A stretch of DNA of 64,000 bases from Phycisphaeraceae bacterium (GTDB lineage: Bacteria > Planctomycetota > Phycisphaerae > Phycisphaerales > UBA1924), in contig JAHBXB010000002.1 in assembly GCA_019636655.1 (NCBI GenBank), positions 446,537 through 510,536 of the forward strand, given 5' to 3'. The notes under the pieces are model-generated. The model saw only the letters and a list, made by a program, of their open reading frames with translations, made no database searches and was not told the origin of the DNA. Shown here in pieces: positions 1 to 64,000 of this stretch; within the stretch, counting starts at the first letter, position 1; every line of letters starts with the position of its first letter. The translations under genes were made by a program, and so were the position numbers.

Positions 1-711
1 AAAGACCGATCCGTGCTCCGCGATTGCGAGCCTCTTGAGGAAGTCCGAGAGGCTGCTGAGCGTGACATCGATGACCAGGACTCCCCGGAGCGAACCGTCC
101 GCCGCGCGGATCGGACGGGTGTAGCCAGTGCCGGTGCTCGCCGCGCCGCCCTTGACGCCGAACCAGAAGTAGACGGGGGTCCAGACGGGACCGTCGGCTT
201 TGATCGCCGCGTCCCACCACGGGCGTTCCCGCGGGTCGTAATGGTGCACCTTCAGGGGCGGCTCAAGGACGTTGCCCTGCTCATCCATGGCGGACTCGAC
301 GGCCTCGTCGTTCTCGCCGCCGACCACCCTTCCGACCTCCAAGCGGCCCGGGCCCTTGAGCAACCACGTCGCATCGCCTGCTGGGTTTCCGAAGCAGATC
401 GACGCCACACCGGGGCTGGTCAGCAGGTCCTGGAGCATTGTCGGCTCCCAGGTCGTCAACTGGCTTGCCGTGAGCGTGCCATCGGCCAGACGCCGTGCGT
501 ACAGATCGCTCGCCCGCATGGCGTGCTGAAGGTACGTCTTGATCTCGGCCGCGGTGCGCTCCGAGTCGCCGTCAACGAGCGCCTGGGCGAGGTCCTCGGC
601 GATCCTGTGGCTGGTGATCGAGGACAGCGTCACCAGCAATGCCGAGGCGATGATGATAGGGAGCGCCACAACCAGTGCGCCGAGCAATCGGATGGATGGC
701 GCTCGTCTCAT
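1..711 (-). CDS. Cache-domain sensor protein, N-terminal part (cut by window edge)
   Basis: Reading the minus strand from an ATG at 709-711 gives an open frame of 237 codons that runs off the window at base 1. Residues about 8-30 are one hydrophobic membrane segment after a short basic start (MRRAPSIRLLGALVVALP). The following extracytoplasmic part carries dCache-type signatures: YDPRERPWW, then W-TPVYFWFG, then GYTRPIRAADGSLRGVL and a DVTLSSLSDFL helix. Such domains bind small ligands outside the membrane in chemoreceptors, histidine kinases, cyclases and phosphatases. The output domain lies outside the window, so the signalling class is unknown. No clear ribosome binding site precedes the ATG. 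Confidence 0.75.
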   Translation of the reverse strand, partial: MRRAPSIRLLGALVVALPIIIASALLVTLSSITSHRIAEDLAQALVDGDSERTAAEIKTYLQHAMRASDLYARRLADGTLTASQLTTWEPTMLQDLLTSPGVASICFGNPAGDATWLLKGPGRLEVGRVVGGENDEAVESAMDEQGNVLEPPLKVHHYDPRERPWWDAAIKADGPVWTPVYFWFGVKGGAASTGTGYTRPIRAADGSLRGVLVIDVTLSSLSDFLKRLAIAEHGSVF

Positions 712-738
712 CAGGGCCGGCAGTGTACTGCAAGCCGC

Positions 739-759
739 GGCCGCCATTGTCAGGCGGCC
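739..759 (-). terminator. GC hairpin downstream of sugE
   Basis: A perfect 7-bp stem GGCCGCC / GGCGGCC with a 7-nt loop lies 7 nt past the sugE stop codon on the minus strand. No T-tract follows it, so it is either a weak terminator or an mRNA 3'-end stabiliser. Confidence 0.35.
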
Positions 760-766
760 GGCGTGA

Positions 767-1141
767 TCAGGCCGCGACTTCAGCCGGCGGGGGCGCGGGG
801 GTTGGCTGAGGGGGTCCGCCAGCGATGTGCGTCAACTTCAGGCCGATGATACCGGCGCCGATCAGCACCATGCATGCCACCTGCAGGACCGACAACTTCT
901 CGCCCAGAAACACAGCGCCGACGAGCACTGTTCCCAGGGCGCCGATCCCAACCCAGACGGTGTACGAGATCCCGATCGGCAGCGTCTGCATCGCCTTGGC
1001 AAGCAGGGTGAAACTGATGACCATCGCACCGATAGTCCACACCGAAGGCCAGAGCCTGGTGAACCCCGCCGTGTGCTTCAAACCGATCGCCCACCCGACC
1101 TCGAACAACCCGGCGATGATCAGCAAGACCCATGGGAGCAT
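767..1141 (-). CDS. sugE: SMR-family guanidinium/quaternary ammonium exporter (SugE/Gdx type)
   Basis: This 124-residue protein has the four hydrophobic helices of the small multidrug resistance family. The start MLPWVLLIIAGLFEVGWAIG contains the essential membrane glutamate (Glu14), and the GLKHTAGFTRLWPS block that follows is the signature separating the Gdx/SugE guanidinium exporters from EmrE-type pumps. It would export guanidinium in exchange for protons across the inner membrane as a dual-topology dimer. The ATG at 1139-1141 follows a strong GGAGG 5 nt away, which fixes the start against longer upstream frames. The tail is Pro/Ala-rich (PQPTPAPPPAEVAA). It lies 71 bp after the GNAT gene on the same strand. 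Confidence 0.9.
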   Translation of the reverse strand: MLPWVLLIIAGLFEVGWAIGLKHTAGFTRLWPSVWTIGAMVISFTLLAKAMQTLPIGISYTVWVGIGALGTVLVGAVFLGEKLSVLQVACMVLIGAGIIGLKLTHIAGGPPQPTPAPPPAEVAA

Positions 1142-1212
1142 GGTGACCTCCTTCGGCGAACGAACCCCATGACCACGGTATCTGATCCTTAGGGCGTCCG
1201 CCGACACGGTCG

Positions 1213-1758
1213 CTACGCCAGCTGAGGCTTCGTCGCAGCGACAGCTGCCAGGCGATCGCCCGCCAGCCGGTGCACCGTCCACTCCGACATTGGGGTGGCG
1301 CCGAGCGCACGGTAGAAGTCGATCGCGGGCGTGTTCCAATCGAGGACGGACCACTCCAGTCGCTGGCAACCGCGCGCAGCGGCGATCGACGCAACCTCCA
1401 CGAAGAGGGCCTTGCCGAGGCCCCGGCCCCTCGCCGCCGGCCGGACGAACAGATCCTCCAAGTAGATCCCCGGCTTGCCGACCCAGGTGGAGAAGTTCGC
1501 GTAGAACAGCGCGAGCCCCTGGGGGACAGAATCGATCTCGCCGATCAGGCACTCGGCGACCGGTCCACTCTTGGGGACGTTGGAGACGCCCTGCCAGTCG
1601 TCAAAGCTGTTCCCAAAGAGGTGACGCCGAAGGTCACCCTCGGTGGCGACGGCCTGCTCCGGCGCCTTCTCGTACTCCGCGAGTTCGCGGATAAGGGCGA
1701 GGATCTCCGGCACATCAGCGGGCGTCGCCGCCCGGATCGAAACAGGACCGTTTCCCAT
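1213..1758 (-). CDS. GNAT N-acetyltransferase, SSAT/thialysine type
   Basis: This 181-residue single-domain GNAT protein has the layout of spermidine/spermine or thialysine N-acetyltransferases. The helical start LALIRELAEYEKAPEQ is typical. The beta4 segment is IYLEDLFVRP, followed by the acetyl-CoA loop ARGRGLGKALF (R/QxxGxG/A) and the late motif LDWNTPAIDFYRALGA. It should transfer acetyl from acetyl-CoA to an amine of a polyamine or amino-acid-like substrate in the cytoplasm; the exact substrate cannot be told from sequence. It lies upstream of sugE and downstream of the glyoxalase-like gene on the same strand. Confidence 0.85.
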   Translation of the reverse strand: MGNGPVSIRAATPADVPEILALIRELAEYEKAPEQAVATEGDLRRHLFGNSFDDWQGVSNVPKSGPVAECLIGEIDSVPQGLALFYANFSTWVGKPGIYLEDLFVRPAARGRGLGKALFVEVASIAAARGCQRLEWSVLDWNTPAIDFYRALGATPMSEWTVHRLAGDRLAAVAATKPQLA

Positions 1759-1797
1759 CCCACGAGCATACGGATAGGCCGCACGGAAGAACGGGAG

Positions 1798-2202
1798 TCA
1801 GCCGCGTGCTGCCGGGGCTTCCTCGTAGAGCTCCAGCGGGAGGCCGTCGGGATCCTTGAAGAACGTAAAGCGCCGGTGCGTGATCTCATCAACCCGGATC
1901 GGCTCCACGGCGGTGCCGCCGGCGACCAGTTCACGGACAGCGGCGTCAAGATCGGGCACCGAAAACGCCAGATGCCGGAGCCCGCACGCCTCGGGCCGGC
2001 TGGGGCGTGCGGGCGGATCGGGGAATGAAAAGAGCTCGATCCGGCTGCCGCCGGGAATCGCCAGGTCGAGCTTGTACGACCCTCGCGATTCGCGGTGTGT
2101 CTCGGCGATCACCCGCAGCCCCAGCGTGCCGCAATAGAACCGCTTGGACCGTTCGTAGTCTGAGCAGATGATGGCAATGTGGTGGACGCCGCGGAGATCC
2201 AT
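1798..2202 (-). CDS. gloA2: SMU1112c/YaeR-type VOC metalloprotein
   Basis: This 134-residue vicinal-oxygen-chelate protein closely resembles E. coli YaeR. It shows the paired beta-alpha-beta-beta-beta modules, an N-terminal HHIAIICSDYERSKRFYC segment, then IELFSFPDPPARPSRPEACG and FTFFKDPDGLPLELYEE. Likely metal ligands are His7/8, Glu in IELFSF, His in LRHLAF and Glu in LELYE. The family has the glyoxalase I fold, but its reaction is not established. I start at ATG 2200-2202; longer upstream reading in the frame is low-complexity Arg/Ser text and looks non-coding. It is followed at 39 bp by the GNAT gene. Confidence 0.87.
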   Translation of the reverse strand: MDLRGVHHIAIICSDYERSKRFYCGTLGLRVIAETHRESRGSYKLDLAIPGGSRIELFSFPDPPARPSRPEACGLRHLAFSVPDLDAAVRELVAGGTAVEPIRVDEITHRRFTFFKDPDGLPLELYEEAPAARG

Positions 2203-2245
2203 GCGGCAACCGTACCCGATCAGGGCATCGCCCGCCGTGGGCCCG

Positions 2246-3319
2246 TTAGTCCTGCGGTATCGGACAGTGGCCGCCGTTCTTGAGGTGGTAGTCCTGGTGG
2301 TAGTCCTCGGCCGGGTAGAAGGTCGGCGCTTTCTCGACAGCCGTGACGATCTTGCGGTTCTTGAACCGCTCGGTCTTCTGCTGCTCGTCGATGAAGGCCT
2401 TGGCCTGGCGGAGCTGGTCATCACCGACGGTGAAGATCGCCGAGCGGTACTGGTCCCCGACGTCCGGCCCCTGCCGGTTGAGCTGCGTCGGATCGTGAAA
2501 CTTGAAGAACTTCTCCATGAGTTGGCGGTAGGTCACGCGGCTGGGGTCAAAGACCACCCGCACGGCCTCGGCGTGCCCTGTGCCGTGGGAACAGACGTCC
2601 CGGTATGTCGGGTCAGACGTGGTGCCTCCCATGTAGCCACTGACGGCGTCCAGGACGCCGGGCACCTGCTGGAACCGGTCCTCGACGCCCCAGAAGCAGC
2701 CTCCTGCGAAATAGGCGGTTTCGGTCTTGATCGGCATCGACTGTGGGGGCAACTTTTCACCCTCCTCGTAGAACGTCATGGAGATTGAGTTCAGGCAATA
2801 GCGCTGGCCGGTCGGCGGCGGCCCATCGGGGAACACATGACCCAGGTGCGCTCCGCAGCGAGCGCACAGGATCTCGGTGCGGACCATCCCGTGTGATGTG
2901 TCGGCCAACTCGCGGATGTGCGCGGCGTCGAACGGCTGGAAGAACGACGGCCAGCCACTCCCCGACTCGAACTTGGAATCGGACGAGAAAAGAGGCAGGC
3001 CGCAGAGTCGGCAGACGTACTGGCCCTGCTTGTGGTTGTCGACAAGCGTGCCGCAGAACGCAGGCTCGGTGCCCTTGGCGAGGATGACCCTGGCCTCTTC
3101 GGGCTTGAGGGCCTTGGCAAGTTCGTCGACCCGTTCCGGGCTCAGGGGCGACACGTCAAATCCGGACTTCGAAATCACGGGGCCTCTGGTCGGCGCCGCT
3201 GGCGTCTTCATCGCGTCTCCAGAATCCTGCCGGCGCCACGCGGACCCCGCCGCGTACACCACGGCGGAGGTGACGATCGCGAACAGCGCGAGCAGAGCAA
3301 AGGGATAGAGAAACCTCAT
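2246..3319 (-). CDS. msrAB: Exported bifunctional methionine sulfoxide reductase MsrB-MsrA
   Basis: The 357-residue protein begins with a hydrophobic membrane/signal segment (residues 1-25). An MsrB domain follows, with zinc cysteines CRLC (103-106) and CARC (152-155) and the catalytic cysteine in RYCLNS (Cys175). The second half is an MsrA domain with the catalytic GCFWG motif (Cys208) and a C-terminal GGHCPIPQD. Together they reduce both R- and S-diastereomers of methionine sulfoxide; the leader suggests a periplasmic or membrane-anchored role. The MsrB-before-MsrA order is the less usual arrangement but is known in several phyla. The reducing partner is not encoded next to it. Confidence 0.94.
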   Translation of the reverse strand: MRFLYPFALLALFAIVTSAVVYAAGSAWRRQDSGDAMKTPAAPTRGPVISKSGFDVSPLSPERVDELAKALKPEEARVILAKGTEPAFCGTLVDNHKQGQYVCRLCGLPLFSSDSKFESGSGWPSFFQPFDAAHIRELADTSHGMVRTEILCARCGAHLGHVFPDGPPPTGQRYCLNSISMTFYEEGEKLPPQSMPIKTETAYFAGGCFWGVEDRFQQVPGVLDAVSGYMGGTTSDPTYRDVCSHGTGHAEAVRVVFDPSRVTYRQLMEKFFKFHDPTQLNRQGPDVGDQYRSAIFTVGDDQLRQAKAFIDEQQKTERFKNRKIVTAVEKAPTFYPAEDYHQDYHLKNGGHCPIPQD

Positions 3320-3469
3320 GGCAACCCTTCCGCACCCGCGGATCGCGGCGGTGGGCCAGCCGAGGAGCGGGTGCTCACATTCCTATTCGATGCCGCCCGG
3401 GCCCAGAAGGTTCGCGCCGAGACATCGATTTGGACTAGGGAAAACCATGGCATCCGACCTATCGGCGCG

Positions 3470-4444
3470 TCATACCCGCTTGGCGGCGAGCCGATCCGGC
3501 GTGGGAACGCGGATGTTGCTCGCCAATCCAAACAGAGCCATAGCTCTGATGATCACGTAGCTCAGGTCGAACTCCCACCAGCGCAGGCCGTGCCGCGCCG
3601 ACGTCGGGAACGCGTGGTGGTTGTTGTGCCACCCCTCGCCCATGGCCAGAACGCCGATGATCGGGTTGTTCCGGCTCTCATCGTGGCTGCGGAAGGGCTG
3701 GGTACCCCAGATGTGGCAGACCGAGTTGACGCTCCAAGTCACGTGGTGGACAAAGAAGACCCGCACAAGGCCGCCCCAGATCAGGCCCAGGAGCACCCCC
3801 ATCCACGACATCGTCAGCAGCCCGCCCAGGACAGCCGGGATCGCAAGGCCGAGGACGGCCAGCAGCGGGAACGCCGCGCTCATCCGCCGGATCATGGCGT
3901 CCTTACTCAGGTCCACCACGTAGCGATCGAGACCCTTGGGGGTGGCGGTAAAGAGCCAGCCAATGTGCGAGTGCCACGCGCCGCGGAGGATGCCGGCGAC
4001 GGTATCGCCGTGGGTGTGCGGGGAGTGCGGGTCATCGAACTCGTCGCTGTGCTGGTGGTGGCTGCGATGGACGGAGACCCATTCGAGAATCGGGCCCTGC
4101 ACGGCCATCGATCCCAGGGCCCCGAGGACGAAGGCCACCGGCTTGGGGGCATCGAAGGACTTGTGGGTGAAGTAGCGGTGGAACCCGATCGTGATCCCCA
4201 GCCCCGTGGCAAGGTACATCCCGACCAGCAGGCCCAGGTAGACCCAGCTGAACGCCACGCCCCAGAGCATGATGATCGCCGCGACCAGCCCGGCAAACGG
4301 GAGCACCACGACGATCAGGTTGACCGTCCGGAGCTGCCAACTCATGGGCTCGTGCTTGGGCGTGCGGGGGGGGTCGGGTTCGTGGACGGATGGTGCACTG
4401 GCGGGTTCAACCACGCCGGCGGGGGGGGACGCTGTCATGTTCAT
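3470..4444 (-). CDS. Acyl-CoA / fatty acid desaturase (delta-9 type)
   Basis: This 324-residue integral membrane di-iron desaturase carries all three histidine boxes: HRYFTH at 89-94, HRSHH at 126-130 and HNNHH at 273-277. Four hydrophobic spans surround them (about 42-85, 103-118, 190-215, 216-236). It introduces a double bond into saturated acyl chains using O2 and an external electron donor, so it adjusts membrane fluidity and implies aerobic life. The first 35 residues are a Pro/Ser-rich cytoplasmic tail encoded partly by a run of eight G in the plus strand. The first ATG at 4442-4444 has only a weak ribosome site; the ATG two codons later is an alternative. Confidence 0.92.
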   Translation of the reverse strand: MNMTASPPAGVVEPASAPSVHEPDPPRTPKHEPMSWQLRTVNLIVVVLPFAGLVAAIIMLWGVAFSWVYLGLLVGMYLATGLGITIGFHRYFTHKSFDAPKPVAFVLGALGSMAVQGPILEWVSVHRSHHQHSDEFDDPHSPHTHGDTVAGILRGAWHSHIGWLFTATPKGLDRYVVDLSKDAMIRRMSAAFPLLAVLGLAIPAVLGGLLTMSWMGVLLGLIWGGLVRVFFVHHVTWSVNSVCHIWGTQPFRSHDESRNNPIIGVLAMGEGWHNNHHAFPTSARHGLRWWEFDLSYVIIRAMALFGLASNIRVPTPDRLAAKRV

Positions 4445-4652
4445 TGATGATTCTGGCCCTTGGGGGGAATCGTCCGTGACTGTCTGCCGTGGACCCAGTC
4501 GGGAAACCTTTCGGTGCCCATCCTAGCCCTTCCCGATTGGCAAACCAGTGATCGGCATGCGGGCGTTGCCCGGATCAGACTGCCCTCCGCCTATTGGGGG
4601 GAACCGGCCGCGGATTTCGGATCGGGACAGATCGAGGGGCGACGGGCCCCCC

Positions 4653-5267
4653 CTAGCGGCCCCCTGCGTTCCGGGCCGCCGCGATCGCTGCGTCGTAGTC
4701 CGGCTCGGAGGAGACGTCGGCCACCACCTCCTCGTAGCGCACGACGCCCTGGGCATCGATGACGAACACCGCGCGGGCGAGCAGGCCGTTCTCACGGATG
4801 AGCACCCCGTATCGCTTCCCAGCCTCGCGATTCTTGGAGTCGGAGAGCATGACCACCCGGTCGATCCCCTCGGCCCCGCACCATCGTTTCTGTGCAAAGG
4901 GGAGGTCCATCGAGACCGTCAAGATGACCACGTCGGAATCCAGCGAAGCCGCCCGCTCGTTGAACGTCCGCGTCTCCCGGTCGCAGACCGCGGTGTCGAT
5001 TGAGGGTACCGTAGAGAGGATCACGGTCTTGCCGCGATAGTCGGAGAGTCGCTTCTCGGTCATGTCGATGGCGACCGCCGTGAAGTCTGGGGCCGGCGCA
5101 CCAATCGGCGGGGTGGTCCCTTCGAGCGTGGCGGGCTTACCCCTGATGCTGACCACGCCGGTCCGCCCAGGCTCCGCCGGAGGCGCCGCGGCCCGGTCGG
5201 TGGAGGAGCACGATGCGCCGAGAAGAGCCAAGGCCAGCCCCAGCAGGGCGAGGTGGTATTGCTTCAT
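4653..5267 (-). CDS. tpx: Lipoprotein thiol peroxidase (Tpx-type peroxiredoxin)
   Basis: This 204-residue protein has an N-terminal lipoprotein signal (MKQYHLALLGLALALLGASC, lipobox LGASC, Cys20). The rest is an atypical 2-Cys peroxiredoxin of the Tpx class: the peroxidatic cysteine sits in VPSIDTAVCDRETRTFN and the resolving cysteine in KRWCGAEG. It reduces hydrogen and alkyl peroxides. E. coli Tpx is reported from the periplasm, whereas this copy appears lipid-anchored in the envelope, which is unusual. I chose the ATG at 5265-5267 because the signal peptide starts there; the open frame continues far upstream without coding character. It is divergent from the dienelactone hydrolase gene, 87 bp away. 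Confidence 0.92.
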   Translation of the reverse strand: MKQYHLALLGLALALLGASCSSTDRAAAPPAEPGRTGVVSIRGKPATLEGTTPPIGAPAPDFTAVAIDMTEKRLSDYRGKTVILSTVPSIDTAVCDRETRTFNERAASLDSDVVILTVSMDLPFAQKRWCGAEGIDRVVMLSDSKNREAGKRYGVLIRENGLLARAVFVIDAQGVVRYEEVVADVSSEPDYDAAIAAARNAGGR

Positions 5268-5354
5268 GGCCGACTGTAGGGATCCGCTGACCCTGAATGC
5301 CCGAAGCCGCAAAGGTCGTCGCCGCCCGACTACCGTTCCAAAAAGGAGTAACCC

Positions 5355-6176
5355 ATGACCGGGATGATCATTCGCGGTGTCCTGCTGGCCCTGTCCATCG
5401 CCCTGCTCGCGGCGGCCGCGCCACCCGGCGGGGCTCCCAGAGCCGCAACGATCAAGACAGAGACCATTGCCTATGAGCATGACGGCAAGGCCTACGAGGG
5501 GTACCTGGCCTACGACGAGTCGATCAAGGGGCCCCGCCCCGCCGTGCTGATCTGCCACGAATGGTGGGGGAACAACGAGTACAGCCGACGCCGCGCCCGT
5601 GATCTTGCTGCACTGGGATACACCGCGTTCGCCCTGGACATGTACGGGCAGGGACGAACGACTTCCGATCCAGCCAAGGCTCAGGAATGGTCGGGCGCCC
5701 TGTACAAGGACCCCAAGTCGCTCCGAGAACTCGCCACAGCGGGGCTGGAAATACTCCGCAAGCGTCCTGAGACGGACCCTTCGCGCATTGCGGTCATCGG
5801 GTATTGCATGGGCGGCAGCGTGGCCCTGGAACTGGCCCGCACCGGCGCCGATGTTGACGCGGTTGTCTGCTTCCACACGTCGGGCCTCGCGGCGGCGAAC
5901 GCGGCGGACAACGCGAACATCAAGGGACGGGTGCTCGTCTGCACGGGAGCGGACGATCCGCTGGTCCCGGCGGACCAGATCGCGGCGTTCAAGTCGCAGA
6001 TGGCCGATGCGAAGATCGCCGCCCGGGTCGTGGAGTATCCCGGGGCCAAGCACTCGTTCACCAACCCCGATGCGGACAAGGCGAACATGGCCCCGGTCGC
6101 CTACAACCAGCAGGCGGACGAGAAGTCATGGGCTGACATGCGTGCGCTCTTCGCCGAAACGATCGACCGCAAGTGA
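5355..6176 (+). CDS. Dienelactone hydrolase family protein, exported
   Basis: This 273-residue alpha/beta hydrolase has a signal peptide (IIRGVLLALSIALLAAAAPPGG). Family marks are CHEWWGNNEY near the oxyanion region, the nucleophile elbow IGYCMGGSVAL with a cysteine nucleophile as in dienelactone hydrolase (GxCxGG), an acid in GADDPLVP and the catalytic histidine in GAKHSFTNP. It would hydrolyse lactones or esters in the envelope; the real substrate is unknown. The ATG at 5355 follows AAGGAG by 8 nt. It stops 6 bp before the convergent prepilin-like gene. Confidence 0.88.
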   Translation: MTGMIIRGVLLALSIALLAAAAPPGGAPRAATIKTETIAYEHDGKAYEGYLAYDESIKGPRPAVLICHEWWGNNEYSRRRARDLAALGYTAFALDMYGQGRTTSDPAKAQEWSGALYKDPKSLRELATAGLEILRKRPETDPSRIAVIGYCMGGSVALELARTGADVDAVVCFHTSGLAAANAADNANIKGRVLVCTGADDPLVPADQIAAFKSQMADAKIAARVVEYPGAKHSFTNPDADKANMAPVAYNQQADEKSWADMRALFAETIDRK

Positions 6177-6182
6177 TCCGGC

Positions 6183-7109
6183 CTACCGCGGCGAGTTCAC
6201 CCAGCCGTACGGCCTAAGCGTGCCGGGCCACGACGGTGCGAGGATGTACCACGTGCGGCTATCCCGGCTCACGTAGACGTCGTTGGCCACGAAGTCGCCG
6301 ATGTCTCCCTGCGTGCTGTCGCTGGTGCCCTTGGGGGCATCGAAGGCCTCGACGTCGCCGGCGATCGTCACCATGTGCCCCTTGCCCGAGTGGCGTTTCG
6401 TCACCTGGTCCCAGTTGCTCCAGAGCCCGTCGGGCGAGGCGCGGTTGTGCCAGTCGATGTCCTCTTCCATGTAGACGGGGATGCCGCGGAACCGCTTGAG
6501 GGTCTGCGCCTGGTTCTGCTGGATCGTGGTGGGGCGTCCGGCCGTACCCGAACGCGTGCGGCAGCGGGTGTCCCACGCGGCGGAGACGACCGAGCCGAGC
6601 TGGGCGCCGGCCGCGCCGGTGACCATCGTGTAGTCAAAGTTCAGGGACCGCTCCGAGAGGAACTCCTGCCAGAGGATGATCTGGAGGGAGTTCTGCGGGG
6701 TCTGCCAGTAGGGGTCGTTCGGATTCGCCGTGAACGTCGTCTGGGCCCGTCGCTTGGTCGTCGGGCACTCGAAGACGCGGTCCACGATGCTCAGGTACTC
6801 GAAGGCGGGGCCGAGCCTGGCCGGGTTGGTGGCGCTCAGGGGGAAGTTGGGGGCCGTGGGCTGGGCGTACCAGAAGCGGAACGGGTTGTTGAACCCCGCC
6901 TCCCAGATCTGGTCCTTGCAGTCGTTGGCGTACATCGTGAATCCCGTGCCGATGCTCTTGAAGTTGACCGAGCACTTGAGCGCGCGGCCGGACTCCCGCG
7001 CGCTGGCGAGCGCTGGGAGCAGGAGCGACACGAGGATCGCGATGATCGCGATCACCACCAGAAGTTCGATGAGCGTAAAGCCCCGATGATGACGGGCGGG
7101 CTGGGCCAT
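6183..7109 (-). CDS. Type II-secretion-like prepilin, planctomycete H-X9-DG relative
   Basis: This 308-residue protein starts with a class III signal: [19 protein letters not shown], with cleavage expected after Gly and a Glu at +5, continuing into a long hydrophobic helix ending in [10 protein letters not shown]. The rest is a large globular extracellular part with a C-terminal [14 protein letters not shown] segment. Planctomycetes carry many such single pseudopilin-like proteins of unknown role. The ATG at 7107-7109 has GGAGG 7 nt upstream, so it is preferred over the ATG nine codons earlier. The gene converges on the hydrolase gene and is preceded by a plausible promoter. Confidence 0.88.
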
Positions 7110-7177
7110 GTACGGACCTCCCGGAGCGGGCACCACGGAGAGAGTTCTCCGGCTTGAACGGCCACGCTACCGCATTC

Positions 7178-7205
7178 ATCGTACCAGATGTTCTCAGATC
7201 TACAA
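7178..7205 (-). promoter_or_regulatory. Possible sigma70-like promoter of the prepilin-like gene
   Basis: On the minus strand TTGTAG and TACGAT are separated by 16 nt, about 70 bp before the prepilin start, in a locally AT-richer stretch between that gene and dus. This is a match by eye only. Confidence 0.3.
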
Positions 7206-7246
7206 ACGGGGATTCGGGCAAAGACCGTTTTCAGGTTTTGATTGGA

Positions 7247-8554
7247 TCACAAGGCGACTGCCAGCGTTTCGGGCTCAGCGACTGGGTAGAGAGTGGCGAG
7301 CACCGACAGCCAATCCGGAGTTGAGTTAACGGCGATCATGCGTTGCCGGACTTGCTCCGCCTGCGGATGGTGGACGGCGAAGCGGATGCCGAACTTCCGC
7401 ATCATTTTCCCCGCGGCTCGCTCCCCGTTGACGGCGACCGAGAGCCGAAAGTGATCGAAGAGGACCGAGCGTTGCTCGGCGATCGTCGGGACCCGCACGG
7501 GGACGCCGGCCAGCAACTCCCTCGCCTGTCGGAAGATCCACGGGTTCCCGATGCAGCCCCGGGCGACCGACACGCCTGCGACGCCTGTGTAGGCAATCAT
7601 GCGGAAGATGTCGTGCACGTCCCAGACGTCGCCCGAGCCGAAGATCAGTTTGTCGGGATGGCGGGCGACAAGGTCGCGGAGGAACGTCCAGCGCGAGGGG
7701 CCGATGTACTTTTGCTCAACCGTGCGGGCGTGGACAGTGGCCCACGCGTAGCCCAGTTCGTAACACGCGTTGAAGATCTGTTCAAACGCGGTCGCCATCT
7801 CCGGTGTGTCGTCGTACCCCCGCCGGAGTTTGACGGTGCAGAGGATCCCGGGGGGCACGGCGGCCCGGACGGCCCGCAGGATCTCGATCGCCCCCTGCGG
7901 CTCCGAGAGCCAGTGCCCGCCGCGGGCCTTGCGGTCGATCTTCTTGACCGGGCAGGCGAGGTTGACGTCAATCGTGGCAAAGGAGGCATCGCTTGTCTCT
8001 GGGCTGGCCGCTACGGGCGAGCTCTCGGCCGCTGCCATCCGGTCCCCTTCGTGCACTTGCCACTTCGTGTTGACGTAGTCCGGCAGGCGGCCGTCGCCGT
8101 ACGCCATATCGCGGTACTCGCGGTCGCGGCGCGACGCCTGCTCGATCATCTTGAGTGCCGCGGCGGCCATCTCGTCGGGATCCGAACCGATAATCTGCCC
8201 GGCCAAGGGGCGGTCCTCGGCGCCACCGGGCACGTTGTCGCGGATCAGTTCCAGATCAGCCTTGTCAAACCCGCGTCCGCCCCCCAGTAGCATGCGGTCC
8301 AAGAGGGCCTCGGTGACGCAGAACGGACACCCGTTGCGGCGTGCGACCAGCCGCATAGCCGCATCGGAATACCCTGCGAGCCCAGCCTGAAAGAACGGTG
8401 CATCAAACTCGGGCACGAGAGCCCGCAGCCTCGGGTCTACGCCCCCCGGCCACCGATGACCCAGCTCGCGGGCGAAACGGGCGACATCCAGATCCTCAGC
8501 CCCGGGGGCAATCGCCGGGCTTGGGGGCGTTGCGTTGTTGCCGTGGCACGACAT
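7247..8554 (-). CDS. dus: tRNA-dihydrouridine synthase family protein
   Basis: This 435-residue FMN-dependent TIM-barrel enzyme would reduce uridines in the tRNA D-loop. It shows PFFQAGLAGYSD at the barrel start, the catalytic cysteine in VNLACPVKKIDRKARGG, a CTVKLRRGYDD strand, TVHARTVEQKYIGPSRW and the phosphate-binding VARGCIGNPWIF. A segment of roughly 50 residues (about SRRDREYRDMAYGDGRL to SDASFAT) is inserted before the catalytic strand and is not in ordinary Dus proteins. I take the ATG at 8552-8554; an upstream TTG-type start is possible. The start lies 21 bp from the divergent lipoprotein gene, so the promoters must overlap. Confidence 0.88.
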   Translation of the reverse strand: MSCHGNNATPPSPAIAPGAEDLDVARFARELGHRWPGGVDPRLRALVPEFDAPFFQAGLAGYSDAAMRLVARRNGCPFCVTEALLDRMLLGGGRGFDKADLELIRDNVPGGAEDRPLAGQIIGSDPDEMAAAALKMIEQASRRDREYRDMAYGDGRLPDYVNTKWQVHEGDRMAAAESSPVAASPETSDASFATIDVNLACPVKKIDRKARGGHWLSEPQGAIEILRAVRAAVPPGILCTVKLRRGYDDTPEMATAFEQIFNACYELGYAWATVHARTVEQKYIGPSRWTFLRDLVARHPDKLIFGSGDVWDVHDIFRMIAYTGVAGVSVARGCIGNPWIFRQARELLAGVPVRVPTIAEQRSVLFDHFRLSVAVNGERAAGKMMRKFGIRFAVHHPQAEQVRQRMIAVNSTPDWLSVLATLYPVAEPETLAVAL

Positions 8555-8575
8555 CTCGGGGACTATAGGGATCGC

Positions 8576-9034
8576 ATGAAACACTCCAGACCGTTGTCCG
8601 CGTCGTTCGTTGCACCCGGGTCTACGGCCCGTCTGGTGCTGGTTCTCGTGATCGGCGCGGCATGCGGCGGCGGGTGCTCAACCCCCCGGGACCCATCGAA
8701 GGCCGGACCGCCGGCGACGATGGTCGTCAAGCAGGACCGCATGCTGAACGTACAGGTGTTCCGCGATGAGGCCAAGATCACGATGACCAACACCACCGCC
8801 GAACCGATCCCCGCCGGGCGGATGTGGGTCAACGCGTGGTACAGCATCCAGTTCGAGGGCCTTGGGGTTGGCGAAACGATGGTCCTCAGCCTCGACGAGT
8901 TCCGCGACCAGTACGGCGATGCGTTCCGCGGCGGAGGGTTCTTTGCCGCGAAGCAACCCGAGCGACTGGTGCTGGCCCAGATCCAGACGGAGGATCAGGT
9001 GCTGGGGCTCGTGGTGGTGGGAGGTCAGGAATAG
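8576..9034 (+). CDS. Hypothetical lipoprotein (DUF1425-like beta-sandwich)
   Basis: This 152-residue protein has a lipoprotein signal (VLVLVIGAACGGGCSTP, two possible lipobox cysteines). The mature part contains VQVFRDEAKITMTNTTAEPIPAGRMWVNAWYSIQFEGLGVGET, which looks like a small beta-sandwich; I do not recognise a characterised family with certainty. The ATG at 8576 is chosen because the signal peptide begins there; longer upstream frame overlaps dus. It is the first gene of a plus-strand run with the BshB1-like deacetylase (23 bp later) and mgtE. Confidence 0.65.
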   Translation: MKHSRPLSASFVAPGSTARLVLVLVIGAACGGGCSTPRDPSKAGPPATMVVKQDRMLNVQVFRDEAKITMTNTTAEPIPAGRMWVNAWYSIQFEGLGVGETMVLSLDEFRDQYGDAFRGGGFFAAKQPERLVLAQIQTEDQVLGLVVVGGQE

Positions 9035-9057
9035 AGGCGGCCACCTGGGAGCGTGAG

Positions 9058-9768
9058 ATGGCGAGCATCCTCGTGGTCGGCCCGCACCCGGACGACCAGG
9101 AACTTGGCATGGGCGGGACGATTGCCCGCCTCGCGTCGCAGGGTCACAGCGTGTGCCTGCTGGACATGACCGACGGCGAGCCGACCCCGCACGGCAACCC
9201 GCAGACCCGGGCTCTGGAAGCGGCTGAGGCGGCGAGGGCGCTGTCGAGCCCGGGGAACCCGGTCGTGCGGCGGCAGCTGGGACTGCGCAACCGGTTTGTC
9301 GAGCACTCGATCGAGGCAAGGCACAAGGTGGCGGGGGTGATCCGGGCCGTGCAGGCGCAGGTGCTGTTCGTTCCGTACTTCGAGGATGCGCACCCGGACC
9401 ACGTCGCGGTGACGCGGATCGTGGAGGACGCGAGGTTCGATGCGAAACTGACGGGGCTGCCGATGCCGGGGGACGAGGGGCGGCCGCCGCTGTACCCGAA
9501 GTGGCTGATCTACTACTTCGCGACGCACCTGCGGATCGCGGCGGCCCCGACGTTCATCATGGATACGACGGGGTTCGAGGACTGCAAGCACGCGGCGGTG
9601 CTCGCCTACCGGTCCCAGTTCGTGGTGAACGAGAAGAACCGGGCGGTGGTGGAGTGGGTCGGCGCCGCGGGGAAGTACTTCGGCTCCCGAATCGGGGCCG
9701 CGTCGGGGGAGCCGTTCTACAGCAAGGAGCCGCTCGGGCTCACGGGTCTGGATTCGGTGGTGATGTGA
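9058..9768 (+). CDS. PIG-L/LmbE deacetylase, BshB1-like
   Basis: This 236-residue zinc-dependent N-deacetylase has the metal motif GPHPDDQELGMGG (HPDD) near the start and the third ligand in DAHPDHVAV. The ends of the protein match BshB1, which deacetylates GlcNAc-malate during bacillithiol synthesis: KWLIYYFATHLRIAAAPTFIMD, YRSQF, and GSRIGAASGEPFYSKEPLGL. No bshA or bshC is in the window, so deacetylation of another sugar or mycothiol-like conjugate cannot be excluded. ATG 9058 has GGGAG 6 nt upstream. It sits between a lipoprotein gene and mgtE, suggesting one transcript. Confidence 0.85.
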   Translation: MASILVVGPHPDDQELGMGGTIARLASQGHSVCLLDMTDGEPTPHGNPQTRALEAAEAARALSSPGNPVVRRQLGLRNRFVEHSIEARHKVAGVIRAVQAQVLFVPYFEDAHPDHVAVTRIVEDARFDAKLTGLPMPGDEGRPPLYPKWLIYYFATHLRIAAAPTFIMDTTGFEDCKHAAVLAYRSQFVVNEKNRAVVEWVGAAGKYFGSRIGAASGEPFYSKEPLGLTGLDSVVM

Positions 9769-9823
9769 GCGAGCGCTCCAGTGCGGGCCGGGTAAACTCT
9801 GGCCACGCGCGGAGGGCCCCCGG

Positions 9824-11389
9824 TTGACGCTGACGGCCGAACTCATCCTGCCGGAGGTGAAGGAACTGATCGCCGAGGGGGCGTTCAGTGAACTGCGCCT
9901 CTCGCTCAAGGGGATCCCGCCGGCCGACATCGCGGACATCGTGGCGGGGCTGGAGCCGGCCGAGGCCGCCGTGATGTTCCGCTTCCTGGCGCGGGACGAT
10001 GCAGGTGAGGTGTTCGCGTACCTCGACGGCGAGCACCAGGAACTTCTGATCAACGAACTCGGGGCCAGCGCCTCGCGGGTCGTCGAGGGCATGGACCCTG
10101 ACGACGCCGCGAAACTGCTCGAGGAGCTGCCCACCGAGGTCGCCCAGCGGCTCATCGCATCGCTCAAGCCCGAGGAACGGCGGGAGGTGCAGGCGATCCT
10201 CGGCTACCCCGCCAAGAGCGTCGGCCGCCTGATGACGCCCGACTACGTGACCGTCCGGCCGGAGTGGACGGTGGCGCAGGCGATCGAGCACATCCGCCGG
10301 TACGGACGCGACGCCGAGACGATCAACGTCGTCTACGTCGTTGACGACATGGGCCGGCTGATCGACGACATCCGGCTGCGGCAGATCTTCATGACCGAGC
10401 CGGACCGGCCGGTCGAGAGCCTGATGAACCGCACGTACGTCGCGCTCCGGGCTGACGATCCCCAGGAGGAGGCGGTCACGCAGTTGCTGCGGTACGACCG
10501 CGTGGCCCTCCCGGTGGTGGATTCCCGCGGCGTGCTGCTGGGGATCGTGACGCACGACGACGTCGCCGACGTGGCCCAAGAGGAAGCCACCGAGGACATC
10601 CAGAAGATGGGCGGCACGGAGGCGCTCGACGAGCCGTACAACACGATCCCGCTGTGGCGGCTGTTCATGAAGCGGGGCAAGTGGCTCGCCGTGTTGTTCC
10701 TAGGCGAGATGCTGACGGCCTCGGCGATGACCACCTTCGAGGGGGAGCTGGACCGTGCCGTGGTGCTCGGGCTGTTCATACCGCTGATCGTGTCCAGCGG
10801 CGGGAACAGCGGGTCGCAGGCGTCGACACTCATCATCCGCTCCCTCGCGCTGGGCGAGATCCAGCTCGGCGACTGGTTCGCGGTGTTCCGCAGGGAAGTG
10901 GCCTGCGGCATGATGCTTGGCCTCTTCCTCGGGCTGATCGGGCTGGTTCGGATCCTGGCGTGGCACGAGCTGGGATTCGCGGACTACTCGCGCCACTTCG
11001 TCCTGGTCGGTATCACCGTGGCGACCACGCTCGTGGGGATCGTGATGTGGGGGTCGATCATCGGCAGCATGCTGCCGTTCCTCTTCCGCAGGCTCAAGAT
11101 GGACCCCGCGGCGATCTCCGCGCCGTTCGTCGCCACGCTGGTCGACGTCACGGGCATCATCATCTATTTCTCCTGCGCGCTGCTGCTCCTGCGATCGACG
11201 CTGCTCGCGTCGCACGGGAGCATGCCGGCGTACCGGTTCGAGGTCGGCACCCAGCCGTACGTGATCTTCAACGATCACAAGGGACGGCCTGTGGAGGTGG
11301 CGACCGAGGCGGACAGCACGACCCGCTACCCGGTGGTTCAGCTCGAGCCGGTTGATGCCCGGCCCGCGGGAACAACAAGCAACCGGTAG
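9824..11389 (+). CDS. mgtE: Magnesium transporter MgtE
   Basis: This 521-residue protein has the full MgtE layout: a cytoplasmic helical N domain (about 10-130), a CBS pair (about 134-255, with GRLMTPDYV and VESLMNRTYV), a connecting helix, and five membrane helices from about 285 on. The pore signature IVSSGGNSGSQASTL follows the first membrane helix. It is a Mg2+-gated channel that also admits other divalent ions. Translation appears to start at TTG 9824 with GGAGG 8 nt upstream; no ATG lies near. A tail of about 40 residues after the last helix is hydrophilic. It ends 12 bp from the convergent hydrolase gene. Confidence 0.95.
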   Translation: MTLTAELILPEVKELIAEGAFSELRLSLKGIPPADIADIVAGLEPAEAAVMFRFLARDDAGEVFAYLDGEHQELLINELGASASRVVEGMDPDDAAKLLEELPTEVAQRLIASLKPEERREVQAILGYPAKSVGRLMTPDYVTVRPEWTVAQAIEHIRRYGRDAETINVVYVVDDMGRLIDDIRLRQIFMTEPDRPVESLMNRTYVALRADDPQEEAVTQLLRYDRVALPVVDSRGVLLGIVTHDDVADVAQEEATEDIQKMGGTEALDEPYNTIPLWRLFMKRGKWLAVLFLGEMLTASAMTTFEGELDRAVVLGLFIPLIVSSGGNSGSQASTLIIRSLALGEIQLGDWFAVFRREVACGMMLGLFLGLIGLVRILAWHELGFADYSRHFVLVGITVATTLVGIVMWGSIIGSMLPFLFRRLKMDPAAISAPFVATLVDVTGIIIYFSCALLLLRSTLLASHGSMPAYRFEVGTQPYVIFNDHKGRPVEVATEADSTTRYPVVQLEPVDARPAGTTSNR

Positions 11390-11401
11390 AGCCCGCGCCG
11401 A

Positions 11402-12886
11402 TCAGTGATCCAGCCCCGCCTTGAGCCGCAACCACTGCGTCATCCGGTCCAGCGCCTCGGGGCTGACGGTCTCCTCGATCCGCGAATACTCGTCGATGCC
11501 GCCGGTCTTGGCGGTCTGGAGCATGTGGTTAAGGCCGGGGAGTTCCACAATCGTGACGTCCGTGTTGCCGCCGTCGGCGAGGGCCTTGCGGATCTCCGGC
11601 AGGTTCTGCGCGGGCATCACCTGGAGATCGAGCGACCCGTTGAGCGCCAGCACCGGACAGGAGGTCCGGCGGAGGAAATCCCTGGGGTCCAGCGCGATGA
11701 ACATCTCCATCCACGGCGAACGCATCGCCGCGATATGGCGGCTGACGATGGTGTCGAAGGCCGGATCGGCGGCGTCGCCGCCCTGTGCAACGACAAGTTC
11801 CTCCATGAACGGACGGATCTCGTCGTCGCCGGCGCGAGAGACGACCAGGTCCAGCACCTTCGCCTGCGCCGCCCGCTGGCGAGCGATGTTCTCCTCATTG
11901 ACACCGGCGGCCCGGTTGATCGCGGCGAGCTGCTCGCGCAGAACCTCGCCCCCCGGCACGCCGGTGCCCGCGAGCAGCACGATGTATGAAACATCCTTCG
12001 ATTCCGACGCCACCATCGGGGCGATCAGTCCCCCCTCGGAGTGCCCGATCAACCCGAGCCGCCGCGGATCGATCTCCGGCTGGTTCTTGAGGAACTCCAG
12101 GGCGACGCGTACGTCTCCCGCGAACGTGACCGTGGTTGCATCGAAGGGGTTTGGCGCGGACGAGCCGCCGACTCCGCGGTCATCGGATCGGAGGGAGGCG
12201 ATGCCGTGCCGCGCGAGATGGTCGGCGATCACCAGGAACGGGCGGTGGCCCATGATCGCCTCATCTCGGTCCTGCGGGCCAGACCCGGTGATGAAGACCA
12301 CGCAGGGGTGCGGCCCGTCGCCCGCTGGGATCGTGAGCGTGCCCGCGAGCGTGGCGCCGTCCGCCGGGTTGGTGTACGTCACGTCCCGCGAGGTGTAGGG
12401 GAATGGCGGCTTGGGGTCCTGGGGGCGGACCGGCTCGGCCGACTCGTCCGCGCCGAGCCGCCGCATCGTGACGTTGAACTCGCCACCGGCCTGCTTCATT
12501 GTTCCGTGTGCCGAGCCCCCATCGGCGGCTCGCTCGACGTCGAAGTGGGCCCACGATGGACGCGGCATGCTCGCCAGGCCAAGCGTGAACTTCATGGTCG
12601 AGCCGCTCAACGACACGTCGCGGAGGCCCGCATCCTTGAGCCCCTGCATCGGGATCGACATGGTCGCCGATGGCGTTTCGGCCCTGGTGACGACAATCGT
12701 GAAATCGAGCGAAGCCCCGCCGGGAAGGGCGATCGAGCCGGTCCATCGTTCCTTCTCGGCACTCGGCGCCGCCGGGGCGGAGGGCTCTGCGTATGGCGTT
12801 GCCGGCGATTCAGGCTGTGCCGGCAGCCACGATGCGAGGGCAAGATACACCGCCATGGCCGATGCGAGGGGCAGTCGGAGTGTCAT
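11402..12886 (-). CDS. Exported alpha/beta hydrolase with N-terminal beta domain
   Basis: This 494-residue protein has a signal peptide (LRLPLASAMAVYLALASWLPAQP), an N-terminal beta-rich domain to about residue 150, then an alpha/beta hydrolase of the serine aminopeptidase/dipeptidyl-hydrolase type. The nucleophile elbow is GLIGHSEGGLIAP, the acid is in LNGSLDLQV, and the catalytic histidine is in LPGLNHMLQ. It resembles exported esterases/acyl hydrolases of Bacteroidetes and planctomycetes whose substrates are unknown. The ATG at 12884-12886 follows GGAGG by 9 nt and begins the signal peptide, so I prefer it to the earlier in-frame start. Confidence 0.87.
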   Translation of the reverse strand: MTLRLPLASAMAVYLALASWLPAQPESPATPYAEPSAPAAPSAEKERWTGSIALPGGASLDFTIVVTRAETPSATMSIPMQGLKDAGLRDVSLSGSTMKFTLGLASMPRPSWAHFDVERAADGGSAHGTMKQAGGEFNVTMRRLGADESAEPVRPQDPKPPFPYTSRDVTYTNPADGATLAGTLTIPAGDGPHPCVVFITGSGPQDRDEAIMGHRPFLVIADHLARHGIASLRSDDRGVGGSSAPNPFDATTVTFAGDVRVALEFLKNQPEIDPRRLGLIGHSEGGLIAPMVASESKDVSYIVLLAGTGVPGGEVLREQLAAINRAAGVNEENIARQRAAQAKVLDLVVSRAGDDEIRPFMEELVVAQGGDAADPAFDTIVSRHIAAMRSPWMEMFIALDPRDFLRRTSCPVLALNGSLDLQVMPAQNLPEIRKALADGGNTDVTIVELPGLNHMLQTAKTGGIDEYSRIEETVSPEALDRMTQWLRLKAGLDH

Positions 12887-13048
12887 GATCACAAGCCTCC
12901 GGGAGGGAGAGTACGAGTCCACACGCGGATTGTTGGCCAAGTCGCCGCCCGTGTTGCAGGGCGCCTCGCCACCGAGCGTACCAAAGAAAACGCGGCCCGT
13001 TCGGCTTCCGCCGCTCGCGCCGCGCTGTAGTTCATGGCGAAAAACGAC

Positions 13049-15079
13049 TCAAGTCGCCGCGATTGGCCGCAGCCGCTTGGGAGGAGCGGCGGCAGGAGCC
13101 GGTTCGGGCACCGCCACATCGCCCTCCGAAAACGCCTCGCCGAAACGGAACAGGCGGAATGAGTTGCCGATCACGAACACATCGCCCAGGCCGTGGTAGA
13201 GCGCCGCGAGGAGGACTCCGAGGTAGCCGGTCGCCGCGATCGTGAGGCCGATCACCGCGATCAGGATCGACGCGACGATGTTCTGGACGATGATCGCCCG
13301 CGTCCGCCGGGCCAGTTCGATGAGGAAGGGGATGCGGGCCAGGTCGTCGTTGATCAGCACCACGCCAGCGGAGTTCGCCGCGATATCCGATCCACCCTGG
13401 CCGCCCATCGCAACACCGACATCGGCCTCGGCGAGGGAGGGCCCATCGTTGATGCCGTCGCCCACCATCATCACCCGCCGGCCCGTGCGGCCGAGCGACT
13501 GGACGAGGGCGTGCTTCTCCTCAGGGTGGCACTCGGCCTCGATCACGTCGGCGCCGACGGCCCGGCCTACCCGCTCGGCGACCGAGATGCGGTCGCCGGT
13601 GAGCAGCACGAGGCGACGGACGCCGATCTCGCGGAGGCGGTCGATCACGCCGCGGGCGTTGGTCCGCATCTTGTCCTCGAGCCCGACCACGCCGAGATAG
13701 CGCTCGTTGCGCACGACGTGCACACCGGTCATCCCCTCGATGCGGCTCTCGACAGCGCCGACCTGGCCCGCGATCTGAGGGAACAACTCGACGAGCCACG
13801 ACGCTCGACCGACACAGAGCTCGCCCATCGAGGTGCGGGCACGGATGCCCCGGCCGTGCACCTCCTCAAAATCGCTGGACTGATCCGGCTTGATCCGGGC
13901 GGCCAGCGCCGTCGACATAATGGACGTCGCCAGCGGGTGGTTCGAGTGCTGCTCGCCGTCGGCCGCGGCCTGCAGCAGTTCAGCGCCCTCGACACCGTCG
14001 GCCGGGACCAGGCGGGAGACCGCAAAGACGCCGGTGGTGATCGTGCCGGTCTTGTCGAGCACGACCGTGTCCACGCCCGCGGAGGCTTCAAGGTAGTGCG
14101 TCCGCTTGATCAGGATCCCCAGGCGGGCGGCCGCGGCGAACGAGGCCACCATCGCCATCGGCGAGGAGAGCAGCAACGCCGACGGGCACGCGACGATCAG
14201 CACCGAGATGGCCCGCTCGACGTCCTTGGTCAGGAACCAGACGACAAACGCGACCGAGATGGTGACGGGAACGAAGAACTTCGAAACTTGCTCGATGATG
14301 AGCTGGCGGGGCGTCTTGGACTGCTCGGCCTCCCGGATGAGTTGGGTGACCTTGCCGATGGTCGTGTCTTCGCCGACCAGCGTGGCCCGCAGGTCAATGA
14401 CCCCGGAAAGGTTGGTCGTGCCAGCGTAGACCGGCGCCCCGCTCTGCACCTCGTGCGGGACGGCCTCGCCCGTGAGCGAGGCCTGGTTGATCGCCGACGT
14501 GCCGGAGACAACCACGCCGTCGACCGGCAGGTTCTCGCCCGGACGGACGCGGACGGTGTCGCCCACTCGGACCTGATCGAGTTTGACCTCCACCTCGGAC
14601 CCATCCCGAACGATGCGGGCGGTGTCGGGGGTCAGGCCGATCAAGTCCTCGATCGCCCGCTGCGCGCCCCACGCGCGCTGGCGGACAAACTGGTCCGCCA
14701 CGAGCAGGATGAACGCCAGGAGACCCGCGGTGACGTAGTCACCGATCGCGATCGCCGCGATGATGGCCAGCGAAGCCAGCGACGACGTCGAGGCGCTGCC
14801 CTTCCACAACTCCTGCACGGCCGCCTTGAACAGCGGGTAGCCGAGGAGCAAGGCCCCAAGGAAGGCCGGGACCTGAGCAATCACCTCGGCAATCGAGTTG
14901 GGGAAGAGTGTTCTGGCCACGATGGTCGCCAGCACCATCGTCCCGCCGACCAGGTACCAGCGTGTGTACCGCTCCAGTTGCACGTTGTGGTGCGAACAGC
15001 ACGCGGTCCCGGCCGGGTCCGACGGCGTGCCGCCATGCTGGTGCGAGTGGTCGTGAGAGTGCGCCGGGGCGGTGGTCAT
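13049..15079 (-). CDS. P1B-type heavy metal translocating ATPase with CPS motif
   Basis: This 676-residue P-type ATPase has a His/Cys-rich cytoplasmic start (HSHDHSHQHGG, CCSHH) instead of an HMA domain, paired membrane helices, the actuator motif TGEA (203-206), the membrane metal motif CPS (298-300), phosphorylation site DKTGT (Asp342), the HP dipeptide in HSNHPLA and the hinge GDGINDGPSLAEADVGVAMG. It exports or distributes a transition metal at ATP cost. The usual CPC, SPC or CPH triad is replaced by CPS, so Cu versus Zn/Cd/Co cannot be inferred. ATG 15077-15079 is chosen for the His-rich start. It is divergent from gpsA across 211 bp. Confidence 0.9.
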   Translation of the reverse strand: MTTAPAHSHDHSHQHGGTPSDPAGTACCSHHNVQLERYTRWYLVGGTMVLATIVARTLFPNSIAEVIAQVPAFLGALLLGYPLFKAAVQELWKGSASTSSLASLAIIAAIAIGDYVTAGLLAFILLVADQFVRQRAWGAQRAIEDLIGLTPDTARIVRDGSEVEVKLDQVRVGDTVRVRPGENLPVDGVVVSGTSAINQASLTGEAVPHEVQSGAPVYAGTTNLSGVIDLRATLVGEDTTIGKVTQLIREAEQSKTPRQLIIEQVSKFFVPVTISVAFVVWFLTKDVERAISVLIVACPSALLLSSPMAMVASFAAAARLGILIKRTHYLEASAGVDTVVLDKTGTITTGVFAVSRLVPADGVEGAELLQAAADGEQHSNHPLATSIMSTALAARIKPDQSSDFEEVHGRGIRARTSMGELCVGRASWLVELFPQIAGQVGAVESRIEGMTGVHVVRNERYLGVVGLEDKMRTNARGVIDRLREIGVRRLVLLTGDRISVAERVGRAVGADVIEAECHPEEKHALVQSLGRTGRRVMMVGDGINDGPSLAEADVGVAMGGQGGSDIAANSAGVVLINDDLARIPFLIELARRTRAIIVQNIVASILIAVIGLTIAATGYLGVLLAALYHGLGDVFVIGNSFRLFRFGEAFSEGDVAVPEPAPAAAPPKRLRPIAAT

Positions 15080-15290
15080 GCGTTCAAACTCCACCCCCTT
15101 GCCGCGGCCGATCGGGCCCAACCCCGAGCCCCGACTCCGGCAGAACGCCGGCTGGAGCCCGCCGCGGTGGAAGGTATGCGTCCGGGAGTCCCGGAGGCGT
15201 CGGTATGGTAGCCCCGGGGACGTCTCCGCCGGGCACTGTCGGGTTCGGTACGCTCTGGGGCGGCGACGGGTTCGCCGGCGGAGGCTCCCA

Positions 15291-16382
15291 ATGGCGAAGC
15301 AGGGTTCAACGGGTCGGCCGGGAGGAGGAGCGGGCACCGGCGAGGGCGCGGGGGCACGGCCGCGGGTCGCCATTCTCGGGCTGGGACAGATGGGCCTGGT
15401 CTGCGCCGGGATCCTGGGGGGGCGATCGGGGGGCGCCGGTCCTGGGCCGGAAGTCGTCATGTGGGGGCACAGCGTCGACGAAGCCGGCGAGCTAACGCAG
15501 ACCCGCCGCAGCGACAGGCTCCCGGGGTTCAGCCTTCCCGAATCGATCCGCGTGACCGACTCTGAGCGCGCCGCGCTCCGGGGGGCAGATCTGATCGTCG
15601 TCGCGATCCCGGTGCAGTTCATCCGGAGCGTCTTCGAACGGATCCGAAAGCACGTTCCCGCGGGCGTGGCGCTGCTGTCAGTGGCCAAGGGGATTGAGAA
15701 CGAGACCCTGCTGACGCCGACCAGGATCATGCTTGACGCCTTGGGAGAGGCCCCGGGCTCCAGGCCGGTGGGCGTGCTGAGCGGGCCGACCATCGCGGGC
15801 GAACTGGCCCGATGCCTGCCGGCAACGATGATCGCCGCGAGCGACGACGCCGCACTCGCGGAACGGGTGCAGGGCCTGTTCTCCACCAGTTACCTGCGCG
15901 TCTACACCAGCGAGGACGTGCTAGGGGTGGAGCTGGCGGGCGCGGTGAAGAACGTGATCGCGATCGCCGCGGGCGGGCTGGACGGGCTCCAGGCGGGGTA
16001 CAACGCCAAGAGCGCGCTCCTCGCGCGGGGGCTGGCGGAGATCACGCGGCTGGGGGTCGCGATGGGGGCCAGCCGCGAGACGTTCTTCGGCCTTGCCGGC
16101 GCGGGCGACCTCGCGACGACCTGCTTCTCACCCGAGGGGCGCAACCGCTCCTGCGGAGAGGCCCTCGGGCGCGGCGAGAAGCTCGACGACTACCTCAAGC
16201 GGGTAAAGTGGGTTGTCGAGGGCGTCGCCACGGCCAAGAGTGTCATGGGGCTGGCCAGGAAGTTCGACGTGGAGATGCCGATCGCCTCGGCGGTGTACGC
16301 CGTGCTCTACAAGGGAATGGACCCCATCGATGGGATCGGGCGGCTGATGAGCCGGGAGCTGAAGGCCGAACGGGTCGGGTGA
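15291..16382 (+). CDS. gpsA: Glycerol-3-phosphate dehydrogenase [NAD(P)+]
   Basis: This 363-residue cytoplasmic enzyme reduces dihydroxyacetone phosphate to sn-glycerol 3-phosphate for phospholipid synthesis. It shows the Rossmann motif VAILGLGQMG, the family block VAKGIENETLLTPTRIM, GVLSGPTIAGELA, the catalytic-lysine region GVELAGAVKNVIAIAAGG and the C-terminal segment GLAGAGDLATTCFSPEGRNRSCGEALGRG. A Gly-rich stretch of about 25 residues precedes the fold and is specific to this copy. ATG 15291 has GGAGG 6 nt upstream, which excludes the longer overlapping frame. It stops 13 bp from the convergent PEP-CTERM-like gene. Confidence 0.95.
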   Translation: MAKQGSTGRPGGGAGTGEGAGARPRVAILGLGQMGLVCAGILGGRSGGAGPGPEVVMWGHSVDEAGELTQTRRSDRLPGFSLPESIRVTDSERAALRGADLIVVAIPVQFIRSVFERIRKHVPAGVALLSVAKGIENETLLTPTRIMLDALGEAPGSRPVGVLSGPTIAGELARCLPATMIAASDDAALAERVQGLFSTSYLRVYTSEDVLGVELAGAVKNVIAIAAGGLDGLQAGYNAKSALLARGLAEITRLGVAMGASRETFFGLAGAGDLATTCFSPEGRNRSCGEALGRGEKLDDYLKRVKWVVEGVATAKSVMGLARKFDVEMPIASAVYAVLYKGMDPIDGIGRLMSRELKAERVG

Positions 16383-16395
16383 GGAGGCGAGCCTG

Positions 16396-17157
16396 TCAAC
16401 GCCGACGACGCAGCGTCGCAATCCCGGCAAGTCCGAGCAATGCAACCGGAGCCGGGGAAGGAACGGTCGTCCACATCTGGATGTCGTCGACCGCGTCCGG
16501 CGAGATTGGATCCGGATCGAAGATGTTGATGCGGCCGATGGGCACGGTCGACCACACGCCGAAGAAGACCTTCGCCGGGTTGGTCGACACCGGGCCGGCG
16601 AACGTGTACTGCCCGATGAGGACGTCGCTGACATCGAAGATGCCGACAGTCCATCCCGCATCGCCGAACCCGGCGAAGCGGGAGAGTTCGAAGCCGATTC
16701 CGGTCTTGTCGCCCGATCCGAAGATCAGGTCGATGCTGCAGTGCACGCCGGAGAGTATTCCCAGGTCCTCGCCGACCTTGATGCTGTTGGAGCCAAACGC
16801 GCCTGGGCCGAGGGCAAAGAGGGCCTGGGGGTTGTTCGATGGAACATCGACCGGGGCCAGGGGGCCCGGGAGCCGGTTGGTCTGGATCGTGAGGTTCGCC
16901 GACATCAGACCCTCCGGGAATACCGGCCCGTTGGGCTGTCCGCCGGTCAGGTAGTCGGGGAAGGGCATCTTGCCCTGCTGCTGGACAATGCCGTACTCAA
17001 AGTCCTCGATCCCCTTGAGGATCTTGCTGCTGGCCAGCATCTGGTCGTGGAACGGACCCGCCTCCGTGAAGTAGGCGATATCGGCGGAACTTGCCGACGT
17101 GGCTGCGAGCGGAGCGCACAGCGCATGCACGAGCATGAATCGGGGAGGCGTTCTCAT
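16396..17157 (-). CDS. Secreted protein with PEP-CTERM-like sorting tail
   Basis: This 253-residue exported protein starts with a signal peptide (HALCAPLAATSASSA). The body is beta-rich with repeated Gly/Asp/Asn surface loops. It ends in VPSPAPVALLGLAGIATLRRRR: a Pro-rich turn, a hydrophobic helix and an Arg cluster. That is the planctomycete form of PEP-CTERM sorting signals, which are read by an exosortase and anchor or release proteins at the surface. The usual PEP triplet is PSP/PAP here. ATG 17155-17157 has AAGGAG 7 nt upstream. No exosortase gene is present in the window. Confidence 0.8.
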   Translation of the reverse strand: MRTPPRFMLVHALCAPLAATSASSADIAYFTEAGPFHDQMLASSKILKGIEDFEYGIVQQQGKMPFPDYLTGGQPNGPVFPEGLMSANLTIQTNRLPGPLAPVDVPSNNPQALFALGPGAFGSNSIKVGEDLGILSGVHCSIDLIFGSGDKTGIGFELSRFAGFGDAGWTVGIFDVSDVLIGQYTFAGPVSTNPAKVFFGVWSTVPIGRINIFDPDPISPDAVDDIQMWTTVPSPAPVALLGLAGIATLRRRR

Positions 17158-17330
17158 CTCTCTACTCCTTGCCCGGTCTCCCGGGGCGATGCCGCCGACC
17201 GATCGGTCGGCTTGAAGCGGGCAGTGTACTTGCACCGCCCGTCGGCACAAGCAGCCGACCGAACTGTGTCCGCGGCACGCCTGCGGCCCTCACGAGTTCG
17301 CCGCCGCGCCGAGCGCCTAGCCTGCAACCC

Positions 17331-18143
17331 GTGCGGCTTGTCTTCCTCGGGACCGGAACTTCGTCTGGCGTACCCGCCATCGCGTGCTCGTGCGCGGTGT
17401 GCACGAGCACAGACCCGCGCGACAACCGCCTGCGCGCGGGAGCCGCGATCTGCTTCACGGATGCCACCGGGCAGGACCGCACGATCCTGATCGACGCGAC
17501 GCCGGATCTGCGGCTTCAGGCCCTGCGGGCCGGGCTGCAACGGTGCGACGCGGTGGTGTTCACGCACAATCACGTCGACCACACGTTCGGGGTCGACGAG
17601 CTGCGCCGGTTCAATGTCGTTCAAAAGAGCGCCATCGACATCTACGCCGAACCCCACACCCTGGAGCATCTGCGGCGCGTCTACCGGCACATCTTCGAGC
17701 CCAGGGAGAACATCCAGGACACATTCGTCGCGACGCTGACGCCAAGGACACTCGAGGTCGGCCGGGCCCTGTCGCTCTTCGGCGTGCGATTCGAGCCGCT
17801 GCGGCTGATGCACGGCCAGTTGCCGATCGTGGGTTTCCGGATCGAACAGGAGGGAGCCCCGGACAGCGGCGCATTCCCGCTGGCGTATTGCACGGATGTC
17901 TCGGCGATCCCCGATGAGACCTGGCCGCGGCTGACGGGGCTTCGCACCCTCGTGCTCAACGCGCTCCGCCACCGGCGTCACTCGACGCACTTCTCGGTGC
18001 AGGAGGCGGTGGCCGCCGCGCAGCGCATCGGCGCGGGGCGGACCTACTTCACGCACATCTCCCACGACCTGGCCCACGCGGCGACCAACGCCGAGTTGCC
18101 CGCCGGCCTCGCGCTGGCGTACGACGGCCAGATCATCGAATGA
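17331..18143 (+). CDS. MBL-fold metallohydrolase, PhnP-like
   Basis: This 270-residue metallo-beta-lactamase-fold enzyme starts RLVFLGTGTSSGVPAIACSC and contains the zinc motif THNHVDHTFGVDELRRF (HxHxDH) and a late THISHDL histidine. The N-terminal GTGTSxGVP block and the cysteine pair CSCAVC are typical of the PhnP-like cyclic phosphate phosphodiesterases. It probably cleaves a cyclic nucleotide or ribose phosphate; the substrate is inferred. I start at GTG 17331, which sits at the beginning of the first beta strand; the longer open frame upstream is low-complexity and lacks a ribosome site. Confidence 0.86.
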   Translation: MRLVFLGTGTSSGVPAIACSCAVCTSTDPRDNRLRAGAAICFTDATGQDRTILIDATPDLRLQALRAGLQRCDAVVFTHNHVDHTFGVDELRRFNVVQKSAIDIYAEPHTLEHLRRVYRHIFEPRENIQDTFVATLTPRTLEVGRALSLFGVRFEPLRLMHGQLPIVGFRIEQEGAPDSGAFPLAYCTDVSAIPDETWPRLTGLRTLVLNALRHRRHSTHFSVQEAVAAAQRIGAGRTYFTHISHDLAHAATNAELPAGLALAYDGQIIE

Positions 18144-18150
18144 CCAAGTG

Positions 18151-18175
18151 AAAACCCCCGCCGGCAAGGCGGGGG
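18151..18175 (-). terminator. Rho-independent terminator of the M16 protease gene
   Basis: CCCCCGCC (18155-18162) pairs perfectly with GGCGGGGG (18168-18175) across a 5-nt loop. On the minus strand the stem is followed by TTTT, so it ends transcripts coming from the M16 gene; it may also slow the convergent MBL gene. Confidence 0.75.
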
Positions 18176-18226
18176 CGTAAGGGTCCGGGTTCCGGCCGCA
18201 ATCGCGCCGCGATCACGCGGCCTTGA

Positions 18227-21094
18227 TCACTCGGCCTTGCCGTGCACCGGCTCGGGGGTGGAAGCGGCTTCCGAATCCGCCGCGGCAGAGGAAGGCGAGA
18301 GCGAGATCATGAGCTGCGCCTCGGGCTTGTAGTACTTGCTGAAGACCTGGTGCACCTGGTCCGCGGTCATGGCCTGGAACGCCTCGGGAGCGCTGACAAC
18401 GTCGTTCAGGTTCGCCGAGCGGTAGTCCATCGCGGCGGTCTCGCCGAGCCAGAACTGTGGCTGCTTCATGCTCTCATCGAAGGTGTTGGCGAACTGCTTC
18501 TTGGCCACCACCATCTCCTCCTCGGTCGGCCCGGTCTTGGCGAACTCGTCGAAGACCTCCTTGAGCGCCGCCTCGAGCGCCGGAACCTTCTCCGGCTTGG
18601 TCGGGGCAAACGCGAAGAACAGGCCCAGACCGGGAACAACCCGCGCCGGCTGCGACTGGGCACCGATGCTGTAGACCAGCGCCTGCTCCTCGCGGATTTG
18701 CTTGATCATCCGCGTCGACAGGATCTTCGCGGCCATGTCCATCGCCCTTGCATCCGGGATGTTGTCGGCGTCGGGGCCGAAGAAGCCCCCGAGCACGACG
18801 GCGGCTGGCGTCTTCGTGTCGACCGTACTCGCCTTGACGACAGGGCCCGCCGGGCGGGAGACCTTGCGGAGTTCATCGAGCGTCGAACCGGAGATCCGGG
18901 CACGCGCCGGGAGCGCCGCGACGTAGGCCCTAAGAAGCTCCATCGCCTGGTCCTGGGGCATGTCTCCGACGATGGACACCTCGATCGGCGCGGTCGCGAT
19001 CGTCTTCTTCAGCCACGCCTGCGCAGCCTCTCGCGTCATCGCATTGACCTGCGCCTCGGTCTGGGGCAGGAACCTCGTCTCGCTCGCCGGATAGATGGAT
19101 TCGATCATCAGCGTCCGGAACGCCCCCTGCGGGTCCTTCTTCCGGGCCTCGATCGCCTGCAACTCTGCGGTCCGCCACTGGTCAAACGCCGCGGCCTCGA
19201 TCACTGGGTCGGTCAGCAGCAGGTAGGCGAGTTGCATGCCCGTCTCGAGATCCGACGGCGAGCCCGAGACCGACAGCGTCATCGTGTCGGGGCTGCCGCC
19301 GCCCCCGCCGCGGACACGCACCTTCTTGCCCGTCATCAGGTCGCGGATGTCGGTCGAGGAGAGCGTGCCTGTTGCCGGCCGCGACCACGCGAGCCCCGCC
19401 GCCTCGGCGATGCCGCGATCCTTAGCCGTCTCCTGGATCGCGCCCGCCGCGAGGGTGAAGGTGACCGTGACCTCGTCCTTCTTGAAGTCCATCGACTTCT
19501 GGTGCGCCCGCACCCCGTTGGAGAGCCAGCCGGACCACACGCCGGACGCCTCGTGCACGCCCTGCTCGGTGATCTGGCCGGGTGTGGGCTTGGTCGTCAT
19601 GAGCGCGGCGGCCCGCTCGGACTCGGCCTCCTTCTCGGGGGTGGCGCTGATCGCCGCCTTGCCAAGAGCGACGAGCGCCTCCTTCGTGGGCGTCTCCGCG
19701 GAGGAAGGCAGGTTGAGCATGAACATCGCCGAGGTCATGTCGAAGTCCGCCGCGAACTTCTTCGAGACCTCCTCAGCGGTGATCGTGGGGAGCAACTGGT
19801 TGACCAGGTCGAGGGTCTGCTGGGCGGACATCACGGGCTCGCCGTCGGCGATCGAGCGGTTGAGCATGTTCAGGATCACCCTCGCATCAAGCGTCGGCTC
19901 CCGCTTCACGAACTGCTCGGTGGACGACCTGATCTGGACCTTGACATCGTCGATCTCGCGCGCTGTGAACCCGTGGAGGCGGGCCCGCTGCAGCTCGGCG
20001 CCCAGCTCCTCGAGCATCGCTTTCCAGTTCTCCGGCTTGCCGTCCGCGCTGGCGTTCACGTACGTCGCCGTGCGGAAGAGCGAATCCAGCCCGACGGAGG
20101 CGTCCAGGAACGCCATGCCGCCCTTGCTGATCTTCGCATCGATGCGGCGGTTGAACGCCGTCACCCCCAGCCGCTCGACCATCTCCCGGCGCGCCAGCTC
20201 AACCGTCGTGGTCGGCGGAAGAACCGGCTCCAGGCGCATGATCGACACACTCGCGTCGGTCAGGTCCGGGTCCGTGGCGATGATCGCGTGGAAACCGCTC
20301 GTCGGCGAGACCTTCGGGTCCTGGTCCGCGGGCCGCGGGGCCTTGGGACCATCGGCGAACGCCGATTTGATCTGCGCGACGACCACCGCCGGATCCGCGT
20401 CCGCGACCACCATCACCGTCATGTTCGACGGCGTGTAGAACTTCGTGTAGTAGTCGACAAAGTCCTGCCGCTGCACCCCGAGGATGGTCTTCTCGGTGCC
20501 GATCGGGAGCCGGTCCCCGACGATCGAGCCCGGGGCGATGTTGCTGAGCATGTACTCCTGGATGCGCTGGCCGGCGCTGGAGCGTGCCCGCTTCTCCTCC
20601 AGGATCACCTGACGCTCCTTCTCGATCTCCTCCGGCACGAGGTCCAGCCGCATCGCGACATCGGACATGAACAGCAGCGCCTTGGCGATGTGCTCGGGCT
20701 GCGCATCGGGGAGCGCGAGCTGATAGGTCGTCTGGTCAAACGAGGTGAACGCGTTCTGGTGGCGGCCGAACGTCAAGCCAAGGCTCTCGAAGAACGGCAC
20801 GACGCTCCCCGGCGGAAAGTTCTTCGAGCCGTTGAAGGCCATGTGCTCCAGGTAGTGGGCGATACCGCGCTGGATATCCGTCTCGTTCAGCGACCCCGAA
20901 TCCACGTGCAGCCAGACCGACGCCCGGCCCGGCGGGTTGTCGTGCTTGATCACGATGTAGCTCAGGCCGTTGTCCAGCGTTCCCGTCACCAGACGCGGAT
21001 CGGTTGGCAGGGGTTGCCCCGCGGCGGTCGCCGCCAAGGCCAGACTCACAAGACACGCCAAGATCGTGGCCGATGCGGCCTGCAAACGCGTCAT
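18227..21094 (-). CDS. M16 family zinc metalloprotease (pitrilysin-like), exported
   Basis: This 955-residue protein has a signal peptide (ILACLVSLALAATAAGQ), then a full M16 tandem. The N-terminal domain carries the inverted zinc motif HYLEH (His80, Glu83, His84), with the third ligand near Glu160 in EEIEKERQVILEE. The second half (about 490-900) is a non-catalytic M16 repeat that begins ASGVWSGWLSNGVRAHQ and contains R/Y-type closing motifs. It would degrade peptides in the periplasm, like PqqL-type proteases. ATG 21092-21094 is the start of the signal peptide. A run of nine G (minus strand) lies 18-27 nt upstream of it. It is divergent from atpG. Confidence 0.92.
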   Translation of the reverse strand: MTRLQAASATILACLVSLALAATAAGQPLPTDPRLVTGTLDNGLSYIVIKHDNPPGRASVWLHVDSGSLNETDIQRGIAHYLEHMAFNGSKNFPPGSVVPFFESLGLTFGRHQNAFTSFDQTTYQLALPDAQPEHIAKALLFMSDVAMRLDLVPEEIEKERQVILEEKRARSSAGQRIQEYMLSNIAPGSIVGDRLPIGTEKTILGVQRQDFVDYYTKFYTPSNMTVMVVADADPAVVVAQIKSAFADGPKAPRPADQDPKVSPTSGFHAIIATDPDLTDASVSIMRLEPVLPPTTTVELARREMVERLGVTAFNRRIDAKISKGGMAFLDASVGLDSLFRTATYVNASADGKPENWKAMLEELGAELQRARLHGFTAREIDDVKVQIRSSTEQFVKREPTLDARVILNMLNRSIADGEPVMSAQQTLDLVNQLLPTITAEEVSKKFAADFDMTSAMFMLNLPSSAETPTKEALVALGKAAISATPEKEAESERAAALMTTKPTPGQITEQGVHEASGVWSGWLSNGVRAHQKSMDFKKDEVTVTFTLAAGAIQETAKDRGIAEAAGLAWSRPATGTLSSTDIRDLMTGKKVRVRGGGGGSPDTMTLSVSGSPSDLETGMQLAYLLLTDPVIEAAAFDQWRTAELQAIEARKKDPQGAFRTLMIESIYPASETRFLPQTEAQVNAMTREAAQAWLKKTIATAPIEVSIVGDMPQDQAMELLRAYVAALPARARISGSTLDELRKVSRPAGPVVKASTVDTKTPAAVVLGGFFGPDADNIPDARAMDMAAKILSTRMIKQIREEQALVYSIGAQSQPARVVPGLGLFFAFAPTKPEKVPALEAALKEVFDEFAKTGPTEEEMVVAKKQFANTFDESMKQPQFWLGETAAMDYRSANLNDVVSAPEAFQAMTADQVHQVFSKYYKPEAQLMISLSPSSAAADSEAASTPEPVHGKAE

Positions 21095-21112
21095 ACAGGG
21101 CTCCGTACGGGT

Positions 21113-21121
21113 CCCCCCCCC
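21113..21121 (-). repeat. Nine-base poly-G tract in the M16 protease leader
   Basis: Nine consecutive C on the plus strand (G on the coding strand) lie 18-27 nt before the start codon of the M16 gene. Such tracts can slip during replication and alter leader spacing. Confidence 0.6.
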
Positions 21122-21285
21122 ACCTCGCCTTTGGAATCCCCCCGAAATCCCGGACACTGGTATACCGGGCCGGGTTCGCGCAGTTTAGGCCGTCGGAGCG
21201 TGCTCCCACGGATGCCGCGGACGGCTCAATCCCGACCGTCAACGGCTTTGCCGCCCCGCCCGACCCCTCCCTACACTCCCGCCCC

Positions 21286-22164
21286 ATGGGCAAGACACGC
21301 GAGATCAAGAAGCGCATCAAGGCGGTCGGCAACATCCGTCGCATCACCAAGACGATGCAGATGATCGCCACGAGCAAGTTCGCCAGGGCCCAGCAGCGGG
21401 CCGTGGCGACCAAGCCCTACACCGAGGGCGTCTTCGATCTGGTCCGCGAACTTGCCGCGACCGCCGGCAACATCTCCCACCCGCTCCTGACCGGCCTGGG
21501 TTCGCAGAGCGAGGGGAAGCCTGAGCTGACGCTGATCATTACCTCCGATCGCGGGCTGTGCGGGCCGTACAACGGCTCCATCCTGCGCACCGCGATGGCC
21601 CATCTCCGCGAGACCCCCAAGGCCAAGTCGGGTGTCATCGAGCTCGTCGGCAAGAAGGGCGTCAACTTCCTGCGGTTCAACAGCATCCCGGTCGCCACGA
21701 CACACACCATCGGCGACAAGCCCACCTTCGAGGTCGTCGAGCGACTCGCCCAGGCGTTCATGGACCGCTTCCTCGCGGGAGAAGTCTCCGCCGTCCGCGT
21801 GGTCTACATGCGGTACATCAGCGCCGGACGCCAGCGCCCCGAGGTCATCCAGCTCCTGCCGCTGCGACCGCCGGCGCACAAGGGAGATGCCCCCAAGAGC
21901 GTCGGTCTCGACTACGAGTTCAGCCCCCCCGCCGATGAACTCCTGAGCGACCTGATTCCCGCCGCGGTCAAGGCCACGCTCTTCCAGGCGTTCAACGATG
22001 CCATCGTGAGCGAGCACGTCGCCCGCATGGTCGCGATGAAGGCGGCCACCGACAACGCCGGCAAGATGGGCAAGCGGCTCACGCGCGCCTACAACCGCGC
22101 CCGCCAGGCTCAGATCACCACCGAGCTCACCGAGATCATCTCGGGCGCCGCGGCTCTCGAATAG
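21286..22164 (+). CDS. atpG: ATP synthase F1 gamma subunit
   Basis: This 292-residue protein is the central shaft of F1-ATP synthase. The N-terminal helix reads KTREIKKRIKAVGNIRRITKTMQMIATSKFARAQ, the Rossmann-like middle contains ITSDRGLCGPYN, and the C-terminal helix is ARMVAMKAATDNAGKMGKRL...AYNRARQAQITTELTEIISGAAAL. Length and motifs are normal. No other ATP synthase subunit gene flanks it: M16 protease genes lie on both sides on the opposite strand. ATG 21286 is at the start of the conserved helix; the open frame upstream has no coding character. It stops 7 bp from the next convergent gene. Confidence 0.95.
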   Translation: MGKTREIKKRIKAVGNIRRITKTMQMIATSKFARAQQRAVATKPYTEGVFDLVRELAATAGNISHPLLTGLGSQSEGKPELTLIITSDRGLCGPYNGSILRTAMAHLRETPKAKSGVIELVGKKGVNFLRFNSIPVATTHTIGDKPTFEVVERLAQAFMDRFLAGEVSAVRVVYMRYISAGRQRPEVIQLLPLRPPAHKGDAPKSVGLDYEFSPPADELLSDLIPAAVKATLFQAFNDAIVSEHVARMVAMKAATDNAGKMGKRLTRAYNRARQAQITTELTEIISGAAALE

Positions 22165-22171
22165 CCCGCGG

Positions 22172-23758
22172 TCACCTCGCCTTGGACGGCGCCGGCTCCG
22201 CGGCGAACACCGCCCGGATGCGGTTCGCGTCCACCGAGACGTACCGGCGCACCACCTCGTGGATATCCCGGGGCGTAAACCCCGCGATCATCGACTCGGC
22301 CTGCGCCAGGTCATCCGGCTCGTAGCCCGCATAGGTCGACGACGCCAGCACCTGTGCCCAGTACGACGGCGACGAAACCGTCGCGCCCACGCGCGGCAGG
22401 ATCAGGGCCCGCGCCGCGTCGAGTTCCTCTTGGGTCGGGGCCTCCGCCGCGAGGGCCGCGATCGCGTCGTCGATCACCCTGATGACTCCCGGCGCCCGGC
22501 CCGGCTCGCAACGCGTGCTGATCACCATCATCCCGATCCCAGGGGCACGGAGGCCACCGGGGATGTTCCAGGTCAGGATCCCGTCCTGAGCCCCCACCGC
22601 CTCGAGCTTGCCTTCGAGCCGCGACCGAAGGATGGCCGACGCCACCACAAATGCCCGCTGCTCCCGCAGGTTCGGCCGGTCCGGCCCCAGGAACCCGCCA
22701 ACAACGCGGCAGGCCCCCCCGGTCCCATCATCAGGATCTGTCGCCGTCAGCGCCGCCGCTGGCCGCGGGATCAGCCGCAGCGAGGCGTACGTCTCGGCGC
22801 CGATCCTCGGCCGATCGGCCAGCGAACCGACGGTCCCCGCGGCGACCCGCAGGACATCCTCCAGCTCCACATCGCCGACGATGGCCATCTCCACCGGAGC
22901 CGCTTCGTCCGCTCGAGGCTTGAGGATCGAATCGAGGAACATCTGGGCCTGATTAAGCGTGTACGAGGAACACGGACTGTTCTCGGCAGGGAGCCGGAAC
23001 CGCCCATCACCCGGCGGCATGAACAACCCGGTCAGCCGGTCCGAGACCGCGGAGTACGGCTCGGCCCGGAGCGTGCGGACCAGGTCGGTGGATCGCGCCT
23101 TCTGCTGACTGAGCGACTCGGGCTCGATGCGCGGCCGGTCAATCAGCGCCGCCGCGAGCCGCAGCGCGGCCTCCAACTGGCCCCGCCGAAGCGCCGGGGT
23201 GTCCCGCTCGGTCTCGGGCACGAGGGCTTCGATCGTGAGCATCAGGCAGTCGGTCATCGCCATCGACTCCACCACCAGGCCGTTGGTCTCGATGATGCCT
23301 CCCAGTTTCGACGAGTCCAGGTCGCGCGTCGCCGGAGTTGCCCACGCGGCGATCGCGCACAGCGAGAGGTCCCGCGTCGCGGGGGTCTCGAGGATGTCCC
23401 CGCCCGGCACCAGCACGCTCACGCACACCCATCCTGGACCGTCGCGATACCCCGTGTGCACCCGCGAGGGCGCTCCCGCTCCTCCCCACCGGGCCTCTTT
23501 CGCTGTCCCCGGAGCTGGTGGGGGCGTCAGTTTTCGGTGATGGACCCGGACTCCGTTGCTGAGCCACACTGAGAGCACACCGCTCCGGCGATGGGCGAAC
23601 ATCTCTACCACGCGGCCGGGTGGTCCCGGCATCTCAATCGATGCTCCGGGCTCGGCTGTTGACGTGGTCACCCCGGCGCGCTCGGGCGGCGCCGCACCCG
23701 CGCTGAGCGCGAGACACAGGATGGCACACGACAGGAACAGCAATCGGAGTTGCGTCAT
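22172..23758 (-). CDS. M16-like protein, single half without zinc motif
   Basis: This 528-residue exported protein (signal LRLLFLSCAILCLALSAGA) is homologous to the second half of the M16 protease encoded 1 kb away. Both share WLSNGVR-H, an ETP/AxxRxL segment followed by a PAT...SS block, and GGFLGPD...AR. No HxxEH is present, so it is probably a non-catalytic partner, as in two-subunit M16B proteases. The region just after the N-terminus holds a Pro/Gly/Arg-rich insert (PPPAPGTAKEARWGGAGAP), and TPATRDL occurs twice 14 residues apart. ATG 23756-23758 starts the signal peptide. Confidence 0.8.
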   Translation of the reverse strand: MTQLRLLFLSCAILCLALSAGAAPPERAGVTTSTAEPGASIEMPGPPGRVVEMFAHRRSGVLSVWLSNGVRVHHRKLTPPPAPGTAKEARWGGAGAPSRVHTGYRDGPGWVCVSVLVPGGDILETPATRDLSLCAIAAWATPATRDLDSSKLGGIIETNGLVVESMAMTDCLMLTIEALVPETERDTPALRRGQLEAALRLAAALIDRPRIEPESLSQQKARSTDLVRTLRAEPYSAVSDRLTGLFMPPGDGRFRLPAENSPCSSYTLNQAQMFLDSILKPRADEAAPVEMAIVGDVELEDVLRVAAGTVGSLADRPRIGAETYASLRLIPRPAAALTATDPDDGTGGACRVVGGFLGPDRPNLREQRAFVVASAILRSRLEGKLEAVGAQDGILTWNIPGGLRAPGIGMMVISTRCEPGRAPGVIRVIDDAIAALAAEAPTQEELDAARALILPRVGATVSSPSYWAQVLASSTYAGYEPDDLAQAESMIAGFTPRDIHEVVRRYVSVDANRIRAVFAAEPAPSKAR

Positions 23759-23875
23759 TCGCAGCGGAGCGTAGCGGCGTGGGACCGCGGAACGTTCGCC
23801 GAACTCCTGAAATCGAGCCCTGCGACGCCCACTCTCGTGGAACCGCCGACAGCCCATCAAGTTGCAGCCCCGACG

Positions 23876-26800
23876 CTATCGGCCCGCCTCATCCGTCGAC
23901 AGCGGGAATACACGGCACACGCCGTCGCAACTGCGCCTGGGTTCAAAGCGGCCCGCGAGCATGCCGTCGATCGCCCTGTCGACCGACTCCCGCACCGCGT
24001 CGAGGTCCAGGTCCGCGATCGCGATCGAGCCCCGTTCGCCCGTCTGCAGAAGCCAGTACTCCGCGCGACCGGCGCCTCCAAAGTCCGGGAAGAGCACCGG
24101 CAGGGCCATCGCGTACAGCCCCAACTGAAGGTCATCGGCCTCCGGCTCGCGCCTGGCCCTCGCCGCCGCCCCGGTCTTGTAATCGATGAGAACCAGCCCG
24201 CCATCCGCCTCCTGATCGATCCGGTCGATCCGCATCCCGATCGAGTGCAAGTGACCGGCTCGCTCGTACATCACCACGACACGCCTCTCGATCTCCAGAA
24301 TGTGCACCCCGGGCGTGTGCAGCCGCTCATGCGTCAACCGGAGTTGCGCCAGCACCTGATCCTCCTGCGACGGATCGATGGTGCGCGAGGCCGGCCAGTG
24401 GTTCCGGAACGCCATCCGCCCCAGTTCGAGGAGATGATCGACGGTCGGCGCCGGTTCACCCGCGGCGTCCGCCTCGCGGAACCGGCGGTAAAAGCCCTCC
24501 AGCGCCTCGTGCGCGGCCTGCCCGATCACCGATTGCGGACCGCCCTCGTCATCCAGTTGCAGCACGTGCTTCAGGTAGAAGCACCGCGGGCACCGGTCGT
24601 AGTCGCTGATCTTCGCAAACGACAGCGCGAGCGGCGGCCGCATCGACATGGGTGCCGTTTCGGGCGTCCCCCCGCCGAGTTGCTGGGCCAGCGCCCGCGC
24701 AAACTCCCCCGCGCCCAACTGGTCAGCAAGCGCCGTGGCGGGAACCTCGCCGTGCCGTGCCAGACGCGACGAGACCGCCAGGCGGGCCAGGGCCGAGCGC
24801 ACCTCTCCCTCGATGCGGCCAAGCGATTCGGCGTCGACCCCGTCCATCTCCGCCTCGCTGATCAGCCCCGCGAGCCGGGCTCGGATCGCACGCACGTGCC
24901 GGGCGCCCAGGCGCACAGCGGTCGGCAGCCGCGATGCGGCGAGGTCGAACATGTCGGGAGTCGTCCCCGCCCCGGCGAGGATCTCTTTGGAGTCCGTGAA
25001 GTTCACAAGCGCCGACCCGTCCTCCTGGCGGGCCGCGGTCTCGCCGAGTTCGATGAAGTAATCCGCCGTGCTCCCCGGTGACTTCTTGAACTTGGCAAGC
25101 AGCACGAGCTGTCGATGAGCCCGGGTGCACGCGACAAAGAACAGCCTCCGCTCCTCGTCTGCGTGGGCCGATGGGTCGCCGGACTCGCCTCGCCCGATCA
25201 CTCTCTCCCACGGCGCCACCAGATCGAGCGGGATCAGCGGCGGCTCGGCGGCCCTGTTCTTCGCCGGATACCCGCCCGGTCGCACCCTGGGCAGGAACAC
25301 GACCTCAAACTCCAGCCCTTTGGCCTTGTGCGCCGTGAGCAGGCTGACAGCGTCCGACGCCGACTCGTCGTCGTCGCTGTCGCGGTCGATCAGGTCCGCC
25401 GCGTTCGGAGCCAACTCCCGCCGATCCCCGTCCGACAGGTCATTCCAGTACTCGTAGAACTCGGCGATGCCCCGGGGCTCCTCCAGCCGCTCTTCCCGGC
25501 TCCGCACGAACACGAGCATCGCAACCAGGAACTTCACGCGCCGGAAGTGCTCCCGCTTCGCCCGGTCCGAGCGGTCCTCCGGCGGACGGGCAAGCGCCGC
25601 GCGGTTGATGATCTCCAGCACCATCCGTCCGGCGGATTCGGTCGCGGCGAGTTTCGCGAGTTCGGCGTGAACCGCTCGGAGGCGGCCCACCGCCTCGTTC
25701 TGCGGCGCCACCTCGGCGAGATAATCGAGCATCGTCGCGTCAAAGCCCGCGAATGCAGCGCTGTTCTTGAAGGCGCTCGCCCACCGCCCGACCATATCCG
25801 CCGGCACCGAGAAGGGCGGGCGCATCAGCAGCCGCTGCACCTGGTGGCGGCTGGTGGGCACGGCCAACAACTCGATCCACGCGAGCAGGTCGCTCACCGC
25901 CGGGTCGTTGCCGGGATCCCCCTCCGACACCACGCGGAACGGAATCCCGGCCACCTGCATCTCCGACGCGATCACGTCCAGATGGACCTTGTTCCGAGCG
26001 ATCACCGCGAAGTCCCGCCACGCCCGCGCGGGATCGGCCTCCATCTCCCCGCGGATCATCGAGGCCACCACGGCGCCGTTCTCCTCGTCATCCGCAACGA
26101 CAATCCCCCTGACCGAACCGGGCACATCCCGCATCGCGCTGTCCCGCGCCGGCACGACCCTCTTGTCGGGATCGAAGCGGGACTCGGCGCGCGACATCAC
26201 GTCGTTCGCCACGTCAAGGATCGCCCGTCCCGAGCGGTAGTTCCCCGTCAGCGGGAGCCTCGCGTGATCCGGGTACAGCGCCGCGAAGTCCGCGAACGCC
26301 CGGTCCGATGCCCCCCGAAACCCGTAGATCGCCTGGTCGTCGTCCCCGACAACGCACACGTCCCTCGCCGGGCCGCCCGCCCCGGTCGGCGGGCTCAGCA
26401 GCCGGAGCAACTCGATCTGCGCCGGGTTCATGTCCTGGAACTCGTCCACCACGATGTGCCGGAACTCCTGCCTGATCACCGCGGCGATGCCCGCGTGATC
26501 CCTGAGCAGACGGATCGGCAGCGCGATCAGGTGCTCGAACGTCAGGAAGCGGCGCCGCAGGCACTCCTGCTCAACCAACTCGAACAACCTCGCATGCTGC
26601 CCGAAGTGCGCCGCCCGAGTGCGCTCGGCCAGAGCCGCCTCGCCGGATCCCCCCGACCGCTCCGCCGCGTCGATCCACCGCGTGGCGTACGCAAGGCAGT
26701 CCTTCGGCGTCAACGCGCGGTTGTGCGCCGCCGTAATGAACGCCTCCGCCTGCCCCACCAGCGCCCGCCGCCCCTCCGACGCCCGGTCGCGGAACAGATC

Positions 26801-27256
26801 GTGCTCCAGCATGAGCGCGACGTACATGCGCGTCCGCTGCGCCGAATCGATCAGGCTTGTCCGCGACATGTCCAGGCCCAGCACGTCGCCGAACCGGTGC
26901 AGCAACGTGTTCCCCAATGCGTGGAACGTATGGCTTCGAACCCGCGACGCCATGGCCCCCCCCACCAGCCCCGCCAGCCGGTCCCGCATCTGCGTCGCCG
27001 CCCCGACCGTGAACGTCACCGCGAGGATCGACTCCGGTTCGACCGGACCCGAGTACGACCCCGCCTCGACCAGCCGGGCGATCCGGTACATGATCACCCG
27101 CGTCTTGCCCGTCCCGGGGCCGGCCAGGACGATCAGCGGCCGCTCCGGCTCGCGCAACCCGAACTCGACTGCGGCCCGCTGTTCATCGCTCAGCGCCCCG
27201 GCGAGCTGCCAGGCGCCGGCCGCGGACGACGAGCCGGATGTATCGAACAGCGACAT
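23876..27256 (-). CDS. UvrD/Rep-type DNA helicase fused to PD-(D/E)XK nuclease domain
   Basis: This 1126-residue superfamily 1A helicase has Q-motif LSDEQRAAVEF, Walker A GPGTGKT (46-52), motif II VVDEFQDMNP, motif III GDDDQAIYGFRGA, motif V LTAHKAKGLEFEVVFLP and VACTRAHRQL. The last 250 residues carry KISDYDRCPRCFYLKHVLQ and GGLVLIDYKTGAA, which is the arrangement of the PD-(D/E)XK nuclease domain found in AddB/RecB-like and RecB-family fusions. It probably unwinds and trims DNA ends in repair. Its partner, if any, is not adjacent. ATG 27254-27256 starts it; the gene is 42 bp downstream of rsmD. Confidence 0.9.
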   Translation of the reverse strand: MSLFDTSGSSSAAGAWQLAGALSDEQRAAVEFGLREPERPLIVLAGPGTGKTRVIMYRIARLVEAGSYSGPVEPESILAVTFTVGAATQMRDRLAGLVGGAMASRVRSHTFHALGNTLLHRFGDVLGLDMSRTSLIDSAQRTRMYVALMLEHDLFRDRASEGRRALVGQAEAFITAAHNRALTPKDCLAYATRWIDAAERSGGSGEAALAERTRAAHFGQHARLFELVEQECLRRRFLTFEHLIALPIRLLRDHAGIAAVIRQEFRHIVVDEFQDMNPAQIELLRLLSPPTGAGGPARDVCVVGDDDQAIYGFRGASDRAFADFAALYPDHARLPLTGNYRSGRAILDVANDVMSRAESRFDPDKRVVPARDSAMRDVPGSVRGIVVADDEENGAVVASMIRGEMEADPARAWRDFAVIARNKVHLDVIASEMQVAGIPFRVVSEGDPGNDPAVSDLLAWIELLAVPTSRHQVQRLLMRPPFSVPADMVGRWASAFKNSAAFAGFDATMLDYLAEVAPQNEAVGRLRAVHAELAKLAATESAGRMVLEIINRAALARPPEDRSDRAKREHFRRVKFLVAMLVFVRSREERLEEPRGIAEFYEYWNDLSDGDRRELAPNAADLIDRDSDDDESASDAVSLLTAHKAKGLEFEVVFLPRVRPGGYPAKNRAAEPPLIPLDLVAPWERVIGRGESGDPSAHADEERRLFFVACTRAHRQLVLLAKFKKSPGSTADYFIELGETAARQEDGSALVNFTDSKEILAGAGTTPDMFDLAASRLPTAVRLGARHVRAIRARLAGLISEAEMDGVDAESLGRIEGEVRSALARLAVSSRLARHGEVPATALADQLGAGEFARALAQQLGGGTPETAPMSMRPPLALSFAKISDYDRCPRCFYLKHVLQLDDEGGPQSVIGQAAHEALEGFYRRFREADAAGEPAPTVDHLLELGRMAFRNHWPASRTIDPSQEDQVLAQLRLTHERLHTPGVHILEIERRVVVMYERAGHLHSIGMRIDRIDQEADGGLVLIDYKTGAAARARREPEADDLQLGLYAMALPVLFPDFGGAGRAEYWLLQTGERGSIAIADLDLDAVRESVDRAIDGMLAGRFEPRRSCDGVCRVFPLSTDEAGR

Positions 27257-27298
27257 CGGCCCACAATGTACACGTGATCCGCCGCGGCGGCGTGCCGC

Positions 27299-28108
27299 TC
27301 ACGCCTCGCGACGGCGCATGTACAGGTGCAGGGCGGTATGGCGGTAGATGTGCGTCTCGGGCCCGACCGCGCCCGGGATCTTCAGATCGACCATGTGCTT
27401 GGGCGGTCCGTGCACCGGGGGCGCCCCCTTGTCGGGCTCGCCGGCAGCGCCATCCTCTCCATCCCAGTCATCCTCCAGCACCGGATCCTCGATCTCGGAA
27501 TCCATTGACAGGTGCTCGGTGTGCCCCGGTCCATGCCGGCGCCCGCCGCGTGCCCGACGCCGGGCCTCTTCCGCGACCTGGATGTGCTGATCCTCATCGG
27601 CCAGGTTGTCGAAGTGGCGGAACGGCCATGGTGTGCGGAGCACGCCGAACCCGGTTTCGGCCAGCAGCTCGACGAATCGGCCGAACTGGTCCTTCACCCG
27701 GTCCCACCCCCCACCGGGCCGCCCCTGCTCCACCAGGTCGTACGGAGGATCGAAGAAGACCAGGTCCACCGGGCGCGGGCACCTCGACAGCGCCGAGAGC
27801 CCGAGCACATCCGCCACCGCGACCTCGCATCGGTCCTCGCACCCAAGCAACTCGACATTGCTCTGCAGCACCTGCGCCACCCGCCGGTCGCGCTCGATCA
27901 TCACCACGCGTGCGGCCCCGCGGCTGGCCGCCTCCAACCCCACCGAGCCCGTCCCCGCGAAGGCATCGAGCACGGACGCACCCTCAAGGTGCCCCCGCAG
28001 CAGCGAGAAGAGCGATTCCCGCACCCGATCCGGCATCGGACGCGTAGTCGAACCCTCGGGAGGAGACTGCAGTTTGCGCGAACGGAACTCGCCGGCGATG
28101 ATTCGCAT
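27299..28108 (-). CDS. rsmD: 16S rRNA (guanine966-N2)-methyltransferase with acidic insertion
   Basis: This 269-residue enzyme has the RsmD core: MRIIAGEFRSRKL, RPMPDRVRESLFSLL, the SAM motif VLDAFAGTGSVGLEAASRGA, and the catalytic FFDPPYDL. It methylates 16S rRNA in the small-subunit head using S-adenosylmethionine. Normal RsmD is about 180-200 residues. Here about 80 mostly acidic and Gly/Pro-rich residues (from ADEDQHIQVAEEAR through EDDWDGEDGAAGEPDKG) sit before a terminal HIYRHTALHLYMRR strand that looks like the usual last strand, so this is an internal insertion. It lies 21 bp after the orphan gene at 28130. Confidence 0.9.
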   Translation of the reverse strand: MRIIAGEFRSRKLQSPPEGSTTRPMPDRVRESLFSLLRGHLEGASVLDAFAGTGSVGLEAASRGAARVVMIERDRRVAQVLQSNVELLGCEDRCEVAVADVLGLSALSRCPRPVDLVFFDPPYDLVEQGRPGGGWDRVKDQFGRFVELLAETGFGVLRTPWPFRHFDNLADEDQHIQVAEEARRRARGGRRHGPGHTEHLSMDSEIEDPVLEDDWDGEDGAAGEPDKGAPPVHGPPKHMVDLKIPGAVGPETHIYRHTALHLYMRRREA

Positions 28109-28129
28109 AGATGCGAAGGCTAGCCCCGC

Positions 28130-28801
28130 TCAGGACCGGCTCGCCGGATCACCCACGATGTGCGGGATATGGAACGCCGCGACCCGCGGGCGTCGAACCC
28201 CGGTGATCACCTGCCACAGCGGCCGCCCTTGCCCCTCGCGGAGCCAGCCCCGGAACTGTCCCCGTGGATCTTCGGCGTACATGTCCAGCGCGGCCGATCC
28301 CACGAAGACGGCGCGGTGAATAACCAGGAGGTCGTCCCCGGTGTACTCCGCCTCCGCCGCGACGCCGGTGATCGCGTCCACAATCGTCCCGAACAGCGCT
28401 GCATCGGCCCGCAGGAGTTCGTCGGCGTGATGCCAGAGGTAGAACCGACGTCGGACCGCGGGGAAGGCGCACTCGCTCCACCGGGTCCGCAGAAACGCCA
28501 CGAGCCCATCCGGCCCGTCAATCGATGGCCGGAGGTCGCCGGCCGGATCCACCCCGCTCATTCCCGACCGCAGCCGCGAGCAGAACACACCCAGATCCGC
28601 AACGCCCCGGCCGTCGATCTCGCAGACATCGGTGTCGGGGAACGACCGCAGGTAGTCGCCAAACGACGCGGCAAACAGGGCCTGATCATCGCGCGAGCGC
28701 GACCACGCCGCGATGTGCCGCTCCTCCAGCCGACGCGCCAACTCAGCCGGCCACGACAGCGCTGTCAGGTGCAGTTCGGGATGACGTGTCAGGACTTTCA
28801 C
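28130..28801 (-). CDS. Hypothetical protein, orphan
   Basis: This 223-residue protein starts at GTG 28799-28801; no ATG is available in frame before about residue 80, and no strong ribosome site is visible. It has no signal peptide or membrane helix. Segments such as RFYLWHHADELLRADAALFGTIVDAITG and DLLVIHRAVFVGSAALDMYAEDPRGQFRGWLREGQGRPLW look like a folded soluble alpha/beta protein. I do not recognise its family. Its codon use fits its neighbours and it sits between the FecR-like gene and rsmD, probably on one transcript. Confidence 0.65.
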   Translation of the reverse strand: MKVLTRHPELHLTALSWPAELARRLEERHIAAWSRSRDDQALFAASFGDYLRSFPDTDVCEIDGRGVADLGVFCSRLRSGMSGVDPAGDLRPSIDGPDGLVAFLRTRWSECAFPAVRRRFYLWHHADELLRADAALFGTIVDAITGVAAEAEYTGDDLLVIHRAVFVGSAALDMYAEDPRGQFRGWLREGQGRPLWQVITGVRRPRVAAFHIPHIVGDPASRS

Positions 28802-28916
28802 GGCGGATGCTCGGTAGGCGCGAACACCCCCCGCCTGCGGGCCGGGGGCCAGCGATGAGTTAACATTGCCTCAGATCCAGCAGTGTGCCAGCCGAATCGG
28901 CTCTCCACGCGCCGAG

Positions 28917-29825
28917 TTACCGCTGGGACAGCGGCGTTTCACGCGTTCCTTTGAAGGCGTCAAAGGTGACGCCTACAGCGCTGCGGCGCAGCAGCGTGGC
29001 GTCAGGGGTCCGTATGCGAACCGGCTCCACAGCCAGGCCAGTCTGGTCGACCTTGATCGGCCGTACCTCGGCCCGACCACGGATCAGCTCAATCGACAGC
29101 TCGCTCACGTCGTCCCGCCGCCGCCTCTCGATCCGCAGGCGGGTGAGGCGGTCAATCTGAACGGCGAACAGGCCGTCGATCTCCAGGGTCACTGAACCGT
29201 CAAGGCCGGTGCGCACCTCGATCCGCTCCTCCGCTCTCGCTCCGGTGCCCGCGGGCCGCCACGACGCCTCATCACCACCGATGGGTCGCCACTGCACCTG
29301 CGGCCGGATCGAGTCCGCACCCTTCGCCGCGAGCACAATGACCCCGATCGGCTCGCCGTTGGCCGCCGGAGGGATCGACTGCTCCTCCAGGCTCGGTTCG
29401 GCCCCACGGGCCTGATCAAGTTGGGACGGGGCAGGAGAACTCGAGCCCGCCTGTGGGACGACCAGAGTGGAATCGGAAGGCGAAGCCGGCCTCTCACTGG
29501 GTGGCTGGGCCGGGGTGGACCGGCTGGGCCAAGTCGTCACCTCACCCCCCGTCGTCCCCGCCGCGGCGAGCGCCGCCGTTGGCGCCGCGCCCTCTTTGAC
29601 CACCTCGACCGGCGGGAAGACATCCTCCGGGACGACCTGTCCAGGCCGGTTCTCGAGCGCCATCTTCTCAAGGTCGATCACCGCACGGCGCACCGGCCGC
29701 TTGTTCTTGATCGGCGGCAACTGAGCCTCAGCGTTCGACACCGGGACCGCCATGGCGAGGGCGAACGCCGAGAGCAGCGTCGCCTGAGTCAGTCGCCGCG
29801 CTGAGCCACGATCGGGAACACTCAT
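28917..29825 (-). CDS. Exported FecR-like beta-domain protein
   Basis: This 302-residue protein has a signal peptide (ATLLSAFALAMAVPVSNAEA), a long Pro/Ser/Thr/Ala-rich linker (about 80-150), then a beta-strand domain. The domain contains RTGLDGSVTLEIDGLFAVQIDRLTRLRIERR...ELIRGRAEVRPI, the pattern of FecR/iron-dicitrate-transport-regulator-like domains (G-S-V-L/A-TL...V-L--L-R---V). It may sense or bind an envelope ligand, but no sigma factor is adjacent, so classical FecR signalling is not shown. The ATG at 29823-29825 has GGAG 7 nt upstream; a GTG lies one codon earlier. Confidence 0.7.
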   Translation of the reverse strand: MSVPDRGSARRLTQATLLSAFALAMAVPVSNAEAQLPPIKNKRPVRRAVIDLEKMALENRPGQVVPEDVFPPVEVVKEGAAPTAALAAAGTTGGEVTTWPSRSTPAQPPSERPASPSDSTLVVPQAGSSSPAPSQLDQARGAEPSLEEQSIPPAANGEPIGVIVLAAKGADSIRPQVQWRPIGGDEASWRPAGTGARAEERIEVRTGLDGSVTLEIDGLFAVQIDRLTRLRIERRRRDDVSELSIELIRGRAEVRPIKVDQTGLAVEPVRIRTPDATLLRRSAVGVTFDAFKGTRETPLSQR

Positions 29826-29901
29826 CACAAGGCTCCATCACCTGCTTGGGTATCCCCCATCTTCGCACGAGATCCGAGGCCACGACAGCACCGAACGGCG
29901 A

Positions 29902-30891
29902 CTACTTCGGGGAATCCGTAGCCTTCGCGTCAGCGGCGACCGCCCTGCGCTTCAGCGGCTTCCCGCCCATCCACTCCCCCACCTGGGGGGTTCCAACGCG
30001 AACAGCCGTTGCCGCCGGGGCGGCTGGCTGAGGATGGGGCTGTGGTACGGACACTGCCGCGACGACCGGCGAAACCGCCGCAGCGGTCGACTTCCCCGGC
30101 CTGCTCTCGGACGGGAGGATGGGAAGCGGCTCGGTCATCGCCCGCGGAGCCCTGGAATCGATCACGATCGGGGCCGAACGGGAGGGAGCGGGAGCCGCGG
30201 CAGCCACGGTCGCGGCAGTCGGGGCGGGCTGGGTAGCCGCGGGCGTACTGATGAAATCGTCGAACTGCTCCCGTTCGGCCGCGGCGGGAGCACGCGCGGT
30301 GGAGGCGACCGTTGGCCCCGGCTGACCGGCGGGGTGGGCGAGACGGTCGCCATACTCATCCTGGACGGCGCCGAGGAGGGCAAGAAGCTGAGCCCCGGTC
30401 AGGCCGTGGTACATGGAGGCCGTCTCCGGGATTACCCCAGCCTGCTTCAGCTCCGCGACCGCCGCCGCCGGTGAGTCCGCGGATTTCAGGCGGAGCGATC
30501 GGGCCACCATGACCGACACCTCGCCAACCGTCACCGCCTCCTGTGGCGGCCGGTCGTAGGAGGCATCGAGCAGGCCACGGGCCTTGGCGACGGTCAGTCG
30601 ATTCGGGTACGTCGACGCGCTGACGCCGTTGTCCATCAGCAGCACGGCGTGGATGGCATCGTCCTGGCTGGTGATGGGGCGCCGCTCCATTTCGTCGTAG
30701 AACTCAAGTTGCTGGGTCGCCCCGCCATCGGGTCCCCACGAGAAAAGGTCCGCGGCGGTCACATCAACGGTGGGCCGATCAGAGATCGCAGCGCTGCCGG
30801 ATGAAGCGGGTTTCGACGCATTTCCCTGGCACCCTGCCAGTGCGGCCAAGGCAACGAGCGACGGAGCAAGAAACCGGAGCGTGCGGATCAT
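29902..30891 (-). CDS. Lipoprotein with SLH-like segment and Pro/Ala-rich tail
   Basis: This 329-residue protein has a clean lipoprotein signal (LRFLAPSLVALAALAGCQG, Cys20). Residues about 50-180 are helical, with AVTVGEVSVMVARSLRL and AVAELKQAGVIP...LTGAQLLALLGAVQDEYG, which is reminiscent of S-layer-homology repeats but not a firm match. From about residue 190 the chain is a Pro/Ala/Ser-rich linker with little structure. It is 76 bp upstream of the FecR-like gene on the same strand, so both may be envelope partners. ATG 30889-30891 begins the signal peptide. Confidence 0.7.
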   Translation of the reverse strand: MIRTLRFLAPSLVALAALAGCQGNASKPASSGSAAISDRPTVDVTAADLFSWGPDGGATQQLEFYDEMERRPITSQDDAIHAVLLMDNGVSASTYPNRLTVAKARGLLDASYDRPPQEAVTVGEVSVMVARSLRLKSADSPAAAVAELKQAGVIPETASMYHGLTGAQLLALLGAVQDEYGDRLAHPAGQPGPTVASTARAPAAAEREQFDDFISTPAATQPAPTAATVAAAAPAPSRSAPIVIDSRAPRAMTEPLPILPSESRPGKSTAAAVSPVVAAVSVPQPHPQPAAPAATAVRVGTPQVGEWMGGKPLKRRAVAADAKATDSPK

Positions 30892-31082
30892 CGTCGAGCC
30901 TCCGTGCACAAGTCGTTACGAACGGTCCTCGTCCGAGGGATGCCTCAACCAGGCCAAAATCCCCTGTTTCGGTGGGCAATCTGGCCACGGGCGCAACGGC
31001 GCGTGCGTCCCAATTCGTCGGCCGTCAGGCAGGGGTCGATAAGCCGGACACCGAGATTCGATCTCATGTCACGCCGCCCCAG

Positions 31083-32663
31083 TCACGATCGGGACTGGGT
31101 CACTCCCAGTTCCTCTTCCGAGATATCGGCTTCGTCGACATCGCCCGCGGGCGCTCCGGGCGTCGCGGTCCGGCGCTTCTCGCCAGATCCAGCCTGGGCC
31201 GATCGTTCGTGCACGGCGGCTCCGCGCCCATCCTTCGTGATGCCGTAGACCATCCCGATGGTGGTCTCCTTCTCGCCATTGATCAGCCTGTTGACGACCT
31301 CAACCCCCTGCATCAGGGTGTGGTCGGTATTCGAGACCTCGTACTTCCACATGCCGAAGCGACCCCGCGAGTAGATCGAGTTCGACTCCAGCCAGGGAAT
31401 GACCCGGGAGAGGATCTCGTCGCGGTCCACGCTCGGGGTGGGGTAGGAGTACTTCGCGTGGTAGCACCAGCGGGAGACGATGTCGGCGGTCTCCTCCCGG
31501 GTGAGCAGCCCGGCGTTGATGAGGCCCTCGATCGTTTCGTCGACAATGGTGTCCGGATTCACCGGCTTGTATTCGCTGTAGGAAGTCTCGCACAGCAGCG
31601 AGTAGTGGGTCGCGTTGTCGGGCGTCATGTGCGGCGAGTAGTTGCTCAGGTAGGTGACGCGGTAGAAGGGGCAGTTGTCCTCGGGGAAGTACATCCACGA
31701 CTTCGTGCTCGGGCAGGGGCGCTTGATGCCGATCCCGACCATGTAGCCCCCCGAATGGCGGAGCCGTGAGGCCGCGGCACGGATCTCGTCCGGCACCGAG
31801 CCCTGCAGCACGTCGCGGCAGAGCAGGTCCAGGGGCATGGCCGAGATGAGGTGGTCGTAGGTGTCCGTCGAGCCATCTGCAAACCGGACGATCCGCCGGT
31901 CAACATCTATCGAGACGACCCGCTTGCCGAGCTCGACATGGCCGTCGAGGATCGGGCCGAACCGGCGGTAGAACTCGCCGGTCCCGCCTCGGAGCGGGAA
32001 CTTGAAGCGGTTGTTGGGCCCCCAGCCAAAGTCGTCCTGGCCGAGAACAACATTGCGGATCGCTCGATCGGTATCGATCACCGCTACCCGCTCACCAATC
32101 CACTGCTTGTTCATCATCTCGGGCTCGTGGGCCCAGACCTTGAAGTTGTACGGCCGCATGAAGTACTTGGCGATCCCCTCGCCGAAGACGGCGTCGATGA
32201 ACTCGCCGAAGTTGGCCGCGTCGGCCGGGGACTTCACGCCAGCCCGGCCCGCCTGGGCCTTGACCAGCCCCGCGAGGCACTCATAGGTGGCCTGCTTGGG
32301 GAGGTAACGCACGTTGTTCTGGAACGGGTACGGCACCCACGTGTCCATCATCCGGACCCAGCTCTCCCGGTTGTTGAGCGTGTAGTCGTCACCCATCAGG
32401 TGATCGAAGACGCGGTCGTAGTAGGAGTAGTGGCTGAACATCACGTGCCCGCCGATGTCCCACGTAAAACCGGCGTCGTCTACGAAGGAGTGGGCGAGCC
32501 CGCCGATGTACGGGTTGGCGTCGTAGATGGCGAAGTTGGAGTGCCCGAGCTCCTTGAGCCGGTACCCCGCGCCAAGGCCGGTCGGGCCGGCCCCGATGAC
32601 GACGATCCGCTTCTGGGGCTCCGGGGCGTGCGCCGCGACGGGCAGTTCACGTGAATCGGGCAT
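31083..32663 (-). CDS. glf: UDP-galactopyranose mutase, eukaryote-like type
   Basis: This 526-residue flavoprotein has the FAD motif VVIGAGPTGLGAGYRL (GAGPTG at 24-29). The core matches the fungal/protist UDP-galactopyranose mutases more than bacterial Glf: GGLAHSFVDDAGFTWDIGGHVMFSHYSYYD, WVPYPFQNNVRYLPK and YFMRPYNFKVWAHEPEMMNKQWIGERVA. It would convert UDP-galactopyranose to UDP-galactofuranose for cell-surface glycans. A hydrophilic tail of about 40 residues follows the fold. ATG 32661-32663 has GGAG 6 nt upstream; another ATG twelve codons earlier is possible. It is divergent from the LuxR-type regulator across 256 bp, in which I see no clear promoter. Confidence 0.87.
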   Translation of the reverse strand: MPDSRELPVAAHAPEPQKRIVVIGAGPTGLGAGYRLKELGHSNFAIYDANPYIGGLAHSFVDDAGFTWDIGGHVMFSHYSYYDRVFDHLMGDDYTLNNRESWVRMMDTWVPYPFQNNVRYLPKQATYECLAGLVKAQAGRAGVKSPADAANFGEFIDAVFGEGIAKYFMRPYNFKVWAHEPEMMNKQWIGERVAVIDTDRAIRNVVLGQDDFGWGPNNRFKFPLRGGTGEFYRRFGPILDGHVELGKRVVSIDVDRRIVRFADGSTDTYDHLISAMPLDLLCRDVLQGSVPDEIRAAASRLRHSGGYMVGIGIKRPCPSTKSWMYFPEDNCPFYRVTYLSNYSPHMTPDNATHYSLLCETSYSEYKPVNPDTIVDETIEGLINAGLLTREETADIVSRWCYHAKYSYPTPSVDRDEILSRVIPWLESNSIYSRGRFGMWKYEVSNTDHTLMQGVEVVNRLINGEKETTIGMVYGITKDGRGAAVHERSAQAGSGEKRRTATPGAPAGDVDEADISEEELGVTQSRS

Positions 32664-32919
32664 CGTTTCTCCGCGTTGGGCGCCGTCGGGTTCGGCCATT
32701 CTCTCCCGAGCGGGCTCTCCGGGCTGGGGGGAAGGATACCCGTTGGCACCGGGCCGGACCGGCCACCCCCCCTCAGATCGGGGCTCGATGTTGAAGGAAA
32801 GGCCGTGCAGAGTCCGAAAGATACCGCGGAGCCAAAGTCCGCGGGATTGCGTGACCGGGTATCGGGGGCAGGCGTGGGCTCGATCGATCGGGAAGGCGGG
32901 AAGAGTGCAGGAGACTGAA

Positions 32920-33852
32920 ATGGTCCAGCAAGATAGCGCAACTCCTCGTTGTGTGCGTGCCGGTGTCAGGGCCGCCGAGGCGATCGCGGGCCTGCCCGCG
33001 GTGCCGACGCAGGATTGGTCCGACCGCGCCGCCCGGGTGCTGCTGTCGGCCGACCGGGCCTCGGTCGTTCTCCTGATGCTCGGGCGCCTGAACGAGGACG
33101 GCTCGCTGGCTCGGATCGAATCCGTCGGCGTGGCCGGTTCGCTCATCGCTGAGGTCGCCACGAACGTCGGTCGCCTGCAGAGCAGCAGCGGGCCGGTCGC
33201 GATGGACTCCACCCTCCCAGGGCTCGTCGCACTCCGCACGACCGCGTACACCATGCCCTCGCTCGGCTGGTCGCCGCTCTCGCTCCTCGACGGCCCGAGC
33301 CACTCCGCCATGGCCAGCCGGCTGGCCCCGGAAGGTTCGCCCGCGAGCGTCATGCTGACCACCCGCTGGAGCGGGGCCGCGGGCATCGGCGCGGTCGACC
33401 TGGTCCTCGGAGCGGTCCGCCTCGGTTCGCCCGCCCACCGCCGCGTGGCGATGGTCGAGATGGCGCTCGCCGCCCAGTCCACGCACACCGCCGCCCACGA
33501 GGCGGCGATCGTGATCGATGGGGTTCTCCCCTCGCTGGCCCGCCGCGCCGAGATGGCGTTCGACCCTTCCGGCTCGCTGACCGAGCAGCACCTCACGACC
33601 CGCGAAGAGGTCGTGCTCGAACGGCTCCTTCACGGCAAGTCCGTCCGGCAGATCGCCGAGGAGCTCGAGCGCAGCCCGCACACCGTTCACGACCACGTCA
33701 AGAGCCTGCACCGCAAGCTCCACGCGGCGACTCGCGGGGCCCTGGTCGCCCGGGCCTTGGGTCACATCGGACCCGATGACATGAACGGAAATGGCAACGG
33801 GAACGGCAAGAAGGCCCACGCCGAGAACTCGATGCAGACCAACGGCCGGTAG
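32920..33852 (+). CDS. LuxR-type helix-turn-helix regulator
   Basis: This 310-residue protein ends in a LuxR/GerE DNA-binding domain: LTTREEVVLERLLHGKSVRQIAEELERSPHTVHDHVKSLHRKLHA, with the expected Glu and Val/His contact positions. The N-terminal 220 residues are a helical/alpha-beta sensor-like region that I cannot assign, without a receiver aspartate. After the HTH comes an Asn/Gly run (MNGNGNGNGKKAHAEN). ATG 32920 follows AGGAG by 7 nt. It is divergent from the galactopyranose mutase gene and may regulate it, which is inference from position only. Confidence 0.82.
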   Translation: MVQQDSATPRCVRAGVRAAEAIAGLPAVPTQDWSDRAARVLLSADRASVVLLMLGRLNEDGSLARIESVGVAGSLIAEVATNVGRLQSSSGPVAMDSTLPGLVALRTTAYTMPSLGWSPLSLLDGPSHSAMASRLAPEGSPASVMLTTRWSGAAGIGAVDLVLGAVRLGSPAHRRVAMVEMALAAQSTHTAAHEAAIVIDGVLPSLARRAEMAFDPSGSLTEQHLTTREEVVLERLLHGKSVRQIAEELERSPHTVHDHVKSLHRKLHAATRGALVARALGHIGPDDMNGNGNGNGKKAHAENSMQTNGR

Positions 33853-33880
33853 AGCACGCGGCTCTCCAGCACGCCTCCGG

Positions 33881-34555
33881 TCACGCGGGCGGCTGGTCGG
33901 TCGGTTCCCCTGACAACGCTCGCTCTGGCTCCGGCTCCGGGAGCGGCTCGGACTGGTCTGTGCCGGGCTTCTTCATGTCCTCGTTGATCAGGTACGCCAA
34001 CCGCTTGGCCAGGTCGCGGTCTTCGCCGATCGGAACCGTGTACGACGGCAGGAGCCCGCGCCGGGCCAGGTCCGGGTCGACGCTGCGCACGTTCAGCTTG
34101 GCGCCGTTGAGATCGGGCCGCCAGCCGGGACGCTCAACCCGGAGCAGCACCACGCGGATGCGCATCACCGTCGGGCCGGTGCGGGCAAGGTCCTGGATGT
34201 CGCGATCAACGGGGTCGGCATCGGTCGGGGCCGCCCCAGGAGCCGGCTCGAAGGTCACCCGGACGATGCGCCGGTGCCGGTTGAGCAGGTCGTCCACCTC
34301 GGCGTCGAAGGTCTGCTGCTCCTCGTCCCATGGCGTCGCGAGCCCTGCGGTGGGCTTGGGCGCGGTAGTGATCACGCCCGCACGGGCATCGACACGGTCC
34401 ACGTCGAACTGGGTATCGCGGAGCACACGCCGGGTCGAGACGAACGCTGTGTCGTACTGCCCCGGCGCGAGGTCCAGGTCGGCGGTCTTCGCCGTGGGTG
34501 TGCAGGCGCCCAGCAGGATCGCCGCGAGGATGATGGCCACCGCCCGGTACAGCAT
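33881..34555 (-). CDS. Hypothetical lipoprotein
   Basis: This 224-residue protein has a lipoprotein signal (LYRAVAIILAAILLGACTPT, lipobox LGAC). The mature part contains LAPGQYDTAFVSTRRVLRDTQFDVDRVDARAGVITTAPKPT, a small alpha/beta motif seen in uncharacterised planctomycete lipoproteins, and an acidic Pro/Glu tail (EPLPEPEPER). No enzyme motif is visible. I start at ATG 34553-34555 because the signal peptide begins there; the longer upstream frame is Gly/Arg-rich shadow. It is 50 bp downstream of the decarboxylase gene. Confidence 0.7.
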   Translation of the reverse strand: MLYRAVAIILAAILLGACTPTAKTADLDLAPGQYDTAFVSTRRVLRDTQFDVDRVDARAGVITTAPKPTAGLATPWDEEQQTFDAEVDDLLNRHRRIVRVTFEPAPGAAPTDADPVDRDIQDLARTGPTVMRIRVVLLRVERPGWRPDLNGAKLNVRSVDPDLARRGLLPSYTVPIGEDRDLAKRLAYLINEDMKKPGTDQSEPLPEPEPERALSGEPTDQPPA

Positions 34556-34605
34556 GTGGCGGTAGGTTAGCCGAAACAGGCGCACCCGGCCCGCGCCCAC
34601 ACGAC

Positions 34606-36069
34606 CTAGACCCTCTTCGCCACCTCGCCGAGCAGGTCCCACGCCGCACGGACGTGCGCCTCCCGGGTCTGCACGCCGCCGATGCACATCCGCAGCACGT
34701 ACCCGACGCCGGGCAGCACCGTGTGCGTGAGGTAGGCCCGGCCCGTCGAGTTGACGGCCTCGAGCAGCGCGCGGTTCCGGGCATCGGCCTGCTCCCCCTC
34801 GCCCTTGAGACGGAAACACACGAGGTTGATGGTCCGCGGCGCGGCCACCTCGAACCGCTCATCGGCCCGCACCCACCGCTCGAACTCCGCGGCGAGGCGG
34901 ACGTGCTCGCGGATGAACGCCCGCAGCCCCTCGACCCCGTAGGAGCGGATGACGAACCAGAGCTTCAGGGCGCGGAATCGGCGGCCGAGCGGCACCTGCC
35001 AGTCGCGGAAATCAATCGCGGCGCTCGCTCCGGACTCGGTCGCCTTGTTCCTCAGGTACTCGGGGGTGATGCTGAGGGCCGCGGTGAGGCTGGCGCGGTC
35101 GCTGGTCCAGAGCAGGTCGCAATCGAAGTTGGTGAGCATCCACTTGTGCGGGTTGAAGCAGAGCGAGTCCGCCGCGTCGATTCCGGCGAGCATCCAGCGG
35201 AACTCGGGGCAGATGCAGGCGGCGCCGGAGTGTGCGGCATCCACGTGGAGCCACAGGCCGTGACGCCGGGAGAGTGCGCCGATCGCCTCGACGCTGTCGA
35301 TGGCGGTTGACGACGTCGTCCCCACCGTGGCGCACACGTAGAACGGCGTGGCTCCCGCAGCCCGATCGGTCTCGATGGCCGCTTCGAGCCGCCGGGGATC
35401 CATGGCGAACGCCCGATCGACCTCGATCAGCCGGACCTGCCGGCGGTCGTCGGGGTGGCCGGCCAGCCCGGCGATCATCGCCGCCTTGACAATCGACGAG
35501 TGCGCCTGGGTCGACGTGTACGCGACAAGCGGACCACCGACCGATCCCGAGTTCATCGCACGCCGCCTCGCGGCGAGCATCGACACCAGCGTCCCCTCGC
35601 TGGCGGTGCCCTGGATCACGCCGCCGCCAGCCCCGCCGCTGCGGGAGTGGTGGAACGCGGGCGGCAGGTCGAGCATCTGCGCGACCCAGTCGAGCATGCG
35701 GATTTCGAGCTCGGTCGCCGCGGGGCTGGTGGCCCAGAGCATCCCGTTCACGCCCAAGCCGGCCGAGAGCAGTTCGCCCAGCACGGCCGGCGGCGAGGCG
35801 TTGGCCGGGAAGAACGCGAAGAAACTCGGCGACTGCCAGTGGGTGATTCCCGGCATGACGACCGGGTCGACGTCGGCCACGATCCGTCCCCACGCCTCGG
35901 GCGAGTCCGGCGGGCCCTCGGGCAGTTTTGCCAGCACGTCGCCGGGCGCGACCTGCGCCAGAACCGGCCTGTCGGAGAGGCCCTCCCAGTACGACGCGAT
36001 GAAGTCGATCATCGCGTGACCGGCGCTGCGGAACTCATCCGGGGTCATGTGGAATCCGGGGCTGCTCAT
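34606..36069 (-). CDS. PLP-dependent group II decarboxylase (aromatic amino acid type)
   Basis: This 487-residue enzyme belongs to fold type I group II decarboxylases. It shows HWQSPSFFAFFPANASPPAVLGELLSAGLGVNGMLWATSPAATELE, the PLP-phosphate region GTASEGTL, the cofactor aspartate in HVDAAHSG (277), and the Schiff-base lysine in NPHKWM (Lys309). The order and spacing fit aromatic-L-amino-acid/tyrosine decarboxylases rather than glutamate decarboxylase. It would release CO2 from an aromatic amino acid to give the amine. No transporter or dedicated pathway lies beside it; the substrate is inferred. ATG 36067-36069 has no clear ribosome site. Confidence 0.88.
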   Translation of the reverse strand: MSSPGFHMTPDEFRSAGHAMIDFIASYWEGLSDRPVLAQVAPGDVLAKLPEGPPDSPEAWGRIVADVDPVVMPGITHWQSPSFFAFFPANASPPAVLGELLSAGLGVNGMLWATSPAATELEIRMLDWVAQMLDLPPAFHHSRSGGAGGGVIQGTASEGTLVSMLAARRRAMNSGSVGGPLVAYTSTQAHSSIVKAAMIAGLAGHPDDRRQVRLIEVDRAFAMDPRRLEAAIETDRAAGATPFYVCATVGTTSSTAIDSVEAIGALSRRHGLWLHVDAAHSGAACICPEFRWMLAGIDAADSLCFNPHKWMLTNFDCDLLWTSDRASLTAALSITPEYLRNKATESGASAAIDFRDWQVPLGRRFRALKLWFVIRSYGVEGLRAFIREHVRLAAEFERWVRADERFEVAAPRTINLVCFRLKGEGEQADARNRALLEAVNSTGRAYLTHTVLPGVGYVLRMCIGGVQTREAHVRAAWDLLGEVAKRV

Positions 36070-36133
36070 GGGCGCAAGCGTAGGGATCCGTCCCGGATCG
36101 ACCTTGTTGCGCGGGGCTCACCGACAGGCGCAG

Positions 36134-36160
36134 AAAAAAGCCCCGGGCGATCCGGGGCTT
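36134..36160 (-). terminator. Rho-independent terminator of the S49/NfeD-like tandem
   Basis: AAGCCCCGG pairs with CCGGGGCTT (36138-36146 with 36152-36160) across a 5-nt loop. On the minus strand the stem ends in a run of T (six A on the plus strand at 36134-36139), so it ends the transcript from 36185 upward. Confidence 0.85.
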
Positions 36161-36184
36161 TGGGGCGTGCACGACTGCGATTGT

Positions 36185-37447
36185 CTACGGCCGCATCAGC
36201 CGCTTGAGCAGCTCTTCCTGCTCCTCGAACCACTCCTTGGTCAGGTTCTGGAGGAGCTCAAAGTTCGGGTTGACCTTGATCGCCTGGCGGATCTCGTTGA
36301 GGTGCGCGCGGGCGCGGCTCACCTCGGCGCCACGGCGCTGGCGGTCCTGCTGCTGCGCCGCCTGCTCCACGGCCAAGCGATACTTGATCAGCATCTCCTG
36401 CATCTTCTTGTTCGTCTCATCGCACTTGCGGAGCGATTCGTCGATCAGGTCGCTCGCCGCCTTGCCGGTGAGCTCCCACTCCGAGATGCCCATCTCCGTC
36501 ATCAGCTCGGGGAGCGTGGCCGCGACGCCGCGGGCGAACTTGCAGTTGACCGCATCGACCGCATTGAGCGTGAGGATGTGCTTGCCGTCGTTGAGAACGT
36601 GGTCGCCGGAGGTGTCCTGGAACCACTTCACCTCGCCCGTCTCCTTGTCGATGCTGTACGACAGCGGGGCATCGGTGATCTGCATCGACCGCATGATCCC
36701 CGGGTTCCGCCCCGCGTTCCGCGACGCCTTTTCCATCTGGTAGAGCATCTGCTCCAGCGGCAGGTCCTTCACCGCCGTGAGCTGCCCGAACCAGCCGGTG
36801 CACGCGCCGAGGTTGCCCTCGGGGAGGAAGTACATCTCCTCCAGCACGTACGGGCTCATCGCCGCGGCGGAGATGGCGGACTCGATCCACGCCACCGTGC
36901 GGAACTTCTTCTTGTAGACGTCCTGGAACAGGTCGTTGAACTTGCCGACCTCCAGGCCCAGCCCGCCGCCCGAGTTCACGCGGACGACCACGACCGACAC
37001 CCCGTCCTTCTCCAGGAGCGGGACCGCGTCCTTCCACGCCTTGACGGTGATCTCGATGCCGACGGTGTCGTCGACCTTGCCCTGCCATGAGTTGGGCGGG
37101 CCGAAGTTGAGCACCGCGACCTTGGTCGCCTTCCCGGCGGCCCCGGCCTCGTTCCCCTTGCGGGGCTTCTCGGCGGTATCTGTCGTCTTGGCGTCGGACG
37201 CGACCGGGGCGTCACGCTCGATGCGGTCGACCTGGCTCTTGGTGAAAAACTCTTCGTGCTCGATCTTGCCGACGACCACCATGAAGTAGACGTGGCCGTC
37301 GATCTCGCGGACAACCCGGCCATCGAGGACCCGCCCATCCTTAAGATGCAGTTTGTCGGCCATCGCATCCCGCGGCGAGACCGCCAGCACCGCGAGCATC
37401 GCGATCGCCAACAGGAACGACTTGAGGGTACCGGTGAGGCGTTTCAT
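36185..37447 (-). CDS. S49/NfeD-like (ClpP-fold) exported protein, paralogue 1
   Basis: This 420-residue protein has a signal peptide (LKSFLLAIAMLAVLAVSPRDAMA). It resembles the membrane-protease half of NfeD/SppA proteins with the ClpP/crotonase fold: VVVVRVNSGGGLGLEVGKFNDLFQDVYKKKFRTVAWIESAISAAAMSPYVLEEMYFLPEGNLGACTG. The canonical serine site (A-S-A/G-G-x-Y) is not where expected; nearby serines exist but not in that motif. The C-terminal 100 residues are helical and charged, a probable coiled coil. It follows its paralogue by 69 bp and ends at a strong terminator. Function is unknown. Confidence 0.78.
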   Translation of the reverse strand: MKRLTGTLKSFLLAIAMLAVLAVSPRDAMADKLHLKDGRVLDGRVVREIDGHVYFMVVVGKIEHEEFFTKSQVDRIERDAPVASDAKTTDTAEKPRKGNEAGAAGKATKVAVLNFGPPNSWQGKVDDTVGIEITVKAWKDAVPLLEKDGVSVVVVRVNSGGGLGLEVGKFNDLFQDVYKKKFRTVAWIESAISAAAMSPYVLEEMYFLPEGNLGACTGWFGQLTAVKDLPLEQMLYQMEKASRNAGRNPGIMRSMQITDAPLSYSIDKETGEVKWFQDTSGDHVLNDGKHILTLNAVDAVNCKFARGVAATLPELMTEMGISEWELTGKAASDLIDESLRKCDETNKKMQEMLIKYRLAVEQAAQQQDRQRRGAEVSRARAHLNEIRQAIKVNPNFELLQNLTKEWFEEQEELLKRLMRP

Positions 37448-37516
37448 CGACTGTGTTCTCCGCTTCGGACTGGGCTGGCACATCTTCTGGTACATCGGGG
37501 CCGCGGCGGCGCCGCA

Positions 37517-38989
37517 CTATCGGCGGTCGGACCGCTGCGCGGCCTCCAGCTGGTTGATCGTGAGGTTGATGACACGGATGATCTGCTCCGGCGCCCCTCG
37601 CAGGCGGCGCGGGTTCAGAGCCTCCTGGTACCGCTCGATGATGCTGCGGCACTCCTTGAGCAGCCGGATGCGCGTGCCGCGGTACTGGGTCCGCTGGTCG
37701 TAGCCGCCGGGCGCCTGGACCTGCAACTCCTGCTGATCGCGGTACTTCCGGAGGAACGTCCGCTCTGCCTCGCTGACCGATCGTCCCCAATCGGTGATGA
37801 TGCTCTCCGAGCGGCCGTCGATCACCTCGTAGTTCCGTCCGATGCCGAGCTTGAACGCCAGGGCGTCCATCGTGTCCACGGTGCCCTTGGAGACCTGAAG
37901 CTTGTACGCCAGGTCCGCCGTGAGGTTGAGGTTGTCGTTGCCCTTGAGCCGGGCGACGTCCTGGATCGTGTCCCGCCGGCCCTCGGCCTCGCTGCCGTCG
38001 TCGGTGAGCAGTTCCTCGTCCGGGCCCTCGGGCATCGCCTCGATGAACACCGGCTTGCCGCCCTCGAACTTCACGGAGAGAACAACCTCCGACATGGCCA
38101 TCGCCCGCAGGATGATCGGGTTGTACCCGCCCTTGTTGGCCAGGCCCTCGGCGCGCCCGAGCCGCAGCGACCGCTGCTTCTGCCGGACGACCTCGTCGCC
38201 GACGCCGTCGAACAGGTGGTCGAGCGAGCCGATGCCGCCGTGGTGTGCATCAGGCGCGAAGTAGATCTCGGGGAAGACAAACGGCAGGAACGCCGCGCCG
38301 CCGAGCGCCTTGTGCACCCAGCACACCAGTCGCGGCTTGGTCTTCCATTCCGGGTCGTCCCGCACCTCGTCGGTAAAAATGGTCTGCAACTGGCGGGCGG
38401 TCTCGAGCTGCTGGTCGAACGCGCCCTCGGCGCCACCCTCGGTGAAGTCCTCGACCTCCTCGCCGTGGAGCCGGAAATCCGTGTCCATCTTGACGAGCAG
38501 GACATCGGGCTGGTACTTGCGGGCGTCGTACATCACCTGCCGCAGCGGGGTGGCGGAGACGTCACGCCCGAACTCGCCCTTGAGCTCGATGAGGTAGACC
38601 TTCGCCGCGCCGGGCTTGCCCTCGCTCACCGGCTTGCCCGTTACCGCGGGCGCGTCGGTCTTGGCGTCGGCGGGGGCGTCGACCTTCACCACGCCCTTCT
38701 CGATCAGGAGGATCTCGGAGCGGTTGTAGGTCGTCTCGACGGTGAGGCCGCCGGGCCCGACGACGCGGATCTTGACCTCGCCATTCTTCTCTTCGAGGAT
38801 CTTCCCCTCGGCGGTCCGGCCCGACTTGAAGATCAGCCGGTCCAGCGAGCCGTCGTCCTTGGCCTTCTCATCCGCGGCCTTGTTGGCCGCGGGCGGCTCG
38901 GCCACCGCCACCGGCACCGGCCACAGCGAGGCCGCCGCGCCGAGCACACCGGCGGTCGCAATCGTCTTGAAGAACTGGCTCGTATTCAT
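37517..38989 (-). CDS. S49/NfeD-like (ClpP-fold) exported protein, paralogue 2
   Basis: This 490-residue protein has a signal peptide (TIATAGVLGAAASLWPVPVAVA) and shares the fold and C-terminal helical region with the next gene. It shows LLVKMDTDFRLHGEEVEDF then VHKALGGAAFLPFVFPEIYFAPDAHHGGIGS, where the paralogue has SAISAAAMSPYVLEEMYF. No serine remains at the expected active-site segment, so proteolysis looks unlikely. A Lys/Asp-rich part follows the leader. ATG 38987-38989 is the signal-peptide start. The 215-bp spacer upstream, after the CCA gene, contains a possible TATAGT -10 box but no convincing -35. Confidence 0.75.
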   Translation of the reverse strand: MNTSQFFKTIATAGVLGAAASLWPVPVAVAEPPAANKAADEKAKDDGSLDRLIFKSGRTAEGKILEEKNGEVKIRVVGPGGLTVETTYNRSEILLIEKGVVKVDAPADAKTDAPAVTGKPVSEGKPGAAKVYLIELKGEFGRDVSATPLRQVMYDARKYQPDVLLVKMDTDFRLHGEEVEDFTEGGAEGAFDQQLETARQLQTIFTDEVRDDPEWKTKPRLVCWVHKALGGAAFLPFVFPEIYFAPDAHHGGIGSLDHLFDGVGDEVVRQKQRSLRLGRAEGLANKGGYNPIILRAMAMSEVVLSVKFEGGKPVFIEAMPEGPDEELLTDDGSEAEGRRDTIQDVARLKGNDNLNLTADLAYKLQVSKGTVDTMDALAFKLGIGRNYEVIDGRSESIITDWGRSVSEAERTFLRKYRDQQELQVQAPGGYDQRTQYRGTRIRLLKECRSIIERYQEALNPRRLRGAPEQIIRVINLTINQLEAAQRSDRR

Positions 38990-39204
38990 TCGTAATCGCT
39001 CCGCTTTGACGCGGCCCCGCACGCGCTTGCCCGCGACGGCCGCACACGACACTTCTCAACCCGCTCCGCCCCGGCCTGCCGAACCCCGGCCCCACAAACT
39101 ATACCTACGCGGCCAACCACGCCGGGGCTCGTCCGGCCCAAACAGAATGCGCAGCCGGAAAGCGAACGCTCACACACCCGCGACTGCGGGCGCCTGGACC
39201 CTGT

Positions 39205-40506
39205 TTAGACGCCCAGCTGTCGTGCCAGTTCCAAGGCCCCCGCCTTGTCGACGATGCTCCGCTCCAACTGGGCGTCGTAGACCGCGTCGAGGATCGCCTT
39301 GAATCGCGGGCCTGGCCGCTGACCCATGGCAACCAGATCGTCCCCGGTGACCCACGGCGGCGGGGCAAGCCCACCCGGCTCCCGGGCCAGTTCCTCGACT
39401 CGAATCCTGATTCTGTTCGCGTAGTCGGGGTCGGCCGCGGCTACGAGCGATCTGGCATGCTCGAACGCGGCCCGGGATGCGGACCGCTTCTGGGCCGGCG
39501 TGGAACGGTCGAGCCAGCCCGGGGCTCCACGGACAAGGTCCGTGGCAACCCCGAGAATGTCCGATAACTGGTCAGTCTCGTCATTGCTGAGGTTCAGCGC
39601 GCGCCGCCATGCCGAGGCGATCTGCCGCCCCGCCAAGGCGAAGCCGTGTCGATCGATCGCCCACGCTGCGAGACAGGCTCCCAGGGGGGGCGTGGGGGAG
39701 CCCTCCTCCCTCCCCTCCCCGACGCCGCCGAGCAGATCGAGGGTCGAAACGGGAGTCTGCATTGATTCGGACTCGAGGACCGGCGCATCGAGTCCAAGGC
39801 GCTGAAGCAACTCCACGGCGGCGCCCCGTGACGGGTGGGCCATCATGCGGCGCAGTTCATCCCCAATCCGCTCGCGGCTGACCCCTCGCAACTCGGCCGC
39901 GTGCCGCCGGACGGCGTCCGCGGTCCGTGCGTCGAGGGAGAACCCCAGGCGAGCGGTGAACCGAACCGCGCGCAGGGCCCGCAGGTGATCCTCGGCGAGC
40001 CGCTTGTCCGGGTCGCCGACCGCGCGGATGACGCGGGCCTTGAGATCGGCGAGGCCGCCGACGAAGTCAACTACGTGCCCCCCTACCTCACCCGCAACGT
40101 CAGAGCGTGCTTCTGGCTCGGCAAGGGGGTCGAGAAACAGGGCGTTGATCGTGAAGTCGCGCCGGAGCGCATCGCTCCTGGGGTCGCTGAAGTGGACGAC
40201 ATCCGGACGACGGGCATCGGAGTACGGCCCGTCCGACCGGAACGTCGCGACCTCGACCGACACCCCGTCGTCATGCACCAGGATCACGCCGAATGCGGCC
40301 CCGACCTCGGCGGTGCGAGGGAACAGCTCTCGGACGCGCCCGGGGGCGGCATCGGTGGCGACGTCGTAGTCCGTCGGCTGCAGGCCCAGCAGTTCATCCC
40401 GCACGCACCCGCCGGCGAAGTACGCAACAAAGCCCGCATCGCGCAAGCGCCGGACGACGCCCGCCGCGATCCGCCGGGCCTTCACCGGGTCAGACGCCCT
40501 CGCCAT
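39205..40506 (-). CDS. cca: CCA tRNA nucleotidyltransferase (class II)
   Basis: This 433-residue enzyme adds CCA to tRNA 3' ends. It carries the nucleotidyltransferase motif AGGCVRDELLGLQPTDYDVATDA, the template region RRDFTINALFLDP and the RNA-binding motifs EDHLRALRAVRFTARLGFSLD and RIGDELRRMM. Between about residues 250 and 275 there is a low-complexity Gly/Glu/Pro insertion (GGVGEGREEGSPTPPLG), encoded by long G and C runs. Otherwise length and order are normal, with the family's helical tail. It is one complete gene, with the AhpD-like gene 33 bp upstream on the same strand. Confidence 0.92.
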   Translation of the reverse strand: MARASDPVKARRIAAGVVRRLRDAGFVAYFAGGCVRDELLGLQPTDYDVATDAAPGRVRELFPRTAEVGAAFGVILVHDDGVSVEVATFRSDGPYSDARRPDVVHFSDPRSDALRRDFTINALFLDPLAEPEARSDVAGEVGGHVVDFVGGLADLKARVIRAVGDPDKRLAEDHLRALRAVRFTARLGFSLDARTADAVRRHAAELRGVSRERIGDELRRMMAHPSRGAAVELLQRLGLDAPVLESESMQTPVSTLDLLGGVGEGREEGSPTPPLGACLAAWAIDRHGFALAGRQIASAWRRALNLSNDETDQLSDILGVATDLVRGAPGWLDRSTPAQKRSASRAAFEHARSLVAAADPDYANRIRIRVEELAREPGGLAPPPWVTGDDLVAMGQRPGPRFKAILDAVYDAQLERSIVDKAGALELARQLGV

Positions 40507-40539
40507 GCGCTGAGTCTACCACCGAAGGATCGGCGGGCG

Positions 40540-40917
40540 TCACGCAGAGCCGGTCGCGTCGATCGCGGCGCGGGCCTCGGCGAGAAACTCGACGGCCCGG
40601 CGCAGGTGGGGAATCACAATCGAGCCGCCGACGATCAGCGCCACATCGAACGACTCCCACATCTCCTCGTCCGAGCACCCAACCCGGATGCACTGGTCGA
40701 TGTGGTACGAGACGCAGTCGTCGCACCGCAGCACCATCGAGGCGACCAGGCCCAGCAGTTCCTTGGTCTTTCTGGGCAGGGCCCCGTCCCGGTAGGCCTG
40801 ATCGTCGAGGGAGAAGAACCGCTTGGTGACCAGCGTACCGCCGCCCTGCTCGGGCTCGGCCAGGATCCGCTGGTTCAGTCGCGCGCGGAACTCTTGAAAC
40901 TGCTCGTAGCGTCCCAT
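40540..40917 (-). CDS. Carboxymuconolactone decarboxylase / AhpD-like protein
   Basis: This 125-residue helical protein has the AhpD-type active motif CDDCVSYHI (CxxC-x3-H) and KTKELLGLVASMVLRCDD. CMD-family proteins act either as decarboxylases or as alkylhydroperoxidase D-like thiol peroxidases; the CxxC-H motif favours the latter. The subunits usually form hexamers. The gene lies between the SRPBCC gene and cca, 33 bp from each. Confidence 0.84.
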   Translation of the reverse strand: MGRYEQFQEFRARLNQRILAEPEQGGGTLVTKRFFSLDDQAYRDGALPRKTKELLGLVASMVLRCDDCVSYHIDQCIRVGCSDEEMWESFDVALIVGGSIVIPHLRRAVEFLAEARAAIDATGSA

Positions 40918-40950
40918 GCCAGGAGCGTACGCGACGCCGCTCCGGGGCCG

Positions 40951-41472
40951 TCAACTCAGACGAGGCTCTTCCCCGAACTTCGCCGCCAGGGCCCGCAGGT
41001 GGCGTTTGAGGTACATCCCGGGGTCCACAATGTACTTCATCATGAACCGCGGGATTGCCTGCGCGATTCGCCCGTGCTCCGTAAGTCGCACCGTGCACCC
41101 ATCACCCGCCGGCTCGATCAGGAACTCCCACGAACCGCTGAAGAACTTGGCATCGTCGGCGATGGTCGTCTCGAGCAACCGAGGCGGCTCGTTCCGGGTG
41201 GTCTCGAGCACGAACGAGTTGCGGCCCATCCACTGGCGCCACCGTTCCTTCCCGTTCTGGTCCGGGAGCCGTTCAACTTTGTTGATGCCGCTCCAGGTGG
41301 GCAGCGCCTCCGTGTTGCTAAGGACGTCCCAGACATCCTGGGGCTTCTGGTTGAGCCGGAGGGTCGCCACGGTGGTGTGATCGGTCGGCAGCCGCCGCCC
41401 GATCGCCCACATCGCGAGCACCAGGAGAACCAGAACAGCCACCACATTCACGACGATCAGGGCCCAAGTCAT
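40951..41472 (-). CDS. SRPBCC-domain protein with membrane anchor
   Basis: This 173-residue protein has one N-terminal membrane helix (LIVVNVVAVLVLLVLAMWAI) and then a START/SRPBCC (polyketide cyclase-dehydrase-like) domain: QKPQDVWDVLSNTEALPTWSGINKVERLP, then a long beta-sheet and a C-terminal helix. Such domains bind hydrophobic ligands; the ligand is unknown. It precedes the AhpD-like gene by 33 bp. A 169-bp spacer upstream holds no recognised signal. Confidence 0.82.
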   Translation of the reverse strand: MTWALIVVNVVAVLVLLVLAMWAIGRRLPTDHTTVATLRLNQKPQDVWDVLSNTEALPTWSGINKVERLPDQNGKERWRQWMGRNSFVLETTRNEPPRLLETTIADDAKFFSGSWEFLIEPAGDGCTVRLTEHGRIAQAIPRFMMKYIVDPGMYLKRHLRALAAKFGEEPRLS

Positions 41473-41641
41473 GGGAAGTCTCCGAAGCGGTCACCCCCGG
41501 CGGCGCGGTCCCAGGCTGAACGCAACGAACCCCCGCGCCCGTCCCCTTAGATCGGTTCTTGCCGCTTTGAATACTCCATAGTCACGGTCATGTATTCCGG
41601 GGCCAAGGTGGACCTGTACGGCCTGGCCGGCCCCCCACGGC

Positions 41642-42484
41642 TCACGCCCTTCGCGGCGTTCGGTCCCAGCCGAAGCGATCGACCGCCGCCTCCACCGCCC
41701 GCTGCCAGGTCCTGATTACGGGGGCGTTCCCATCACCCCACGCGGCGAACCAGATCCAGATGCGGTTGTAGCCCGAGCCGCACTCGGTCTCGATACGCCA
41801 CAGGCCGTTCCCAACCCCGTCCAGCGTCCCGGCAAAGCACTTCGGCGAGCGGGGCACCAGCACCTTCCCGGTGAGTGGCGTCCCATCGGCGGCCTGCAGC
41901 CGGTACGACTCCCCCTCGCTGAGCCCGTCGGTCGTACCCCGGGCGCCGAGCCACTCGGTACCCAGCGCCCGCGTCACGGCATCCGCGGGCGAAACCCCGG
42001 TAGGGAGCGCCGCGGAGACGAACGCCACCTGGCGCGACGCGCCAAGGTGATGCTCAAGGTAGTGCCGCATCGAGCGAAGCTCGAACGTCCAGCCGCCGCT
42101 GTAGGAGTCGTACGTGTCGTCCCATCCGGTCCCGCGCCCGAAACCGGACTGCACCATCCGAAGCACGGTGGTACCGCCGGATTTGGCTTCGATGTGCCAG
42201 TCCGTGCAGATCAGCTTCGGTTCCGCACCGGGGGAGCTGGTCCACTCTGACGTGCGCAGGAACCGCGGCGGGTCCCACGCCTCGATCCGCGAATCGAACC
42301 CGCCCCCCTCGCCCCAGGCGACCCGGATCGTGCCGCCGGTTCCCGGCTTCACGTTCGCTGAGAGACCGAACCAGCGGGTGAGTTCGGCGGCGTCGGTCAG
42401 CGCCGCCCAGACCGCCTCCGGCTGCGCTTGGATCTCCAGTGTGCGCTCGATCGTCCTCGTCCCGGCGGCCGGTACAGCATTCAT
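41642..42484 (-). CDS. AHSA1-type SRPBCC protein
   Basis: This 280-residue cytoplasmic protein has an Aha1-C-like SRPBCC domain in its first half: TRTIERTLEIQAQPEAVWAALTDAAELTRWFG, FDSRIEAWDPPRFLRTSEW and FELRSMRHYLEHHLG. The second part (from about 165) is a shorter, second beta domain without a clear family. In many bacteria such proteins are co-transcribed with an ArsR-like regulator. Here its ATG overlaps the stop of that regulator in the ATGA sequence at 42481-42484, which predicts coupled translation. The ligand is unknown. Confidence 0.84.
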   Translation of the reverse strand: MNAVPAAGTRTIERTLEIQAQPEAVWAALTDAAELTRWFGLSANVKPGTGGTIRVAWGEGGGFDSRIEAWDPPRFLRTSEWTSSPGAEPKLICTDWHIEAKSGGTTVLRMVQSGFGRGTGWDDTYDSYSGGWTFELRSMRHYLEHHLGASRQVAFVSAALPTGVSPADAVTRALGTEWLGARGTTDGLSEGESYRLQAADGTPLTGKVLVPRSPKCFAGTLDGVGNGLWRIETECGSGYNRIWIWFAAWGDGNAPVIRTWQRAVEAAVDRFGWDRTPRRA

Positions 42485-43140
42485 GCCTGGTTCTCCTCAT
42501 CTGGCGTTCTTCCCATTGTCGATGGCTCCGGCTCCGCAGCGGCCGGTTCCACGCGGGTGATCGCCGGGTACCCCCCTACGACAAAGTTGTACAGCCGGCC
42601 CTGCGGCGCCGACTCGTCGTGGTACTCCGCGGCGAGTCTCGCCACCTCGTTCGCAAGGTCCTCGGCGAACGCGTTGCGGTCCTCGGCATTGGCGAACCGC
42701 ACGCCGATCTGGATCGTGAGCGTGGCGAGCCCCTTGCCGGCCCGCTCTGAACGGGCCCGGAGTTCCGCAACGTCCGTGATGGTCTTGGCCGCGACAGCGA
42801 CGAGATACGCCGACGAGAACCGGTCGGTCAGACGGCTCGGGTCAGTCCCGAGCGGCCCGATGACCTCCGGGCTGATGAGGTACGACGCGGCGGTCGCCTG
42901 CACGATCCGTTCAACGCAGTTGCCCTTTCGACGCTCATCGACCTGCTTGACGAGCCCGGCCTTCTCGAGCTCGCGCAGGTGGTAGTTCAGCCGCTGGCGG
43001 GGAAGCCCGAGCCGGCGGGCGAGTCCGCTGGCGGAGTCGGGAGTCGCCAACTCGCTGAGGAGCCGCTGGCGGGTGGAGTCCAGTACCGCCGCGGCACGGT
43101 CCTGGGCCCGAAGAACCTCCATGGTCGGCAGTGCTGACAT
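42481..43140 (-). CDS. ArsR-like winged-helix regulator
   Basis: This 219-residue protein starts with a winged helix: AVLDSTRQRLLSELATPDSASGLARRLGLPRQRLNYHLRELEKAGLVKQVDERRKGNCVERI, which matches the ArsR/SmtB-like HTH_20 group without the metal-binding cysteines. The C-terminal 130 residues resemble the sensor part of regulators paired with SRPBCC proteins. ATG 43138-43140 is preferred to a TTG seven codons upstream. The short AT-rich leader holds two palindromes (43157-43172 and 43182-43198), probably operators. Its last codon overlaps the downstream SRPBCC gene. Confidence 0.85.
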   Translation of the reverse strand: MSALPTMEVLRAQDRAAAVLDSTRQRLLSELATPDSASGLARRLGLPRQRLNYHLRELEKAGLVKQVDERRKGNCVERIVQATAASYLISPEVIGPLGTDPSRLTDRFSSAYLVAVAAKTITDVAELRARSERAGKGLATLTIQIGVRFANAEDRNAFAEDLANEVARLAAEYHDESAPQGRLYNFVVGGYPAITRVEPAAAEPEPSTMGRTPDEENQA

Positions 43141-43156
43141 AGAGTCAGCGTACTCC

Positions 43157-43172
43157 GACAATATATACTGTC
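43157..43172. promoter_or_regulatory. Palindromic operator candidate (GACA-N-TATATA-N-TGTC)
   Basis: The plus strand reads GACAATATATACTGTC, an inverted repeat with a single mismatched pair. It is 17-32 bp before the ArsR-like start codon and is the most AT-rich site in the neighbourhood, so it may be both -10 region and autoregulatory operator. Confidence 0.55.
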
Positions 43173-43181
43173 AAGACCACG

Positions 43182-43198
43182 TTTGTATTCTAGACAAA
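43182..43198. promoter_or_regulatory. Second inverted repeat in the ArsR leader (TTTGT-N7-ACAAA)
   Basis: TTTGT and ACAAA are separated by 7 bp, just upstream of the first palindrome and next to the stop of the O-methyltransferase gene. It is a weaker operator candidate. Confidence 0.4.
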
Positions 43199-43203
43199 AT
43201 TAC

Positions 43204-43872
43204 CTATCGGATTCGCCTTGCGACCAGGACTCCCTCACGAATCGGAACCGCAACCCCCTCAAAATCGGGATCGGCCGCGACGGCCCGGTTGAGGCGGTCA
43301 GCCCCATCCCGCTCTTCGTTCGTCCCGGGACGCTCATCGATCCACCAGTTCCCCGAGCCCAGGGCGTTGTCGGCGATGAGCAGACCGCCGGGCCGGATCA
43401 TCGGCCTGGCGCGTTCGAAGTAGACCGCGTACTCCCGCTTCAACGCGTCCAGGAACACGACATCCGCACCGCCCGGCCCCAGTTCGCGAGCCAGGCTGGG
43501 GAGGACGTCGAGGCCGGTGCCGACCCGGATGTCGACGGTCACCGGCAGCGAGGCTCTAGCGAACTCGCACCGGGCGAAGTCGGCGTGCCGGGGCTCGGAC
43601 TCGATGGTGATCAGCCGCCCCCCGGGCTGCATGCCGCGGGCGAGCCAGATGCCGGAGTACCCCGCGAGCGTACCGACCTCGATGACCGTCTTGGCTCCGG
43701 CGAGCGAGGTCAGGATCATGAGCAGGCGCCCGACGTCGGCCGAGACCGCGATATCCGGGAGGCCCGCCGCGACGGCCCGGGGCATCAGCGTCGCCAGTTG
43801 TTCATCCTGAGCCCCGAAGACTTCGCGGAGGTAACTGCTTGTGGCGGCCCAACGATTCGGCGTCATGTCCAT
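43204..43872 (-). CDS. SAM-dependent O-methyltransferase (caffeoyl-CoA/catechol type)
   Basis: This 222-residue class I methyltransferase has the features of the methyltransferase_3 family: LTSLAGAKTVIEVGTLAGYSGIWLARGM (motif I, E-x-GTxxGYS), LITIESEPRHADFARCEF, the acidic motif DVVFLDALKREYAVYFERARP and GGLLIADNALGSGNW. These enzymes methylate catechol-type hydroxyls, often needing a divalent metal held by the DALK and DN aspartates. The substrate is not known. Start ATG 43870-43872 (another two codons later) lies 40 bp after the small membrane protein gene. Confidence 0.9.
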   Translation of the reverse strand: MDMTPNRWAATSSYLREVFGAQDEQLATLMPRAVAAGLPDIAVSADVGRLLMILTSLAGAKTVIEVGTLAGYSGIWLARGMQPGGRLITIESEPRHADFARCEFARASLPVTVDIRVGTGLDVLPSLARELGPGGADVVFLDALKREYAVYFERARPMIRPGGLLIADNALGSGNWWIDERPGTNEERDGADRLNRAVAADPDFEGVAVPIREGVLVARRIR

Positions 43873-43912
43873 GACGCCAGCGTACCCAGCCGCCGCAATC
43901 GGCGATCCGCGA

Positions 43913-44092
43913 TCAGGGCCCGGTGACCTTCCGCCACAGGAAGATGAAGATCCCCTTGCCGACCCAGCAGAGCAGGACGAAGAACGCGATGGAGATCGCC
44001 GCGGCGAGCCACTGCTTGCGGCGCAGTTCACGGCCGGCCTCGAAGGCCGTCACCACAATGAGGAGCAGGATGAGGTAGTCGATGGGTCCCAC
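43913..44092 (-). CDS. Small two-helix membrane protein
   Basis: A 59-residue protein starts at GTG 44090-44092 with GGAGG 4 nt upstream: first helix IDYLILLLIVVTAFEAGREL, a basic loop (RRKQ), then AAAISIAFFVLLCWVGKGIFIFLW and a short end. It is hidden inside a longer frame that is otherwise non-coding. It is probably an inner-membrane protein with unknown role, located between rlmN and the O-methyltransferase gene on the same strand. Confidence 0.65.
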   Translation of the reverse strand: MGPIDYLILLLIVVTAFEAGRELRRKQWLAAAISIAFFVLLCWVGKGIFIFLWRKVTGP

Positions 44093-44202
44093 GGGCCCTC
44101 CTGGAGATCTGGTGCACCACGGTACCGCGGATGCCCCGGTGATGCCGGGACTCGACACGTGTACAGGCGTCGGCAGCGGCGGCTGCGATCGATCAGGGAG
44201 CG

Positions 44203-45405
44203 TCAGACCGTGGCGCCGGCCCGTCGGCGGCGGTAGTCCAGGTTGCCCAACTGCCCGCACGCGGCCATCGTGTCCCGACCCTTGGTCCGCCGGCGCTTGG
44301 CGTACAGCCGCTGCTCCAGCAGCCAGCCGATGAACTCGTCGACGTCCGTCTCCTTCGGAGCGGGCCAGGGGGAGTTCTCGCGCGGGTTGTAGGGGATCAC
44401 GTTCACCATCCCCGCCAGTTCGGCCCCGGGATAGCGTGGGATGGGCATGCCGCCCACCGGGTCGGTGTCGGGCCCGTTGTATGCCTCGCCCTGCACGAAA
44501 GCGGCGAGCATCCGGGCATGCTCCGGGCGGTCGTTGACGCCGGGGATGAGCACGTACTCGAAGCAGAACTTGAAGCCGCCGTAGATCGGCCAGTGCAGCA
44601 GCGCCGCCCGGAGGTCGGCCAGGGGCATCGCCCGGTTGATCGGCATGATCCGCGAGCGGATCTCGTCGGTCGGGGCGTTGAGCGAGATCGCGAGGTTCAG
44701 GCGGTGCCAGCCGGGCTCGCGGATCTGCTCGGCCAATCGCCGGATGCCGTCGATCCGGCCGACACTGGAGACCGAGATCTTGTTCATCGGCACGGCGGGT
44801 CCGCGGTGGTCGGTGAGGACTCGGATGGCGTGCAGCACGTTCTCGTAGTTGTCCAGGGGCTCGCCCATGCCCATGAAGACCATGTTGCGGACATCGGTCT
44901 TGAAGTGGTGCGTCGCCGCGAACCACTGCGCGACGATCTCGGCGGGCGTGAGCGAGCGGACGAGGCCCATCTGCGCCGTCTGGCAGAACGTGCACCCCAT
45001 CGCGCAGCCGACCTGCGATGAGACGCACAGCGTGTAGGTCAGGTTGCCCTTCCGGCCAACCATCGGGATCAGGACCGACTCGGTCTCGAGCGTCGATGCA
45101 CGGGCGGGGAACACGCCCAGCCCGGGGGGCGGCGTGCCCGCGGCGCCGGCGACCCGCTGCGTGAACTTGATCGTGACGCCCTCGCCGCACTGAGAAGTCG
45201 ACGAGCGTACCACCTCGGGCGGTGTCGCCGAGGCGAGCGGGTGCGACGTGATGCCGTCGCGCATCAGGGTGGTGTACCGCTCGTAGGCCCCGACCCGTCC
45301 GCCGCGGGCCTGCTGGGCCTCGCATCGGTCGGCGTACTGATCCGCGGTCAGCCCCAGGAGGGCGAACTCCAGATCTGGCACGGGGTGGGGCGAGGGGTGC
45401 GACAC
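44203..45405 (-). CDS. rlmN: Dual-specificity RNA methyltransferase RlmN (radical SAM)
   Basis: This 400-residue radical SAM enzyme (from the GTG start) methylates C2 of adenosine in 23S rRNA and tRNA. The cluster motif is CAMGCTFC (about 134-141) after GKGNLTYTLCVSSQVG, with MGMGEPLDNYENVL, LAISLNAPTDEIRSRIMPINR and EYVLIPGVND following. The terminal region includes CGQLGN with the second catalytic cysteine. GTG 45403-45405 has AGGA 9 nt upstream; a TTG at 45441 is a possible longer start. It follows murQ closely, so it is likely on the same transcript. Confidence 0.92.
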   Translation of the reverse strand: MSHPSPHPVPDLEFALLGLTADQYADRCEAQQARGGRVGAYERYTTLMRDGITSHPLASATPPEVVRSSTSQCGEGVTIKFTQRVAGAAGTPPPGLGVFPARASTLETESVLIPMVGRKGNLTYTLCVSSQVGCAMGCTFCQTAQMGLVRSLTPAEIVAQWFAATHHFKTDVRNMVFMGMGEPLDNYENVLHAIRVLTDHRGPAVPMNKISVSSVGRIDGIRRLAEQIREPGWHRLNLAISLNAPTDEIRSRIMPINRAMPLADLRAALLHWPIYGGFKFCFEYVLIPGVNDRPEHARMLAAFVQGEAYNGPDTDPVGGMPIPRYPGAELAGMVNVIPYNPRENSPWPAPKETDVDEFIGWLLEQRLYAKRRRTKGRDTMAACGQLGNLDYRRRRAGATV

Positions 45406-45447
45406 GGCACGGGATCCTAGGAACCCCGCGATTGACGCCAAGGCGGT

Positions 45448-46368
45448 TCAGTCCCCGATCGCGAGGTCGAGACGCCCACCGTGACGATCGAGGACCGCCT
45501 CGGACTGGTCGCGGGTGAGCCCGAGCCGGTGCATGACAATGGCCGGCTTCACGCACCCGCCCGCCCGGTCCAGCAGCGCGAACGAGTCGTCGCGGCCAAG
45601 GCCCGTGAGCGACGAGATGATCCTCGCCGCGCGATCCCGGAGTTTGTGGTTCGTCGCCCGCAGGTCGACCATCAGGTTGCGGTAGACACGCCCGGTGCGC
45701 ACCATCAGCGTAGTTGAAATCGTGTTGAGCACGAGTTTCGTGGCGGTGCCGGCCTTCATCCGCGTCGAACCCGTGAGCACCTCGGCGCCTGTGGCGACGA
45801 CGATCAGGTGGTCCACGTGCAGCGGCCGCTCCATCGGCGAGCAGACCAGCAGACCCGTGAGCGGCCGCGACGGCATGCTCGCGGCCAGGTGCAGGCCGCC
45901 GAGCACGTACGGCGTTGTTCCACCGGCGGCGATTCCAAGGACCGCGTCATCGGCGCCAAGCCGGAGCGATTCGAACTCGGACGAGATCCCGTGCGGCTCG
46001 TCCTCGCGGCCCTCAGAGGACTTGCGCAGCGAGCCATCACCACCCGCGATCAGGCCGATGACGCGCTCGGGCGGCGTCTGGAACGTCGGCGGGCACTCCG
46101 AGGCATCGAGCACGCCCAGGCGGCCGGAGGTCCCGGCTCCGAAGTAGACGAGCCGGCCGCCGCGGGAGAACCGCGGGATCACATCCTCGATGAACGCGGC
46201 GATCGCATCCCCCGCCGCGGCGACCGCATCGGGAACGGAACGGTCCTCGGCGTTGATCAGGCGGACGACGTCCCTCGTCGAGAGCCGATGGAGGGCCGCG
46301 GAGCGCGGGTTGTGCTGCTCGGTGAGCACGTGCGAACGGTCGGGGGGATGTGGTGTGGGGGTGGCCAT
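45448..46368 (-). CDS. murQ: N-acetylmuramic acid 6-phosphate etherase
   Basis: This 306-residue SIS-domain enzyme cleaves the lactyl ether of MurNAc 6-phosphate to GlcNAc 6-phosphate and D-lactate during cell-wall recycling. It matches E. coli MurQ closely: YFGAGTSGRLGVLDASECPPTFQTPPERVIGLIAGGDGSL, GIAAGGTTPYVLGGL, ATGAEVLTGSTRMKAGTATKLVLNTIST and NLMVDLRATNHKLRDRA. The catalytic Glu is in SECPP. It follows anmK by 28 bp, and that gene produces its substrate. Confidence 0.96.
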   Translation of the reverse strand: MATPTPHPPDRSHVLTEQHNPRSAALHRLSTRDVVRLINAEDRSVPDAVAAAGDAIAAFIEDVIPRFSRGGRLVYFGAGTSGRLGVLDASECPPTFQTPPERVIGLIAGGDGSLRKSSEGREDEPHGISSEFESLRLGADDAVLGIAAGGTTPYVLGGLHLAASMPSRPLTGLLVCSPMERPLHVDHLIVVATGAEVLTGSTRMKAGTATKLVLNTISTTLMVRTGRVYRNLMVDLRATNHKLRDRAARIISSLTGLGRDDSFALLDRAGGCVKPAIVMHRLGLTRDQSEAVLDRHGGRLDLAIGD

Positions 46369-46396
46369 GTGCAGGGCCCGGGGAGAGGTCGACCGC

Positions 46397-47476
46397 TCAG
46401 GGTACCACCCAGACGCCGGAGATCGGCGCCGGGTCCGGCACGCCCGTCACACCCGGGAGGGTGATCGGAACCCGGTCCTGGCACAGCGCGCCGAGCACCG
46501 CGAAGCAGATCGCCTCGCGGTACGAAGCGGCAATACCGAAGTGGTCGGACTCGACGACGGGCGAGGAGCACGCCGCGCGGATCGCGCCGACCAGGGCGAC
46601 GTTGCGGACCCCGCCGCCGGCGAGAACCACCTGGTCATACCCCGCCACCTGCGTGGCAATGGTCGACCCGATGGCTTCGCACGCGGTGCGGAGCAGGTCG
46701 GGTCCGGCGAGGCCGGCGTGCCGGTCGCCCCAGAGGATCGCCTCATCGCCGGTGCCCAGCGAGCGGCCGGCCGCGGACTGGAGGGAAAGAAGGTCCGCGA
46801 GTTTCCGTTGCGCTGCAGGGTCGGCGCGGCCGCTCATCGCGGCCTCCCCCCCGGCATCGAACTCGCAGCCGAGTCTGGCGCGAGCGAGGGAATCGAGCAC
46901 CTGATTACAGGCGCAGACGTCACCGGCCCGGACCTGCGCCGGGCCATCCTCGGCCTTGCCCGACCAAGCGGAGAAGTTCGCGAAACCGCCCAGGTTGACG
47001 ATCGCGGGCGAGGCGCAGCGATCGCGGAGCAGGATCCAATCTGCGATGGGGGTGATCGGCGCCCCCTGTCCACCCGCCGCGAGGTCGGCGGCGCGCAGGT
47101 CGTACACCACCGGCGTGCGAGCCTCGTGAGCCAGAACCGGACCATTGAAGACCTGCCACGAGACCGGCGGGGAATGAAACACGGTCTGGCCGTGAACGCA
47201 GATCAGGTCCGCCGACTCGCCGGCGAGCAGATCTCGCACCGCCTCCGCATGCCGGAGGGCGAGGTTCCGCGACAACGCGGCGATCACGCCGGCCGTCATC
47301 GGCGCCTGTGATGCGAGGGCCCGCAGATCGGAGCCGATCGGGTCGAGGGACACGGAATGGGCGCGGAGGACACGCGCGGTCATCCCCAGCCCGGAGCCGT
47401 CGACCTCGACGAGCGCCGCATCGAGCCCGTCGAGGCTCGTGCCGGTCATGCACCCGACGATGCGTCGCGTGGTCAT
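46397..47476 (-). CDS. anmK: Anhydro-N-acetylmuramic acid kinase
   Basis: This 359-residue enzyme phosphorylates 1,6-anhydro-MurNAc, opening the ring to give MurNAc 6-phosphate, the substrate of MurQ. It starts IVGCMTGTSLDGLDAALVEVDG (ATP-binding, family signature), with LICVHGQTVFHSPP, PIVYDLRAADLAAGGQGAPI and VNLGGFANFSAW, and a second ATPase-like lobe containing VVLAGGGVRNVALVGAIRA. The start ATG 47474-47476 overlaps the stop of the hexosaminidase gene (ATGA at 47473-47476), so translation is probably coupled. This overlap rules out the longer frame. Confidence 0.96.
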   Translation of the reverse strand: MTTRRIVGCMTGTSLDGLDAALVEVDGSGLGMTARVLRAHSVSLDPIGSDLRALASQAPMTAGVIAALSRNLALRHAEAVRDLLAGESADLICVHGQTVFHSPPVSWQVFNGPVLAHEARTPVVYDLRAADLAAGGQGAPITPIADWILLRDRCASPAIVNLGGFANFSAWSGKAEDGPAQVRAGDVCACNQVLDSLARARLGCEFDAGGEAAMSGRADPAAQRKLADLLSLQSAAGRSLGTGDEAILWGDRHAGLAGPDLLRTACEAIGSTIATQVAGYDQVVLAGGGVRNVALVGAIRAACSSPVVESDHFGIAASYREAICFAVLGALCQDRVPITLPGVTGVPDPAPISGVWVVP

Positions 47477-49317
47477 GCGCGGCCCCCGGGGGTCACTCTC
47501 GCCGAATCGCCCGCCGCCGCGAGCCGGGCGATGACCCGCTCGTAGTGCGCACAGGACGCCGCGAGCTCCCCCTCTCGGTTTCGCCCCAGCCAGAGTCGGC
47601 GGTGCTCGCGAAGGAGCCGGTGCACCTCCGAAGCGATCTCCGCGGCGTCGGCCGCGATCGGTCCGCCGGGGGCACGGACCGCAACCGCGTGTCGTACCGC
47701 AAGGCGGGCGACCTCGAGGGTGTGGCCGAGTTCGTCCGCGACTCGCCGGCCGACGTCCTCCGCGCGTGGGCGACGAGCAGCCAGCGCCTCGATCCGATCG
47801 CCGACCTCCCGCCACCGGTCCGCCGTCGCGTCAATGGCCCTGACTCCGCTGGCGCGGATCAGGTCGCAGAACATCGCGGAGGCGTTCCGCAGCGATTGAG
47901 CCCGCCGGAGCGGAAGGTCCACATCCCCCAGTTCATCCAGCCACGGCCCGATCGATGATTGCCCCGACTCCCACGCCCGATCGCCGAAGACGTGCAGCGA
48001 CACCGCCCTCGCATCGAATGCCGCCAGAGCGTCGGGGTTCCACGCGGCTTGCGCGGCGCGGGCGATGCCCGCCAGCGCGATCGGCCACTGCTGATGATGC
48101 CCGATATCGCCCCAGTCGGTGACAAGGTAGCCCGTCGCTCCGCCCGCCAGCCCCTGCAGCGCCGCGGCGGCGAGGTTGGCGTTTCGCTCAGTCGTGCGGC
48201 CGGTGATCGATCGCCAGGAACTGGTGCCGGGGCACACCCACGCCTCGATGCCTCGCTCCCTCAGTCGTTCGCACCACGTCGCGAAGGGCGCATCGGGCTC
48301 GTAGCCCCACGCCAGCCCGATCGCACCGGGCGGGAATATCCCCAGCGACTCGGGATGCTCCAGCGCGATGTCCGCCCAGAGCATCGGCCGACGACCCAGC
48401 GACCGGACGATCGCGGCGACCTTGCCGACGAACTCGAAGTACACGGCCGGCCGGCCCCGGGCGCTGACCTCGGCGGCTGATCGTCCGAACCCGACATCGA
48501 ACGTCTCGTCGCACCCGATGTTCACGAGCCCTGATTGAAAGCAGGGGACAAGCTGGTTCAGCAGGTCGCCGACGAACGCCTCGCTGGCGGGATCGACGGG
48601 GCAGAGCGAGAACGGACCGTGGCGATCCCACTCCAGGAACTTCCAGGCGCCGTGCGTCTCGGCGAGGTGGGCGTACGCCGGCAATCGCAGCCACGAGGAG
48701 AGGTGCCCGAAACAGTTCTGGTTCGGCGCGAGATCGATGCCGCGGTCCCGGCAATAGGCATCCAGCTCGCGGGCCTCGGCCGGGGTGATCGGGTCGCACC
48801 CGGCCCAGGCCTCGTCGTGCCCGGCGTAGGCGAAGGTGTGCTCGGTGTACAACTGGAGGTGGTTGAACCGCAGCATCGCGAGGGCGTCGACCGTCTCTTT
48901 CAGGGATGGCAGCGTCGGGATCTTGTTGCGCGATACATCGAGCATCACGCCTCGCGTGGCGAATGCCGGCCAATCAACGATCACCACTGCGGGCACGCGC
49001 GCGGGGAATCGGCACAGCACCTGCGACAGGACAACCAGGGCGTGCCGCACTCCCGCGGAATCCGGGGCCGCGACGGAGACCGACCCCGAGCCCGGGCCGA
49101 TGACAAGGCGAAATCCCCCCGGTCTTCCGCCCGCCGCGCCGGGATCGATGCTGATGCCGATATGCGGGTTCGGGGTCGCGAGCGACCCGTCTGCCGCGAT
49201 CGGTCCGAGGCACGCCCGCCGAACCGCATCAGCAAGGCCCACCGGCGGGCTCCACGTCCCTTCGCCGCGACGAACCTCGCGGGGAGAGGGAACCAGGATC
49301 AGTCCGGCCTCGTCCAT
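47473..49317 (-). CDS. GH20 beta-N-acetylhexosaminidase
   Basis: This 614-residue glycoside hydrolase has a GH20b-like N-terminal domain (to about 120) and a TIM barrel: PAFATRGVMLDVSRNKIPTLPSL, LQLYTEHTFAYAGHDEAWAGC and the catalytic Asp-Glu pair in VNIGCDETFDVG (Asp270-Glu271), with WGYEPDAPF later. It cleaves terminal GlcNAc (or GalNAc) from glycans; with anmK and murQ following it, GlcNAc-anhydroMurNAc from peptidoglycan is a likely source. No signal peptide is visible, which suggests a cytoplasmic enzyme that replaces NagZ. It lies 18 bp after lysA. Confidence 0.9.
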   Translation of the reverse strand: MDEAGLILVPSPREVRRGEGTWSPPVGLADAVRRACLGPIAADGSLATPNPHIGISIDPGAAGGRPGGFRLVIGPGSGSVSVAAPDSAGVRHALVVLSQVLCRFPARVPAVVIVDWPAFATRGVMLDVSRNKIPTLPSLKETVDALAMLRFNHLQLYTEHTFAYAGHDEAWAGCDPITPAEARELDAYCRDRGIDLAPNQNCFGHLSSWLRLPAYAHLAETHGAWKFLEWDRHGPFSLCPVDPASEAFVGDLLNQLVPCFQSGLVNIGCDETFDVGFGRSAAEVSARGRPAVYFEFVGKVAAIVRSLGRRPMLWADIALEHPESLGIFPPGAIGLAWGYEPDAPFATWCERLRERGIEAWVCPGTSSWRSITGRTTERNANLAAAALQGLAGGATGYLVTDWGDIGHHQQWPIALAGIARAAQAAWNPDALAAFDARAVSLHVFGDRAWESGQSSIGPWLDELGDVDLPLRRAQSLRNASAMFCDLIRASGVRAIDATADRWREVGDRIEALAARRPRAEDVGRRVADELGHTLEVARLAVRHAVAVRAPGGPIAADAAEIASEVHRLLREHRRLWLGRNREGELAASCAHYERVIARLAAAGDSARVTPGGRA

Positions 49318-49335
49318 GTCGCTGAATGTAGCGGG

Positions 49336-50691
49336 TTACAGCCCGACGCTCTCGGCATCCACCTCGTGCGCCAGCAGGTCGTCGTACGTCTCGCGACGCC
49401 GGACCAGCCTCGCGTGCGCCCCGTCCACGAGCACCTCGGCGGGCAGCGGATGGGAGTTGTAGCGGGAGGCCATCGACATCCCGTATGCCCCCGCGGAAAA
49501 GACCGCGAGCAGGTCGCCGCGGGCGACCGGGGGAAGCGGGCGGTCCTTAGCCAGGAAGTCCCCGGTCTCGCACAGCGGACCGACCACGTCGGCCGATTCG
49601 AGGCCGGGCAGCCCCGGGTCCGCCGCGCGGGATTCCGGAACGTGCTGGGGCGCTACATCCGCGGGCCAGATGAAGTGGAACGACCCGTACAGGGCGGGCC
49701 GCATCAGCGTGTTCATGCCCGCATCGCAGACGATGAACTTCTTCGCGCCGGACTCCTTGACATACAGCACCCGCGTCAGCAGCACACCGGCGTTCGCCGC
49801 GATCGTCCGGCCCGGCTCCATGATGATCCGCAGGCCCTGCTCCACCCGGTCCCGCAGCAGCGGCACGATCGCACCCGCGTAGTCCGCCGCGGCGGGCGAG
49901 GCGCCGGTGGTGTAGTCCGCGCCGAAGCCGCCGCCCAGGTCGAGCGTATCGACGGTGTACCCCTCGCCCGCGAGTTCGTCGATCAAGCCGAGCACCTTGC
50001 TCAGCGCCTCGACGAACGGCTGGACCTCCATCACCGGCGAGCCGATGTGGACGTGCAGCCCGGTGAGCCGCAGGTGCTGGTCCCGCCCGAAGCGGCGGAA
50101 GAACGCGCGGGCCCGCTCCAGGTCCACGCCGAACTTCGTCTCCTTCTTCCCCGTCGTGGTGTAGGCGTGCGTCTTGGGATCGACATCCGGATTCACCCGC
50201 AGCGCGGCGACGGGCGCCGAGCCGCCGCTGAGCCCCATCGACTTGCTGATCGCCGCGATGGTCTGGAACTCGGGCTCGGACTCGATGTTGAACACTCCGA
50301 TCGACCGCCGCTCGTGCGGGTGGGCGTTCAGCGAGCCGGTTCCGCCCAGCGCCTCGCGGATCTCGGCGTCGGTCTTGCCGACCCCCGCGTACACGATCCG
50401 TTCCGGCGGCACGCCGGCCATCCTCGCCCGCCGCAGCTCGCCCCCCGAGACCACATCCATCCCCGCGCCCAGTTCGCCCAGCAGCCCGAGCACCGCGAGA
50501 TTGGGGCACGACTTGACGGAGAAGCAGATCATCGGCCGCAGCGCCGCGAACGCCTCGGCGAGCCGGCGGTAGTGCAGCGACAGTGTCGCGCTGGAGTAGA
50601 CGTACGTCGGCGTGCCCGTCGTCGCGGCGAGCGTGCCCAGGTCGATGTCCTCGCAGGCCAGGCGTCCGTCTCGGTAGTGAAAGTGGTCCAT
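49336..50691 (-). CDS. lysA: Diaminopimelate decarboxylase
   Basis: This 451-residue PLP-dependent enzyme of the alanine-racemase fold converts meso-diaminopimelate to lysine. The cofactor lysine is in [17 protein letters not shown] (Lys60), followed by [50 protein letters not shown] and [14 protein letters not shown], ending with [27 protein letters not shown]. Length and motifs are normal except for a short insertion near residue 340. It is the first gene of the minus-strand recycling run, divergent from asnS across 130 bp. Confidence 0.95.
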
Positions 50692-50821
50692 GGATCGGCA
50701 GCGTAGGAGGCGCCTGGGGTCAAACGTCGCCCCCCAGAGCCGGTGCTCGGCGCGTCCGCGTACCATCCGCACCGCCAGCGCCGCGGCGTGTGCAGGCGGG
50801 GAGGGTGGACCGGAGAGTGCC

Positions 50822-52273
<1,452 letters not shown>

Positions 52274-52286
52274 GCGGCGCATCGGC

Positions 52287-52304
52287 GGGGGGTACCCTCC
52301 CCCC
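52287..52304 (+). other. G6/C6 hairpin touching the ydcZ start codon
   Basis: GGGGGG at 52287-52292 and CCCCCC at 52299-52304 can pair over a 6-nt loop, and the start ATG of the next gene follows directly. It leaves no room for a ribosome binding site and may modulate translation. Confidence 0.5.
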
Positions 52305-52769
52305 ATGCCATCCCCATCCCTTGCGTCTCTCCTGCTCCCCCTCGTCCTCGCCATGATCGCAGGCGTTGCCACGGCCTACCAGCCCGGCCTCAACGCTCGG
52401 TTCGCCGCGAGCGCCGGCGCCAGCGTCTGGGGGGGCGTAGCCAACTTCGTCGTCGGCCTGGGCGCGATGGTCGTCGTGGTCGCGATCATGCGACCCAGAC
52501 TCCCGGCGTCCGACCGCCTCGCCGAGGGCCCGTGGTGGATGTGGCTCGGCGGCCTCTGCGGCGCGTTCTTCGTGACGCTCGCCGTCATCCTCGTCCCCCG
52601 CATCGGCGCCGCGGCGTACCTCTCCGCCATGATCGCTGGACAGCTCATCGCCTCCGTCGTCATCGATCATTTCGGCCACATGGGCCTGACCCCGCGGGAC
52701 CTCACGCCCGGGCGGATCGTGGGCGTCCTGCTGGTCCTTGGCGGAATGGCGGCGATCAGGGCCTTCTAG
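52305..52769 (+). CDS. DMT-superfamily YdcZ-type transporter
   Basis: This 154-residue membrane protein has five hydrophobic helices and the DUF606/YdcZ pattern: VLAMIAGVATAYQPGLNARFAASAGASVWGGVANFVVGL, LGGLCGAFFVTLAVILVPRIGAAAYLSAMIAGQLIASVVIDHFG and GRIVGVLLVLGG. Families like this form small dimers and are predicted drug/metabolite exporters, but no substrate is known. Its start codon directly follows a G6/C6 hairpin. It may be read through from asnS. It ends 12 bp from the convergent zinc-ribbon gene. Confidence 0.86.
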   Translation: MPSPSLASLLLPLVLAMIAGVATAYQPGLNARFAASAGASVWGGVANFVVGLGAMVVVVAIMRPRLPASDRLAEGPWWMWLGGLCGAFFVTLAVILVPRIGAAAYLSAMIAGQLIASVVIDHFGHMGLTPRDLTPGRIVGVLLVLGGMAAIRAF

Positions 52770-52781
52770 CCGGTACCTGAC

Positions 52782-53198
52782 TCAAACCCGCGCCCCACAC
52801 TCCGGACACCGCGGCTCCCGCAGCCCGCTCAACTCGTACCCGCACCCGCCGCAGCGCGTCACCCCGCCCGTGCCGAACAGCCGCGTCCGCCCCAGCGGGA
52901 GCGCGCACACCCAATACCCCACCAGCGCTCCCGCACACCCCGCAGCGGCCGCCGCCCACCACGGCGCATTCCGGTACAGCACGTTCCACGCCGCCGCCCC
53001 CCCGCCATCACCGTGGAACGGCCCGCCCTCCGTCAGCATCAGTTGCCCGCTGATCCGATACACACCGCACCCCGCGGCGTCCCCAAGATCCACAACCCAC
53101 GACTGGATCGTCCACGTCGCGGTCCGCCACACCAGAGCGTGCGCCGCGCCGAAGCACAGCGACGCCACGATGACTCTCGCGGCAATCGCCGTGCGCAT
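52782..53198 (-). CDS. Membrane protein with C-terminal zinc ribbon
   Basis: This 138-residue protein has two hydrophobic segments (about 5-22 and 84-105) and ends in a zinc ribbon CGGCGYELSGLREPRCPECG (two CxxC knuckles). This tail, with GYxLxGL between knuckles, recurs in many small planctomycete membrane proteins and its role is unknown. The ATG overlaps the stop of the upstream paralogue as TGATG (1-nt overlap at 53198); a GTG one codon earlier is possible. Confidence 0.68.
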   Translation of the reverse strand: MRTAIAARVIVASLCFGAAHALVWRTATWTIQSWVVDLGDAAGCGVYRISGQLMLTEGGPFHGDGGGAAAWNVLYRNAPWWAAAAAGCAGALVGYWVCALPLGRTRLFGTGGVTRCGGCGYELSGLREPRCPECGARV

Positions 53199-53617
53199 CA
53201 CCGCCCACCCCCAGCCCCGCTTGCGGCCGCGCGATCACCCCCGAACGATGCCCCGCACCACGGGCACGCCGGCGTACTCAGTCCGCGCAACACCCGGTTG
53301 CACGCGCCGCACCGCGTTGCACGCCACCCACCGCCAACGCGCCGCATGACCACCACCCCGAGCAGCACCGCAGGCGCGAAGACCACGGCCGCCGACACCA
53401 CCGCTGCCGCGCCGTGCACCCACGCGGGCTCCCGCTGGAAGTTGAAGCCCATGACCTGCCCGCCGAGCGGGCCGGCGCGATCCATGATCCCCACAGCCTC
53501 AGCCGCGATGCAGCATGTTCGAACTCCATACAGGTACGCCCATCGCAGCGGGTACTCCGCCGCGAAGACCACCGCGACGAACGCGATCACACCGAGGATG
53601 AGCCGGGTCGTTCGCAT
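53198..53617 (-). CDS. Membrane protein with C-terminal zinc ribbon, paralogue
   Basis: This 139-residue protein has a hydrophobic N-terminus (LILGVIAFVAVVFAAEYPLRW), a second helix (AAAVVSAAVVFAPAVLLGVVV) and the same type of zinc ribbon (CGACNRVLRGLSTPACPWCG), followed by a Gly-rich tail. It lies directly upstream of the next zinc-ribbon gene and the two are translationally coupled, so they may act together. No ligand or partner is known. Confidence 0.68.
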   Translation of the reverse strand: MRTTRLILGVIAFVAVVFAAEYPLRWAYLYGVRTCCIAAEAVGIMDRAGPLGGQVMGFNFQREPAWVHGAAAVVSAAVVFAPAVLLGVVVMRRVGGGWRATRCGACNRVLRGLSTPACPWCGASFGGDRAAASGAGGGR

Positions 53618-53715
53618 CGCCGATCAGCCCCGCACCGGGCGCCCCGAACAGTCCGCTCTTATTAGCAAGTGTACCCTCACCCATCCGACATTCGGCTCGG
53701 CAGGAATCTCGCCAC

Positions 53716-55002
53716 ATGACACCGCATACCCGCTGGGCCCTCCGCCACCTCACACCGATCCCAATCGTTGCGGCCGCGCTCCTGGCGCTGCCCCCCACTC
53801 TGCCCGCGGCGACCCATGACCCCGAATCCTCCCACGCCGCTTCGCCCCGCCGCGCCGAGATCGAAGCAGTCCTCTCATCGATGAAGGCCGCCGTCCTTGC
53901 CGCCGACACCGCGGCGTACCTCGCGCTGGTCATCCCCGGCGAGGGGCCCGCGGCCAACCCGGTCTTCCGTATGGAACAGGTGAACTGGGCGAAGGACCTC
54001 GCCGACCACGCCCCCGCCTCGTTCGAACTGGCCATCTCGGAGTCGCCGGAGCACGAGCCGACCTTCACCGACGACCGCGCCGAGGTCGAACTCGTCATGA
54101 CCTGGCGGCCCGGCGAGGATGCGAACCGCCCGGGACGCCAGCGCCAGCGGACCGTCCGCTTCCCCGCCCTCTTCCTCCGCGTGCCCGCGGCCGATGGTCC
54201 GGCCACGTGGAAGTATGCCGGCGAGCGCTGGGTCACGGTCGAGGGCCCTCCCGAAGCGGGCGTCGTCGCCCGCTGCTACGACGGATTCGAGAAGATGGCC
54301 CGCGACGCGGTGGACGTCTTCCCGGATGTGCGGCGTCACGTCGAGGACGAGTTCGAACAGCCCATCCCACATCGCCAGGAGATCAAGATCTACCCGTCGA
54401 TGGCCCACCTGCAGGCCTCGATCTACCTCTCCTATGTGGACCCGCTCTCGGGCTGGAACGAGCCGGGGGAGTCGATCAAGCTGCTCGGATCCCGCTCCGG
54501 CCGCTCAAGCAAGCGGGACCTCCGCCCCCTGCTCGCGCACGAATTCGGACACGTCGCCACGTTCGAGTATGGCCCTCGCGCCACCGACATGCCGTGGTGG
54601 ATCCTCGAAGGCGTCGCCGAGTTCGCCGCGCAGCCGTACGCGCCGGGCACCGAGAAACTCTCCACGAGCATGGCCCGCCGGTGGGCCAGGGGCGAGGGCC
54701 CCGGCCTTGCACCCTGGGAGGCCATCACCGACTTCCGCTCCACCGCCCCGACCTGGCAGGGCCACGTCTACCGCCAGGGCCAGCAGATGATCGGCTACAT
54801 CACCACGCGGTTCGGCCGCACGATGCGCAACGCATGGCTCCGCGCCATGGCCGGCGGATCATCGCTGGACGACGCGACCCGGCAGACCCTGGGCATGTCC
54901 TTTGCCGACCTCGACAAGGCGTGGCGGGAATCGCTCACCGATGAGCCGGCCGCCCCTTCACCACCGCCCGCCCCCGATGAACTCGGCCCCTCCTCCCCCT
55001 GA
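53716..55002 (+). CDS. Exported gluzincin-like metalloprotease
   Basis: This 428-residue protein has a signal peptide (IPIVAAALLALPPTLPAA), an N-terminal helical/beta domain and a zinc-protease segment: LLAHEFGHVATFEYG (HExxH) followed by WWILEGVAEFAAQ, where Glu is the third ligand. This is the peptidase MA-like arrangement. The middle contains EDEFEQPIPHRQEIKIYPS. It ends in a Pro-rich stretch. Substrate and location beyond the envelope are unknown. ATG 53716 has AGGA 12 nt upstream. It converges on a short gene, 7 bp away. Confidence 0.82.
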   Translation: MTPHTRWALRHLTPIPIVAAALLALPPTLPAATHDPESSHAASPRRAEIEAVLSSMKAAVLAADTAAYLALVIPGEGPAANPVFRMEQVNWAKDLADHAPASFELAISESPEHEPTFTDDRAEVELVMTWRPGEDANRPGRQRQRTVRFPALFLRVPAADGPATWKYAGERWVTVEGPPEAGVVARCYDGFEKMARDAVDVFPDVRRHVEDEFEQPIPHRQEIKIYPSMAHLQASIYLSYVDPLSGWNEPGESIKLLGSRSGRSSKRDLRPLLAHEFGHVATFEYGPRATDMPWWILEGVAEFAAQPYAPGTEKLSTSMARRWARGEGPGLAPWEAITDFRSTAPTWQGHVYRQGQQMIGYITTRFGRTMRNAWLRAMAGGSSLDDATRQTLGMSFADLDKAWRESLTDEPAAPSPPPAPDELGPSSP

Positions 55003-55009
55003 CCTGGAC

Positions 55010-55381
55010 TCAGTCCATCTTCACATTGACGAAGTTCTTTCCGATCGCGAAGATCTGCACCGAGCGTGCGAGTTCCCGGTTCCCCTCCGCCGACAGATCG
55101 CGGCAGATACCGCTGAACAGCGCCGTGTTGTACGCCACCTCATCGAAACCCAGGATCGCTGACGTCGCCGACTGCACCGCCGCCGCGTGCGACTTCTCGA
55201 GCAGTTCATCCAGTTTCGGGCCGTTCTTCTTGTAGGCGTCCGCCACCTTGATCAGGGCCTTCGCGTTCTCGTGGGCCTTCGCGGCCTTGTCCGCCGCGCG
55301 CTGGTTCATGAAGAACAGCCCGGCCCCGGCCGCCGCAAGCACGACCACGATGACAATCACAACAGCCACGACCTTCTTCAT
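55010..55381 (-). CDS. Hypothetical exported/anchored small protein
   Basis: This 123-residue protein begins with a long hydrophobic segment ([24 protein letters not shown]), likely a membrane anchor, then a helical region ([44 protein letters not shown]). I do not recognise its family. It is divergent from mscL across 162 bp, in which no promoter is clear, and converges on the protease gene. Confidence 0.65.
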
Positions 55382-55543
55382 CTGAGCCTCCCGGATGACT
55401 CAACCATCATACTCGCCTCTGAAATCCGGTATCCTGCCGGCTTCGGGCAGAGCCCAGCGGGTGTACGGCCGGCGGAATCGCAGGCTCGCACCCCGTGTGA
55501 ACCCTCCGGCCTCTCCGGCCGGACCAGCAACAGGAGTTCTCGT

Positions 55544-55981
55544 ATGGGACTGATCAAGGAGTTCCGTGACTTCGCGATGAAGGGGAACGTCATCGACCTC
55601 GCCGTAGCCGTGATCATCGGCGGGGCCTTCGGCAAGATCGTTACCTCGATGGTCAACGACATCCTGATGCCCCCACTTGGGAAGGTGCTGAACAACGTCA
55701 ACTTCAGCGACCTGTTCATCAATCTCACGCCCGACAAGGGCACGTTCGCCTCCATAGAGGCTGCGAAGGCCGCCGGCGCCGCGACGATCAACTACGGCTC
55801 GTTCATCAACGAGGTCATCAACTTCCTCATCGTGGCCGTCTGCATCTTCGCCGTGATCAAGGCCATGAGCGTCGCGAAGTCTCGCTTTGAGAAGAAGGAG
55901 GCCGCCGCGCCCCCACCTCCTCCCGCGCCGGACATTGTCCTCCTCACCGAGATCCGCGACCTCCTGAAGAAGCAGGCCTGA
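55544..55981 (+). CDS. mscL: Large-conductance mechanosensitive channel
   Basis: This 145-residue channel relieves osmotic down-shock. It has the amphipathic start [45 protein letters not shown] (first helix, gate), a periplasmic loop, the second helix [17 protein letters not shown] and the C-terminal helix with [12 protein letters not shown]. The periplasmic loop ([18 protein letters not shown]) is normal in length and a Pro-rich linker (APPPPPAPD) precedes the last helix. ATG 55544 follows AGGAG by 8 nt, so the longer frame in the divergent spacer is not used. Confidence 0.95.
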
Positions 55982-56118
55982 TCCCGGCCGATAACCGCCA
56001 CGAGGTCCGTCCGGGACGCCCGCGCAACCGTGGCGCCGAGTGTCCGCGCTCGCGCGGCTGGGCACACCGGCCCGCACGACCGATCACACTCCCGTTCCCC
56101 GCTGGAGCCCGCGATCCC

Positions 56119-56670
56119 ATGCGCCCCTGTCGCCGCAAAAACCGAACCCGGCCCGCCTTCTCGATGGTCGAGTTGATCATCGTCATGGTGATCGTCGGGC
56201 TGGTCAGCGCGATGGCGATCCCGCGGCTCTCTTCCGCCGCCGATCGCAGCCGCGTCGCCGCCACCACCGCCAACCTGCGGCTCATCGCCCGCGCCATCGA
56301 GTACTACGCCGCCGAACACGCCGACCGCGGCCCACTCGACGAGCCCGATGGTTCCACCACCTCTGACGGCGACCTCGTCGCCTCCCGTCTGACGGCCCGC
56401 ACGACCGCCTCGGGACAGGTCTCCAGCACAGGCCCCTTCGGCCCCTACCTCCGAACGATGCCCCCGAACCCCTACAACCGGCTCGCCACCATCCGCATCG
56501 GCGGCGCCGCGGCCGGAGCCAACACCCACGGCTGGCGCCTCGACCCGGCCACCCGCCTGCTCGCAGGCGATCACCCGGGCGTGGTTGCTCCCTCCGGCGG
56601 CGGCGACGGGGCGCTGGCGGTCGACGGCGGAGCAGCGGTCGCTGACGGCGAACTCGAGATCGCTCCCTAA
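56119..56670 (+). CDS. Pseudopilin-like protein (GspG-type)
   Basis: This 183-residue protein starts with a basic leader and FSMVELIIVMVIVGLVSAMAIPRLSSAADR, a type IV prepilin signal with the +5 Glu and long hydrophobic helix. The body has NLRLIARAIEYYAAEHADRGPLD and PYLRTMPPNPYN, which is close to the major pseudopilin GspG of type II secretion. No other secretion gene lies beside it. It is likely processed by a prepilin peptidase and placed in a pseudopilus; the complex is not in the window. Confidence 0.82.
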   Translation: MRPCRRKNRTRPAFSMVELIIVMVIVGLVSAMAIPRLSSAADRSRVAATTANLRLIARAIEYYAAEHADRGPLDEPDGSTTSDGDLVASRLTARTTASGQVSSTGPFGPYLRTMPPNPYNRLATIRIGGAAAGANTHGWRLDPATRLLAGDHPGVVAPSGGGDGALAVDGGAAVADGELEIAP

Positions 56671-56782
56671 AGGCCTCTCCAAACACCACGGTCCGCACAA
56701 ACTCCCACCATCGGTCGCATGAGTGGGTCGCCGGTTTCCCCCCCTTCGACCCCATCTGGAGGTACAATGGCCACCCCGAGGC

Positions 56783-56803
56783 GGGAGGGTCCTTCTCCCT
56801 CCC
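56783..56803 (+). other. Hairpin in the bactofilin leader
   Basis: GGGAGGG at 56783-56789 can pair with CCCTCCC at 56797-56803 across a 7-nt loop, 25 bp before the bactofilin start. It is probably an mRNA leader structure. Confidence 0.45.
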
Positions 56804-56828
56804 TGCACCCTCGCGGCAGGAGCCTTGC

Positions 56829-57269
56829 ATGCCCCCGGAATCCTCGAATCAGACCACCATCATCGGCCCGGACACCCACATCAAGGGGGATATGACCTTC
56901 GATTCGACCGCCCGCATCCTGGGCACGTTCGAGGGCAACATCACGGCCAAGGGCGAACTCCAGATCGCCGAGGGCGCCACCTGCAAGGCCTCGGTTGAGG
57001 CCGGCAAGGTTGTGGTCGACGGCCTGGTCGAAGGCAACCTCACCGCCCGCGAGCGGGTCGAACTCAACGCCAAGGCCCGGATCAAGGGCGATGTCGTGGC
57101 CGCCCGGCTCGTCGTGGCTGATGGAGCCTCGGTCTCCGGGCGCGTCACCATCGGACCCGACGCGACCAAGTCCTCCGGCCGCCCGGCCGAGGACGGCAAG
57201 CCCAACGTCGTCGTGACGGCCCACCAGCAGCAGGGACAGGGACAGGGACAGCCGGTCCGCAAGCCATAA
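56829..57269 (+). CDS. Bactofilin
   Basis: This 146-residue bactofilin has the right-handed beta-helix repeat pattern: DTHIKGDMTFDSTARILGTFEGNITAKGELQIAEGATCKASVEAGKVVVDGLVEGNLTARERVELNAKARIKGDVVAARLVV. Bactofilins polymerise into filaments at the membrane and position enzymes or polymers; they affect shape in several phyla. The C-terminus is a Gln/Gly tail (QQQGQGQGQPVRKP). The ATG at 56829 lies 14 bp after GCAGGAG. A second bactofilin gene follows 75 bp later. Confidence 0.9.
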   Translation: MPPESSNQTTIIGPDTHIKGDMTFDSTARILGTFEGNITAKGELQIAEGATCKASVEAGKVVVDGLVEGNLTARERVELNAKARIKGDVVAARLVVADGASVSGRVTIGPDATKSSGRPAEDGKPNVVVTAHQQQGQGQGQPVRKP

Positions 57270-57344
57270 GAGCCGGCCGCGAGTCCGCCGGACACGTGCT
57301 GACCTTGACCGCGCCGCGCCCGTCAGCCGCGGCGAGTTGATTCC

Positions 57345-57755
57345 ATGGCCAAAGCACCCGCGACACGAGTTGTGACCTGCTACCACTGCCGGGCTGTCGT
57401 CGAACTCTCGGCGCAGGCTCGCAGCGCGACGTGCCCCAAGTGCCACAAGGGGCTCGTGCTCGACGACGTGGTCGTCGAGGGGTACCGCGCGGTCCGCAAG
57501 ATCCAGACCTGCGGGCGCGTCGTCGTCGAGAAGAAGGGCCGCTTCGTCGGCCAGAGTGTCGAGGCGATCGGCGGCGTGGAGATCCAGGGGACCGTCGAGG
57601 CCAACATCATCTGCGGCGGGCGCGTCCACATGGGCCCCAAGTCCCACCTCAAGGGCGACCTCACCGCCGGCTCGCTCGCCGTAGAACTCGGCGCGACCAT
57701 CGCCGGCGCGGTCGTGAAGGTGCCCGAGGAACGGGAGAAGGCGGCCGCGTCATGA
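57345..57755 (+). CDS. Bactofilin-like protein with N-terminal zinc ribbon
   Basis: This 136-residue protein joins two parts. The first 45 residues are a zinc ribbon: VTCYHCRAVVELSAQARSATCPKCHKGL (CxxC...CxxC). The rest is a short bactofilin beta-helix: KIQTCGRVVVEKKGRFVGQSVEAIGGVEIQGTVEANIICGGRVHMGPKSHLKGDLTAGSLAVELGATIAG. The fusion suggests a filament protein that binds nucleic acid or another partner through zinc. Its stop overlaps the nitroreductase start (ATGA at 57752-57755), so the two are coupled. Confidence 0.85.
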   Translation: MAKAPATRVVTCYHCRAVVELSAQARSATCPKCHKGLVLDDVVVEGYRAVRKIQTCGRVVVEKKGRFVGQSVEAIGGVEIQGTVEANIICGGRVHMGPKSHLKGDLTAGSLAVELGATIAGAVVKVPEEREKAAAS

Positions 57756-58324
57756 ACGAGCAGGTGCTCTCGCTCCTGAGATCCCGCCGGTCCTCGGCGC
57801 TGCGCACGCTGTCGGCGCCGGGGCCCTCCGATGCCGAGATCGACTCGCTGCTGGCCCTCTCGGCGCGGGTGCCGGATCACGGCAAGCTCGTCCCGTGGCG
57901 GTTCATCGTCATCGCCGGCGAGGGCCGGCGGCGCCTCGAGGGCGTCATCGCCGACGCCTTCGCGGCGGGACAATCGGCGGGGGGCGACAAGGGGCCGCCA
58001 CGCGAGGGCAACTGGCTCGGCCCTGCCCCGTTGACCATCGCGGTCATCTCCTCGCCGCGGGAGCACCCGAAGATCCCAGAGTGGGAGCAGACCCTCTCGG
58101 CCGGCGCGGTGTGCATGTCCATGCTCGTCGCCGCCAAGGCGATGGGGTACGGGGCCGTGTGGCTGACCGAGTGGTACGCGTACGACCGGCGCGTGCTGGC
58201 GGCACTCGGCCTCGCGCCGCACGAGCGTCTCGCCGGGTTCATGCACCTGGGGACCGAGCCCTCGCCGCGAGAGGACCGCCCGCGCCCGGTGATGGCCGAC
58301 ATCGTGACCCACTTCACCGGCTGA
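57752..58324 (+). CDS. Nitroreductase family protein (YdjA-like)
   Basis: This 190-residue FMN-dependent enzyme resembles YdjA-type nitroreductases: LLRSRRSSALRTLSAPGPSDAEIDSLLALSARVPDHGKLVPWRFIVIAGEG, then SAGAVCMSMLVAAKAMGYGAVWLTEWYAYD and FMHLGTEP. It would reduce nitro, quinone or similar acceptors with NAD(P)H. The start overlaps the stop of the zinc-ribbon bactofilin. It ends 15 bp from the convergent phosphofructokinase gene. Confidence 0.88.
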   Translation: MNEQVLSLLRSRRSSALRTLSAPGPSDAEIDSLLALSARVPDHGKLVPWRFIVIAGEGRRRLEGVIADAFAAGQSAGGDKGPPREGNWLGPAPLTIAVISSPREHPKIPEWEQTLSAGAVCMSMLVAAKAMGYGAVWLTEWYAYDRRVLAALGLAPHERLAGFMHLGTEPSPREDRPRPVMADIVTHFTG

Positions 58325-58339
58325 TCCGCGGCAAGGCCT

Positions 58340-59434
58340 TCAATCCCCGAACGACACACCCAGCGCCCGCGCGGCCTCCACCAGCGGGCTGTCGAGCGGC
58401 ACCTTGCGCTGCTTCCCCGCGGCCTCGCGGATGTCGACGTCCACCAGTTCGAGCCCCTTGAGCCCGACGAGACGGTTCCGCGCACCCGCCCGCAACAGAC
58501 GGATCGCGTGGAAGCCGAACTGCGTCGCCAGCACCCGGTCGGCCGGGATCGGCGAACCGCCCCGCTGGACGTGCCCGAGGACGACGTGCCGCGACTCCAC
58601 CCCTGTGCGCCGCTCCAGTTCGTCGGAGACGACCTTGGCGATCCCGCCCAGGCGGATCGGATCGGGCGACGACGGGTCCACGCGGTGCACGACCTGCTCC
58701 CCGCCCTTGGGCCGGGCTCCTTCGGAGATCGCGATCACAGTGTGACGCGTGCCCGTGCGGGCCCGCTCCTGCACCAGCGCGGCGACCTTATCCATCGAGA
58801 CCTCGATCTCCGGGATCAGGATCGCGTGCGAACTGCTCGCGATCCCGGCATGCAGCGCCAGGAAGCCGGCGTGCCGGCCCATGACCTCGACGACCAGGAC
58901 ACGGTGGTGGCTCGCCGCGGTGGTCTGGACGCGGTCGATCGCCTCCGCCGCGGTGGCGACCGCCGTGAGGAAGCCGAAGGTCACGTCGGTGCCGACCAGG
59001 TCGTTGTCGATGGTCTTGGGGATGCCGATGCAGTTGACCCCCGCCTCCACGAACGACTGGGCGACAGTCATCGACCCGTCGCCGCCGATCACCAGCAGGG
59101 CGTCGATCCTCTCCCTGCCGAGCAGGTCGAGGCACCGGTCCAGGACGTTCTCAAAGACCGGCTTGCCGTCCGCATCGCGCCGCACGGCGAACCGGCGCGG
59201 GTCGGACTTGTTGCACGCGCCCAAGATCGTGCCGCCGGCATTGAGGATGTCCCGCACGTCGGAAGCGACCAGGGGCGAGGTCCGCCCCTCGATCAGGCCC
59301 AGGTAGCCGTCGTGCACCCCCAGGACTTCGACGCCCGCGTGAAGCGCCCCCATCGTGACGACGCGGATGACGGCGTTGAGGCCGGGGCAATCACCACCGG
59401 CGGTGAGGACAGCGATACGTCGGATGGCCTTCAT
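58340..59434 (-). CDS. pfkA: 6-phosphofructokinase, ATP-type (mixed signature)
   Basis: This 364-residue PFKA-family enzyme has RIAVLTAGGDCPGLNAVIR, the phosphate-donor signature VIGGDGSM (117-121), PKTIDNDL (139-146), GRHAGFLALHAG and RGGSPIPADRVLA. In the family, the Gly in GGDGS favours ATP, while Lys in PKTIDND is usual in pyrophosphate enzymes and in some ATP enzymes of clade III. It phosphorylates fructose 6-phosphate. The start ATG 59432-59434 is 106 bp from the divergent pyrophosphate-type gene. Confidence 0.9.
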   Translation of the reverse strand: MKAIRRIAVLTAGGDCPGLNAVIRVVTMGALHAGVEVLGVHDGYLGLIEGRTSPLVASDVRDILNAGGTILGACNKSDPRRFAVRRDADGKPVFENVLDRCLDLLGRERIDALLVIGGDGSMTVAQSFVEAGVNCIGIPKTIDNDLVGTDVTFGFLTAVATAAEAIDRVQTTAASHHRVLVVEVMGRHAGFLALHAGIASSSHAILIPEIEVSMDKVAALVQERARTGTRHTVIAISEGARPKGGEQVVHRVDPSSPDPIRLGGIAKVVSDELERRTGVESRHVVLGHVQRGGSPIPADRVLATQFGFHAIRLLRAGARNRLVGLKGLELVDVDIREAAGKQRKVPLDSPLVEAARALGVSFGD

Positions 59435-59540
59435 GGCGGAACTCCCGGGTGCTCGACCGAGTCGGCGCGCCGGCAGCCCCGGGGCGGTACCATGGGCGAC
59501 CCAGGGGACAAACGACGCGAACGGAACAACGGAGAAGGCT

Positions 59541-60782
59541 ATGAGAGGTACTCGCACCGTGAAGAGGGCCCGTGCGGCCGAGGCGGGCAACGCGATCATC
59601 GGACAGTCCGGCGGCCCGACGGCGGTGATCAACCAGTCGCTCGCCGGGCTCGTCGAATCGCTGCGCAAGCACAAGCACATCCGCAAGGTCTACGGGATGC
59701 GCCACGGCGTCAACGGCCTGGTCAAGGACGACGTGATCGACCTGACCAAGCTCCCGCTCACGCACCTGAACAAGATCGCCGTCACCCCCTCCGCCGCGCT
59801 CGGCTCGTCGCGCGACAAGCCCGACCGGGACTACTGCAACGCGATCCTCAACGCCTGCACCAAGTTCCGCATCCGCTACTTCTTCTACATCGGCGGCAAC
59901 GACTCGTCGGACACCTGCCGCATCGTCAACGAGCTGGCCCGCGAGGCCGGCTACGAGATGACCTGCTACCACGTCCCCAAGACCGTCGACAACGACCTGA
60001 TGATGAACGACCACACGCCCGGCTTCCCCTCCGCCGCGAGGTTCCAGGCGCTGGCGTTCATGGCCGACAGCCTCGACAACGCGAGCCTGCCGGGCGTCAA
60101 GATCAACATCGTCATGGGCCGGCACGCCGGATTCCTCACCGCCGCCGCCGCGCTGGCCCGCGGCGAGGGGAAGGGCGCGGACCGCAACGGCCCGCACCTG
60201 GTCTACCTCCCCGAGGTGCCCCTTAACCGCGACTCGTTCCTCACCGACGTCGAGCGCGTCTACGCCCGTCTGGGCCGCTGCCAGGTCGCCGTCTCCGAGG
60301 GGATCACCGACGCCCGCGGCCAGCCGATGATCTCCCAGCTGATGGAGAACCTCGACCGCGACTCGCACGGGAATATCCAGCTCTCGGGCGTCGGCGCCCT
60401 CGGCGATGCCCTGGCCGACCTCGTGCGCCGGAACGTCAAGCTCCCCAGCGGGAAGGCCCTGCGCGTGCGTGCCGACACCTTCGGCTACCTCCAGCGCTGC
60501 TGGCCCGACCCCTCGCCGATCGACTCCCGGGAGGCGCGCGACGCCGCCAAGTTCGCCGTCTCGTGCGCGATGCGGGGCGAGCCAAGCGGGTCGATCGCCA
60601 TCGTCCGGCTGAAGAACAAGCCGTACAAGGCGGGGTACAAACGCGTCGAGCTCACCGATGTCGCGGCCAAGACCCGCCACATGCCCAAGGAGTTCATCGA
60701 GGGCTCCAACAACGTGACCAGGGCGTTCCTGAACTACGCCAAGCCGCTCGTAGGGCCGCTGCCGGTGATGACCCGGCTGTAG
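59541..60782 (+). CDS. pfp: Pyrophosphate-type 6-phosphofructokinase
   Basis: This 413-residue enzyme has NAIIGQSGGPTAVINQSL at the N-terminus, YIGGNDSSDT (118-125; Asp in place of the ATP-type Gly), HVPKTVDNDLMMNDHTPG (Lys148) and MGRHAGFLTAAAALARG. The Asp and Lys pair is the mark of pyrophosphate-dependent enzymes, which work reversibly near equilibrium. The start ATG 59541 has GGAGAAGG upstream. It is divergent from the ATP-type gene and followed by a strong bidirectional hairpin. Confidence 0.9.
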   Translation: MRGTRTVKRARAAEAGNAIIGQSGGPTAVINQSLAGLVESLRKHKHIRKVYGMRHGVNGLVKDDVIDLTKLPLTHLNKIAVTPSAALGSSRDKPDRDYCNAILNACTKFRIRYFFYIGGNDSSDTCRIVNELAREAGYEMTCYHVPKTVDNDLMMNDHTPGFPSAARFQALAFMADSLDNASLPGVKINIVMGRHAGFLTAAAALARGEGKGADRNGPHLVYLPEVPLNRDSFLTDVERVYARLGRCQVAVSEGITDARGQPMISQLMENLDRDSHGNIQLSGVGALGDALADLVRRNVKLPSGKALRVRADTFGYLQRCWPDPSPIDSREARDAAKFAVSCAMRGEPSGSIAIVRLKNKPYKAGYKRVELTDVAAKTRHMPKEFIEGSNNVTRAFLNYAKPLVGPLPVMTRL

Positions 60783-60811
60783 CCAGCCGCGACGCGACCG
60801 CAAAAACAAGC

Positions 60812-60845
60812 CGGGGCACGGCCCGCACCTGCTGGCCGTGCCCCG
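60812..60845. terminator. Bidirectional terminator hairpin, with a second GC hairpin downstream
   Basis: CGGGGCACGGCC (60812-60823) and GGCCGTGCCCCG (60834-60845) form a perfect 12-bp stem over a 10-nt loop. On the minus strand a T-rich stretch (GTTTTTG) follows. A second hairpin (60872-60880 with 60885-60893) lies next to it. Together they separate the convergent pfp gene and the DUF1579-like gene. Confidence 0.75.
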
Positions 60846-60913
60846 TTGTGATTCTGGCGCCATGGGGGCCGGGGAGGGGGTGATCCCCCTCCCTCCCCCT
60901 GGTCATCTCAGGG

Positions 60914-61660
60914 TCAGTGCTTGGGCAGGTTGTTCTCGATCGATTTGCGGACGCCGCCGGTGGATGCGGGGGTCGCGCCCTTGTCTCCGGCGGAGCGGGT
61001 GTAGGTGATCTCCATCGCCTTGGACTCGGGCATCCCAGGGCCGCCGTGGTACATCGTCATCACGTGCTTGTCGGGAGAGACCACCTGAAGCGTCTCTCGC
61101 TGGGTGAAGGTCACGATCGTGCCGTCGGGCCCGGGGCCGCTGAACTCACCGGTCAACGTGTACGTCTTGGTCGCGTCGTTGTACGTGCCCGTGCTGTACA
61201 TGATGCCGGTGCTCATGCTGTCGAACCACGTTCCCTCGTACTTCTTGGTGGCGTTGTTGAAGCCGAAGTTACCGGCGCCCGTGAAGGGCTGGCCCATGAA
61301 CTCGCCGCTGTACTCGTGGTGCAGGTAGCGGTCGCCCTGGACGAGGGTGTTCACCATCGTGCCGCGCGAGACGGCGGGCTGGGTGCTGCCGGGCTCGAAC
61401 ATCTTGACCTCGGCGTCCCACGAGCCGGCAAGCTGGGCAATGCGCTTGTGCTCCGGGCCAGGCTGGGAGAGCTTCATCCACGCATCCATCATCTGCTGGT
61501 GCGCATCGGCCCCCTCTTTGGCCGGCTGACCGGCGTGGGTCGGCGAGGCCGGGTTGGCCGTCTTCTTGTCCGGCTGCTGCGCGAGCAGGCTCGCCGAAGC
61601 TCCGGCGATCACGGTTAGAGCAAGGCACGACGTGCTGATTCGGGAAAGGACTCGGTTCAT
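60914..61660 (-). CDS. DUF1579-like exported protein 1
   Basis: This 248-residue protein has a signal peptide (SCLALTVIAGASASLLAQ) and the DUF1579 core: PEHKRIAQLAGSWDAEVKMFEPGSTQPAVSRGTMVNTLVQGDRYLHHEYSGEFMGQPFTG, then YEGTWFDSMSTGIMYSTGTYNDATKTYTLTGEF. The fold is a calycin-like beta barrel; no function is established. ATG 61658-61660 has AAGGAG 7 nt upstream. A related gene lies 69 bp upstream on the same strand. Confidence 0.85.
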   Translation of the reverse strand: MNRVLSRISTSCLALTVIAGASASLLAQQPDKKTANPASPTHAGQPAKEGADAHQQMMDAWMKLSQPGPEHKRIAQLAGSWDAEVKMFEPGSTQPAVSRGTMVNTLVQGDRYLHHEYSGEFMGQPFTGAGNFGFNNATKKYEGTWFDSMSTGIMYSTGTYNDATKTYTLTGEFSGPGPDGTIVTFTQRETLQVVSPDKHVMTMYHGGPGMPESKAMEITYTRSAGDKGATPASTGGVRKSIENNLPKH

Positions 61661-61729
61661 CTGATCACTCCTTGAAGGTCGCACCGCCGCGTCGTGGCTC
61701 ACCGTACAACGGTGTCGCCGCGAGCTCGG

Positions 61730-62482
61730 TCAGTTCCTGGGTTTGCCTGCTGCGTCGGACTCGATCGGCTTCTTGCCGCCCGTCGGGCTCCCCGCAGAGC
61801 CCGCCTTGCCGGCGTGCCCCTCAGCCGCCGGCTGGTCGTCTTTCACGCGGGTGAAACTGATGCTCATCGTCTTGGTCTCCTGCTCCTCGCCGCGCGCGGA
61901 GTAGAAGCCCATCGTGTACGCATCATCGCTGATAGATGTGACAATCCACTTGTGCCTGGTCTTCTGGCGGGTGGCGGGGTCGATCGCCTCGCCCGTGAGC
62001 GTGAACGTGCGACCGTCTTCCGAAACCGTTCCGCTCAGCCACAGGATGCCGGTGCTCTCCGAGTCGATCCACACCGACTCGTACTTCTTCTCCAGGTTGT
62101 TGTACGCCCAGATCCCCGAACCCTCGAACACCTGACTGCCCGTCTTCCCGCGGTAGGTCGTGCGGAGGTAGCGGCCGTCCATCTCCATGACATTTGTCAT
62201 GCGGCCGCTCGATTCGACCGGCGCATTGGTTCCGGGGATGTTGAACTTCACCGAGGCGTCCCACTCCCCAGCCAGCACCTCGAACTTCTTCTGCATCTCC
62301 CCCGGCAGGCCGGCCTCGCGGACCGCCGCGGCCCTCACCTCCCGCTCCGCGCTCGCGGCGTCGGGCGAAGCCTTCTCCCCCTTGCCCGGCGGTTCGCCCG
62401 CCGGCTTCTCCTGGGCCAAGCAGATCGCCGATGCGAGCCACACCGCGGACATCAGCACCGGCACGCTGCGCCATCTGGCCAT
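61730..62482 (-). CDS. DUF1579-like exported protein 2
   Basis: This 250-residue paralogue of the next gene has a signal peptide (SVPVLMSAVWLASAICLAQ), a charged linker, and the same core: MQKKFEVLAGEWDASVKFNIPG...SSGRMTNVMEMDGRYLRTTYRGKTG, YESVWIDSESTGILWLSGT. The end is Gly/Lys-rich. ATG 62480-62482 with GGAG 9 nt upstream is preferred to earlier in-frame starts. A 147-bp spacer lies between it and ribBA, with a short AT-rich patch (62532-62560) that may hold its promoter. Confidence 0.82.
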   Translation of the reverse strand: MARWRSVPVLMSAVWLASAICLAQEKPAGEPPGKGEKASPDAASAEREVRAAAVREAGLPGEMQKKFEVLAGEWDASVKFNIPGTNAPVESSGRMTNVMEMDGRYLRTTYRGKTGSQVFEGSGIWAYNNLEKKYESVWIDSESTGILWLSGTVSEDGRTFTLTGEAIDPATRQKTRHKWIVTSISDDAYTMGFYSARGEEQETKTMSISFTRVKDDQPAAEGHAGKAGSAGSPTGGKKPIESDAAGKPRN

Positions 62483-62629
62483 CGGACAACTCCAAGACAT
62501 CACCCGCGGAGCGAACCCCCGTCTCCCACGATGACCTATCATAGTCCAAACATCAAGTCGGGTCAAGCAGGGCTTCGGTGCACAATCAACACACCAACAC
62601 CCCTGGTCATTCCCCTCCGCGCTCGCGTG

Positions 62630-63838
<1,209 letters not shown>

Positions 63839-63886
63839 GGCGGGATGGTAGAGGCAACCCGCCAGCGGACCTTGCCCGGCGCTGCA

Positions 63887-64000
63887 TCAGATCGGGATGT
63901 CCAGGTCACCCCCGTCGTCGAAATCGCCGTGACCGGCGTGGGATCGATCCGGCCCGCCGCCGTCGCGGTGGTCGGCGATGGGGCCGGTCTTGGGGCCCGG
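63887..64000 (-). CDS. ssb: Probable single-stranded DNA-binding protein, C-terminal tail (cut by window edge)
   Basis: The last 37 codons of an open frame enter from the window edge and stop at TGA 63887-63889. The tail is Gly/Asp/His-rich and ends DFDDGGDLDIPI. This is close to the acidic DDDIPF tip of SSB proteins, which binds repair and replication partners; Ile replaces the usual final Phe. No OB-fold part is in view, so this is an inference from the tip only. Confidence 0.45.
   Translation of the reverse strand, partial: PGPKTGPIADHRDGGGPDRSHAGHGDFDDGGDLDIPI

Follow-up and report, generated by a model that had tools for sequence, protein, structure and literature searches.

Donor use in the PFK-A superfamily of 6-phosphofructokinases has been connected with a small number of residues (E. 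coli numbering). Assays of cyanobacterial and Azospirillum enzymes gave the signature GGDGSxxG for ATP and GGDGSxxI for ADP (PMC11609450), the last residue being position 108, and Gly is present at this position in all solved ATP-PFKs (PMC12203962). In enzymes using pyrophosphate (PPi), an Asp fills the site of the ATP alpha-phosphate (PMC12203962), Gly at position 104 speaks against PPi as donor (PMC11609450, PMC12203962), and Lys124 is no donor indicator according to a 2025 review (PMC12203962). Nucleotide-dependent and PPi-dependent types, as well as their coexistence, are already known; a literature search for divergently transcribed ATP- and PPi-PFK genes returned no relevant case.

The window, a 64,000-nucleotide stretch of the genome of a Phycisphaeraceae bacterium, was found to carry two complete PFK-A genes, the start codons of which point apart with exactly 106 bp between them (Table 1). 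Both products are full matches to PF00365 (331 bits for the left-hand PFK and 153 bits for the right-hand PFP, cut-off 30.9 bits), internal stops are absent, and the spacer includes Shine-Dalgarno-like sequences, GGAGAAGG ahead of the PFP ATG on the + strand and GGGAG for PFK on the - strand. Both are genuine genes, as opposed to chance open reading frames, and the 3.66-Mb genome has no other PF00365 match. The motifs are LLVIGGDGSMTVAQ...GIPKTIDNDL in PFK and FFYIGGNDSSDT...HVPKTVDNDL in PFP; the GGDGS and GGNDS motifs, the PKT(I/V)DND lysine and the coordinates of the divergent pair are as an earlier note on this DNA gave them. As the proteins share only ~28% identity, the pair reflects an old divergence of types, and a recent duplication, considered as its origin, was ruled out. 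On balance, the pair probably consists of two paralogous PFK-A enzymes with different donors, a PPi-type PFP and a nucleotide-dependent PFK, that were placed head to head by a lineage-specific rearrangement and have separate promoters.

Table 1 Positions of the phosphofructokinase genes and of other features referred to in the text.
Feature	Sequence	Position	Strand	Remarks
Left-hand PFK, 6-phosphofructokinase, PFK-A superfamily	window	58340-59434	-	364 aa, ATG start; PF00365
Divergent intergenic spacer	window	59435-59540	.	106 bp, 71.7% GC
Right-hand PFP, PPi--fructose-6-phosphate 1-phosphotransferase (pyrophosphate-type 6-phosphofructokinase)	window	59541-60782	+	413 aa, ATG start; NF010675/PRK14072
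DUF1579 protein	window	60914-61702	-	
DUF1579 protein	window	61730-62566	-	
Two H+-translocating pyrophosphatase genes	G000:C1	974131-979343		adjoining, on one strand; outside the window
PFKX / PFP	L120	ATG 5190 / ATG 5417	- / +	divergent, 226-bp spacer; PFKX, PRK06830-type PFK
PFP / PFKX	L121	ATG 5547 / ATG 5708	- / +	divergent, 160-bp spacer
PRK06830-type PFK / PFP	L161	1030-2305 / 2413-3628	+ / +	tandem, ~108 bp apart; genome elsewhere in the class
GGDGSxxI protein	L182	1501-2574	-	alphaproteobacterial

The right-hand product had been called pyrophosphate-like, and by models and motifs it is a good PPi-type enzyme. Residues 15-404 match NF010675 (PRK14072) with 421.3 bits, above the cut-off of 273, position 104 is the Asp of GGxD[ST], read here as GGNDS, and the nearest solved chains, 3k2q and 3hno, are both named PPi-dependent. 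GGNDS and PKTVDND are retained by the PFP relatives in Phycisphaerae, with Asp104 in every relative compared. As no match to PF00316 or PF03320, the profiles for fructose-1,6-bisphosphatase (FBPase) classes I and II, was found in the genome by a search that was positive in control genomes, PFP is probably also a gluconeogenic enzyme. The genome also contains two H+-translocating pyrophosphatase genes (Table 1). PFP is near-constant in the family and the other PFK is often missing, such that PFP occurs alone in ~32 of 100 same-family genomes. Both enzymes would catalyze the step between fructose 6-phosphate and fructose 1,6-bisphosphate, PFP reversibly with PPi and the left-hand PFK as a nucleotide-dependent glycolytic enzyme.

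The left-hand PFK passed a single NCBIfam model, the umbrella model NF002872 (374.5 bits, cut-off 253), and none that is donor-specific. Its best NCBIfam match, TIGR02483 (group III or mixed), gave 384.3 bits, yet this is under the cut-off of 430.55, and it also failed TIGR02482, the ATP equivalog for group I (284.7 bits, cut-off 371.35; the E. coli homologue L180 scored 412.2), and NF010674 (329.3 bits, cut-off 544). The protein has Gly104, Val108 and Lys124, and its motifs GGDGSMTV and PKTIDND depart from the group I signature GGDGSxxG and PGTIDND and from the ADP signature GGDGSxxI, although Val is an aliphatic residue similar to Ile. In a tree of 76 rows, which was built by a quick method with SH-aLRT support only and in which cyanobacterial sequences are absent, it fell inside a Phycisphaerae clade with group III proteins, off the group I branch that holds the E. 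coli-type ATP enzymes and distinct from the clade of alphaproteobacterial GGDGSxxI proteins as well. By its sequence, the left-hand PFK is of the short group III type, and a literature search disclosed no characterized enzyme for its clade. The earlier label "ATP-type" is not established in view of the two models missed, TIGR02482 and NF010674, and of the Val at the end of the motif. One alphaproteobacterial GGDGSxxI protein (L182, Table 1) passes NF010674, a model named ATP-dependent, with 585 bits; given the ADP signature of this protein, the name of the model may be misleading. NF010674 was also run on control genomes, none of which gave a match over the cut-off, and the model is not linked to cyanobacteria thereby.

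As position 104 is Gly, PPi is an unlikely donor for the left-hand PFK. The Gly and Lys mix had been taken as the source of ambiguity between donors, but the lysine is uninformative, being present in known enzymes of both the ATP and the ADP type: the pair Gly104 and Lys124 was found by alignment in the ATP-PFK of Trypanosoma brucei and in the alphaproteobacterial homologues with GGDGSxxI, in agreement with the review cited above (PMC12203962). Position 108 is occupied by G, A, C, S, T, V or I within the clade, and 25 changes at this position are needed on the tree over all 76 rows. Many relatives at the order and class levels retain Gly108 and hence the ATP signature. With a residue that changes this readily between close relatives, either ATP or ADP could be the donor, and to this extent the decision to leave the donor open was sound. 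Such frequent change suggests either a residue that is not donor-setting in this clade or a relaxed use of donors.

With ADP as donor, Gly104 would retain the alpha-phosphate site and Val108 would, like Ile, block the adenine cleft for ATP, and the pair would run on ADP and PPi with a PFK-A family devoid of ATP-PFK. This reading is possible but tentative. It draws on the motif GGDGSMTV set against the two signatures (PMC11609450), on the Gly104 and Lys124 shared with the ADP-signature alphaproteobacterial homologues, the best of which are 41-46% identical to the left-hand PFK over the full length, and on the Gly108 of every solved ATP-PFK (PMC12203962), from which Val108 differs, a point that also counts against the account preferred here; ADP-PFK-A homologues are reported to be rare in the PVC superphylum (PMC11609450). 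However, the tree places the protein outside the alphaproteobacterial clade, its score against NF010674 is far from the one obtained by an alphaproteobacterial member, and position 108 changes too often in close relatives to be more than a weak donor marker here. Identity to ADP-PFK-A exceeds 40%, a weak indication, as E. coli PfkA is 42% identical too, while membership judged by the ADP-PFK-A clade together with more than 544 bits for NF010674 is contradicted by the separate Phycisphaerae clade and by 329.3 bits. ATP is thus regarded as somewhat more likely than ADP. The broader proposal, namely that an uncharacterized planctomycete PFK clade uses ADP, or ATP and ADP, and that this organism, lacking an ATP-dependent PFK-A, carries out its PFK step with ADP and PPi, is less likely than not.

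The earlier note had further taken the 106-bp spacer to be common to both genes and to allow one irreversible and one reversible step to be controlled reciprocally, which the divergent orientation and the short distance might indicate. Such a role appears improbable. A scan of the spacer for sigma-70-like promoters and terminators found none, and a repeat search returned one 17-nt imperfect inverted repeat that links the starts of both genes, together with a pair of short GC palindromes, all unconvincing as operators. Comparison with other Phycisphaerae, proposed in the note as a check, was made at the family level and above, the genus being represented by this genome alone. Besides this one, 63 same-family genomes have at least two PF00365 matches, and gene positions could be read in 59 of them from the match listing, DNA matches or locus sequences. 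PFK and PFP were adjacent in none of these 59, and no PFK-family gene adjoined PFP in 73 named loci around PFP relatives, some of which are short upstream. As same-family relatives lack the arrangement, an outcome that the note itself had named as counting against its proposal, there is no support for a control switch common to both genes.

The closest same-family case is G028, which is sister to the present genome in the PFK tree with a support of 86 and supplies the best PFP match (70%); there, the two genes are 5.2 kb apart on one strand and PFP is followed downstream by ribBA and PFK. The order PFP - DUF1579 - ribBA is found downstream here and in several relatives; the two DUF1579 proteins between PFP and ribBA in the window are ~33% identical. 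Given the order kept by relatives and the position of G028 in both comparisons, a local rearrangement that put PFK beside PFP is the simplest account; the neighborhood would already have had PFP, ribBA and sometimes PFK, and each gene would most likely have its own promoter in or beside the spacer. Within the family this genome alone has the adjacency, which might point to an assembly artefact, but this was rejected as very improbable, as the pair sits within a 1.06-Mb contig, its right flank is found again in relatives, and in L074 PFP likewise has pilin-like and bactofilin genes nearby.

Divergent pairing of PFP was found again in just one genus (g85; G112 and G132), which belongs to another family of the same order, and the partner is a different PFK, of the PRK06830 type, with the motif GGDGTQRG and therefore the Gly of the ATP signature; the spacers measure 160 and 226 bp (Table 1). 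PFP and a PRK06830-type PFK are in tandem in G204, elsewhere in the class. A rough estimate, made post hoc, puts the expectation at ~0.1 adjacent pairs in roughly 130 genomes, compared with the three lineages seen, so that the recurrence exceeds chance. Some functional coupling may therefore exist, and common regulation of PFK and PFP is conceivable. The recurrence leaves room for a weaker proposal, namely that PFP on occasion comes to lie beside a nucleotide-dependent PFK. As it employs another PFK, the recurrence gives no support to the spacer described here as a conserved switch. In a separate Phycisphaerae PFK subfamily (L145, L146, L158, L162 and L163), GG(G/R/N)GT takes the place of GGDGT and position 108 is Asn, as in GGGGTQKN; the motif lacks its usual Asp.

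Of wider interest would be which donor the left-hand PFK clade uses. A rule proposed in 2024 distinguishes ATP from ADP use by position 108; this residue is freely variable in close relatives from Phycisphaerae, which makes the clade a natural test of the rule. If ADP proved to be the donor, ADP-dependent PFK-A could extend to planctomycetes. In that case names in databases would be misleading, given that an ADP-signature protein is already covered by a model named ATP-dependent.

Compared with PRK14072 PPi-PFKs (3k2q, 3hno), PFP shares the full-length match over the cut-off, the donor-site Asp and the PKTVDND lysine, but it reads GGNDS where the solved enzymes read GGGDS, and its PPi activity is predicted from sequence. 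The left-hand PFK resembles the cyanobacterial and alphaproteobacterial ADP-PFK-A (PMC11609450) in its length of ~365 aa, in Gly104 and Lys124, in a bulky aliphatic residue at 108 and in its identity to the best alphaproteobacterial proteins, and differs in Val for Ile, the NF010674 score and the separate clade. With the group I ATP-PFK, E. coli PfkA (TIGR02482), it shares the superfamily, Gly104 and the 42% identity, whereas it has Lys124 and Val108 for Gly, is under the model cut-off and lies off the group I branch. As for the planctomycete Thermogutta terrifontis, the part of the published account drawn on here reports four PFKs and does not describe a divergent pair; comparably to the present genome, in which FBPase classes I and II were not found, ATP- and PPi-annotated PFKs coexist there and FBPase is absent, and a gluconeogenic PPi-PFK replacing FBPase was likewise inferred by its authors (PMC5673643).
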